Part shown: in pieces, positions 1 to 42,412 of the stretch
Layout of the letters: the number at the start of each line of letters is the position of its first letter
Numbering within the stretch: position 1 is the first letter of the stretch
The notes under the pieces: generated by a model
Seen by the model: only the letters and a program-made list of their open reading frames with translations
Databases searched by the model: none
Told to the model about the DNA's origin: nothing
Position numbers and translations under genes: made by a program
IMG/VR virus record: IMGVR_UViG_3300025626_000045
Coordinates: 1 to 42,412 of that record
Length of the DNA stretch: 42,412 nucleotides
Origin: a virus
Strand: one strand, 5' to 3'

Positions 1-83
1 CCTATGTCAGGATTCTTAGTAGAGTGAACATAAGTTCCGTCTTCACTTTTACGGACTGATACTAGATTCAATGAATTTTTCAT
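1..83 (-). CDS. Partial leftward hypothetical gene (5' end only)
   Basis: The reverse strand opens with an ATG at 83-81 and reads without a stop to the window edge, giving 27 codons that begin MKNSLNLVSVRKSEDGTYVH. The start is preceded by an A-rich stretch containing AAGGAATT, like the leaders of the rightward genes. I do not recognise the product and too little is present to assign a domain. Its value is in the layout: it is the only supported leftward gene and marks the left side of a divergent junction, as expected where early and late modules of a crAss-like phage separate. Confidence 0.55.
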   Translation of the reverse strand, partial: MKNSLNLVSVRKSEDGTYVHSTKNPDI

Positions 84-178
84 AATTCCTTGGATTTTTT
101 TGATTAAGACTGCGGTAATACAATCCCTGAATGATTAAAATAATAAGCACAATTACCTGCGCAATACATAGTTTGGGA

Positions 179-218
179 GCAGAGGCATTGAAAAATGCCG
201 CCTATAGCTATGATCTGC
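179..218 (+). other. Possible structured RNA element (nested hairpins)
   Basis: An outer pairing GCAGA (179-183) with TCTGC (214-218) encloses a hairpin GGCATT (184-189) / AATGCC (194-199) closed by a GAAA tetraloop, followed by the self-complementary ATAGCTAT (204-211). The nested arrangement with a GNRA-type loop is more ordered than expected in intergenic DNA. Which strand is transcribed, if either, is unknown. This is a by-eye fold without energy calculation. Confidence 0.3.
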
Positions 219-555
219 CTACCATACATATAATACTGATGAGTACAAACAAGCCAATGATGTACTGATAGTAAGTATGAATCAACGTAGACAGAGTAGT
301 GCCATAGTACTCCGCCATGCCAATGCACAGTACCTATACTTTTTATTTTTTAGTACAGGTAAAATGCATTTAGCATGCGCAGATTAGGATACATACCCGA
401 CTGTAGGGGGTACCCTCACTGCAAAATTTAATTGGGGAGCAAATCATTAATACCTCTTAAGCACGCCAAACACATAACTTTTAGGAGGGGCATAGTGAAA
501 ATAATTCATGGTGCGGGGGCATGTTATTGGTAAAATATTTTTATAGGATTTAAAA

Positions 556-577
556 TTTTAGTATATTGTCATTATAG
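556..577 (+). promoter_or_regulatory. Candidate promoter for the first rightward block
   Basis: The stretch TTTTAGTATATTGTCATTAT lies 28 or more bases before the ATG at 605. It resembles the exact element TTTGTATATTAT found upstream of three other late blocks (18235, 19907, 28521): a T tract, then GTATATT. It differs at a few positions, so the assignment rests on likeness and position. Confidence 0.4.
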
Positions 578-604
578 GTAGGTTAATAACTTAAAGAATA
601 AGGC

Positions 605-928
605 ATGAGCAATTGGGAGAATGAGGGTTATGATGAGTCAGCAGGTTTGACAGAAATAGAGAAGATACAGTTAGATGCTGTTATTTTAGATATAGCGTAT
701 AATAATGCATGGTTGTTATTGACTGGTGAGTTGACGTTTGAGGAGTTGATTCCTAGTGAATTCAATAAAGACAAAGAGGTGGTAATAGCTTATGATCCTA
801 ATGACGGTCCGCAGCGTGAAGGCTTAGAGAACATGTTAACGTACTTCGTAGAAAGAGAAGAATATGAGAAGTGTTCAAAAATAAAAGAGATAATGGATCA
901 GATCTATCCAAAAGTAACTAAAGCTTAA
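605..928 (+). CDS. Small acidic hypothetical protein, first gene of rightward block
   Basis: The product is 107 residues, acidic and predicted mostly helical. I do not recognise a firm family. Near the C-terminus (about residues 78-96) the segment around FVEREEYEKCSKIKEI resembles the helical-hairpin UVR motif (as in UvrB/ClpC-type proteins), where 'EYEKA..LRDEI' is typical; this is a loose likeness and may only reflect a helical hairpin. It is the first rightward gene after the divergent junction and is followed four bases later by a very basic protein. A charge-complementary partnership with those basic proteins is possible but unproven. Confidence 0.75.
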   Translation: MSNWENEGYDESAGLTEIEKIQLDAVILDIAYNNAWLLLTGELTFEELIPSEFNKDKEVVIAYDPNDGPQREGLENMLTYFVEREEYEKCSKIKEIMDQIYPKVTKA

Positions 929-932
929 TATT

Positions 933-1124
933 ATGCCAACAAAGAAAAAAAGTACAGTAAACAGTTCAGGTAACTACACTAAACCTGGGATGCGTAAGAG
1001 ATTATTTAATTCAATCAAGGCTGGAAGTAAAGGCGGGGGAGCAGGACAATGGTCTGCACGTAAAGCTCAAATGCTCGCAAAACGTTACAAAGCAAACGGA
1101 GGCGGATATAAAACAAAGAAGTAA
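933..1124 (+). CDS. Small basic protein, DUF5872-type N-terminal module
   Basis: This 63-residue, strongly basic protein contains AGSKGGGAGQWSARKAQMLA and then a Gly-rich YKANGGGYK end. From memory this pattern (GSKGG-GQWSARKAQ-YK-GGGY) is the first half of a domain found in larger proteins of giant DNA viruses and phages, often labelled DUF5872. There it is followed by a KWT-KWRT-SGK segment; here that second half is a separate gene at 1846-2088. High charge and small size suggest nucleic-acid binding or a packaged virion protein, but function is unknown. Its stop overlaps the next start (TAATG), indicating coupled translation. Confidence 0.8.
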   Translation: MPTKKKSTVNSSGNYTKPGMRKRLFNSIKAGSKGGGAGQWSARKAQMLAKRYKANGGGYKTKK

Positions 1125-1405
1125 TGAGCAATAAAATATCAGAGAAAACTGAATTAACATTAGATTTAAAAACATTAATAATTATAGTGAGTTTTGTTGT
1201 GACCGCAGTGGGTATGTGGTTTGCTATACAAGCAGACATACAGTTAGCTAAAGAGTTGCCAGAACCAGAAGTTAGTAGAACTGAATATGATTTAAAAGAT
1301 CAATTGATTAGGGAGACTATAATGAATACTCAAGAAAAAGTAGAGCAGAATAGTGAAAAACTTGACAAAATAGATGAAAAGCTTTATCAAATAATAAAAA
1401 AGTAA
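1124..1405 (+). CDS. Single-pass membrane protein with coiled coil, holin-like candidate
   Basis: The product is 93 residues. A hydrophobic segment at about residues 17-37 (LIIIVSFVVTAVGMWFAI) forms one membrane span, and residues 55-93 are charged and heptad-like (QEKVEQNSEKLDKIDEKLYQ), suggesting a coiled coil. One span plus a short charged tail fits small holins or spanin-like helpers, and an endolysin gene lies downstream at 3525, but the sequence alone cannot separate a holin from another small virion membrane protein. Translation starts inside the preceding stop codon. Confidence 0.75.
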   Translation: MSNKISEKTELTLDLKTLIIIVSFVVTAVGMWFAIQADIQLAKELPEPEVSRTEYDLKDQLIRETIMNTQEKVEQNSEKLDKIDEKLYQIIKK

Positions 1406-1408
1406 ATT

Positions 1409-1723
1409 ATGAAAAAGGCTTTAGCACTATTACTTTTGATGTTTGCTTGTTGCACTATGTACTCTCAAGAGTATGTTTTACTAGAAATAAACTCTGAGTG
1501 GAACTGGTCAAATAAGGCTAAGATTGATGAAATAGAGGGTGTAACTTATAAAGCAGCTTATTTAGAACAGCAAACACTAAGTTTTAAGAAAAAAGTAAAA
1601 TCAGTACCGTTAGTCATATTATACAAAGACGGTAGACCTATTAAGCGTTGGCAAGCTGATTTAAGCTTTAAGTTAATTATAACTAAAGAGCAAGTATTAA
1701 AAGCTATAGAAAATAAAAATTAA
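1409..1723 (+). CDS. Secreted thioredoxin-like protein lacking catalytic cysteines
   Basis: The product is 104 residues. Residues 1-20 form a Sec-type signal (MKKALALLLLMFACC...YSQ); the SQ-E junction is typical of Bacteroidota signal peptides, and a lipoprotein modification at Cys14 is possible though the lipobox is poor. The rest fits a thioredoxin fold: the segment WNWSNK (31-36) aligns with WCGPCK of thioredoxin, and VP (66-67) followed by LVILYKDGRPIKRW matches the cis-proline strand and beta hairpin. Both redox cysteines are replaced by Asn, so no disulfide chemistry is expected. It sits two genes from a set of small basic proteins and in the same block as the holin-like gene; a role in the host envelope is inferred from the signal. 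Confidence 0.75.
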   Translation: MKKALALLLLMFACCTMYSQEYVLLEINSEWNWSNKAKIDEIEGVTYKAAYLEQQTLSFKKKVKSVPLVILYKDGRPIKRWQADLSFKLIITKEQVLKAIENKN

Positions 1724-1726
1724 ACG

Positions 1727-1846
1727 ATGGACCCAAAGAAATTAAAAGAAATATCAAGTCAATTAAAGAAGGCATCAGCTATGCATAAAGCACAGGCTGT
1801 TAAGATAGATAAACTTATAAAGGCAATGCCAAAGAAGAAGAAGTAA
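1727..1846 (+). CDS. Very small basic helical protein (39 aa)
   Basis: An ATG four bases after the previous stop opens a 39-codon frame, MDPKKLKEISSQLKKASAMH then KAQAVKIDKLIKAMPKKKK, closed by TAA whose last A begins the next gene (TAATG). The lysine-rich amphipathic helix and tight coupling to both neighbours support a real gene despite its size. It resembles tiny lysine-rich proteins seen in other Bacteroidota phages, but I know no function. It belongs to a run of basic small proteins (933, 1846, 2615). Confidence 0.65.
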   Translation: MDPKKLKEISSQLKKASAMHKAQAVKIDKLIKAMPKKKK

Positions 1847-2088
1847 TGGCAAAAACTAAGCAACAGAAGAGTCTTACTAGATGGACTAAGCAGAAATGGA
1901 GAACGGCAAGCGGAAAGAAATCATCCGAAACGGGAGAAGTGTATGCACCATCTAAGACTATATCTAAGCTAAAAAGTACTAAGAAAGGTAAAAAGAAATT
2001 GGCTGCAGCTAACGCAAAAAAACGTGCTGCTACAAAGAAAGGTAAGCAACATTCTAATCACGGATTGCATAAAGGGAAGAAAAGATGA
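1846..2088 (+). CDS. Small basic protein, DUF5872-type C-terminal module
   Basis: The product is 80 residues with about one third Lys or Arg. The segment SLTRWTKQKWRTASGKKSSE with following TGEVYAPSK, then AAANAKKRAATKKGKQ, matches from memory the second half of the domain whose first half is encoded at 933-1124; in giant viruses and some phages the two occur in one polypeptide. A nucleic-acid-binding or DNA-condensing role in the virion is plausible. It is coupled upstream by TAATG and downstream by an ATGA overlap with the gene at 2085. Confidence 0.8.
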   Translation: MAKTKQQKSLTRWTKQKWRTASGKKSSETGEVYAPSKTISKLKSTKKGKKKLAAANAKKRAATKKGKQHSNHGLHKGKKR

Positions 2089-2612
2089 GTACAATATTAC
2101 AAGATATGATGGGTATGCTTTCAAGAAAGAAAGTTAAGAAAGTTAAACTAGATGATTATTTTATTATATCTAGGTATGAAACACCCCATGAAAGGTTAAA
2201 ACCAAATCCAAAAGTAGATACAGAATTAATATTAGCAAAAGACCTAGTATCTTTTGTAAATAATAATACTTCTAAATTAGTTACACTAGAACCTTTTAAT
2301 CTTTTAGCTGGTGCTGGAAGATCTTCTACAATGCCCACTAATTATAACTTAATAGATATATCTTGGGATGGTCTTGGAAGTGGAGACTACATTCTTAACT
2401 TACCACCTGCATCTTCATTAACATATAGAAATATCAGAATTATTACAGATGGTAGTTTAGATAATGGAGCGCAAGATAAGATTTTTATTACTGCAGCTTC
2501 AGGAGATACTATAGATGGTGGGGCAGATTTTGAGATTTCTAAAAGATATGAAGGTGCATCTATTTGGTCTAATGGTGCAGAATGGATTGTTATACAAGCT
2601 AAAGCACATTAA
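2085..2612 (+). CDS. Probable virion protein with C-terminal beta module
   Basis: The product is 175 residues. The N-terminus is basic (SRKKVKKVKLDDYF), perhaps for anchoring. From about residue 85 the sequence is beta-rich: SGDYILNLPPASSLTYRNIR leads into IFITAASGDTIDGG and a closing YEGASIWSNGAEWIVIQ. This pattern, 'L-PPA-----I-I---SGDTIDG------Y-S---S-G--W-VI', is recurrent at the C-termini of phage fibre and head-decoration proteins and usually marks a trimeric beta domain. It may therefore be a small capsid or tail decoration protein. It overlaps the preceding gene by four bases and is followed by a basic protein after two bases. Confidence 0.7.
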   Translation: MSTILQDMMGMLSRKKVKKVKLDDYFIISRYETPHERLKPNPKVDTELILAKDLVSFVNNNTSKLVTLEPFNLLAGAGRSSTMPTNYNLIDISWDGLGSGDYILNLPPASSLTYRNIRIITDGSLDNGAQDKIFITAASGDTIDGGADFEISKRYEGASIWSNGAEWIVIQAKAH

Positions 2613-2614
2613 TT

Positions 2615-2905
2615 ATGGCAAAGAAAAAAGATAGTAGATTAGCAAGAGCAGGAGTAACTGGATTTAATAAACCAAAGCGTACACCTGGACACCCAAAGAA
2701 GTCTCATGTAGTTGTAGCTAAACAAGGAGATAAAGTAAAGACTATCCGCTTTGGGGAACAAGGGGCTAGTACAGCAGGTAAACCAAAAGCAGGTGAGTCA
2801 GCTAAAATGAAAGCTAAGCGTAAGAGTTTTAAGGCAAGGCACGGAAAGAATATTGCTAGAGGTAAAATGAGTGCTGCATATTGGGCAGATAAAGTAAAAT
2901 GGTAA
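2615..2905 (+). CDS. Small basic protein with KSFKARHGKN/AYWADKVKW motif
   Basis: The 96-residue product is strongly basic throughout. Its end, KSFKARHGKNIARGKMSAAY then WADKVKW, is a signature I associate with small conserved phage proteins of unknown function; the KAR-x-H core also occurs next to DUF5872-type modules. It is the third of the basic proteins in this block and probably binds nucleic acid or packs inside the head, which is inference from charge. One base separates it from the next start. Confidence 0.78.
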   Translation: MAKKKDSRLARAGVTGFNKPKRTPGHPKKSHVVVAKQGDKVKTIRFGEQGASTAGKPKAGESAKMKAKRKSFKARHGKNIARGKMSAAYWADKVKW

Positions 2906-2906
2906 G

Positions 2907-3155
2907 ATGACAGAGGAGAATTTAATAGAATTAGGATTTCAAAAGGTATTGGTTACAGAAGAGGAGTTAGAACTAGACTTTTATTATTTTGAAAAAAGCA
3001 TTAATGGATTATCATTCCTTACTGGGAATAATGCTGAAGCCGAAGCTACTGGAAACTGGTATATAGAAGATTCTTCTTTTACAATTAGGATATGGCAGTA
3101 TTCTGAAGCAAAAGATCTAATTAATATAATAGAACGTAACTTAGTTTTAAAATAA
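2907..3155 (+). CDS. Conserved small acidic hypothetical protein
   Basis: This 82-residue product starts MTEENLIELGFQKVLVTEEE and has the pattern 'LGF-----T-EE-----FYYFE--I--LS-------------WY------F-I------LI-II--N'. Small proteins of this kind are common in Bacteroidota and their phages but have no known activity. No signal peptide or membrane segment is present. It ends the first block; the following 71 bases are very AT-rich and may hold a promoter for the gene at 3227. Confidence 0.7.
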   Translation: MTEENLIELGFQKVLVTEEELELDFYYFEKSINGLSFLTGNNAEAEATGNWYIEDSSFTIRIWQYSEAKDLINIIERNLVLK

Positions 3156-3226
3156 ACACGTAAACTTTTTTTATTTAAACTATTTTTATTATTTTTGTTT
3201 TTATTCATCACATAAAAATAAAGATA

Positions 3227-3538
3227 ATGTCTGATTCTAAAATTAACACAGATCTTCAAGACAAAGATCCTCAAATGTCAAAGGAAGAGCTTTCTCAAAG
3301 AAGAGAAGAGATAACAGCTTTTTATAAAGACAACATTCCACACTTAGAAGTACAAGCGGATTATGAAACATTGCTAGCTGCTATTGAAAAGGCTAGAGCT
3401 GAAAGAATGCAAGCACAAATGTTTATGGCTCAACAATACGCTTCTCAAAAAGGTGAAGGTGCTCCTGATCCTAACTCACAAGAAGGAAAAGCATTTCAAG
3501 AGGCAATGGCTAAAGCAATGTCAAATGAAACAGCTTAG
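3227..3538 (+). CDS. Charged helical hypothetical protein
   Basis: The 103-residue product is highly charged and predicted helical, with a Gln/Met/Ala-rich centre (ERMQAQMFMAQQYA) and a flexible Gly/Pro/Asp/Asn stretch around residue 80. I recognise no family. The last 14 bases overlap the start of the endolysin gene at 3525 in another frame, which suggests coupled translation. The gene follows an AT-rich intergenic stretch of 71 bases (3156-3226), so it probably begins a transcription or translation unit. Confidence 0.72.
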   Translation: MSDSKINTDLQDKDPQMSKEELSQRREEITAFYKDNIPHLEVQADYETLLAAIEKARAERMQAQMFMAQQYASQKGEGAPDPNSQEGKAFQEAMAKAMSNETA

Positions 3539-4454
3539 TTTAGGAAGTACAGGTTCTGAGGTAAGAGTTATCCAAACTGTAATGGGTATTAAAGCCGATG
3601 GTGTATTTGGACCACTTACTGAAAGAGCTGTAGAAAGATTTCAGCTATCTAAAAACATAGAAGTAACTGGTATTGTTACCTCTGATGTTTGGATATTGAT
3701 GTTTAATGCAAACTATGATAATACTGAAGCAATAGATCAAGATACTGATATATCAGAAGAGTACTTTAGTACTAACTATGATCAAACAGTACATAGACAC
3801 TATTTACCAAAAGACGAGTATATCAAAGGTCCAATTAAAAATGATTATGTTGTATTACATCATACAGCGGGTAATGCTAATCCATATGCTTGTATAGACT
3901 ATTGGGCTAGGGATTCACGTGGTCGTATAGCAACAGAGTTTGTATTAGGCGGTCAAAATCACAGAAATGGAAATAATGAGTTTGATGGTGTTATGGTTCA
4001 AGCTTTTCCAGATGGATGTCAAGGATGGCATTTAGGTAGAACTGGTTCAGGTTTTATGAATCGTCACTCTGTTGGTTTAGAAATATGCAATATGGGATAT
4101 TTAGATGTAAACGATAATAGTTTTAGAACTTATGTTGGATCTAAATGTATAGAGTCTCAAATATGCACTTTAAAGCAACCGTTTAAAGGTAAGCTACATT
4201 GGCACAAGTATTCTGATAGGCAGATTGAAGAGACTGAAAAATGGATTAGATATGTAGGAGAAAGAGATGAAATAGATATTAGACTAGGGCTTAAAGAGTT
4301 TATTTTAAAGTATGGGCCATTAAAAGCTTTTGGTTTTCAGCAAAGCGCTTTTTATGGAAATATAAAAGGATTATTAACACATGGCAACGTTAGAAAGGAT
4401 AAAGTAGATTGTTATCCTAACCCAGATCTTGTTGACATGATATTAAGTTTATAA
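3525..4454 (+). CDS. Endolysin: peptidoglycan-binding plus N-acetylmuramoyl-L-alanine amidase
   Basis: The product cuts the amide bond between muramic acid and L-alanine in host peptidoglycan at lysis. With the ATG at 3525 it is 309 residues. Residues 1-60 form a PG_binding_1 domain (LSLGSTGSEVRVIQ, then ADGVFGPLTERAVERFQ). Residues about 105-300 are an Amidase_2 (T7 lysozyme-like) domain: zinc ligands likely His112 or His113 (VVLHHTAGN), His286 (LLTHGN) and Cys296 (VDCYPNP). The frame stays open upstream to 3384, but that extension lies inside the previous gene and lacks domain character, while the PG-binding fold begins exactly at 3525. No signal peptide is seen, so export would depend on a holin. 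Confidence 0.93.
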   Translation: MKQLSLGSTGSEVRVIQTVMGIKADGVFGPLTERAVERFQLSKNIEVTGIVTSDVWILMFNANYDNTEAIDQDTDISEEYFSTNYDQTVHRHYLPKDEYIKGPIKNDYVVLHHTAGNANPYACIDYWARDSRGRIATEFVLGGQNHRNGNNEFDGVMVQAFPDGCQGWHLGRTGSGFMNRHSVGLEICNMGYLDVNDNSFRTYVGSKCIESQICTLKQPFKGKLHWHKYSDRQIEETEKWIRYVGERDEIDIRLGLKEFILKYGPLKAFGFQQSAFYGNIKGLLTHGNVRKDKVDCYPNPDLVDMILSL

Positions 4455-4456
4455 AT

Positions 4457-4828
4457 ATGGCTATAGTAAATAAAGTAGATTTAAAACATCAGGTTGATAT
4501 TAATACCTTAATTAAATATCAGATAGTTACACATTGCTTTTTTAATAATATATCAATTAGCAATTCAGATTTAAAATTCTTAACTGAATTATCTAAAAAT
4601 GTAGGTGTAGAGTTAACTAAGTTTTGCATTGAGGCAGTTAGTAAGGGTATTTTTAAAAGCGCTCAATCAGCCAGAAATGCAATAACCAAAGCAGAAAAGA
4701 AAGGTTTAGTTATTAAGAATGGCAATAATAAAAAAACTATTTCATTAAACCCAAATGCAAATATACAGTCATCAGGTTTAGTTTTACTAGATTATAAAAT
4801 ATTAGGCCGTGAACCCAAAGAAGCATAA
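4457..4828 (+). CDS. Putative winged-helix DNA-binding protein
   Basis: The 123-residue product has a C-terminal half that reads like a winged helix: KGIFKSAQSARNAITKAEKK forms a helix-turn-helix-like pair, followed by GLVIKNGNNKKTISLNP as the wing. The N-terminal half (DINTLIKYQIVTHCFF) is helical. It lies beside an IHF/HU-like gene, with which it overlaps by 20 bases, in a position where crAss-like phages carry small DNA-binding proteins. A role in late-gene control or genome organisation is inferred from fold and neighbours only. Confidence 0.65.
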   Translation: MAIVNKVDLKHQVDINTLIKYQIVTHCFFNNISISNSDLKFLTELSKNVGVELTKFCIEAVSKGIFKSAQSARNAITKAEKKGLVIKNGNNKKTISLNPNANIQSSGLVLLDYKILGREPKEA

Positions 4829-5168
4829 AGACTTTAAAAGTGGTATTGCCAATGAGGTTGGTGTACATCCTTCTGTAGTTGATGATTTTATATCATTTTA
4901 CTATTCAAAAGTTAGGAAGAGTGTATCTTCCTTAGCATATCCTAGAATTAATATAGAAGGGTTAGGTACATTTTTTATTAGAAAGAATAAACTTAATAAA
5001 GCAATATTAAAAAACAAAAGCTTGTTAGGTAACATACAAAAGCAAACTTACAATGGGTTTGCACAAAGTCAAGACATTAAAGATAATATTAATCAAATGG
5101 AAGCAGCAATGATTCAAATTGAAAAAGACATACAAAATAAAAAAAACTTTAAAGATGATAAAAAGTAA
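4809..5168 (+). CDS. IHF/HU-like DNA-bending protein (GTG start)
   Basis: The product bends DNA or helps organise the genome. It is 119 residues and starts at GTG (4809), because no ATG lies nearby and the HU fold begins at once. Features of the HU/IHF family are the N-terminal helical pair (HKDFKSGIANEVGVHPSVVD then FISFYYSKVRKSV) and the strand INIEGLGTFFIRKNK, equivalent to 'I-G-G-F--R' at the base of the DNA-binding arms. IHF-like subunits beside the terminase are a recurring feature of crAss-like phages. The C-terminal 40 residues form an extra charged helix. It overlaps both neighbours. Confidence 0.82.
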   Translation: MNPKKHKDFKSGIANEVGVHPSVVDDFISFYYSKVRKSVSSLAYPRINIEGLGTFFIRKNKLNKAILKNKSLLGNIQKQTYNGFAQSQDIKDNINQMEAAMIQIEKDIQNKKNFKDDKK

Positions 5169-5493
5169 ATGGTCTAAATATTTAGATATATTTAAAAATG
5201 CTGATAAAATAGCTGATGGTATTAAAAATAATATATTTAAAAAAGAGCATGTTGAAGCAGTAGCAACTGATAGATTTCAAATATGCATTAAGTGTTCTTT
5301 ATTTGATTCAAAAGGTGATGACTGTCTAGCGCCTGGAACACAACCCTGTTGTTCTGATTGCGGTTGTAGTTTGGCTTTTAAAGTAAGATCATTATCATCT
5401 GAGTGCCCTAAAGGTTATTGGTATGCTTATGTTTCAGAAAAACAAGAAGATTTAATAAATAAACAAATAGATAGCAATGAAAGTATTAATTAA
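5155..5493 (+). CDS. Cysteine-cluster (zinc-ribbon-like) phage protein
   Basis: With the ATG at 5155 the product is 112 residues (MIKSKWSKYLDIFKNADKIA...). The centre carries many cysteines: CIKCSLF, DDC, QPCCSDCGCSL and ECPKGYW, a spacing 'C-x2-C...C...CC-x2-C-x-C...C-P-x-G-x-W' that probably binds zinc. I have the impression of a family common in flavobacterial phages, function unknown. A start at 5119 is also open but would overlap the IHF-like gene by 50 bases; 5155 leaves a 14-base overlap like others here. The N-terminal helix is basic. Confidence 0.75.
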   Translation: MIKSKWSKYLDIFKNADKIADGIKNNIFKKEHVEAVATDRFQICIKCSLFDSKGDDCLAPGTQPCCSDCGCSLAFKVRSLSSECPKGYWYAYVSEKQEDLINKQIDSNESIN

Positions 5494-5569
5494 CTATATA
5501 TACAATAATGAGTCTATACCTATTATAATAGGTTCAACAGATGGTTATTGGTATACTACAATAGCATAA
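5477..5569 (+). CDS. Possible very small protein (30 aa)
   Basis: An ATG at 5477, overlapping the end of the previous gene by 17 bases, opens a 30-codon frame MKVLINYIYNNESIPIIIGS then TDGYWYTTIA, stopping three bases before the nuclease start at 5572. The overlap and adjacency fit the compact, coupled style of the block. It has no recognisable domain and could be a translational link instead of a functional protein. Confidence 0.4.
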   Translation: MKVLINYIYNNESIPIIIGSTDGYWYTTIA

Positions 5570-5571
5570 TT

Positions 5572-6384
5572 ATGGGATTAAGATTTATAGAAGAAGGTCA
5601 TGTGTATGAAAGTACTAATGATGAAAAAATAAACTGGCTTAGTGTAACATCCTTTATATCTAAGTTTAAACCTAAATTTGATAGAGATGGTCAAGCTAAA
5701 AAATCATCTAAAAATAAAAGGTCTAAGTGGTATGGTATGACACCTAAAGAAATTATTGCAGCATGGGATGGTGAAACAGATAGAGCAATAAAATTAGGTA
5801 ATTTTTATCATAATCAAAGGGAAGCAGATATGCTAGATCTCAAAACAATTGGTAGAAATGGTATAGAAGTGCCTATTATAAAACCTATTGTTGATGATAA
5901 TGGAATTAAACTAGCACCAAAACAAAAACTTGAAGAAGGTGTATATCCTGAGCATTTAGTTTATTTAAAATCAGTTGGATTATGCGGTCAAGCAGATGTT
6001 GTAGAGGTTGTTAATGGTTATATAAATATTAATGATTATAAGACAAATAAGGAAATAAAAGAAAAAGGATTTACTAACTGGGAGGGTATTACAAATAAAA
6101 TGTATATACCAGTTAATCATTTAGATGATTGTAATTTGAATCATTATAACCTACAACTCAGTATTTATGCTTATATTATTAAAAAGCACAACCCTAAACT
6201 TAAAATAGGAAAGCTTACAATACAACACGTAAAGTTTAAGAAAGTAGGCGAAGACTCAAATGGATATCCTATTAATGAACATATTAATGGAGAGCCAGTA
6301 TTAGAAGGAGTAAAAATATATGAACTTCCATACTTAAAAGATGAAGTAAATTCAATTATAATGTGGTTAAAAGATAAAAAATAA
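5572..6384 (+). CDS. PD-(D/E)XK superfamily nuclease
   Basis: This is a predicted metal-dependent DNA nuclease of the RecB/Cas4-like PD-(D/E)XK group. From the ATG at 5572 it has 270 residues. The active-site pattern is visible: Glu127 (PEHLVY), Asp142 in LCGQADVVEVV, then Asp155-Tyr-Lys157 in ININDYKTNK, followed by the Q-x3-Y helix motif (Gln195, Tyr199 in NLQLSIYAY). A start at 5548 would add eight residues (MVYYNSII) before the Met used here and inside the small upstream frame. PD-(D/E)XK nucleases near the terminase recur in crAss-like phages, where processing of replicated or packaged DNA is plausible. Translation is coupled to the next gene by TAATG. Confidence 0.85.
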   Translation: MGLRFIEEGHVYESTNDEKINWLSVTSFISKFKPKFDRDGQAKKSSKNKRSKWYGMTPKEIIAAWDGETDRAIKLGNFYHNQREADMLDLKTIGRNGIEVPIIKPIVDDNGIKLAPKQKLEEGVYPEHLVYLKSVGLCGQADVVEVVNGYININDYKTNKEIKEKGFTNWEGITNKMYIPVNHLDDCNLNHYNLQLSIYAYIIKKHNPKLKIGKLTIQHVKFKKVGEDSNGYPINEHINGEPVLEGVKIYELPYLKDEVNSIIMWLKDKK

Positions 6385-6638
6385 TGGCATCAATACAATT
6401 AACACAAGTTTATTTAGCAGAAGCAGCACCTTTAACAAATCCTCCTACATTATATATTGTACAAGGATCAGAATCTTTTATTGCAATAAATCCTCTCATG
6501 TTGAGTGCTGTTGGCCCGGTTTATCAGCAAAATGGTAGTTTAATAGATGTACGTCAGATATATATAACGGGATCTACTATACCAATCTACGTTAATGATA
6601 GTTATACTACAGTAAAAGCTGCTATAGACGCATTATAA
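6384..6638 (+). CDS. Small hypothetical protein
   Basis: The product is 84 residues, hydrophobic-leaning with predicted beta strands (TLYIVQGSESFIAI, RQIYITGSTIPIYVND) and no membrane segment or signal. It starts within the stop of the nuclease gene. I do not recognise it. A repeating pattern of short strands with Gly turns would fit a small virion or head-completion protein, but this is not supported by any specific motif. Confidence 0.6.
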   Translation: MASIQLTQVYLAEAAPLTNPPTLYIVQGSESFIAINPLMLSAVGPVYQQNGSLIDVRQIYITGSTIPIYVNDSYTTVKAAIDAL

Positions 6639-6649
6639 AATATAAAATT

Positions 6650-7168
6650 ATGGTAATAAGATTATTTGATATTCAAAATAGTAAAGTTGTATTGACGGAG
6701 CATTGTTATGCTTTGCCATTTTTAAAAGGTATTATGATAGAATATCCCGATACACATATGGCTGTGTATCAGTATTTATTTTATATGTCATGTCCTAACC
6801 CTGATTTAAATCCTTTCTTTAACTTACCAGAACATGAGAAAGAGGATATAATTATAGAAGAGATTGAATTAGAAGAATCACCTGAAGACGGGATAATTAT
6901 AAATGCTTTAGAGAAATGCAAAAAGCTTTATGAAACTCCAACTTACAGGGCATATGTAGGTATAAAGTCTATGCTAGATAGATTAGCAAAGTATATGGAA
7001 GTAACTGCAATTGAACATGGCAGGGATGGTAATATAAATGCTATGGTCAATGCTGCTGCTAAATTTGAAAATATAAGGCAGTCATATAAAGGTGCATTTA
7101 CTGATATGAGACAGGAACAGGAAAGTTCAGTACGTGGAGGTGCTGGATTAGCATATGATCAAATATAA
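6650..7168 (+). CDS. Conserved hypothetical protein upstream of terminase
   Basis: The product is 172 residues. The N-terminal third is mixed (LFDIQNSKVVLTEHCYALPF), the centre is acidic, and the C-terminal half is helical with KMLD/LAKYMEV and NAMVNAAAKFENIRQSYKGA. It ends with a Gly-rich tail GGAGLAYDQI. Its size, helical C-terminus and place shortly before the large terminase would fit a small terminase subunit, but I see no helix-turn-helix that would confirm it, so the name stays open. A TAATG junction links it to the next small frame. Confidence 0.68.
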   Translation: MVIRLFDIQNSKVVLTEHCYALPFLKGIMIEYPDTHMAVYQYLFYMSCPNPDLNPFFNLPEHEKEDIIIEEIELEESPEDGIIINALEKCKKLYETPTYRAYVGIKSMLDRLAKYMEVTAIEHGRDGNINAMVNAAAKFENIRQSYKGAFTDMRQEQESSVRGGAGLAYDQI

Positions 7169-7317
7169 TGGATAAAGAGAAAACAAATTGGCATTTCTGT
7201 TATTGGGATGAGCCAGAATTTAATTATAAACCAGTAAAAAAAACTAAACATGGGACAGAAAGTAATACCAGTAGGAAAGAAGTTATTGTTGAAACCAAAA
7301 AAACAAGACGAGTATAG
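7168..7317 (+). CDS. Possible small protein (49 aa) overlapping the GroES-like gene
   Basis: An ATG formed within the preceding stop (TAATG, 7168) opens a 49-codon frame MDKEKTNWHFCYWDEPEFNY and onward, ending at a TAG inside the GroES-like gene. The N-terminal 27 residues look protein-like (aromatic and acidic), whereas the rest is Lys/Thr-rich and overlaps the next gene by 68 bases. It may serve mainly to carry ribosomes to the GroES-like start. Function unknown. Confidence 0.45.
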   Translation: MDKEKTNWHFCYWDEPEFNYKPVKKTKHGTESNTSRKEVIVETKKTRRV

Positions 7318-7525
7318 TAAAGGAGGAATATTTATTCCTGATATGGCTAGAAAAAAAGAGTTTAAAGGTATTGTTATTGGAAAGGGGAATGGTATTGATG
7401 AAATACAAATAGGTGACATGGTTCAATATACTGAGCATTGTTTACCGACTACTATGGAGCATGATGGTTCAGATCATTTGCTTATACAAGAAGGTGACGT
7501 TTTTGCAATTCTTGTAGATGAGTAG
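7250..7525 (+). CDS. GroES-like co-chaperonin (Cpn10 family)
   Basis: The product is a predicted lid for host GroEL, helping fold phage proteins such as the capsid subunit. At 91 residues it is close to bacterial GroES (about 97). Matches to the family include the first strand IPVGKKLLLKPKKQ, the mobile loop with its GroEL-binding hydrophobic tripeptide (GGIFIPD, equivalent to GGIVL in E. coli), FKGIVIGKGNG in place of RGEVLAVGNG, GDMVQY for GD-V-F, and the final strand IQEGDVFAIL for MSESDILAIV. The gene is directly upstream of the terminase, overlapping it by eight bases. T4 gp31 is a known phage analogue. A divergent host-type function remains possible. Confidence 0.87.
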   Translation: MGQKVIPVGKKLLLKPKKQDEYSKGGIFIPDMARKKEFKGIVIGKGNGIDEIQIGDMVQYTEHCLPTTMEHDGSDHLLIQEGDVFAILVDE

Positions 7526-9707
7526 AGTTATACCTACATATAACAATGGAGTTTGGGAAACAACTACATTTGAAGATGATGTATTATTTAAAGAATATCT
7601 ATCTGGTATATTTAAAGAGCCTGGTGAATATGAGTTTAATAAAATAGCTTTAGAGTTTAATAAACAAGCTAGAATATTTAATGATCAAGGATTTTATTGT
7701 AATAAACCATTTAGATCTAAAGATTTTACAGCTTATTGGGAAGACCAAAAGAATAAATGTAGAACAGGAGTCTTATATAAAGATAATGGCAAAGTGTGGT
7801 ATCTTACTAGAGACTATTATATGTGGCTTAATTTTTTACCTATTTTTGATAAAGAAGAAAAACATTATGGTTTTGCTAAAGTAAGGGATGCACAATATCA
7901 TATGGCACTGTATGAAATTATTGCAGAGTTAAATAATCAGCATGTAGCTATACTTAAGAAAAGACAGATAGCTTCATCTTACTTTCATATGGGTAAGATT
8001 ATAAATCAATACTGGTTTGAAGAAGGTTCAATTTGTAAAATTGGTGCATCATTAAAAGATTATATTAATGACAAAGGTTCATGGAAATTTTTAGAAGAGT
8101 ATAAGACTTTTTTAAATGAACATACTGCTTGGTATAGACCAAGTAACCCAGAAAAAGTATTATTGTGGCAACAGCAAATTGAAGTTAAGATAAACAACAG
8201 AAAAACATCAAGAGGCCTTAAATCAAAAATACAAGGAGCATCTTTTGAAAAGAATGCTACTACTGGGGTAGGTGGTCCATGTACATATTTCTTTCATGAG
8301 GAAGCAGGAATTGCAAAAAACATGATGCAGACGTATGAGTATTTGCGTCCTGCAATGTCATCGGGTATGATGACTACTGGTCAATTTATTGCTGCAGGAT
8401 CAGTTGGTGATCTTGAACAATGCGGGCCTTTAAAGGAAATGATATTAAATCCTAATGCAAATGACATATATTCAGTGGAAACTAATTTAATGGATGCTGA
8501 TGGTACTATTGGTATGGCTGGATTGTTTATCCCTGAGCAATGGTCTATGCCTCCTTATATTGACGAGTTTGGTAATTCACTTGTAGAAGAAGCAGTAGAA
8601 GCAATAAAAATAGAAAGGTCTAAATGGAAGAATGAATTAAGCGGTGAACAATTTCAACTTAGAATATCACAAAAGCCTCTAAATATTTCAGAGGCATTTG
8701 CATATAGAAAAGAGTCTATATTTCCACAAGGTATACTAAGTAAGCAACTTAAAAAAATTGAGGAAAAAGAGTATCCTTATGAGTTAATTGAGTTAGACAG
8801 AGATGATACAGGTATAAAAGCTAAACGAACAAGGAAGATACCTATATCTACGTTTCCTGTTAATAAAAAAGAAATAGATAAAACTGGTTCTATAGTAGTT
8901 TGGGAAAGACCAGTAAAAAAGCCTTCGTTTGGAATGTACTATGGCTCTATTGATCCAGTATCAGAAGGTAAGACTACTACTTCAGATTCTTTGTGTAGTA
9001 TTTTCATATATAAAAATGCAGTGGAAGTAACTAGAACTACAGTTTCTGGTGAGGTAGAGCAATTTATAGAAAAGGATAAGATTGTTGCTGCATGGTGTGG
9101 ACGTTTTGATGATATAAATAAAACACATGAAAGATTAGAGATGATCATTGAATGGTATAATGCATGGACAATTGTTGAGAATAACATATCCTTATTTATA
9201 CAGCACATGATTGCAAAAAGAAAGCAACGATATCTTGTTCCTAAACAGCAGATACTTTTTTTAAAAGATCTAGGTTCAAATAAAACAGTATATCAAGAGT
9301 ATGGATGGAAGAATACAGGTACTTTATTTAAAAGTCATCTTATATCATATGCTATAGAGTTTTTAAGAGAAGTAATAGATGAGGATCTTGATGAGAACGG
9401 AAACGTTATGACCAACACATTAGGTATAGAAAGAATACCAGACCCTATGCTATTAAAAGAAATGCTAGCTTATTATCCAGGTTTAAACGTGGATAGATTG
9501 GTAGCCTTTGGTGCATTAGTTGCATTTGTTAGAATTCAACAGTCAAATAGAGGTTATACTAAGAGACGTGAATCAGAGGACAATTCTTTGGTTAATTCAG
9601 AAAAATTCAGTAAATTAAAGTATAGTGGTCCTTTTAGAAATATAGGTCGTAACAAGGCTTTTGGCAGTTCTAAAAAAAGAAGATCTGGATTTAAAAATAT
9701 AAAATAG
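7518..9707 (+). CDS. terL: Terminase large subunit (ATPase and nuclease)
   Basis: This protein drives genome packaging through the portal and cuts the concatemer. It has 729 residues, typical for crAss-like terminases. The ATPase half shows a non-standard P-loop around residues 147-155 (LKKRQIASSY), a Walker B strand YFFHEEA (257-263) and a coupling segment FIAAGSVGD (290-298). The nuclease half has the RNase H-like acidic residues Asp479 (YGSIDPVSEG), Glu554 (TIVENN) and Asp659 (LNVDRLVAFGA). The C-terminus is basic (KKRRSGFKNIK). The P-loop lacks the usual G-K-T/S, but an early Lys pair as in lambda-type deviant Walker A loops is present, so activity is expected. Portal follows after 11 bases. 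Confidence 0.95.
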   Translation: MSRVIPTYNNGVWETTTFEDDVLFKEYLSGIFKEPGEYEFNKIALEFNKQARIFNDQGFYCNKPFRSKDFTAYWEDQKNKCRTGVLYKDNGKVWYLTRDYYMWLNFLPIFDKEEKHYGFAKVRDAQYHMALYEIIAELNNQHVAILKKRQIASSYFHMGKIINQYWFEEGSICKIGASLKDYINDKGSWKFLEEYKTFLNEHTAWYRPSNPEKVLLWQQQIEVKINNRKTSRGLKSKIQGASFEKNATTGVGGPCTYFFHEEAGIAKNMMQTYEYLRPAMSSGMMTTGQFIAAGSVGDLEQCGPLKEMILNPNANDIYSVETNLMDADGTIGMAGLFIPEQWSMPPYIDEFGNSLVEEAVEAIKIERSKWKNELSGEQFQLRISQKPLNISEAFAYRKESIFPQGILSKQLKKIEEKEYPYELIELDRDDTGIKAKRTRKIPISTFPVNKKEIDKTGSIVVWERPVKKPSFGMYYGSIDPVSEGKTTTSDSLCSIFIYKNAVEVTRTTVSGEVEQFIEKDKIVAAWCGRFDDINKTHERLEMIIEWYNAWTIVENNISLFIQHMIAKRKQRYLVPKQQILFLKDLGSNKTVYQEYGWKNTGTLFKSHLISYAIEFLREVIDEDLDENGNVMTNTLGIERIPDPMLLKEMLAYYPGLNVDRLVAFGALVAFVRIQQSNRGYTKRRESEDNSLVNSEKFSKLKYSGPFRNIGRNKAFGSSKKRRSGFKNIK

Positions 9708-9718
9708 ACTAAATTGGT

Positions 9719-12469
9719 ATGAGAGTATTAAATGCAATGCAATTGAAGGGTGGGGCTAAGTCTGATGGTGGACCTACCTTTTCTAGTTTAACACAACCAG
9801 TTCAGTTTTTACCTTATAAAGAGAAAACTGATGATTGGGCTGCTTGGAATCTAGATTGGTTAGAATTACAAGGTATAGAATTCTTAAAGCTTAATTCAAG
9901 GCGTTTGCTAAAAAATTACAAATTAGCAAAAGGAATTATTGACAAAACAGATTATATAGTTGAACCTGACAATGACTATAAAGACTTAATGGATGTTTTA
10001 ACTACAGAGAATGATTCTGCATTAGAGTTAAAGTTTTATCCTATTGTTCCAAATGTAATTAATGTATTAACAGGTGAGTTTGCTAAAAGATACTCTAGAG
10101 TACAGTTTAGAGCAATAGATGATGCATCTTATAATGAAATGCTTGATGCTAAAAAAGTTGAGATTGAAGAATCATTACTGGCTGATGCAGAAGCAAATCT
10201 AATACGCAAGATGATTGACATGGGTATGGATCCTGGATCTGAAGAAGCTCAGCAAAAATTATCACCAGAAGGGTTAAAGTCATTACCTGAGATAGAAGAT
10301 TTCTTCAGTAAGTCTTATAGAAGCATGGTAGAAGAATGGGCATCTCATCAACTTGCAGTAGATGAAGAAAGATTTAAAATGCAAGAGCTTGAAGAAAGAG
10401 GGTTTAGAGATATGCTTATAGCAGATAGAGAATTTTGGCATTTCAGAATGCTAGAAGATGATTATGATGTAGAGCTTTGGAATCCTTTATTAACTTTCTA
10501 TCAGAAGTCTCCTGATCAAAGGTATATAGCTGACTCAAGCTATGTAGGTAAAGTTGATTTAATGACTGTGTCAGACGTTGTAGATAAGTATGGATACTTA
10601 ATGGATAGTAGTCAACTAGAGTCATTACAAAAAATTTATCCAGCTAAATCGGCTCAATATCAAGTAAATGGTTACCAAAATGATGGTGCTTACTATGACG
10701 CTACTAGATCTCACGAGTGGAATACTAATAGTCCAGGTTTAGCATATAGACAGTTTACTAGTAACTACTGGAACGATCCAGCAGGAGGTGGTGATATTCT
10801 TAGTCAAATATTAGATGAGAATGAAGATGTATCTATGTGGGGTGAAGGAGACCTAATGAGAATAGCTACTATATACTGGAAGACTCAAAGGAAGGTTGGT
10901 CACTTAACTAAAATTGAAGAGGATGGTGAGGTAACACAAGAAATTATAGATGAAACATTTAAGAAGACTAAAAAGGCTATATATGATACATCTATATTTA
11001 AACAAAAGAATAAAGAAAACTTATTACAAGGTGAGCACATAGATTGGATATGGATTAATGAAGTATGGGGAGGTGTAAAGATTGGTCCAAATTTACCTGC
11101 AATGTGGAGATCTACAATGGGTGATAACATTAATCCTATATATTTAGGTATTAATAGGACTAAACCTGGAAGACTTCCCTTTCAGTTTAAAGGTGATAAT
11201 TCTTTATATGGTTGTAAATTACCTGTAGAGGGTAGAGTTTTTTCAGATAGAAATACTAGATCTACATCTTTAGTTGATTTAATGAAGGCTTATCAGATTG
11301 GATATAACATGGTCAATAATCAAATTGCAGATATCTTAATAGATGAACTAGGTACTGTAATAATGTTTGATCAGAATGCATTACCACGTCACTCAATGGG
11401 TGAAGATTGGGGTAAAAATAACTATGCTAAAGCATTTGTAGCAATGAAAGATTTTCAAATGCTACCGCTTGATACATCTATAACCAATACTGAAAATGCA
11501 ACTAACTTTAATCATTACCAGACTCTTAATATGGAGCAGACTAATAGATTAATGTCTAGGATCCAACTTGCTAATTATTTTAAACAGCAGTGTTTTGATG
11601 CAATAGGTATAAACCCACAACGTCTTGGAGGGGCTGTATCAGCACAAACGGCTACGGGTGTAGTACAAGCAATGCAGCAATCATATGCACAGACAGAGAT
11701 GTATTTTGTACAGCATTCTGATCATTTAATGCCACGTGTGCATCAGATGAGAACTGATTTAGCTCAATATTACTATAGTACTAATCCAAGTATTAGGTTA
11801 CAGTATATATCTACAGAAGCTGAAAAAGTTAATTTTACTATTAACGGTACAGATTTATTACTTAGAGACTTTAATGTATTTGCTACTACTAAAACTAATC
11901 ATAGGGCAATATTAGAAAATCTAAAACAAATGGCATTAACTAATAATACTACTGGTGCAAGTATATACGAGCTAGGTAATATAGTTAAAGCTACTTCAAT
12001 TGCAGAAGTATCTGACATACTTAAAGACTCTGAAACTAGAATACAAGATCAAAGACAACAAGAAATGCAACAACAACGTCAGATGCAAGAACAGCAACTT
12101 CAATCTAAAGCGCAAGAAGAGCAGCAAAAATTACAAGTTGAAATGTCTGAAAATGAAAAAGATAGAAGAAATGATGTACTGTTAGCTGAAATAAGAGCTG
12201 CTGGATTTGGATCTCAATCTGATATTAATCAGAATCAAGAATCTGATTATCAAGATGCTATGAAGAACATAAGAGAATCTACTCAGTATAGAGAGCAAAT
12301 GAATTTTAAACGCCAGGAAAGTGCAACTAAATTTTCTCAAGAAAATAACAAACTTGCTGTTGAAAGGGAAAAGATTGCAGCCTCTAAACAGATAGCTGAT
12401 ACCAAGCTTCAAATTGCAAGAGAAAATAAAAACAAGTATGATATTAAAAATAATAAGGATAAAAAGTAA
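9719..12469 (+). CDS. Portal protein
   Basis: The portal is a dodecameric ring at the capsid vertex through which DNA enters and leaves. The 916-residue product follows the terminase immediately. Signatures I associate with crAss-like portals include the early LELKFYPIVPNVINVLTGEF, KRYSRVQF, a central NNQIADILIDELGTVI and a C-terminal wing and crown region around GINPQRLGGAVSAQTATGVV. From about residue 775 the sequence is Gln/Glu/Lys-rich (QRQQEMQQQRQMQEQQLQ) and strongly helical, probably the long barrel that projects into the head. The final tail is basic. The next gene is separated by 129 non-coding bases. Confidence 0.92.
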   Translation: MRVLNAMQLKGGAKSDGGPTFSSLTQPVQFLPYKEKTDDWAAWNLDWLELQGIEFLKLNSRRLLKNYKLAKGIIDKTDYIVEPDNDYKDLMDVLTTENDSALELKFYPIVPNVINVLTGEFAKRYSRVQFRAIDDASYNEMLDAKKVEIEESLLADAEANLIRKMIDMGMDPGSEEAQQKLSPEGLKSLPEIEDFFSKSYRSMVEEWASHQLAVDEERFKMQELEERGFRDMLIADREFWHFRMLEDDYDVELWNPLLTFYQKSPDQRYIADSSYVGKVDLMTVSDVVDKYGYLMDSSQLESLQKIYPAKSAQYQVNGYQNDGAYYDATRSHEWNTNSPGLAYRQFTSNYWNDPAGGGDILSQILDENEDVSMWGEGDLMRIATIYWKTQRKVGHLTKIEEDGEVTQEIIDETFKKTKKAIYDTSIFKQKNKENLLQGEHIDWIWINEVWGGVKIGPNLPAMWRSTMGDNINPIYLGINRTKPGRLPFQFKGDNSLYGCKLPVEGRVFSDRNTRSTSLVDLMKAYQIGYNMVNNQIADILIDELGTVIMFDQNALPRHSMGEDWGKNNYAKAFVAMKDFQMLPLDTSITNTENATNFNHYQTLNMEQTNRLMSRIQLANYFKQQCFDAIGINPQRLGGAVSAQTATGVVQAMQQSYAQTEMYFVQHSDHLMPRVHQMRTDLAQYYYSTNPSIRLQYISTEAEKVNFTINGTDLLLRDFNVFATTKTNHRAILENLKQMALTNNTTGASIYELGNIVKATSIAEVSDILKDSETRIQDQRQQEMQQQRQMQEQQLQSKAQEEQQKLQVEMSENEKDRRNDVLLAEIRAAGFGSQSDINQNQESDYQDAMKNIRESTQYREQMNFKRQESATKFSQENNKLAVEREKIAASKQIADTKLQIARENKNKYDIKNNKDKK

Positions 12470-12548
12470 GTGTTAGCTATATATTGCTTAAAAGTTTATT
12501 TTTATTAAAATATTTTAAGTTTAACTTGTTGATTATCTAAACAACATT

Positions 12549-12570
12549 TCTTATATTATATGTATAAGAA
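12549..12570 (+). promoter_or_regulatory. Candidate promoter before scaffold gene
   Basis: In the gap between portal and scaffold (12470-12598) the stretch TTCTTATATTATATGTATAA resembles the TATATTAT core of the element seen at 18235, 19907 and 28521, preceded by pyrimidines. It lies about 30 bases before the scaffold ATG. Capsid and scaffold are needed in large amounts, so a promoter here is sensible; no terminator hairpin was seen ahead of it. Confidence 0.4.
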
Positions 12571-12598
12571 GTATTAATATATTAAAACCAATATAATT

Positions 12599-13903
12599 AT
12601 GAGTACAACAACAGAAACACAACCTGTGAAAAGTAAAGTAGAACAGAATGTAGATATTAATTTAGATGAAATATTTAACGCTGCTCCAAGCGGTGCTGAT
12701 ATGATTCAAGATAATAAGTCTCAACATAAAAATATTTTTTCAGGATTAAATGAAAAAGCAGATATGTCATTTGCTGATCCTGATGATGATGACGCAACTG
12801 ATGTTTTAAGTAAACTAGAAGAAAAAGAAGAAAAAGAGGAAGAAAGTAATGAAAAGTTAGTTGACGATAAAGCAGAGAAAAAAGTTGAAGGAACATCTAT
12901 AGATGAAGTATTTGGTGATGTTAGTGAAGAACAGGAAGAAGAGGTTAAAGAAAAAAGAGGTAGAAAGAGTATATCAGGAATATCTGATGTGTTTTCTAAG
13001 CTTATTAAAGATGATAAGATTGTACCATTTGATGATGAAAAATCATTAGATGACTATAGCGCAAAAGACTGGGAAGAATTAATTGAAGCTAACTTAGAAG
13101 AAAAAGCTAATCAGGTAAGACGTGAAACTCCAAAGCAGTTTTTTGAAAGTCTACCTCAAGAACTCCAGATAGCGGCTCGTTATGTAGCTGATGGTGGAAA
13201 AGACTTAAAAGGTTTATTTACTACATTAGGTCAAGTAGAGGAGACAAAGACTATTGATATTAAAACAGTAAATGGTCAAGAAAGAGTTATAAAAGAATAT
13301 TTAAGTGCTACTGGTTATGGTACTGCTGAGGATATTCAAGAAGAAATAGAAATTTGGAAAGATTTAGGTAAGCTTGAAACTCAAGCTAATAAGTTTAAAC
13401 CAAAATTAGATAAGATGCAAGAGAAGGTTGTTGTACAAAAACTTGAAGAACAAGAGCTTAAAAAGAAACAACAAGAAAATGCATCTCAAGAGTATATGAA
13501 GAATGTGTATGAAACATTAAAAGAAGGTAAGCTAGGGGATATTAAAGTTGATAGAAAGACACAAGCCATGTTATACAATGGTTTAGTTCAACCTAATTAT
13601 CCTTCAGTAAGTGGCCGTAATACTAATTTACTAGGTCACTTATTAGAAAAATATCAGTTTGTTGAGCCAAACTATTCATTGATATCAGAAGCATTATGGT
13701 TACTGCAAGATCCTGAAGGATATAAATCTAGAATAATGGATAAAGGCGCACAAAAGAGTGTTGAAAAAACTGTTAGAAAATTAAAAAGTGAACAGTCAAA
13801 TATAGGTGGTGCATCATTAGGTGTTAATGAGGCAGAGAAAGATAATAGCAGAAGTTCAAAAAGAAAAATTAAAAGACCAAGTAATATATTCAAGCGGATT
13901 TAA
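12599..13903 (+). CDS. Probable capsid scaffolding protein
   Basis: The scaffold organises capsid subunits during procapsid assembly and is later removed. The 434-residue product lies between portal and major capsid genes, the standard position. Its composition is typical: residues about 55-125 are extremely rich in Asp and Glu (LEEKEEKEEESNEK), the centre has long helices (LEEQELKKKQQENASQEYMK), and the C-terminus is basic (SSKRKIKRPSNIFKRI), as in scaffolds that bind the capsid through a basic C-terminal hook. I see no protease motif. Low sequence conservation means the call depends on position and composition. Confidence 0.75.
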   Translation: MSTTTETQPVKSKVEQNVDINLDEIFNAAPSGADMIQDNKSQHKNIFSGLNEKADMSFADPDDDDATDVLSKLEEKEEKEEESNEKLVDDKAEKKVEGTSIDEVFGDVSEEQEEEVKEKRGRKSISGISDVFSKLIKDDKIVPFDDEKSLDDYSAKDWEELIEANLEEKANQVRRETPKQFFESLPQELQIAARYVADGGKDLKGLFTTLGQVEETKTIDIKTVNGQERVIKEYLSATGYGTAEDIQEEIEIWKDLGKLETQANKFKPKLDKMQEKVVVQKLEEQELKKKQQENASQEYMKNVYETLKEGKLGDIKVDRKTQAMLYNGLVQPNYPSVSGRNTNLLGHLLEKYQFVEPNYSLISEALWLLQDPEGYKSRIMDKGAQKSVEKTVRKLKSEQSNIGGASLGVNEAEKDNSRSSKRKIKRPSNIFKRI

Positions 13904-13963
13904 TTAAACAGATTAAATATATAAATTTTAAATTAATTATTAATAACAAAACAATCAAAAATT

Positions 13964-15583
13964 ATGGCAACTCCAGTTTTAAATAATGGGATTTTCCTAC
14001 GTGATACAAGCTATAAAGCTAGTTCACATGTTGATTCTTATCACCTTACTCAAATGCTCGGTAACCCTGAGCCTATGGATATGGGACCAGTTGATTTATG
14101 GGCAATGACTCAGAAGGTAGAAATGCCTTTATATCAAATGGCTTCTTTTGGTGGAAAGAATACTATCATGGTGGATAACGCTAGAGGTGAGTATAAGTGG
14201 CAAACTCCTATTGCACAAGATCTTCCTTATGTTGTAGCTGACATCGAACCAGCTAATGCTAATAAAGGTATAGATGGTACAACATTTAAGATCAAGATTA
14301 ACAAAAGAACTTTTGGACACGGTGACATTATTACTTATGATAAGTATAATGGACTTGAACTTTACATTACAGCTGATGATATTTTACCAGCTGGTGACGG
14401 TTTTATTTACACTGTTCAATTAGTTAACAACAACAATACGGCTATCTTAGATAATAAGTATTTAGCTAAAGGTACTAAGTTCTTCAGAAAAGGTTCTGCA
14501 AGAGGTGAGTACGGAGAAAGATTCTCTGATATTGAAACAGGTTCTGGTTTCCGTGAATTTTACAATTTTGTAGGAGGAGCAGAAGCACACGTACACTATT
14601 CAATTTCTTCAAGAGCAGATTTAATGATCAAAGGCGGTTTAAATGCTGATGGTACTGTACCTGTAACTGAGATTTGGAGAAACTTTAATACAGATCCAAA
14701 CAATCCATCTGTACCTAGTATTGAAGGATTAGTTGCAAGTATGGGTAAGGCGGGTGCTAGAGAGGCATTTGAGAATGGAACTCTTACAAGAACTTTCATT
14801 ACAAATATGGAAGCTGCTCACTTATCTAAAATTGCTACAGATATTGAAACTTACTTGATGTGGGGTAAGGGTGGTAGAATTAAACAAGACGGACCAGATG
14901 ATATTAGATTATCTGTAGGTTTATGGTCACAGTTAGATAACTCTTTCAAAAGAGTATATAACAAGTCATCATTTACTCTTGACATGTTTAAGTCTGAACT
15001 TTACAACTTCTACCAAGGTAAAGTTGAGTTTAAAGGGCCAGATCCACAAAGATCACTTGTTGTACAAACAGGTATTGGAGGTATGCAATTAATCAACAAA
15101 GCAATTGCTGATGAAGTGTATGGTTCAGGTTTAGTTCAAAATGCATCTGATATTGGAGCTGTTAAAGGTTCTGGTATGGATTTAGATTATGGTTTTGCTT
15201 ATACAAGCTTTACTATTCCTTTCTTAGCTAATGTTAAGTTTGTATTGAATCCAGCATTTGATAACTTAAATACAAATGATATTGAGAATCCATTGATTGA
15301 TGGTAGACCTCTAAGTTCATTTAGCTTTATTATATTTGATGTAACTGATGAAGGAAACGACAACATACACTTGTTGAAACTTTCTTGGGATAATCAACTT
15401 AAGTGGTTCTATCAAAATGGTACGATGGATTACATGGGAAGAACTCAAGGGTTTGCTTCTACTGGTCAGTTTAATGGATATAGAGTTTATATGACTCAGA
15501 CGATGCCTGCAATTTGGGTTAAGGATCCAACTAAAGTTCTTAAAATTGTAATGAGAAACCCCGTAACAGGAGGATCATTCTAG
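13964..15583 (+). CDS. Major capsid protein (HK97-fold expected)
   Basis: This should form the icosahedral shell. The 539-residue product follows scaffold and is closed by the strongest kind of terminator, and its codons and Gly/aromatic-rich beta segments look like a highly expressed structural protein (YEWQTPIAQDL-type strands; VVQTGIGGMQLINKAI; MDLDYGFAYTSFTIPFLANV). The segment GRTQGFASTGQFNGYRVYMT then MPAIWVKDPTKVLKIVMRNP is the kind of C-terminal strand set I associate with crAss-like capsid proteins. The HK97 fold cannot be proved by eye; the call relies on order (terminase, portal, scaffold, capsid) and length. Confidence 0.87.
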   Translation: MATPVLNNGIFLRDTSYKASSHVDSYHLTQMLGNPEPMDMGPVDLWAMTQKVEMPLYQMASFGGKNTIMVDNARGEYKWQTPIAQDLPYVVADIEPANANKGIDGTTFKIKINKRTFGHGDIITYDKYNGLELYITADDILPAGDGFIYTVQLVNNNNTAILDNKYLAKGTKFFRKGSARGEYGERFSDIETGSGFREFYNFVGGAEAHVHYSISSRADLMIKGGLNADGTVPVTEIWRNFNTDPNNPSVPSIEGLVASMGKAGAREAFENGTLTRTFITNMEAAHLSKIATDIETYLMWGKGGRIKQDGPDDIRLSVGLWSQLDNSFKRVYNKSSFTLDMFKSELYNFYQGKVEFKGPDPQRSLVVQTGIGGMQLINKAIADEVYGSGLVQNASDIGAVKGSGMDLDYGFAYTSFTIPFLANVKFVLNPAFDNLNTNDIENPLIDGRPLSSFSFIIFDVTDEGNDNIHLLKLSWDNQLKWFYQNGTMDYMGRTQGFASTGQFNGYRVYMTQTMPAIWVKDPTKVLKIVMRNPVTGGSF

Positions 15584-15594
15584 AACAAATGATT

Positions 15595-15629
15595 AAAGGG
15601 GAGGGGTTAATCTTCCTCCCTTTTTTTTT
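15595..15629 (+). terminator. Intrinsic terminator after the capsid gene
   Basis: AAAGGGGAGG (15595-15604) pairs with CCTCCCTTT (15615-15623) with one bulged G, followed by a run of nine T. It lies 12 bases after the capsid stop and would end or attenuate the packaging/capsid transcript. Confidence 0.88.
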
Positions 15630-15649
15630 AATCTTTAAAACAAATAATC

Positions 15650-15898
15650 ATGGGAAAGCCCAAGCAAGTAAATAAATTAAGTCAGAAGTTTGAAAGCGCT
15701 GCATATGAAGGAGCAACAAGAGCTCAAACAGGCAACGCTAGATTATTACATGTAAATGAAGTTATCAGTTGGATCAGAGATCTTGCTGATTCTACTACAT
15801 ATACTGATGAAGCTGCTGCAAAAGCTGATGGATTAGTAAAGGGAGATCTTTATATTCAAACTGGTAATGGAGCAATTAATGTTGTATTGACAACATAG
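15650..15898 (+). CDS. Small virion-associated protein
   Basis: The product is 82 residues. The N-terminus is basic and helical (KQVNKLSQKFESAAYEGATR). The C-terminal half, TTYTDEAAAKADGLVKGDLY followed by IQTGNGAINVVL, matches a short beta pattern recurrent in phage structural proteins ('...AA--AGL--GDLY-T-G----V'). It sits directly after the capsid terminator and may be a capsid decoration or fibre-attachment protein. No more specific role can be read. Confidence 0.68.
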   Translation: MGKPKQVNKLSQKFESAAYEGATRAQTGNARLLHVNEVISWIRDLADSTTYTDEAAAKADGLVKGDLYIQTGNGAINVVLTT

Positions 15899-15910
15899 TC
15901 AAAAGACTTT

Positions 15911-15973
15911 AGCAAGACTTAACATCTTGCTTTAGAAATATTAGTAATAATAGAGTATACATTAAGATGTATA
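15911..15973 (+). promoter_or_regulatory. Two hairpins in the 117-base gap before 16016
   Basis: AGCAAGA (15911-15917) pairs with TCTTGCT (15925-15931) around a seven-base loop, and TATACAT (15956-15962) pairs with ATGTATA (15967-15973) around TAAG. Neither is followed by a strong T run, so classical termination is uncertain. They may be a weak terminator and a processing or control site for the next gene. Confidence 0.45.
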
Positions 15974-16015
15974 ATTTGACTATAGTAATAATTATTAATT
16001 TTTAAAAACCAAAGG

Positions 16016-17035
16016 ATGGAAGATTACACAATTGTAGAAAAGTATCAACACACAAAGAAGAATAGCACTATTGCTATAAGACCCTACTTTAATCCTGATA
16101 AGGAAAATATGGGTCTTGAGCATTATGGTTTATCATTACATGATGGAGTGTTTCATCAAGAGTCTTTAGCTTGTTTAGAAATGAATGGGGTAAAAAGGTA
16201 TATTACTGGATTAAATGAATTTGATCCTAAAGTAAAAATGTTACCACCTAAAGAAAAGAAAAAAAAGATTGAAGAAATTAGACAGGTTGTTTCAGAGCTT
16301 GAGGCAGAATTAGCTGCTAATGTTGTTGATCCTTCTGATAAAGATTTTTGGAATAAGCTAACTGTAATGAAACCTGATAATTCTAAATTCTGGGATAAGA
16401 TTTCATTAAGATGTGGAAACGATCCAGTTTTTTTAGATTCTGAAGTAGATCCTTATGATAAGATTAAGCTATATGCTATAAGAGCAGGAGGATTTTCTAT
16501 TGTTGCTAGTTCATTAAAGGATGCTAAGAAATCACAAAATAATCCTAAATTTTATTTAGATACTGTTGAAGAAACACTTACAACAAGGACTGAGCTTACT
16601 AAGTTAAAAAATAAAGCTCTATCAGCACTACAAAATCTATATGATGGCAACCCTACAAAATTAATGTATGTAGCTAAAGTAGCTGATGTTGACAGTGTAC
16701 AGTATACTAAAAATACTCCTAATGATATAATGTATGAAAATATGGATGCATACATAAATGGTAATGGAGCTGAGTCAAATAAAAAAAGAGCTGCAAGACA
16801 GTTTTTAGATGTTTCTAGTTTAGAAATGCAAGAGTTAAAAATTAGAGCTTTAATTAAAGACGGACTATACTATAGATTTATAACAACAAAAGCTGGTGGA
16901 TGGATTGAACCTATTGACAGTGGTGTTAGAATGGGTAAAAGACCAGCAGAAGTTTTTGAATTTTTAATGAAGCCTGATAATGAAGAGCAACTTCTTTCAT
17001 TAATGGATAAAGTTGAACCATACTGGAATTCATAA
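16016..17035 (+). CDS. Conserved hypothetical late protein
   Basis: The product is 339 residues and cytosolic in character. It begins MEDYTIVEKYQHTKKNSTIA, has a Lys/Glu-rich helix at about 80-100 (PPKEKKKKIEEIRQVVSELE), a mixed centre, and a C-terminal segment ALIKDGLYYRFITTKAGGW followed by GVRMGKRPAEVFEFLMKP. I think homologues occur at this position in related phages, but no function is known to me. Its place between capsid and connector genes suggests a virion or head-assembly protein. The ATG follows a 117-base gap with two hairpins and is preceded by AAAGG. Confidence 0.72.
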   Translation: MEDYTIVEKYQHTKKNSTIAIRPYFNPDKENMGLEHYGLSLHDGVFHQESLACLEMNGVKRYITGLNEFDPKVKMLPPKEKKKKIEEIRQVVSELEAELAANVVDPSDKDFWNKLTVMKPDNSKFWDKISLRCGNDPVFLDSEVDPYDKIKLYAIRAGGFSIVASSLKDAKKSQNNPKFYLDTVEETLTTRTELTKLKNKALSALQNLYDGNPTKLMYVAKVADVDSVQYTKNTPNDIMYENMDAYINGNGAESNKKRAARQFLDVSSLEMQELKIRALIKDGLYYRFITTKAGGWIEPIDSGVRMGKRPAEVFEFLMKPDNEEQLLSLMDKVEPYWNS

Positions 17036-17047
17036 ATATTATAAATA

Positions 17048-17752
17048 ATGGAAAATAATACACTCTTAATTAAATTAAAGCAAAGGCTTAATAAGCTTGA
17101 TAGCAATGACTATGATAATATTGAGTGTTGGCAGTTTGTTGAAGCTTTTAATAAAGCTCAAATTGAGTGGTGTAGGAGAAACTTACATGGTGGAAACATG
17201 TATAAAGAGGGTGATGAGCTTTCTAAAAAAAGAATAGATGACTTACAACCATTACTTAGAGAGTTAAGCCTAACGGGTGTTGAGTCTGATGACTATTTTG
17301 AATCTGACAATTTTCCAGTTGATACATATTTAGAATTTAAAAAGGTAACTACTAAAGCAAAAGATGATTGCTGTTCTGCTAGATCTATGACAGTTTATTT
17401 AGCTGAAGAAGCTAATGTTTCATTATTATTAAGAGACCCTTTAAAAAATCCAAATTTTGATTGGGGAGAAACATTTTGCACAATGCTAAACAATACTATA
17501 AGGATATATAGAACTAGTAATTTTAATATTGTTAACCCTCTTTTAACTTACTATCAGAAACCTACTTTAATACAAGTTGAGGGATGCGTTGATCCTTATA
17601 CAGGTAATATTAGTTTAGTAAATGTAAATTGTGAATTTAAAGATGATTTAGTAGAAGTTATGTTAGATGATACAGCTGCTTTAATTGCTGGAGATATAGA
17701 AAATATATATCAACAGCAAAGAGGTACTCAAGCAGGAGAAAGAAATAATTAA
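17048..17752 (+). CDS. Probable head-tail connector/adaptor protein
   Basis: The product is 234 residues. The N-terminal helices (LIKLKQRLNKLDSNDYDNIE...FVEAFNKAQIEWCRR) and the C-terminal segment LLTYYQKPTLIQVEGC then EFKDDLVEVMLDDTAALIAG and DIENIYQQQR recall the adaptor-type proteins that dock to the portal, where the final helix ('L-DE-A--I-GDIE---') is typical. In crAss-like phages several such ring proteins build the collar. A precise ring number cannot be assigned. It lies 12 bases after the preceding gene and is followed by the Dps-like gene. Confidence 0.6.
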   Translation: MENNTLLIKLKQRLNKLDSNDYDNIECWQFVEAFNKAQIEWCRRNLHGGNMYKEGDELSKKRIDDLQPLLRELSLTGVESDDYFESDNFPVDTYLEFKKVTTKAKDDCCSARSMTVYLAEEANVSLLLRDPLKNPNFDWGETFCTMLNNTIRIYRTSNFNIVNPLLTYYQKPTLIQVEGCVDPYTGNISLVNVNCEFKDDLVEVMLDDTAALIAGDIENIYQQQRGTQAGERNN

Positions 17753-17759
17753 ATTAATA

Positions 17760-18215
17760 ATGGAAAATTTAAAATACAGACCTTTAAGAATAAAGGGTGA
17801 AAAAGAATCAAAAGGAATTGCAAGACCTGCTGATAAACTGCATGCAGAAACTGCTGAATTAGTAATGGAAATTATGAATGCTGCAACTAGCTTTCATAAA
17901 CTACATTTAAGTGTCACTGGAGAAGGCTCATATGCGCAACACATGGCATTGAATGATTTATATGAAGCGTTACCTGAATTAGCTGATACTATAGCAGAAG
18001 GTATGCAAGGTGCTTGTGAAGTAATATTAAACTATCCAGACAAAGCTCCTGTAACTCTTTCGGGTGTTAATGGTGCAATACAATATATTAGAAATATGAT
18101 AGAAGAAATTAATGAACTTCAAAGTATTATGCCTTATTCTGAAATAGTTAATAATTTAGATTTAATTAAAGACGTTTTTAACACAGCTAAATACAAGTTA
18201 ATTTTCTTATCTTAA
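17760..18215 (+). CDS. Dps/ferritin-like protein with complete ferroxidase ligand set
   Basis: Ferritin-like Dps proteins bind and oxidise iron and may protect DNA. This 151-residue protein shows the Dps signature: HLSVTGEGSYAQHMALNDLY then LADTIAE, comparable with 'HWNVKG---F--LH----LY--L---D-IAE' in Dps. His49, His61, Asp76 and Glu80 stand at spacings of 12, 15 and 4, identical to the ferroxidase ligands of Listeria-type Dps. The N-terminal helix (LHAETAELVMEIMNAATSFH) and C-terminal helices (IRNMIEEINELQS, LIKDVFNTAKYKLIF) complete a four-helix bundle. It lies inside the virion gene cluster, ahead of an intergenic promoter. A purely structural role with vestigial ligands is the main alternative. 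Confidence 0.8.
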   Translation: MENLKYRPLRIKGEKESKGIARPADKLHAETAELVMEIMNAATSFHKLHLSVTGEGSYAQHMALNDLYEALPELADTIAEGMQGACEVILNYPDKAPVTLSGVNGAIQYIRNMIEEINELQSIMPYSEIVNNLDLIKDVFNTAKYKLIFLS

Positions 18216-18234
18216 TAGGAATAATTAAATAATA

Positions 18235-18246
18235 TTTGTATATTAT
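18235..18246 (+). promoter_or_regulatory. Candidate late promoter, exact TTTGTATATTAT element (copy 1)
   Basis: The 12-mer TTTGTATATTAT lies in the gap after the Dps-like gene, 93 bases before the ATG at 18340. The identical sequence occurs at 19907 and 28521, each time in a gap directly upstream of a virion gene. Confidence 0.6.
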
Positions 18247-18339
18247 TATAGTAACATATAAGTTACAAACAGAGTAAACTGTTAAAATCATTATTTATAA
18301 CCGGTGAGGGTAATGGTCTTCACATAAATATTAATAAAT
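18247..18339 (+). promoter_or_regulatory. Long untranslated leader with small hairpin
   Basis: The leader between the candidate promoter and the ATG is unusually long for this genome. It contains GTGAGG (18304-18309) able to pair with CTTCAC (18318-18323), with one G-T pair, plus two short repeats around ACATATAAGTTAC. It may set mRNA stability or translation of the very large-output virion gene that follows. No riboswitch class is recognised. Confidence 0.35.
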
Positions 18340-19830
18340 ATGGCTTATTTTAATCATGCGTTTAACAAAACGTTTATTGCAGATAGCACGCTGGATACAG
18401 CTGGTACTGCAACAAGTGCGCTTACTGCCGGCCAAGTGGCTCTAGTAAGTGATCAAACTTGGGCATCAGTAGCATTACCTGGAGCACCTGCTGCAGGATC
18501 ACTTGCTTATGTAGTTCAAGGATCATTTTACACTAAAGATACTATTGGGAATAACCCAGGTAACGGAGGGTACAAAGAATCTGTAAAATCTAAAGGTATT
18601 AACCCAAGATACATTACAAGATTATGGCAAGCAAATTGCCTTACTGCATCTCAAGCAACAGCTAGTCTTTCATTGGCTTCTGATTGTGCACCATGTGGTA
18701 AAACACAATTTATGAGAATTGATGTAAAGGGATCTCCTGCATTAAGATTCTTAAATCACAATGCATATGTAATTGCTGACTCAGCTAATGTATGTTGTAT
18801 TGATGGACAAGACTTTATTGATCCTACAGTAGTTGTAGGTGCTATGTCTGAAATGGCTCTTGCAGATCCTTTAATTAAACCATTTGTTGCTGAAGGTAAC
18901 TTAATGGGTGTTGAGACTGCAACTCTATCTGGTGGTGTAGGTTATTCTGTTACTACTGGAGCTGCTAGTGCTACTACTACTGTTTCTCCTGCTGGAGGGA
19001 CTGGAGCTGCAATTAACATTTTAACTGTAAGTGGAACTGGAGTAATTTTAACATTTAGTTTTGCTTCTGCTGGTAAAGGTTATGCTGTTGGTGATGTATT
19101 AACTGTTGTTCAATCAGGTTCTACAACTGATGCTACTTTGACTGTTACTGCTGTAACTGCTGGTGGTGTAATTACTAATTCAACTACTGCTGCTGGTGTA
19201 GTGACGCAAGGTGTATACACTATTGCTCAAGCACAAGGTAAAGCTGCATCTGGAAACTATGTTCCTTCTACTGATCCTAATGGAGCTGTTAAAGTAACTG
19301 CTACAGTTGAATTTGTAGGAGCTTATGTTGACACAGTATTTGGCAACTGTTCTTTTGATACGAGAGATCATTATAATGCGGAACCTGTTGAGATTATTGT
19401 TTCTCAATTAGATGAAACTGGTAATCCATGTAATGACTGTGGTGTTGCTACAAGAACTCCAGGTTCAATGCAACAAACTCAAGGTGAAGAAGTAATTAGA
19501 GAGTTAATTATGTCTGAAAGATACCGTCAATCTCCTTATAACCAAGGAAATGCTGATAGTGCAAGGTTTAGAGAAATTGAAATGTCTGATGAGTTATTAT
19601 CTGCTGTAGATAGAACAGCTACTTATAAAGCTTATTATATTCAGCACTCTGTACCTAGATTTAATAATCCATCTGGAGTTTTTGATAATGATCAGTACAT
19701 ATATAAGATTTATGTAAAATGTTCTGATGCTGCTGCTCAAACTCAAGTTGAGAAGTTAATGAATGCTTTATCTGCATGGGCAACTTCAACAGGTAATGCT
19801 GTTCCAGTTGAAGTAAATGCTTATTGGTAG
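18340..19830 (+). CDS. Virion structural protein with inserted Gly/Thr-rich beta domain
   Basis: The 496-residue product has a conserved-looking frame (N-terminal MAYFNHAFNKTFIADSTLDT; C-terminal IYVKCSDAAAQTQVEKLMNA and VEVNAYW) interrupted at about residues 200-290 by a low-complexity beta module (GGVGYSVTTGAASATTTVSP ... GKGYAVGDVLTVVQSGS). Modules of this kind ('G-GY--G-----------G-GYAVGDVLTV') are exchangeable insertions in phage tail and head proteins. Own promoter and strong terminator suggest high, separately controlled expression, as expected for an auxiliary capsid or head-fibre protein in crAss-like phages; a tube or sheath role is less likely for a podovirus. Several Cys pairs (CAPC, CC, CNDC) are present. 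Confidence 0.7.
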   Translation: MAYFNHAFNKTFIADSTLDTAGTATSALTAGQVALVSDQTWASVALPGAPAAGSLAYVVQGSFYTKDTIGNNPGNGGYKESVKSKGINPRYITRLWQANCLTASQATASLSLASDCAPCGKTQFMRIDVKGSPALRFLNHNAYVIADSANVCCIDGQDFIDPTVVVGAMSEMALADPLIKPFVAEGNLMGVETATLSGGVGYSVTTGAASATTTVSPAGGTGAAINILTVSGTGVILTFSFASAGKGYAVGDVLTVVQSGSTTDATLTVTAVTAGGVITNSTTAAGVVTQGVYTIAQAQGKAASGNYVPSTDPNGAVKVTATVEFVGAYVDTVFGNCSFDTRDHYNAEPVEIIVSQLDETGNPCNDCGVATRTPGSMQQTQGEEVIRELIMSERYRQSPYNQGNADSARFREIEMSDELLSAVDRTATYKAYYIQHSVPRFNNPSGVFDNDQYIYKIYVKCSDAAAQTQVEKLMNALSAWATSTGNAVPVEVNAYW

Positions 19831-19856
19831 TATTTACATTATATAGTTTTTATATT

Positions 19857-19886
19857 AGAGCAGAAGGTAAATCTTCTGCTCTTTTT
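19857..19886 (+). terminator. Strong intrinsic terminator
   Basis: A perfect ten-base-pair stem, AGAGCAGAAG (19857-19866) with CTTCTGCTCT (19873-19882), has the loop GTAAAT and runs into TTTTT. It lies 27 bases after the stop of the 496-residue virion protein. Confidence 0.95.
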
Positions 19887-19906
19887 ATTTTATATTCTAT
19901 TTAATT

Positions 19907-19918
19907 TTTGTATATTAT
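19907..19918 (+). promoter_or_regulatory. Candidate late promoter, exact TTTGTATATTAT element (copy 2)
   Basis: The 12-mer lies 21 bases downstream of the terminator T run and 26 bases before the ATG at 19944. It is preceded by two more T, as in the copy at 28521. Confidence 0.65.
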
Positions 19919-19943
19919 CTATATAGCAAAAGCAATATAGAAT

Positions 19944-20519
19944 ATGGCCAGTAAACATATATTAAGTTTAGAAATACCTACAGTTTCAAACTGTGATCTA
20001 TTATGTATTAAAGATACAAGTCAATACAGCAGTGAGCTTGCCGTTGACTGTGAGGAGTTATTGATTACTCTTCCTGGGTTTAGTGTACCTGTTCTTATAG
20101 ATGTAGATAAAAGTTTTGACATGTGTTTAACAGCATGTACACTATCATTACAAAAAGAAAATTGCGGTACAGTTCAAGATAAGATTCCTGATGGAATATA
20201 TATTATAAAGTATAGCGTTTCACCAAATTCTAAAGTATATGTAGAGTATAATCATTTAAGAGTTACAAGACTTTTAACAACTTATTATGAAGTACTGTGC
20301 GATTTAGAAGTTCAAGCCTGCCAGCCTAATTCAGAGAAGCAAGCATTACTTGCTGAGATGAGTTATATAAAAACTATTATTGACGCTGCTATTGCAAATG
20401 TAGAATATTGTCAATCATCAGCACACGGTATGCAATTATATAACTATGCAAAAACAAGATTAAATAAAATATCATGTCCATCAGGTAACTGTGGATCAAG
20501 TTCAACATATTTAGTATAA
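19944..20519 (+). CDS. Cysteine-rich conserved virion-region protein
   Basis: The 191-residue product begins MASKHILSLEIPTVSNCDLL, has a beta-rich N-terminal half ending in IPDGIYIIKYSVSPNSKVYV, and a helical C-terminal half (EKQALLAEMSYIKTIIDAAI). Nine or more cysteines are spread through it. I believe proteins of this layout accompany fibre genes in other Bacteroidota phages, perhaps as tail or collar adaptors, but no activity is known. It starts a block behind its own candidate promoter, followed by a small zinc-finger-like protein. Confidence 0.68.
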   Translation: MASKHILSLEIPTVSNCDLLCIKDTSQYSSELAVDCEELLITLPGFSVPVLIDVDKSFDMCLTACTLSLQKENCGTVQDKIPDGIYIIKYSVSPNSKVYVEYNHLRVTRLLTTYYEVLCDLEVQACQPNSEKQALLAEMSYIKTIIDAAIANVEYCQSSAHGMQLYNYAKTRLNKISCPSGNCGSSSTYLV

Positions 20520-20529
20520 ACCAAATATT

Positions 20530-20697
20530 ATGTCAAACTGTGCATATTGCAATAAAAAATTTACATGTGGGTGTCAAAAAGTTTCATTAGGTAATGGAGT
20601 AGTAATTTGTAAAGCATGTAAAACCAAGAATAATAATCTAAATCAAAATTTAGCAAAACAAAAAATAAAAGATTTAGTAAATAGACAACATGGCTAA
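20530..20697 (+). CDS. Small Cys-cluster protein (55 aa)
   Basis: The frame runs from ATG at 20530 to TAA at 20695-20697 and is too short for many gene callers. The product, starting MSNCAYCNKKFTCGCQKVSL, carries C4-x2-C7, C13-x-C15 and C27-x2-C30, a probable zinc knuckle or ribbon, then a polar helix (LAKQKIKDLVNRQ). It overlaps the next gene by eight bases, supporting coupled translation. Function unknown; a virion-adaptor or assembly helper is possible because it is sandwiched between fibre-region genes. Confidence 0.72.
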   Translation: MSNCAYCNKKFTCGCQKVSLGNGVVICKACKTKNNNLNQNLAKQKIKDLVNRQHG

Positions 20698-21232
20698 AGC
20701 AATAAGATCATATTCTAATGAAGAACAAGTAAAAGAATTAGCTCTACTTAAAAGAATTAAGGTAGAGCAAACTTTTGCTCAACAAGTATATATAAACTTT
20801 CAGTCTGTTAGATTTGGGATAGGATCTTGCTGTTATACAGATATAGAACAAGCTGTATTACGAAAGAATATATGTGATTGGCAAAATGCAGCAAGTTTTA
20901 AAGTTGTTGTTGCTACAGATACAGCTGGTGTATTTGTTGAACCTTTGGCAAAAGTTAACTTAAAAGCAAGCGTAAGTTGTCCAGAGACACCTACTAGTGT
21001 TTGTACAATTTTAGACTTAGAGGATATTATAGCTGATACAGGAACTTACTCACAATGTTTTGAGCAAGCATCAGATACTTGGACTATAACGCATAATTTA
21101 GGATCATATCCTTCTGTTACTGTAGTAGACAGTGCAAATACAGTTGTAGTAGGTAATGTGGATTATGTAAATTCACAGCAATTAGTTGTAACATTTAATG
21201 CATCATTCTCAGGATGTGCATTTTTAAATTAA
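20690..21232 (+). CDS. Tail/fibre-associated protein with C-terminal beta module
   Basis: The product is 180 residues. The N-terminal part is helical (NEEQVKELALLKRIKVEQTF). The C-terminal 50 residues (DTWTITHNLGSYPSVTVVDS then VVVGNVDYVNSQQLVVTF and ending SGCAFLN) follow a common phage module, 'W-I-HNLG--PSV-VVD------G-V-Y----L-V-F----SG-A-LN', known from tail fibres and adaptor proteins. The next gene ends with a related module (TWTVAHGLGTRDVMVQVYE), so the two products may interact or share an evolutionary source. Likely a fibre adaptor or short tail fibre. Confidence 0.72.
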   Translation: MAKAIRSYSNEEQVKELALLKRIKVEQTFAQQVYINFQSVRFGIGSCCYTDIEQAVLRKNICDWQNAASFKVVVATDTAGVFVEPLAKVNLKASVSCPETPTSVCTILDLEDIIADTGTYSQCFEQASDTWTITHNLGSYPSVTVVDSANTVVVGNVDYVNSQQLVVTFNASFSGCAFLN

Positions 21233-21254
21233 TAATAAGTAAAATATAAAGGTA

Positions 21255-23171
21255 ATGGCAGTAAGATATTTAACTGGTCTAAATGTATCCGGAAACATAA
21301 ATTTAAACAGCAATCAATTACAGAATGTAGTTATTCAACCTCTTGGTGCTGATCCTTCGGGAATTGCAGGTAAAATATATTATAACTCTGGTACTAATAA
21401 ACTTAGGCTGTACGATGGTACAAATTGGGTAGATTTATCAACAGGTTCAAGTTCAAATACTACATATGATTTATCAGGTATTGGTTCAACAAATGGAACA
21501 GCAGGTGTAAGACTTGCAGGATCAGATGCAACTAATGATGATGTATTAATTGTAGGAGCAGGTACAGTAGGAGTAACAAGAAGTGGTAATACACTTACAG
21601 TTACAGGTACTGACTCAGCAGCTGGTACAGTAACTAGTGTATCTGGTGGAACTGGTATAACAATTACAGGTTCTGCATCTGTAACGCCAACTGTTAATAT
21701 TGACTATACTGGAACAGATAATATTATACTAGCAGCATCTGACGGAACAGCTATAACATTAGTAGCAACTGATAAAATTTTATTTAATGATGCTACAGAT
21801 AATAGTGCTAAATTTGCAAATTTATCTCAAGTAGCAACTTATATTAATGCAGGTGCAGGTACTGTAACAAGTGTAGACGGATCTGGTGGAAGTACTGGAT
21901 TGACATTAACTGGTGGAGCTATAACAACAAGTGGTACATTAACTTTAGGTGGAACACTAGCAACAGGTTCTGGTGGTACTGGTTTAACAAGTTATACAAC
22001 AGGAGATATATTATATGCTTCTAATAGTACAACACTAGCTAAATTACCTATTGGTTCAACAGGACAAGTATTAAAAGTAGCATCAGGAATACCATCATGG
22101 GCAGCAGATACAAACACCGGTCTTACAAGTGTTGGTATTACTGAAACTGGCAATGCTCTTTCAATTACTAATTCACCTCTTACATCAAATGGAAACATTA
22201 ATATTGCTGGTGCAGGTACTGCCTCACAAGTAATTTTAGGTAACTTAACATTAGCTACTTTACCTGTAGATACCACATACACATTACCTGTTTCAGCAGG
22301 TACTGCTAACTCAGCTATTATAACTTTAGACGCAAGTACAGGAACTGATAGTACAGTTACTTTTAATGGTACTACAAATGAAATTCAAGTTACAGAATCG
22401 GTTGGTAACAACGGAAGTATTACTATTGGATTACCTGATGATGTAACTATTACTTCTGATTTAATAGTTGGTGATAACCTTACACTTACTGGTGGTAATT
22501 TAGATGTAACAGGAACAGGATCATTTACAGGGGAAGTAACAGTCCCAACTGCAACAGCAAATACTAGTGCTATAAATTTAGCTCAAGCAAATTTACTTAT
22601 TGCAGGAGTAGGTATTTTCCAAGGATCATATAATGCCTCAACAAACTCTCCAGTTTTATCTGGTACAAGTAACGTAGCTCTTAATTTAGGAGATTACTTT
22701 GTAGTATCAGTTGCAGGAAATAACGGAGGATATTTCCCAAACTTAGAACCTGGTGATTTTATATTTGCAAATGCAGATATATCTGCATCATCAAGTCCAG
22801 CAGTTTCAGCATATACAGTTGTACAGGCGGATGCTAACATTGCAGGTGAAGGTGCTTCAGATGGTGCTACTCAAAAAGGTGTAGCTGGTTTTGATTCGGC
22901 TAACTTTGATGTAAGTGTAAATGGTTGGGTTCAGTTGAGTAGCAACCTTAGTTTTGCAGGTACATATCCATCAACTACAACAAATACTTGGACTGTTGCT
23001 CATGGTTTAGGTACAAGAGATGTAATGGTACAAGTATATGAAATATCAACTGGTGATACAGTTTATGTTGATGTAACAAGAGCAGCAACTTCACCGTTTG
23101 CTTTAGCATTATCTACATCAACAAGTCAAGCTGCTAACACATTAAGGGTATTAGTAACTAAAGTAGGATAA
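21255..23171 (+). CDS. Tail fibre protein, repetitive Gly/Thr/Ser-rich
   Basis: The product is 638 residues and is a long trimeric-fibre type. The N-terminus MAVRYLTGLNVSGNINLNSN resembles that of the large fibre at 23636 (MAIRFLNSQSIDGELTV), probably the anchoring end. Next comes a recurrent fibre motif (AGKIYYNSGTNKLRLYDGTN then WVDLS), then hundreds of residues of Gly/Thr/Ser-rich beta repeats (VTSVSGGTGITITGSA, GSGGTGLTSYTTGDILYASN). The C-terminal domain (NTWTVAHGLGTRDVMVQVYE ... LRVLVTKVG) is a receptor-facing or trimerising beta module. Host binding is the expected role. Confidence 0.85.
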   Translation: MAVRYLTGLNVSGNINLNSNQLQNVVIQPLGADPSGIAGKIYYNSGTNKLRLYDGTNWVDLSTGSSSNTTYDLSGIGSTNGTAGVRLAGSDATNDDVLIVGAGTVGVTRSGNTLTVTGTDSAAGTVTSVSGGTGITITGSASVTPTVNIDYTGTDNIILAASDGTAITLVATDKILFNDATDNSAKFANLSQVATYINAGAGTVTSVDGSGGSTGLTLTGGAITTSGTLTLGGTLATGSGGTGLTSYTTGDILYASNSTTLAKLPIGSTGQVLKVASGIPSWAADTNTGLTSVGITETGNALSITNSPLTSNGNINIAGAGTASQVILGNLTLATLPVDTTYTLPVSAGTANSAIITLDASTGTDSTVTFNGTTNEIQVTESVGNNGSITIGLPDDVTITSDLIVGDNLTLTGGNLDVTGTGSFTGEVTVPTATANTSAINLAQANLLIAGVGIFQGSYNASTNSPVLSGTSNVALNLGDYFVVSVAGNNGGYFPNLEPGDFIFANADISASSSPAVSAYTVVQADANIAGEGASDGATQKGVAGFDSANFDVSVNGWVQLSSNLSFAGTYPSTTTNTWTVAHGLGTRDVMVQVYEISTGDTVYVDVTRAATSPFALALSTSTSQAANTLRVLVTKVG

Positions 23172-23236
23172 TAATATAACTAAAGTATGATAATTTTTAA
23201 TATGTTTTTATACCTTTAAAATTAAAATATAAAATT

Positions 23237-23599
23237 ATGGCAACAGTTTTTAACTGGGATTGCAAGACAGTAGATGCATACCCATTAGTAGGAGAAGATT
23301 CAGATGTAGTATACAACGTACACTGGATAGTAACGGGTGTATCAGACCAACTAGACCCACAGGGTAATCCCTATCAGGCTAGGAGTATTGGTACTCAGGC
23401 GTTAAGCACGGATGACATTACAGACTTTATTCCCTTTGAGGACTTGACAAACGAAATTGTTGTTGAGTGGACTAAGGGTGCAATGGGGGAGTTTGATGTT
23501 ACTTCTGTAGAGAACGGTATACAGAATAGTATTGATCTTCAAATAACTCCAGTATCAGTGACACTTACTGTGGGTGGAGAACCAGAGGAGGAGATATAA
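23237..23599 (+). CDS. Small structural protein, GC-richer than its neighbours
   Basis: The product is 120 residues: MATVFNWDCKTVDAYPLVGE, then VVYNVHWIVTGVSDQLDPQG, and further on a TEEIVVEW-like strand (LTNEIVVEWTKGAMGE) and VTLTVGG. From memory this 'MA--F-W------------V---HW-V-----------GT------F--F-DLT---V--W' layout recurs in small tail-region proteins of marine and cyanophages. Sampled lines of the gene show roughly 40-50 percent GC against 25-40 percent in sampled neighbours, and codons such as CCC, AGG and GCG are frequent, hinting at recent acquisition. It lies between two fibre genes and may be a fibre adaptor. Confidence 0.72.
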   Translation: MATVFNWDCKTVDAYPLVGEDSDVVYNVHWIVTGVSDQLDPQGNPYQARSIGTQALSTDDITDFIPFEDLTNEIVVEWTKGAMGEFDVTSVENGIQNSIDLQITPVSVTLTVGGEPEEEI

Positions 23600-23635
23600 T
23601 ACCAACCTATAAAATATAATACAATTTAATACCCT

Positions 23636-26600
23636 ATGGCAATTAGATTTTTAAACAGTCAGTCTATTGATGGAGAGCTTACGGTAACAGGAAACGTAGG
23701 TATAGGAACTACGAGTCCAGGTGCAGCCCTTACTGTTGGAGACTCGACTTCTACTGGAAATCATATTTTAGTTGAGGGTAGCTCTTCAGATAATACATAT
23801 ACAGTTTTTGAAGGTAAAAGAAAATACCCTAAACTTATATTAAACGATACTATCGGTTCATCATTTTCACTTTGGAATTTAGGCAATACATTAAGATTTG
23901 GAACTAACGTTGGTTCTGCTACAAACGCAGCTTGGTATACTAAATCAGGTAATGCAGCAGATGTTATATTTAATGGTAACGTAGGTATAGGAACTGCGAG
24001 TCCATCATTATCTTATGGTGGAAAAGGTTTACAGATTCAGAATACAGATACTGCTGGGTTGCGCCTTACTGACACAACTGGTTCTGACTTTGATATATCT
24101 GCTAGGTCTGGTGATGTTCTTTTATATGAAGGAAATGGAAACCCTATTAGAATTGGCGTTGGTGGTAATGAAAAAATGAGAATTACTAACGATGGTCGTG
24201 TAGGTATAGGAACTACTAGTCCAGATAGTGAATTGCATATTGCAAGTGGAAACCCTGTATTAACATTGCAGGATACAAATTCAAACGATCCAAATGCTGT
24301 AAAAATAGAATTTACTGATCAAATTGATGATGTACATGCAGAAATTGGATTGACGGCTGGAAATTCAGGTGCTTTAAATATTAAAAATAATTACAAGCCT
24401 ATTGATTTTTATACTGGAACGTCAGGTACTTCAACCCTAGCAATGCAGATTGATGATAATGGGTTTGTTGGTATTGGAATTACGAATCCTACTGCCACAC
24501 TTCATGTAAATGGTGGCTTAAGGGTTGCCACAGTAACTGAAGCGACAACATATGTAGGAGATAAGTTTTTAGTTTCTGACGCTGAAAATGTTAAGTATGT
24601 AGATGCAGTACAGTTAGCTAGTCTTATTGACCCGTATATTACTGTCGGGGGAATTACAACCGCAAACGGAGGTACGTACATAACTACTACAAACTCAACA
24701 GGCCCTACGGTTACAATAAACCACGATAATACAACTAGAACTGATACTTTAGTTGGATCTTCTCCAGCATATAGTTTTATAGCAGTCGAAACTATAGATA
24801 CCAATGCAACTGGACACATTACTGGGGTCAACAGAAAAAGTTTTAATGTACCTATTCCAATATCTTATAATTGGAGATTACAAGGAGATACTGGACTTGC
24901 TACTTTTATATCAAGTGGTGCTACTGTAGACATAGCTGGGGGGACTGGAATATCTACCGCTGGGGGATCTACCACTTTGACAGTAAACCTTGATGATACT
25001 GCGGTAACTGCAGGTGCTTATACATCAGCTAACATTACAATAGATGCACAGGGTAGAATAACTGCTGCTGCTAATGGTAGCGGAGGAGGAGGTAAGTTCG
25101 TAGATGGTACAGACACTAACGATGCAGTATACACCACAGGTAACGTAGGAATAGGAACTACGAGTCCTAATTCTAGGTTGGAAGTTTCTGACACCTTTCC
25201 TGTGCTGAGACTAACAAATGAATCTGTCACTTCTACAATAGGAGACGTTGTTTCTTCTATTGAGTTCTATAACTCAGACACTTCAGGTAATTATCCTGCT
25301 GTAGGGGCAGCTATTAAGTCAATAAATGAGTCTACTTTTGGAAACGCTAATGCTTTAGGATTCTTTACTAATTCAGATTCTGCCAGTGAGACTGAATATA
25401 TGAGGATTACATCTTCAGGATTAGTAGGTATAGGGACTACGAGTCCATCAGAAAAATTACACGTCAGTGGAAACGCTACGGTTACAGGTAGCTTATTCGT
25501 AGGTCCTCAAATTACTGCAAGAGCTGCCACAACACAATCATCTATATTAAATTTAGGACAAGACAGAACAGGAGATGGTTATTCTTATATAGACCTGATA
25601 GGAGATGCTACTTATTCAGATTATGGACTTAGAATTATTAGAAATAATACAGGAGCTAACACAACTAGTGCAATTCAACACAGAGGGACAGGTGAATTTA
25701 ATTTAAAGGCTACAGAAGCTGCACCTATTACCTTTGGAACTACTAATACAGAAAAGATGCGTATTGCCGCAGACGGCAACGTAGGTATAGGAACTACTAA
25801 TCCTGCACACGAACTCGATGTGCAAGCCACTACCGATCCTTCTATTAGAGTACGTTCTACAGGTACAGGAACTTCAGACGATGCATTGATAAGATTACAA
25901 ACTGCAGGGTCAACTACTGCAAGTAATTACATATTTTTTGGAGATAGTGTTGATGCTGATGCTGGGTGGATTAGATATCGTCATTCTGAAGATTCTATGC
26001 AGTTTCGTGTGAACGCAGCTGAACGAATGCGTATTGCATCAACAGGCAACGTAGGTATAGGAACTACGAGTCCAAGTTCAGAATTGGAAATAGTAGGATC
26101 AGTATTAGTTTCAGATGATGGCTCAGATGATTTTGTAAAGCAAAGCGTAAGTGGTACTACATCCACTTTAGCATTTGGAAATACTGAAGCAAGTGGAGGA
26201 GTTGCTAAATGGCAGTATAACCGAAGTAATGGTAGCTTTTCTGGATTTGTAGGTACTGCAGCAGCCACAGAGTTTATGACTATTAAACCCTCTGGTGATG
26301 TAGGTATAGGCAATACTAATCCCATAGCTAAGTTATATGTAGATGGTGGTGCATTAGGAGGTACCGCAGGAGATGATGTTGCTTTGCTTAGTTTAAAAAC
26401 TACTAATACCAACACTGATACCTTACAATTTACATCCGAGAGATTAACTACAGGAACAAATTTTTTAAGTGCAGCACAAAGAATACAGAGAAAGGTAGAT
26501 AGCACCTTAATGGGGTATATTCAGTTTGGAGCACATACTGATGATCTAATTACGTTTGGTGAGGGTAGTACTGAACGAATGCGTATTGATGGGGATGGTA

Positions 26601-28144
26601 ATGTAGGTATAGGAACAACGAGTCCTGGACACCTACTTGATGTACAAGGCACTTCCGATCCTTCTATTAGGGTAAAATCTACAAGTACAGCAGGTACAGC
26701 TGATGCTATACTAAGACTAGAGATTGGAGGAACTACTGCAGCTAGTATGATTGTATTTGGGGATTCCGCATCTAGTTCTGCAAGTGATATTAGATATTCA
26801 CATGCTAACGATAGTATGGATTTTGATATTTTAGGTTCTACCAAGATGCGTATAGAATCATCTGGAAATGTGGGTATAGGTATAACAAGTCCATCACAAA
26901 AACTTCACGTAAGTGGTAACGCTAGAATAACAGGTGCTTACTATGATTCAAATAATCTACCTGGTACATCAGGACAAATATTGTCATCTACCGCAACAGG
27001 TACATCTTGGATATCAGGCGGTGGTGGTGGTGCTACAAGTTTAAATGGATTAAGCGATGTATTAATAGACGGCTCATCTTCTTATCTTGTTAATGTACCA
27101 ACTACATTAAGCGGCAATCCAGCAGACAATTTAGTGATTGGAAATGATGCTGGAAATTCATTAACGACTGGTCAAAGAAATGTTTTCTTGGGGTCAGGTG
27201 CTGGAGAAAGTGCTACTAATTCAAGCTATGGAGTAATGATAGGGTGGAATGCTGGAGCAAGTACTATTGGTAATAGTTCTTCGGTTATTATTGGAGATCG
27301 TGCTGCAACTGTTTCTACTGGTATGGCTGGTGGTATAGCAATTGGCGGCAGAGCATTATATAATATGTCTGGATATTCTGGACAAGAATCTACAGTAGTA
27401 GGTTATCAAGCTTGTTATTATACTACAGTAAATAATAATCACACTGCATTCGGTGCCAAAGCTTTAAATAGGCAAACTAATGGATCATTAAATACTGCAA
27501 TTGGCTATAGATCTTTATTTACTGGAACTAGTTTTACAGACAATGTAGCTTTAGGTTTCTATTCTGGTTATAATGTAACTGGGAGCGGCAATACCTTAAT
27601 TGGAACTAATAGCGGAAATACTGGTACAAATAATCTAACATCTGGATCTAACAATACATTAATAGGAAATGATTCAGCGGCAAGTTCAGCGACTGTAAGT
27701 AATGAGTTTACACTTGGTAATTCAAGCATAAGTACTCTAAGGTGTGCAGTTACATCTATTACATCATTATCTGATGAAAGAGATAAGGCAGAAATAAAAG
27801 ATCTAACATATGGATTAGATTTCATTGATAGTCTACAGCCAAGAGAGTTTGTATGGAATAATCGCCCTGAGATTAAATTAGAACAAGTTAAAGACGAAAA
27901 TGGGAATGAGGTATTTGATGAAAATGAAGAGCCAGTTTATGAAGAAGTACAATTTCATTCTAGTAATAAGGGCAAAAAAGATTTTGGATTTGTAGCACAA
28001 GAGGTGCAAGAATTAGATGATGATACATTAAGGCTTATATACAATTCAAATCCAGATAAGCTAGAAATGAGTTATGGCAAACTTGTTCCTATATTAGTGA
28101 AGGCAATACAAGAATTAAAGGCAGAAATAGAAGCATTAAGATAA
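23636..28144 (+). CDS. Large tail fibre/spike with S74 intramolecular chaperone domain
   Basis: The product is 1502 residues and is a likely host-recognition fibre. After an N-terminal anchor (MAIRFLNSQSIDGELTV) there are eleven short GNVGIGTTSP-type repeats up to about residue 1085, separated by beta segments. Residues about 1150-1360 form a second repetitive region (NLVIGNDAGNSL, NVFLGSGAGE, NTAIGYRSL, NTLIGTNSG) like YadA-type left-handed beta rolls. Residues 1379-1502 are a Peptidase_S74 chaperone: SDERDKAEIKDL supplies the Ser1379/Lys1384 dyad, and self-cleavage just before Ser1379 would release the C-terminal piece after trimer folding, as in phage endosialidases and T5 L-shaped fibre. 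The end is a helical coil (LVKAIQELKAEIEALR). Confidence 0.92.
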   Translation: MAIRFLNSQSIDGELTVTGNVGIGTTSPGAALTVGDSTSTGNHILVEGSSSDNTYTVFEGKRKYPKLILNDTIGSSFSLWNLGNTLRFGTNVGSATNAAWYTKSGNAADVIFNGNVGIGTASPSLSYGGKGLQIQNTDTAGLRLTDTTGSDFDISARSGDVLLYEGNGNPIRIGVGGNEKMRITNDGRVGIGTTSPDSELHIASGNPVLTLQDTNSNDPNAVKIEFTDQIDDVHAEIGLTAGNSGALNIKNNYKPIDFYTGTSGTSTLAMQIDDNGFVGIGITNPTATLHVNGGLRVATVTEATTYVGDKFLVSDAENVKYVDAVQLASLIDPYITVGGITTANGGTYITTTNSTGPTVTINHDNTTRTDTLVGSSPAYSFIAVETIDTNATGHITGVNRKSFNVPIPISYNWRLQGDTGLATFISSGATVDIAGGTGISTAGGSTTLTVNLDDTAVTAGAYTSANITIDAQGRITAAANGSGGGGKFVDGTDTNDAVYTTGNVGIGTTSPNSRLEVSDTFPVLRLTNESVTSTIGDVVSSIEFYNSDTSGNYPAVGAAIKSINESTFGNANALGFFTNSDSASETEYMRITSSGLVGIGTTSPSEKLHVSGNATVTGSLFVGPQITARAATTQSSILNLGQDRTGDGYSYIDLIGDATYSDYGLRIIRNNTGANTTSAIQHRGTGEFNLKATEAAPITFGTTNTEKMRIAADGNVGIGTTNPAHELDVQATTDPSIRVRSTGTGTSDDALIRLQTAGSTTASNYIFFGDSVDADAGWIRYRHSEDSMQFRVNAAERMRIASTGNVGIGTTSPSSELEIVGSVLVSDDGSDDFVKQSVSGTTSTLAFGNTEASGGVAKWQYNRSNGSFSGFVGTAAATEFMTIKPSGDVGIGNTNPIAKLYVDGGALGGTAGDDVALLSLKTTNTNTDTLQFTSERLTTGTNFLSAAQRIQRKVDSTLMGYIQFGAHTDDLITFGEGSTERMRIDGDGNVGIGTTSPGHLLDVQGTSDPSIRVKSTSTAGTADAILRLEIGGTTAASMIVFGDSASSSASDIRYSHANDSMDFDILGSTKMRIESSGNVGIGITSPSQKLHVSGNARITGAYYDSNNLPGTSGQILSSTATGTSWISGGGGGATSLNGLSDVLIDGSSSYLVNVPTTLSGNPADNLVIGNDAGNSLTTGQRNVFLGSGAGESATNSSYGVMIGWNAGASTIGNSSSVIIGDRAATVSTGMAGGIAIGGRALYNMSGYSGQESTVVGYQACYYTTVNNNHTAFGAKALNRQTNGSLNTAIGYRSLFTGTSFTDNVALGFYSGYNVTGSGNTLIGTNSGNTGTNNLTSGSNNTLIGNDSAASSATVSNEFTLGNSSISTLRCAVTSITSLSDERDKAEIKDLTYGLDFIDSLQPREFVWNNRPEIKLEQVKDENGNEVFDENEEPVYEEVQFHSSNKGKKDFGFVAQEVQELDDDTLRLIYNSNPDKLEMSYGKLVPILVKAIQELKAEIEALR
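23690..26893 (+). repeat. Eleven dispersed 30-bp coding repeats (GNVGIGTTSP units)
   Basis: Near-identical DNA units reading GGTATAGGAACTACGAGTCC or close variants recur inside the fibre gene, starting near 23690, 23977, 24197, 24470, 25138, 25427, 25778, 26047, 26300, 26600 and 26864 (starts approximate except first and last). Spacing is irregular (about 200-670 bases), unlike CRISPR. Such homology can mediate gain or loss of fibre segments by recombination. Confidence 0.85.
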
Positions 28145-28154
28145 TTTTTTTTTA

Positions 28155-28165
28155 TTATATTTACA
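28155..28165 (+). promoter_or_regulatory. Candidate promoter, TTATATTTACA element (copy 1)
   Basis: A nine-T tract is followed by TTATTATATTTACA. The 11-mer TTATATTTACA occurs again at 31455 before another gene. TATATTTA resembles the Bacteroidota -7 box TAnnTTTG apart from its last base. It lies 26 bases before the ATG at 28192. Confidence 0.5.
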
Positions 28166-28191
28166 TTAGTATTAATTAAAACTAACATAAC

Positions 28192-28452
28192 ATGTCAAAA
28201 AAAGCTAAAAAAATTACAGCTAAAGAATTAGCTGAAGTTAAGGAACTTCAAAATAACATTAACACATTACTTATGAATATTGGTAATGCTGAACTAGTTA
28301 AAAATCAACTTGTTTCTAAACATGCGGAGTTACAAACAGATTGGTCTGCTATTAGCAAATTACTAGAAGACAAGTATGGTTCTGTAAATATTAGCTTGGA
28401 AGATGGTGTAATATCTCCATTAAAGGAAGAAGCTTCTTTAGAAAAGGTTTAA
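28192..28452 (+). CDS. Small coiled-coil protein
   Basis: The 86-residue product is helical: a basic start (MSKKAKKITAKELAEVKELQ), then NNINTLLMNIGNAELVKNQL, then a DKYGSVNISLEDGVISPL ending. The pattern 'Q--IN-L---IG--E--K----------------LE-KYG-VNI-L--G-I' is common in small Bacteroidota phage proteins located downstream of fibre genes. Function is unknown; a fibre-assembly helper is a possibility because of its position after the S74 fibre. Confidence 0.75.
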   Translation: MSKKAKKITAKELAEVKELQNNINTLLMNIGNAELVKNQLVSKHAELQTDWSAISKLLEDKYGSVNISLEDGVISPLKEEASLEKV

Positions 28453-28520
28453 TAGTTATTTTTATAAGTGCTTGCAATTTTTTTTAAAACACGGTATTAA
28501 CTTGCTTGGTTTTAATTTTT

Positions 28521-28532
28521 TTTGTATATTAT
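28521..28532 (+). promoter_or_regulatory. Candidate late promoter, exact TTTGTATATTAT element (copy 3)
   Basis: Within the 130-base gap 28453-28582, a run of eight T leads directly into TTTGTATATTAT, 50 bases before the ATG at 28583. No strong hairpin precedes the T run, so it is probably part of the promoter element and not a terminator. Confidence 0.6.
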
Positions 28533-28582
28533 AAGTGTATAGTTTGTAATAGAACTATGCATTATATTAAAATAAAGCATTT

Positions 28583-30793
28583 ATGATTCCAACAAATTCA
28601 AGTGCCACCACAAATGGATGTGATAATATATCTTCTAATTGTGTAATATGGCAAGGCCCTGATATTTCTTGTATAGATTTATGTAACGGTGATACAATCT
28701 CTGAGGTAGTATTTAAATTAGCAACTGAAGTTTGTAGTTTAATAACAAATGGTGTTTCTGCAAATCCAAGCCTAACAGGTCTGGACTTAACATGTTTAAA
28801 CATTAGAGGTGTAACACCAACTGAACTAGTTCCTGTTCTTCAGGCAATGATAGTTCAGATATGTAATAATTCAACTACAACAGGAACTCCAGTTCCTACT
28901 GCAGCAGATCTTCTTACATTACCAACTTGCTTACAATATACTGATTCAAACGGTAATCCTGTTACTCAAGTTTATTTAGAACAGTATGCTATATTAACTG
29001 CACAAAAAGTATGTAGTAATCTTGAAAGGATTATAGTTATTGAAGCTTCAATAGCTACGATTAATACTAGACTGAACACTATTGAAGCTTGTGTATTTCC
29101 AGGAGGGGTATGTGCTGTAGGAAGTTCAAGTGAAGTGCAGATTATACCAACTTGCGTTAGTAATGTTGGTCAGCTAACAAATGTATCTGTTGTTGTATCT
29201 GCTTTAGAAATTGCATTTTGTGCTTTACAAACTGCTGTAGGAACACCTAGTTTAATTAATAATGCAATATCACAATCAGTTATTACTGGTTCTTATGCAA
29301 CATTAACATCATCAAATGTAACATATAGTGGAATAGCAGGATGGAATAATACACCTACTACATTAGCACAATCAGTTCAGAATGCTTGGGTTGTTATAGA
29401 TGATTTATACACATCAATATCAAGTATACAGTCAACTTGTTGTCCTACAGGATGTGATTCTGTTATATTTAATTATCTATCATCTGGTGTTGTTAATTCA
29501 ACAGGTGTTATAGAAGGTATACTTTTTGACTTTACAAATTCTGTAATACCATCAGGTTATTTAGATACTACAGATCATTCAATTATAACGTTAACAGATG
29601 CTGATGGAAGTTCTGTAACTACAACATTTAGCGTAGCTAACTTACAGAACTCAGGTTCTGGTTTAACAGTTAGTACTGGAACTTTAAATACTTTCCAAAA
29701 CATTAGCATTACAGTAGACTTTTCAGTAACTGATGCTATAGATACATGTGAGTCAATACAAAGCAGTGTTGTAAATGGTTTAATAACATGTCCTACAATG
29801 CTATTAACTGGAATAACAACAACAGGTGTAACAGTAAACTTTACTAACGTATTGGGTATAACTGCTGTATATACAATAGATATACTAGATGGATCTACTG
29901 TTGTAGATACATTTGTAATTAATTCACCTAATGCTTCACCATCTCATTCATTTACAGGGTTAAGTCCTAATACAAATTATATAGCCAGACTTACTGTAGC
30001 AATTGGTGGAGTAACAAAAGTATGTACAAATACTGCTGCCTTTCAAACAGTAAGTAACGCTTTACCTTGTACAAATGGTATGGATGTAGTATTTGTACTT
30101 GATTACACTCAAAGTATGAGTGGTGAGATTACAACAATTCAAAATGATATTCCTGGATTAGTTGCAGGTATAGTAACTTCTTCTGGTTCTAATGATTATA
30201 GATTAGCATTGGTTACTGCAGATGAGTCTGGTTCAGTTACACCAGATTATGGAAGTTGTATAGATTATACTGACTTACCTTTAAATCAAAGATTATCTTT
30301 ATTAGGAACAGATAATAATTATATATATACTACTTTCTGGGAAATATTCCAAAATAATAACTCATCAAGTTTTACAACAGCATTAAATTTATTAAATGGT
30401 GGAGTAGATACTACATGTATAAACATTGGAGATGGTAATGGAGTGGCTGAACCAACAGACTATGCTGCTCAATTAGCTGTAGCAGGCGGTTCTGTTCCAG
30501 GTGCGTTTAGAGCTAATGCAGCTAAATATGTAGTTATTATTACAGATCAATTACCAGGAGGTATATCAGATAGTTTTAACGCTGTAACATGGGCTGGTAT
30601 TCAGAATATGATAGCTTATGCAAATACTAACGGAATTAAGTATGTTATATGTGGGGTAGGATCAACTTTAGGTGCAACTATAAATGGTGTTTACATTCAA
30701 CCTTGGATAGAATTAGCTCAGCAAACAGGTGGTGCTACTACTACTTCTTACTTACCTACAACAATAAGTAGTGTAATAACAGGAACTTGTTAA
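28583..30793 (+). CDS. Virion surface protein with FN3 and von Willebrand A domains
   Basis: The product is 736 residues. The N-terminal part (NCVIWQGPDISCIDLCNGDT then ISEVVFKLATEVCSL) looks like a conserved anchor in aquatic Bacteroidota phages. The middle is Ser/Thr-rich. Residues about 400-490 form a fibronectin type III-like domain (ITTTGVTVNFTNVLGITAVY ... FTGLSPNTNYIARLTV). From about residue 497 a vWA domain follows: MDVVFVLDYTQSMSG gives the metal-site motif D507-x-T509-x-S511, with YVVIITDQLPGG as the later core strand. vWA domains bind protein ligands through a metal ion, so an adhesive or receptor-binding role is expected. It stands in the fibre region, with its own candidate promoter. 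Confidence 0.83.
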   Translation: MIPTNSSATTNGCDNISSNCVIWQGPDISCIDLCNGDTISEVVFKLATEVCSLITNGVSANPSLTGLDLTCLNIRGVTPTELVPVLQAMIVQICNNSTTTGTPVPTAADLLTLPTCLQYTDSNGNPVTQVYLEQYAILTAQKVCSNLERIIVIEASIATINTRLNTIEACVFPGGVCAVGSSSEVQIIPTCVSNVGQLTNVSVVVSALEIAFCALQTAVGTPSLINNAISQSVITGSYATLTSSNVTYSGIAGWNNTPTTLAQSVQNAWVVIDDLYTSISSIQSTCCPTGCDSVIFNYLSSGVVNSTGVIEGILFDFTNSVIPSGYLDTTDHSIITLTDADGSSVTTTFSVANLQNSGSGLTVSTGTLNTFQNISITVDFSVTDAIDTCESIQSSVVNGLITCPTMLLTGITTTGVTVNFTNVLGITAVYTIDILDGSTVVDTFVINSPNASPSHSFTGLSPNTNYIARLTVAIGGVTKVCTNTAAFQTVSNALPCTNGMDVVFVLDYTQSMSGEITTIQNDIPGLVAGIVTSSGSNDYRLALVTADESGSVTPDYGSCIDYTDLPLNQRLSLLGTDNNYIYTTFWEIFQNNNSSSFTTALNLLNGGVDTTCINIGDGNGVAEPTDYAAQLAVAGGSVPGAFRANAAKYVVIITDQLPGGISDSFNAVTWAGIQNMIAYANTNGIKYVICGVGSTLGATINGVYIQPWIELAQQTGGATTTSYLPTTISSVITGTC

Positions 30794-30812
30794 TAAAATA
30801 AAAATATAAAAA

Positions 30813-31373
30813 ATGGCATGTAATTGTACAAAATGTAGTAAAAAGTGTAGTTGCGCTGATACAGCAATAACTAATGCATGTACTTACACTGATTGTAGTG
30901 TAGGAAGTGAAAGATGCGATGATGTGCAATGTGCATCATGCGTTAGCTATTGTGGTACTTCCTTTCAAATTGGTGATAGCGGTAGTCAAATAGTTATAAC
31001 TTCTGGTGAAAGATTAGATTCTATTATTCAAAAGTTTTCTATGATTCTATCAAATGGATTAGGTGCTTGTACATCAAATGATCTACAGCATGATCCTTAT
31101 AATGTTTATGCAGGTACAGTTACAAGTAGTACTATTTCAGTTATTTGGAGTGGTATATGGAGTAATAGTACTGGATTAAATATATATTATGATACTCAAG
31201 TTACACCATCAGGTTGGACTCTTGCAAATGCAACTCCAATTGTAACTACTGTAAGTAACTATACTATAACAAATTTAGTAGCTAGTACAGCTTATAAAAT
31301 AAAAGTTGTTGATAATGGCAACAGTGCTGCATGTAAACCAATAGAGATTTTAATTTCTACACCAGCAGCATAA
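30813..31373 (+). CDS. Cys-rich protein with C-terminal fibronectin III-like domain
   Basis: The 186-residue product begins with a dense Cys cluster (MACNCTKCSKKCSCAD ... CDDVQCASCVSYCG, about 13 Cys in 50 residues) that may bind metal or form disulfides. Residues about 50-88 are helical (GDSGSQIVITSGERLDSIIQ) and resemble the GDTISEVVFKLA anchor of the preceding gene. From about residue 97, VYAGTVTSSTISVIWSGIWS and YTITNLVASTAYKIKVVD form an FN3-type beta sandwich. It is probably a small surface-adhesion partner of the vWA fibre protein. A terminator follows. Confidence 0.73.
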   Translation: MACNCTKCSKKCSCADTAITNACTYTDCSVGSERCDDVQCASCVSYCGTSFQIGDSGSQIVITSGERLDSIIQKFSMILSNGLGACTSNDLQHDPYNVYAGTVTSSTISVIWSGIWSNSTGLNIYYDTQVTPSGWTLANATPIVTTVSNYTITNLVASTAYKIKVVDNGNSAACKPIEILISTPAA

Positions 31374-31422
31374 AAAAATACAACAGGTGGTGGTTTGTTG
31401 GTTTTCTACTACAAACGTTGGA

Positions 31423-31453
31423 AGAGGCTGGATTTATTCAGTCTCTTTTTTTT
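31423..31453 (+). terminator. Intrinsic terminator
   Basis: AGAGGCTG (31423-31430) pairs with CAGTCTCT (31439-31446), including one G-T pair, with an eight-base loop and then eight T. It ends the block containing the vWA and FN3 genes. Confidence 0.85.
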
Positions 31454-31454
31454 C

Positions 31455-31465
31455 TTATATTTACA
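31455..31465 (+). promoter_or_regulatory. Candidate promoter, TTATATTTACA element (copy 2)
   Basis: TTATATTTACA starts two bases after the terminator T run and 31 bases before the ATG at 31486, the same 11-mer as at 28155. Terminator and promoter are fused back to back. Confidence 0.5.
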
Positions 31466-31485
31466 AGGAACTTAACTAATATATA

Positions 31486-32709
31486 ATGTATAACTTAAAA
31501 AAACAAGTTAAAGAAACTTTAAAATGGAAAAAGAACTCTTTATACTGTGCAGCTAAATTAGGAATTTTAGAATCTGAATATTTAAAACTTAAAAAAGAAA
31601 TACTTACAGAAAGAAAAGCAGATAAAAAAAAGAACAAGTTATTATCAAATATATCTAAAGATATAGATGTTACGGAGTCAATTGATCTTGATAAAGGAAC
31701 AGGTAAAATATCAGGTACATTTAATCATGAACCTAAAAGTGCAGAAGAAATAATAAAGTTATTAAAGATTAATACAGATATATGGAGATTGTCTCAATAC
31801 TGGAATAAACAAATGGGCAATCACTGGCGGGTTTCTGCTTTAATATCTCAAGTTAAAAATCCAGAGCAAACTCTATTTAAAGATTTACTAGAGAATTGGA
31901 ATCCTAAAGTATATAAAATACCTAAAGTAAACTTAAATACTATTAAATCAGATAATCCTGTGTGTGGTGTTATATCACTGCAAGATATTCATTTTGGTAA
32001 AGAAGGTAATGATACTATTGATAAGGACTTTGAGGATACAATTATATACTTAATGCAGAAGGCCATACCAGTTAATTATATAGAAAGAATGTATTTTGTT
32101 GTAGGGGGTGATTTAATTAACATGGATACGTTTAATGGAGCAACTACTGGTGGTACTCCTTTAGATAACTGTATGAGCGCTACAGAAGCTTATACGCAAG
32201 CTTTTGATGCCATGCATTGGGCAATCAATTACATTAAAGCTCTATGTAAAGAATTAGTAATTGTATATGTTCCTGGAAATCATGACAGATTATCATCATA
32301 TCACTTAGCTCATGCATTATCTAAGTCTATACAAAGTGATGAAATCATCTGGGATATCAAATATGAAGAGAGAAAAGTTCATGTTTGGCATGATAACTTT
32401 AATGCATTTGAGCATGGTGATAAACGAAGTAAGAATAATCCTTTAATATACGCTTCAGAATATCCAAAAGAATGGGGTTCTACTAAGAATAGAACATTGT
32501 TTAAAGGACATATACATACAGATAGAAAGGTAGAATATATGACCTCTAATGAAACAGCAGGTTTTATAGAGAAAACATTACCTAGTTTAGGTAAAGCAGA
32601 TTATTATCATTATAGCAACAAGTATGTATGTAATAGAAGGTCTGGTAAATTAGAACTTCAACACCCTACTATGGGTAATATATGTGAATTAACTTATCAA
32701 GCCTTGTAA
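31486..32709 (+). CDS. Calcineurin-like metallophosphoesterase
   Basis: The product is a predicted two-metal hydrolase of phosphoesters. Of its 407 residues, the first 60 or so are basic and helical. The catalytic domain spans about 155-350 with all standard motifs: D167-I-H169 (SLQDIHFG), G208-D209 (VVGGDLIN), G264-N-H-D267 (VPGNHDR), H310 (FEHGD) and G341-H342-x-H344 (FKGHIHT). The Mre11/SbcD-type DNA nucleases and DNA-end-processing phage enzymes share this set, but the substrate cannot be read. It forms its own block, bounded by terminators on both sides, between fibre genes and ring proteins, which is unusual for an enzyme. Confidence 0.9.
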   Translation: MYNLKKQVKETLKWKKNSLYCAAKLGILESEYLKLKKEILTERKADKKKNKLLSNISKDIDVTESIDLDKGTGKISGTFNHEPKSAEEIIKLLKINTDIWRLSQYWNKQMGNHWRVSALISQVKNPEQTLFKDLLENWNPKVYKIPKVNLNTIKSDNPVCGVISLQDIHFGKEGNDTIDKDFEDTIIYLMQKAIPVNYIERMYFVVGGDLINMDTFNGATTGGTPLDNCMSATEAYTQAFDAMHWAINYIKALCKELVIVYVPGNHDRLSSYHLAHALSKSIQSDEIIWDIKYEERKVHVWHDNFNAFEHGDKRSKNNPLIYASEYPKEWGSTKNRTLFKGHIHTDRKVEYMTSNETAGFIEKTLPSLGKADYYHYSNKYVCNRRSGKLELQHPTMGNICELTYQAL

Positions 32710-32711
32710 AG

Positions 32712-32746
32712 ACCTCACTTTTATTTCATTAAGTGGGGTTTTTTTT
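32712..32746 (+). terminator. Intrinsic terminator after phosphoesterase
   Basis: ACCTCACTT (32712-32720) pairs with AAGTGGGGT (32731-32739), with one G-T pair and a ten-base loop, followed by seven more T. It starts three bases after the stop. Confidence 0.92.
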
Positions 32747-32764
32747 GTAAATTATAAATGTAAC
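32740..32764 (+). promoter_or_regulatory. Candidate promoter overlapping the terminator T run
   Basis: The T run continues as TTTTGTAAATTATAAATG, similar to the TTTGTATATTAT element but with altered core (TAAATTAT). It ends a few bases before the ATG at 32768, so it may alternatively be a short leader. Evidence is position and likeness. Confidence 0.35.
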
Positions 32765-32767
32765 TGT

Positions 32768-33331
32768 ATGATAAATAATTTTAAGAAACCAAATCTAAAA
32801 GGCCCAAGATATAGGGCTAAAAGGCTTGGATTGTTAAATGCAAAAACAATTAAAGAATTTAAGGAAAAGAACCCTTTATATTCTGATATAGATAATAATA
32901 AATTAAAAAATATAATTAAAACATATAATGTTAGACTTTGGAAAGCTGTAATAGATAATAGAGATGGTGTTGAGTTGCCTGATTCTTTAGGGTATTTATT
33001 TATAGGAACATGCCCTTCATCAAAATTTAATACTAATTATTCTTTATCAAACCAATATGGTAAAGTTTTACAAAATAAAAATTGGGATACAGACGGTAAT
33101 TTAGGTAAAATATTCTACACAAATTACTCAACTAAGTATAGGTTTAAAAATAGAGAGCTATGGGGATTTATAGCATGTAGAGACTTTAAAAGATCAGTGG
33201 CTAAGAGTTACCCTATAAACTGGACTAAATATCTAGTAATGAAAAATAAATATAAAGTTGCTCACTTATATGATGAGAATCCTGAAGACACTAAGAAAAC
33301 ATTAGAAAATTATAATGAATTTGAAAAATAA
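32768..33331 (+). CDS. Conserved hypothetical phage protein
   Basis: The 187-residue product is basic and soluble. It begins MINNFKKPNLKGPRYRAKRL and contains ELPDSLGYLFIGTCPSSKF, KIFYTNYSTKYRFKNRELWG and FIACRDFKRSVAKSYPINW. Proteins with the 'GVELPE-LG-IFIGTC' and 'KIFYTNY--KY-FK----W-F-A-R-FKR-V' blocks are, to my memory, widespread in Bacteroidota phages without known function. Conserved Cys and aromatic positions suggest a fold rather than a fibrous protein. It is five bases upstream of the ring protein gene, so a role in collar or tail assembly is possible. Confidence 0.72.
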   Translation: MINNFKKPNLKGPRYRAKRLGLLNAKTIKEFKEKNPLYSDIDNNKLKNIIKTYNVRLWKAVIDNRDGVELPDSLGYLFIGTCPSSKFNTNYSLSNQYGKVLQNKNWDTDGNLGKIFYTNYSTKYRFKNRELWGFIACRDFKRSVAKSYPINWTKYLVMKNKYKVAHLYDENPEDTKKTLENYNEFEK

Positions 33332-33336
33332 AAAAC

Positions 33337-34011
33337 ATGGCAACAATAGCAGACGCAGTATCTAGAATTAGAGGCCAAGTAAAAGCAGGAGTTCAAGATG
33401 CTTTTGTTACTGATAGATATATTTATAGCTTGATAGAAAAGTATGCTCAGTTTCTAATGAGAAGGCAGGACTATGCAAATAAGTTATTAAAGTTTAACTC
33501 AGTGTGGAAAACATTACCTTATGTTGAATTAATTGATGTAGATAAAGTTGAAGCTCACTGTGCTGGTATACAAAGCGGTTGTACAATTAAACGTACAAAA
33601 CTAAGACTACCTTCAATGTTTGAAGGCTACTGGGGTCCACTAATTCGTACTATTAGTTCAATAGATGGATCACAAGAACTACAGGGAACTCAACCAGGTA
33701 CGTATACCTCATTAACAAAAAGCACTTCTTTTAGATATAACAAAACATTATATTTCTGGTGGTTAGATGGATATATTTATTGTCCAAATATTGCATGGGA
33801 CGCAATTAAAGTTGAAGGTGTATTTGATTCAGACATAACTAAATGGGATTGTGATACAGAAAATGATTGCACTCCTAGATATAATCAAGAAATTTATATA
33901 CCAGAAGCATTGTTTGCAGAAATAGAAAATCAAGTTATTGCTACTATGTCAGGCACATTACAGATACCATCTGAAGATTCAGACAATAAACGTAACATAG
34001 CAAGAACTTAA
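33337..34011 (+). CDS. Probable ring/adaptor protein of the collar (ring protein A)
   Basis: The 224-residue product has an N-terminal helical bundle (ATIADAVSRIRGQVKAGVQD then YIYSLIEKYAQFLMRRQD) and a beta-rich region (VWKTLPYVELIDVDKVEAHC, KSTSFRYNKTLYFWWLDGYI, YCPNI) before a final helix (IPEALFAEIENQVIATMSG). This helix-beta-helix layout is that of head-tail connector proteins of podoviruses and of the stacked rings described in crAss-like virions. The neighbour downstream is another ring-type protein and then the giant tail protein, the same order seen in crAss-like genomes. Confidence 0.72.
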   Translation: MATIADAVSRIRGQVKAGVQDAFVTDRYIYSLIEKYAQFLMRRQDYANKLLKFNSVWKTLPYVELIDVDKVEAHCAGIQSGCTIKRTKLRLPSMFEGYWGPLIRTISSIDGSQELQGTQPGTYTSLTKSTSFRYNKTLYFWWLDGYIYCPNIAWDAIKVEGVFDSDITKWDCDTENDCTPRYNQEIYIPEALFAEIENQVIATMSGTLQIPSEDSDNKRNIART

Positions 34012-34022
34012 AAATTATAACA

Positions 34023-34970
34023 ATGGGAGTATCACAAAAATATAGAACATTTAGCCAATTAATGGAAGACGTATCTATTGATTTTTCTACTTATGCGTTA
34101 GAAGGAATGATAGAACCTGCTCAATTGATTAAAGTTGCACAAAGAGTAAACTATGATTTAGGGTTACGTATTCATAGAACTAAGGAAGTAGTTATAGATA
34201 TAGAGCATGGTAGAGGTCAGATGCCTATGGATTTTCAATATTTAAATTATGCATTTAGATGCGGTGAATATAAGATTAATAGTTCTATGCCGTCAGGTAC
34301 ACATATAGAAACATTTAATGATGTACCATATGTTCCAGCACCCGGAGATACAGCACCATGTGAAGATGGAGTAGCATGTAAGAGCGTATGTGTTGTTAAA
34401 ACATGTGATGATAAAAATGAATATCAATTAGTTCAAAGGATTGGTCCTAGTCAATTTAGAACTTTTACAAGCTGGACTGAATTAAGAATAAAAGATGTAA
34501 ATGATAAAGTGTGTTATTGTCCCAGCTTAGGTGCTCAAGCATTAGATATAGCTGAGATTAAAGATAATTTTTTGGTGACTACATTTAGAACAGGTAAAGT
34601 TTATTTGAGTTATCAGGGTGCTATGGAAAATGCTCAAGGTGACTTATTAGTTTTAGATCAACCATATTGCAATGAATATTATGAATATGCAATAAAGCAA
34701 AGGATACTAGAAAATATGATCTGGAATGGAGAAAATGTATCTCAGCAACTACAGCTAGTAGAATCTAGATTAAGAGGAGCAAGAAATAATGCTTTAGGTT
34801 TTGTTAATACACCTAACTTCCAAGAAATGAGAAAAGTTTGGAATATGAATAGAAGAGCTCAGTATCATAATTACTATAATATGTTTTTAAGTTATGCTCC
34901 TGCAAATCCTAGATTAGCTACAGCACCAACTTTATCATCAAGTTCATCAGCATCATGCCCAACTTGTTAA
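34023..34970 (+). CDS. Probable ring/tail-tube-like protein of the collar (ring protein B)
   Basis: The 315-residue product has an N-terminal helix (MEDVSIDFSTYALEGMIEPA), a conserved KVAQRVNYDLGLRIHRTKEV segment, beta strands (KEVVIDIEHGRGQMPMDFQY), and late segments VYLSYQGAMENAQGDLLVLD and YYEYAIKQRILENMIWNGEN. The alternation resembles the tube-like ring proteins of crAss-like phages and the P22/T7 tail-tubular family. The last 25 residues are Ala/Ser/Cys-rich and disordered. It begins 11 bases after ring protein A and is followed by the giant tail protein after 14 bases. Confidence 0.72.
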   Translation: MGVSQKYRTFSQLMEDVSIDFSTYALEGMIEPAQLIKVAQRVNYDLGLRIHRTKEVVIDIEHGRGQMPMDFQYLNYAFRCGEYKINSSMPSGTHIETFNDVPYVPAPGDTAPCEDGVACKSVCVVKTCDDKNEYQLVQRIGPSQFRTFTSWTELRIKDVNDKVCYCPSLGAQALDIAEIKDNFLVTTFRTGKVYLSYQGAMENAQGDLLVLDQPYCNEYYEYAIKQRILENMIWNGENVSQQLQLVESRLRGARNNALGFVNTPNFQEMRKVWNMNRRAQYHNYYNMFLSYAPANPRLATAPTLSSSSSASCPTC

Positions 34971-34984
34971 AGAGATAATATACC

Positions 34985-37900
34985 ATGGCTAAAAGTAGAT
35001 CTTCTAAAAATACACAACCACAAGGATCATCTTCAGTAAACACAAATGGTTTTACTAAAGGTATGAATAAAGATGTTGCACCTTCATTTGAAGGGCCTCA
35101 ATCTTGGTGGCATGCTCGTAATGCAGCAAATAACTCAGAAGATGGTGATCTAGGTATGATAGGTAATGAACCATCTAACTTGCAGTGTGGTGTTATTCCA
35201 TATACTGTAATTGGAGCTATACATAGATATGCTGATGAATGGATAATATATTCTACAGATGATATTAATTCTGAGATAGGAAGGTTTGATGATAGTCAAT
35301 GTAAGTATGAAACTATTGTAAATGATAAGTGCTTAAACTTTAATAGAAAGTTTTTAATAACCGGAGCAGCAAAAGAAAACTTTGATTGTACATGGCAGGT
35401 ATACTGGGATGATGCTAATAATCCATCTCGTACTTTAAATATTGATAATGTACCATGGAATCAATTTCAAGTATCTGGTCCTGAAATTAATGGCTCTGAT
35501 TGTGTAGAATATGAAGATGTAGTACCAAGAAGTTTAAACTGTGAAAAGATTAGACTTGCCCCATTGGTAGATACACCATGTATTGTACTATCTAAATCAG
35601 TTGACTCAGGTATAATTGCTAATGGAGCTTATCAAGCTTTTATAGCATATGTAGAAAATGAACAAAAAGTTACTGATTACATAGGTGTTTCAAATATACA
35701 AACCATATGGAGTCATCTTGGTACAAGTGGATCTTTAGATATTGAAGTTAGTAATTTAGATAAGGAATATGAATACTATGAACTTGTAATATTAAGAAGA
35801 AACCAAGGTCAAACTTCAGCTAAGAAGATAGGTATATACAGCGTTCAACAAAAAAATATAAACATTGATTTTATAGATGAGTCTTTAATTTCTGTTAATC
35901 TAGTAGAAATACCATTACGTAGTCCTGCTTATGAAAAGTCTGAATCAATGTTTGTTGTTAATGACTGGCTAATACGTCAAGGTCCTGTTGAGCAATTTGA
36001 TTTTAATTATCAACCAATAGCAAATGAAATAAAAGTAAACTGGGTAACTAATTCTTTAAGCTCAACTTATTACTATAAAGGAGGTAATAAATTTAACTTT
36101 TTACGTGATGAGCAATATGCATTCTTTATAAGGTGGATATACAATACAGGTGAAAGGTCTTCTTCTTATCATATTCCAGGTAGAGCACCGGAACAGTTTA
36201 CTACACCTCTAGGAGAAGAATATAGTGAAGACGAAATAATATATGGTGATAATGTATTAAGCCCAAATGGTGATCCGTTATTTAAAGTATATAACACAGC
36301 TTCAGTAGAAAATTTGCTTGGAAATACTGTACTTCCTGATGATAGTTTATTAACATCATCTGGTAAAATGGGTTATTGGGAATCAACAGAAAGATATCCA
36401 AATGAACCTGATATATGGGGTGACCTATGCGGAAAACCAATTAGACATCACAAAATGCCTTCTGAAGAGACAGGACCAACTCTTCATTTATCAAATACAG
36501 GCGGTGATAATATAAACATATTAGGTGTTCAATTTAAAAACATTGGCAGACCTAAGTTTAACGATGGAACTTATATACCTAACGTTGTAGGATATGAGAT
36601 ACTTAGAGGTTCTAGATTAGGTGCAAAGTCAATATTAGGAAAGGGTATATTTAGAAATATGCGTGAGTATACTATTCCTAATGGTGAGAATTTAATTGGT
36701 GGAAATGTACAAGGTTTATATCCTAATTATCCGTATAATGATTTAAGAGCTGATGTATATTTTCATGATGGTAATGCTAATTCAATTCATAGAACTGAGG
36801 GTTGTGATACTTATTCACAATCAATAACAAACTTTAAACCTTTAACAGGATATTCTAAAAGTGTATTTAGTTTTTCATCTCCTGATTTAATGTTTACTAA
36901 ACCATTTCTGAATGCTTATGAAACAAGGATTTATGGAGAAGTAAGCGGTAATTCTAGTGGTTACTTTAAAGCATCAGAAGATCATCCTCAATTTAAATTA
37001 CTAAGAAATGGAGCTGCAATAGTATCTTCTATTATTGGTGTTGGTTATGCTATGCATAAAGTATTAGGAACAAGAAGCAGAACTATAGAAGGTGCTAGAG
37101 GTAATTATCAAGCAAATGATTTTATTATAACTTTTGGTAGCGGTTTTTCGACAGGTGCTGGTTTAAACACTGCAGCAAATGCAGCTGGTGCGGGAGCTGC
37201 TATTACTGCACAGACAGCAGCTCAAATTATATTAGACGAATTACTTGATGATTTTATTGGTTTAGCTGATCTTTATGTAGGTGGTACAGGAACACAGGCA
37301 AAAGATATTATTACTGCTACAACTCAAACAGCACTGGGTGTTCTACCTGGTGTATTAGGAGGTACAACAACTATTACACAATCTAATGATTCATCAGAGT
37401 CATCATTACCATCGATTGTAAGACTATTTGTTGGTAGTGTATTGGCTAAAACTAATATTGCAATAGGTGGAGATGAGATATTAGAATTAATTTATAACTT
37501 AGTTAATAAATCTGATTTTGTATTTAAGTATAATTCTTATGGATTTTTTAATTCATTTGATAAAAATAACACGGGATTATTTAGAATTAAAAATACAGAT
37601 TCAAATTACTTAGGTCAATCATTTCAGTCATTTGATAGCGGAAAATATAAAATCAATAATTTATTTAGACCATCTACTGTTGCTGTTTCTTTAAATAAAG
37701 ATATTGCTGATCCATCTATAATTGATACATCAAGATTTACAATTGGTGGAGATGTTAATACAAATGGTATAACAGATGATTATGGTGATGATCTTTTAAC
37801 TGACCCATCAACTAAACAAAAAAGAACTATATCAGCTTATTATGGCGCTCTTAAATTTAATTTTGATAACCAATATGGTCAGCTATCTGGTATAAAGCAA

Positions 37901-40900
37901 GTTCAAATGAGAGGTTGTGTTCAGCTTTTAGATGATACGAAACCTGATGAATATTTATATACTAGTGATCCAATATTTTCTGGTGATACTTTTGTATCTA
38001 GATATACTGAAAAAGTTATAATGCCAATATTTGCACAATATTTATTAGGACAACCTGATGAGTTTACTTATGATTACTCTCAACATGTTAATATACCTTA
38101 TCCTAGATTTTGGCTAAACTCTCAAAAATTTGATATGAGTGTTTTGGCTAGTGAAATTTCAACTTTAACTTTTGCAGTTTCTAGTGAATTAGATGCTAAG
38201 TTTCCTAGTGATTTATTTTATTTAGATAGAGGGGAAAATAGTTGCGGTTCAGGTTTAGGTGCAATCTTTGGTACTAATGGTGATCCTAACCCTAAGTTTT
38301 CTATGAGATACGCATATATGTATTCTCATGTTAATGGTATATTAGACTTTTTTGTTGAGTCTGATATAAATTTAGATCAGAGAGATTGGGAAGATGAACC
38401 CAAAAAGAAAATATATAGTATATATGACAATAATGATATAGATGAACTTTTCCATGCTAAGATAGAAAAGGATGATAACTTTTATAAGTACGATGAGTCA
38501 TTAAGTACAAGCAAGTTTCCTACACAACTATCTTCATTTGGTGAAATACAACCTTTAGACTATGACCCTTACACGGCAGAGTCTTGTTTTGTAAATTACC
38601 CTAAGAGACTAATATACTCTTTACAAGCTCAAGAGGAATCTAAAAGAGACTATTGGAGAGTGTTTTTAAATTTTAATTACAGAGATTTTAAAAATGAGGT
38701 TAGTGTTATTAAGCCAATTAATAAAAGTGGTGCTATAATATTCTTTCCTTATCTATCACCTCAAATGTTTCAAGGACTTGATACATTAAAAACACAATTA
38801 GATACTAAGCTAACAATTGGTGATGGTGGTTTATTTAGCCAACCATTTCAAAATATAGCTAATGCAGATATATCAAATGAATATGGTTCATGTGAAAGTC
38901 TAAGGGGTGTTATAAATACTCCATTAGGATTATTCTTTATATCACAACAACAAGGAAAAATATTTCAATATGCTGGTCAAGGTTTAAATCCGATATCTAA
39001 TAATGGAATGAAATGGTGGTTTGCAAAATACTTACCATCAAAGTTTGTTAAACAATTTCCAGATGCTGAGCATTCTGTTTGGTCAGATAACCCAGTAAAT
39101 GGTGTTGGCTGTCATGTTATATATGATTCAGTAGATGATATTGTATACTTCATGAAGAAAGATTATATATTAAAATCTGAATATATTGCTAATGCAATAT
39201 TTACAGACAGTTTAAGTAAACCTGTATCTATTAAATTATTAAATGTATATACTCCTGTTGACATTGGTGATCCTTTATATTTTGATGATTGCTCATGGAC
39301 TGTAAGTTATGATCCTAAATCAAAAGCTTGGATTTCTTTTCATGATTGGCATCCTGGTTTAGCTTTACCAAGCATTAATCATTTCTTTACAACTAATAGT
39401 TATACTGATTTAGATGCTCCTTATTGTCCTACTGGTTATACTTATAATTCTACAAATGGTTTATGTGAGTTAAACGTTAACGAAACAAGTTTATCAGAAG
39501 TAACAATAGATGATATTGCAGCTACAGTTACGGGAGGACCAGATGCGTGTTTAATTGATATTGTAGTGGCAATGGATACTTCTTTTTCTACGGGATCTGG
39601 TCCAGGTTCTGCTAGGGAAGCACAGCAGACTTGGTTAACTAGTTTTTTAAATGATTCTAATATAGTAAATTTAATGGCTGCTGATCAGTTACAAATTGGA
39701 TTTGTATCTTGGGGTATTACAAGTGTAACATTTAATATGGATCCAGGTGCAGTTACAATGAGTAATACTGTAACAGAATCAGAAGTTAAAGATTTTTATG
39801 ATGATAATTGGCTTAATAGTTCTGATACTGATATAGCATTAGGATTACAGGTTGGTAATACAGTAATTTCTGATGGTGCTAATTCTACATTGGGTGACAG
39901 AACAAGTAGTCCTTATTACAAGTCTATAATAATACTTGTTACTGATACTATAACAGCACCAGCTACAAATGTTGGTATACCATATACTTCAGTTGGTGAT
40001 GGTACTGGCCCAAGTTATCAAGTTGTATATGCAATGTTTTGTGGTGCAACTAGTGTTGATCCACCTAATGCTAACATATTAGATTACATATCTAGATCTT
40101 CAGGACCAGTAAATGTTGATCCTTATCAATTTGGAATTAACGCATCTTTTCCTCCAACATTTGGATTAGCTGCAGATGCAATTTCTAATAGTGTATGCAA
40201 TGACGTGTATTCATGCAGCTGTCCAACAGGCTATACTTTAGTTTATCCTGATTTAATTAATTCAACATATACGTTATCTTCAGGTACTTGTGATGACATT
40301 AATCCACCAATATGCAGAAGAGTTACTTGCGAATGTCCTACTTCTACAGTACCTAATATTCCAGTTGTAGAATCAGGTATATGCCCTGACACTGCACCTT
40401 TAATATTTCAAATAGGTAACCCAGACTTTGTACAACCGGATCCACGTAGGTGTAGCTATTCTGTTTATATTAGTACCCCTGCTAACTTTACATACGGTGG
40501 TATATGGAGGCATAATGTAAGATGTGACTCATTTGCAAATTATTACGGTAATGATTATCCTTGGGAAATAGATTTAATTTCAAATACAGGACAATCAGTA
40601 AATACAATAAGAAGCTTTGAATATCAACTTGAGACTTATGTATATAAAGGAGATCCTCAATATAATATGTGTGGTGGAGATAAATGGGAAGATTTAGATT
40701 TTAACTTTGATGAATCTATCATATATAACAATGATCAGGTATCAGGTTTATTATTACTTAATAAGCAACCTGCAAATGAACCTTGGAAAAACTTAAATTA
40801 TCCAATTATTAATTTTAATAATATTGATATACTAGTTTCTAAAGTTGAACATAAATTTAGATTTAATCAGTTTTGGGATATAACAAACGATAGAGGTGAA

Positions 40901-41113
40901 TTTACTAATGCAGAGCAGCCTATATTTAATACTCAATCTAATGGTTACATAAGACCTTTAAATGAAATAAATCTTAACTATCAAAAGAATGCTACTCAAC
41001 GTAAGAAGTTTAGACATTATTCTAATAACTTAATTTTACGTAGAAATGTATCAGGATCTAGAAAGATGTTATTAAGATTGAATAATACTAAACTTTTACT
41101 ATCACAGAGATAA
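34985..41113 (+). CDS. Giant tail muzzle/stabilisation protein with inserted vWA module
   Basis: At 2042 residues this is the largest gene. The N-terminus (GFTKGMNKDVAPSFEGPQSW then HARNAANNSEDGDLGMIGNE) and long beta-propeller-like body match what I know of the crAss-like stabilisation or muzzle protein (related to P22 gp10). An Ala/Gly-rich stretch near 676-800 (GAAIVSSIIGVGYAMHKVLG; AANAAGAGAAITAQTAAQII) might contact membrane. Between NHFFTTN (ends residue 1471) and GGIWRHNVRCDSFANYYG (from 1838) sits a 366-residue insertion: CPTGYT at 1481, a vWA domain with the metal motif D1531-T-S1533-F-S1535 (AMDTSFS), and a second CPTGYT at 1746. The protein would close the tail opening and contact the cell. 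The next gene is coupled by TAATG. Confidence 0.85.
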   Translation: MAKSRSSKNTQPQGSSSVNTNGFTKGMNKDVAPSFEGPQSWWHARNAANNSEDGDLGMIGNEPSNLQCGVIPYTVIGAIHRYADEWIIYSTDDINSEIGRFDDSQCKYETIVNDKCLNFNRKFLITGAAKENFDCTWQVYWDDANNPSRTLNIDNVPWNQFQVSGPEINGSDCVEYEDVVPRSLNCEKIRLAPLVDTPCIVLSKSVDSGIIANGAYQAFIAYVENEQKVTDYIGVSNIQTIWSHLGTSGSLDIEVSNLDKEYEYYELVILRRNQGQTSAKKIGIYSVQQKNINIDFIDESLISVNLVEIPLRSPAYEKSESMFVVNDWLIRQGPVEQFDFNYQPIANEIKVNWVTNSLSSTYYYKGGNKFNFLRDEQYAFFIRWIYNTGERSSSYHIPGRAPEQFTTPLGEEYSEDEIIYGDNVLSPNGDPLFKVYNTASVENLLGNTVLPDDSLLTSSGKMGYWESTERYPNEPDIWGDLCGKPIRHHKMPSEETGPTLHLSNTGGDNINILGVQFKNIGRPKFNDGTYIPNVVGYEILRGSRLGAKSILGKGIFRNMREYTIPNGENLIGGNVQGLYPNYPYNDLRADVYFHDGNANSIHRTEGCDTYSQSITNFKPLTGYSKSVFSFSSPDLMFTKPFLNAYETRIYGEVSGNSSGYFKASEDHPQFKLLRNGAAIVSSIIGVGYAMHKVLGTRSRTIEGARGNYQANDFIITFGSGFSTGAGLNTAANAAGAGAAITAQTAAQIILDELLDDFIGLADLYVGGTGTQAKDIITATTQTALGVLPGVLGGTTTITQSNDSSESSLPSIVRLFVGSVLAKTNIAIGGDEILELIYNLVNKSDFVFKYNSYGFFNSFDKNNTGLFRIKNTDSNYLGQSFQSFDSGKYKINNLFRPSTVAVSLNKDIADPSIIDTSRFTIGGDVNTNGITDDYGDDLLTDPSTKQKRTISAYYGALKFNFDNQYGQLSGIKQVQMRGCVQLLDDTKPDEYLYTSDPIFSGDTFVSRYTEKVIMPIFAQYLLGQPDEFTYDYSQHVNIPYPRFWLNSQKFDMSVLASEISTLTFAVSSELDAKFPSDLFYLDRGENSCGSGLGAIFGTNGDPNPKFSMRYAYMYSHVNGILDFFVESDINLDQRDWEDEPKKKIYSIYDNNDIDELFHAKIEKDDNFYKYDESLSTSKFPTQLSSFGEIQPLDYDPYTAESCFVNYPKRLIYSLQAQEESKRDYWRVFLNFNYRDFKNEVSVIKPINKSGAIIFFPYLSPQMFQGLDTLKTQLDTKLTIGDGGLFSQPFQNIANADISNEYGSCESLRGVINTPLGLFFISQQQGKIFQYAGQGLNPISNNGMKWWFAKYLPSKFVKQFPDAEHSVWSDNPVNGVGCHVIYDSVDDIVYFMKKDYILKSEYIANAIFTDSLSKPVSIKLLNVYTPVDIGDPLYFDDCSWTVSYDPKSKAWISFHDWHPGLALPSINHFFTTNSYTDLDAPYCPTGYTYNSTNGLCELNVNETSLSEVTIDDIAATVTGGPDACLIDIVVAMDTSFSTGSGPGSAREAQQTWLTSFLNDSNIVNLMAADQLQIGFVSWGITSVTFNMDPGAVTMSNTVTESEVKDFYDDNWLNSSDTDIALGLQVGNTVISDGANSTLGDRTSSPYYKSIIILVTDTITAPATNVGIPYTSVGDGTGPSYQVVYAMFCGATSVDPPNANILDYISRSSGPVNVDPYQFGINASFPPTFGLAADAISNSVCNDVYSCSCPTGYTLVYPDLINSTYTLSSGTCDDINPPICRRVTCECPTSTVPNIPVVESGICPDTAPLIFQIGNPDFVQPDPRRCSYSVYISTPANFTYGGIWRHNVRCDSFANYYGNDYPWEIDLISNTGQSVNTIRSFEYQLETYVYKGDPQYNMCGGDKWEDLDFNFDESIIYNNDQVSGLLLLNKQPANEPWKNLNYPIINFNNIDILVSKVEHKFRFNQFWDITNDRGEFTNAEQPIFNTQSNGYIRPLNEINLNYQKNATQRKKFRHYSNNLILRRNVSGSRKMLLRLNNTKLLLSQR

Positions 41114-42412
41114 TGGAGAATAAAAAAAGCATAGGATTACCTGGTGGACCAAATGAGTTTTTAAAAGACATAACTCAGTACATATCTATAGAAGGGTACA
41201 AGCGGTATAGTAAAGATATAAACAATCCGGTTAATATCATTGAGTCAGGTTCAATAACAATGGAGGATGTAGATTTCCCTGTTATGGGGACTGATAACTT
41301 AGGTAACAGTCAGATGATGATGCCTGGTAATAATTATCAGTTTCCAGGAGATAGGGTGTTTGAAGTACCTATGGCACAGACAGGTTATGAAGTTCCAAAA
41401 AGAAATGGTGTTAGACTAAACTACGATGATCAAGGTAAAGTAATTGGTGAGTCTTCTCATATAATGAAAACCGAAACTGATGGAAAAGGAAATTGGTTTT
41501 CTTTCCCCACATTATTTCAAGATGAAGATGGTACTTGGGATACTACTTATGAAAAACAAATCCAGTTAAATGAAAAAAACTGGATGCCAGCTTATAAAGA
41601 AGCACAGAGAAGGGGAGAAGTTATTGAGTTCGGTACAGATAAAGAAGCTGCTATTAAATTTGGAGAAGGTTCTTGGAAACCTAAAATGAAACGTGGTGGA
41701 GGTTTATTAGATAAAACTATGGAATGCAATAACTGTGGTTGGTCATGGAAAGCTGCAGATGGTGGAGCTGATGTATCTACATGTCATAAGTGCGGTGGTA
41801 GTGCATTACCTAAAGCTCAAGATGGTAAAGAAGCTACAGCTAATACGTTTGGTAATATGGCACATAATCTAATAGATTATTTTACTCCTATAGATAATTC
41901 AAATCCAAATAGAGTAATAAGCAATTATAAACCCAGCATAAGTAAAGATAAAGCAGCAAAATACTACACATATAAAGGACTTATGGATGATGTAGTTAAT
42001 AACCTTACTGATCAGAAAACCATAGATAGAATAAATTCTACTATAAGCAACCTAAAGCAAAAAGCTCCGTCTGAAAAATACCTTGTTGAAAAAATAGGTA
42101 TAAACAGTAATACAAAAGTTAATCCTAGTTTTGAAAGTCTTTATAATTATTTTAAAAACGTAAGAAAAATAAATAAATCTCAACAGATGGGTTCTATAAA
42201 CTTAGGACACTATAAAGTGGATGCAGGTGAAGATGAGAATGGTAAATATATAAGTATTTTTGATACATATGATTGGAACATTTTAGATAAATTTAAACCT
42301 AAAGGTTGGGAAATATACGACAGAGTATATGAGAAGGACTTTAAATACGGTAGTTCTGTACCTAAAGCTCAATTTGGTAGGGAAACTTATACTAGAGAAG
42401 AAAGTGTAGCAA
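41113..42412 (+). CDS. Partial internal-virion/cargo-type protein with zinc ribbon
   Basis: Starting in the stop of the muzzle gene (TAATG at 41111-41115), the frame is open to the window end: 433 codons without a stop. It begins MENKKSIGLPGGPNEFLKDI. Residues about 110-195 carry GESSHIMKTETDGKGNWFSF then PTLFQ, and AYKEAQRRGEVIEFGTDKEA, GEGSWKPKMKRGGG, a block I associate with large phage internal-virion proteins. A zinc ribbon follows (C205-x2-C208, C224-x2-C227; ECNNCGWSWK ... TCHKCGG). Three [MK]AQ-x-G motifs punctuate the chain. In crAss-like phages the gene after the muzzle encodes proteins carried in the tail and ejected into the cell, so that role is inferred. Confidence 0.72.
   Translation, partial: MENKKSIGLPGGPNEFLKDITQYISIEGYKRYSKDINNPVNIIESGSITMEDVDFPVMGTDNLGNSQMMMPGNNYQFPGDRVFEVPMAQTGYEVPKRNGVRLNYDDQGKVIGESSHIMKTETDGKGNWFSFPTLFQDEDGTWDTTYEKQIQLNEKNWMPAYKEAQRRGEVIEFGTDKEAAIKFGEGSWKPKMKRGGGLLDKTMECNNCGWSWKAADGGADVSTCHKCGGSALPKAQDGKEATANTFGNMAHNLIDYFTPIDNSNPNRVISNYKPSISKDKAAKYYTYKGLMDDVVNNLTDQKTIDRINSTISNLKQKAPSEKYLVEKIGINSNTKVNPSFESLYNYFKNVRKINKSQQMGSINLGHYKVDAGEDENGKYISIFDTYDWNILDKFKPKGWEIYDRVYEKDFKYGSSVPKAQFGRETYTREESVA

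Follow-up and report, generated by a model that had tools for sequence, protein, structure and literature searches.

A candidate exchangeable binding head with a predicted vWA fold in the tail muzzle protein of a crassvirus

The muzzle gene and its insertion

The sequence examined here is an IMG/VR virus fragment, and the window, by which we mean the whole stretch of DNA analysed, spans 42,412 nt. Near its end lies a long gene for a tail muzzle protein that carries an in-frame insertion, and a second, separate vWA protein is encoded further upstream. The features discussed below are as follows.

34985..41113 (+): muzzle protein gene, a 2042-aa ORF with a PHROG virion structural match, collinear with crAss001 gp44
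39398..40495 (+): 366-aa insertion, aa 1472-1837, absent from the muzzles of L043, L059, L070 and the outgroups
39398..39547 (+): N-terminal Cys-rich CPxGY module, first CPTGYT at 39425-39442, with invariant Cys; retained without the vWA domain in relatives
39548..40198 (+): predicted vWA domain, aa 1522-1738 (AlphaFold2 pLDDT 91, Foldseek matches in the PDB, Pfam VWA in relatives)
39575..39589 (+): MIDAS motif DTSFS (D1531, S1533, S1535); Asp and first Ser in 51/51, second Ser in 50/51
39827..39829 (+): MIDAS Thr T1615, in 49/51
39944..39946 (+): MIDAS Asp D1654, in 50/51
40199..40495 (+): C-terminal Cys-rich module, second CPTGYT at 40220-40237, with invariant Cys; adjoins all alternative domains
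28583..30793 (+): second tail-cluster protein, 736 aa, with a C-terminal vWA domain separate from the insertion; Pfam VWA match and invariant metal-site Asp

The muzzle ORF is uninterrupted by stops. The genes directly upstream encode CrAss_Ring_2 and CrAss_Ring_1 proteins (Pfam, above cut-off), genes for a crassvirus capsid protein and a P22-like portal also lie upstream, and the order of ring-protein genes before and a cargo-like gene after is that of a Crassvirales muzzle. In PHROG the protein matches virion structural families, and a muzzle profile that includes outgroups aligns collinearly with crAss001 gp44 over 1235 columns (hhalign 93.9%, E 1.5e-7); the match is weaker when outgroups are excluded. 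PDB sequence searches with the muzzle as query returned nothing useful, and gp44 was not among the top Foldseek matches of a partial muzzle model (pLDDT 71). Together, the upstream ring-protein genes, the PHROG families and the collinear profile alignment argue that the window protein is a Crassvirales muzzle and that the label holds.

An earlier note on this DNA, made from the letters alone, had described a 366-residue insertion between the motifs NHFFTTN and GGIWRHN, containing a D-T-S-F-S metal site and bracketed by two CPTGYT segments. These coordinates are exact: NHFFTTN occupies aa 1465-1471, GGIWRHN begins at aa 1838, and precisely 366 residues lie between them in frame, with CPTGYT at aa 1481 and aa 1746 and DTSFS at aa 1531-1535. 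The boundaries are real, since relatives with the same flanks join them by a few residues (NHFFTTKTRLSDGTGGIWRHN in L059, NHFFTTKSNNDPAARNIGSIWRHN in L043).

Other parts of the tail region also vary. Muzzle aa 691-800 (window about 37055-37384) form a Gly/Ala-rich, hydrophobic stretch that is hypervariable between close relatives, with a pN/pS of 0.54 and raised pS; one idea is that it is a membrane-active segment. Read by eye, the cargo-like gene that follows (41113-42412, +) holds divergent inserted modules between PKAQ.G linkers, and its counterparts in L055 and L060 carry differing HExxH-type segments followed by LysM/YkuD-like parts common to both. The tail fibre gene (23636-28144, +) ends in an S74 chaperone, and its end region is divergent between the window and L031, as it is in other close pairs.

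Predicted fold and metal site

An AlphaFold2 model of the window insert, computed with 40 relatives, gave a pLDDT of 91.2. Foldseek comparison of the insert model with the PDB returned 245 matches at E<=0.001, foremost among them vWA proteins: the SpaC pilus adhesin, the byssus protein PTMP1, ANTXR2, integrin I domains and VWF A3. Pfam found no vWA match in the window insert alone; among relatives' inserts it found VWA_2 in 13 of 41 (best 2.7e-6) and VWA in 9. The MIDAS pattern DxSxS...T...D is complete in the window, and all five residues occur together in 49 of 51 relatives. Fold, metal site and relatives' Pfam matches thus bear out the vWA domain proposed in the earlier note.

Both ends of the vWA domain carry an invariant Cys, and by analogy with VWF A domains these residues could form a disulfide. 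When the last 873 muzzle residues were modelled, the fold of the insert was retained and both junctions fell below pLDDT 50, which is consistent with a hinged domain. Sushi-, EGF- and chitin-binding-like matches of the Cys-rich modules were weak, and we did not accept them as family assignments.

Occupancy of the site across relatives

Our first set comprised 73 related IMG/VR loci, most with about 375-454 residues over the segment, flanks counted. The segment is almost absent in L043, L059 and L070, reduced to a single Cys module in L068, and made up of Cys modules with no vWA domain in L019, L046, L048, L052, L054 and L072. Two further scans brought the collection to 87 distinct inserts. A vWA domain is present in 66 of these, a PA14-like domain in six, both together in one (L073, with a degenerate MIDAS) and another domain of about 400 residues in two (L171 and L173); the rest are Cys-only (five), a single Cys module (one) or empty (six). 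The name "PA14-like" rests on Pfam matches below threshold in L053, L067, L073, L160-L162 and L164 (best E 0.0045, 17.2 bits, against a cut-off of 24), and these domains had no PDB match. The domain of L171 and L173 had no convincing match in Pfam or the PDB.

Cys modules border all of the alternative domains and therefore look like a mount. Outside muzzles we found no copy of the module: 76 of 80 matches fall within muzzles and have both flanks, and the other four are cut at contig ends. A scan of bacterial genomes detected it in one contig only, the 114.7-kb L079 of a Pseudomonadales MAG, which is probably a misbinned phage carrying the same muzzle module.

The site is also empty in the isolates Cellulophaga phage phi4:1, csAssE-Sib and Leptolyngbya phage Lbo-JY46, whose muzzles are nonetheless homologous to that of the window over most of their length. 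The best isolate muzzle match (L075, 5602-10566) belongs to a phage whose recorded host is the cyanobacterium Leptolyngbya boryana; the other isolates matched have Bacteroidota hosts. Close to the muzzle gene of the gut phage csAssE-Sib is a gene annotated as Ro sixty-related (L076, 10422-12056). Ro60 proteins also contain a vWA domain.

We built a muzzle tree without the insert; it is a quick tree with long branches flagged. The site is empty in the outgroups and in the deepest row of the ingroup, which makes a derived origin of the insert the most likely. On this tree the vWA label requires six changes, at least four of them forced by well-supported branches, which argues that the domain was gained or lost several times. 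The segment is thus absent from outgroup crAss-like muzzles and from several ingroup members and is not an integral part of the muzzle throughout the family, in agreement with the earlier note. These comparisons indicate that the insertion site is a general exchangeable slot.

Swapping and rate of evolution

The muzzle cores of L001 and L008 are 96% identical and their vWA domains only about 45%. Each domain has a closer counterpart in a more distant phage: that of L008 is 77% identical to the domain of L005 (cores 67%), and that of L001 is 82% identical to the domain of L004 (cores 73%). Because the vWA domains of phages with nearly identical cores each lie nearer to those of more distant phages, the modules have been swapped horizontally. 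L024 and L018 likewise share 92% of the vWA domain and 73% of the core. At the DNA level, windows of L001 and L008 are 90-99% identical outside the vWA region and 63-68% within it; apart from this region, only part of the next gene drops comparably.

Across ten close pairs, pN/pS was 0.48 for the vWA domain, 0.14 for the Cys modules and 0.10 for the core. The loops vary most in length on the MIDAS face of the domain, and among close pairs 16% of columns differ in the MIDAS-face loops compared with 10-11% in the core and opposite face. Substitutions in the vWA pairs and in the patch at aa 700-800 showed no striking adenine bias of the kind that marks targets of diversity-generating retroelements. 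The vWA domain therefore combines modular exchange with faster evolution than the rest of its protein, as phage receptor-binding modules do, and the pattern reads as that of a binding head subject to shifting selection.

A second vWA protein

The 736-aa protein matches Pfam VWA with an E of 0.0032 in the window and 2.7e-6 in L028, and it also has an fn3-like stretch. Most relatives retain its vWA domain, both metal-site Asp residues being invariant in 56, and in most close pairs this domain is more divergent than the remainder of the protein. Only the N-terminal part matches in L042, L047, L052 and L066, where the C-terminus is replaced. The gene adjoins that of the S74 tail fibre, and a search of the isolate phage collection found no counterpart of the protein. 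This group of phages thus seems to have vWA heads in two positions.

Discussion

Altogether our results make it probable that the insertion is an exchangeable, probably metal-dependent head on the tail tip that binds a receptor or surface. We envision that the two Cys-rich modules, probably stapled by disulfides, form a fixed mount, and that the vWA domain between them would offer its variable loops and a MIDAS-bound metal ion to a ligand that sits on the host envelope, the capsule or a nearby surface. If six muzzle copies are present per tail, as in crAss001, six heads could ring the tail end and provide avidity near the ejection gate. Outward display is likely, since six heads of about 40 kDa would hardly fit in the channel. 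The earlier note had read the insertion as an adhesion device on the tail nozzle that might contact the host surface during DNA ejection. This reading is supported in part: swapping, loss, replacement, fast evolution and diversity of the metal-face loops point to surface-binding-like behaviour, and we infer adhesion, ligand, metal, orientation and timing. Several relatives do without the vWA domain, so the muzzle can dispense with it, and the principal receptor-binding protein may be the S74 tail fibre.

Other surface roles, too, would be compatible with rapid evolution and swapping. The heads might bind extracellular polysaccharide, particles or a mucus-like matrix and concentrate virions near hosts rather than choose the host, as the PA14-like replacement domains, the weak chitin-binding- and EGF-like resemblance of the Cys modules and the adhesive matrix proteins among the fold matches could suggest. 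However, the swaps between near-identical phages and the variation of the metal face resemble receptor-binding proteins, and the tail tip would be an odd location for mere loitering; we consider this alternative possible, if unlikely. The probable receptor- or surface-binding head could also act in the manner of an integrin I domain, with ligand capture at the MIDAS pulling on the propeller and helping to open the gate, and thus couple recognition to ejection within one protein, which we regard as rather improbable. We similarly see little prospect for a structural or regulatory role, in which the domain clamps muzzle subunits to one another or to the fibres in a metal-dependent way and so tunes stability or gate opening. 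Protein-protein assembly is also mediated by vWA domains and the second vWA protein gene lies beside the fibre gene, but relatives with an empty site lack any such clamp, unrelated folds can replace it and it evolves far faster than the core it would hold. An assembly artefact or functionless, decaying sequence is scarcely credible given dozens of independent contigs with the module in frame, the conserved MIDAS and a pN/pS well below 1.

The closest structural reference is gp44 of the Bacteroides phage crAss001 (PDB 7qok, 7qol and 8ckb), which resembles the window muzzle in family, gene neighbourhood and collinear profile. Unlike the window protein, gp44 has 1371 residues and no inserted module; we read the equivalent position by eye, from sequence patterns, because hhalign misaligned around the site. 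A fold search with the model of the muzzle C-terminus returned mostly vWA matches and offered no placement of the site on gp44. In crAss001 the muzzle forms a gated hexamer, and the authors of its structure propose that the distal crass domain contacts the cell; they also note that muzzle length varies through insertions in the crass and IG2 domains (PMC10172136). The window insertion, by contrast, appears to be located further along, in the propeller-type part.

SpaC, integrin I domains, VWF A3 and mussel PTMP1 share the vWA fold and MIDAS residues of the insert. These adhesins are, however, cellular proteins with 11-19% identity to it, whereas the window domain is inserted in a phage tail protein with Cys-rich modules on either side. 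Other phage proteins likewise have a vWA-like fold, one of them annotated as a virion structural protein, of Pseudomonas phage PaMx28; their overall similarity is weak, and no muzzle was among the matches listed. Literature searches for vWA domains with crAss-like phages or phage tails, in which journal coverage was incomplete, found no precedent for such a domain in a phage tail nozzle. What is new here is a slot on the crassvirus muzzle for a vWA domain that we take to be an adhesin.

Among the tail proteins of crassviruses the muzzle is a hallmark, and little is known of the way in which these phages recognize cells. Empty, Cys-only, vWA, PA14-like and mixed slots provide a natural series for asking whether the muzzle shares in host choice, and near-identical phages that differ mainly in the head and one downstream gene offer ready pairs for comparison.
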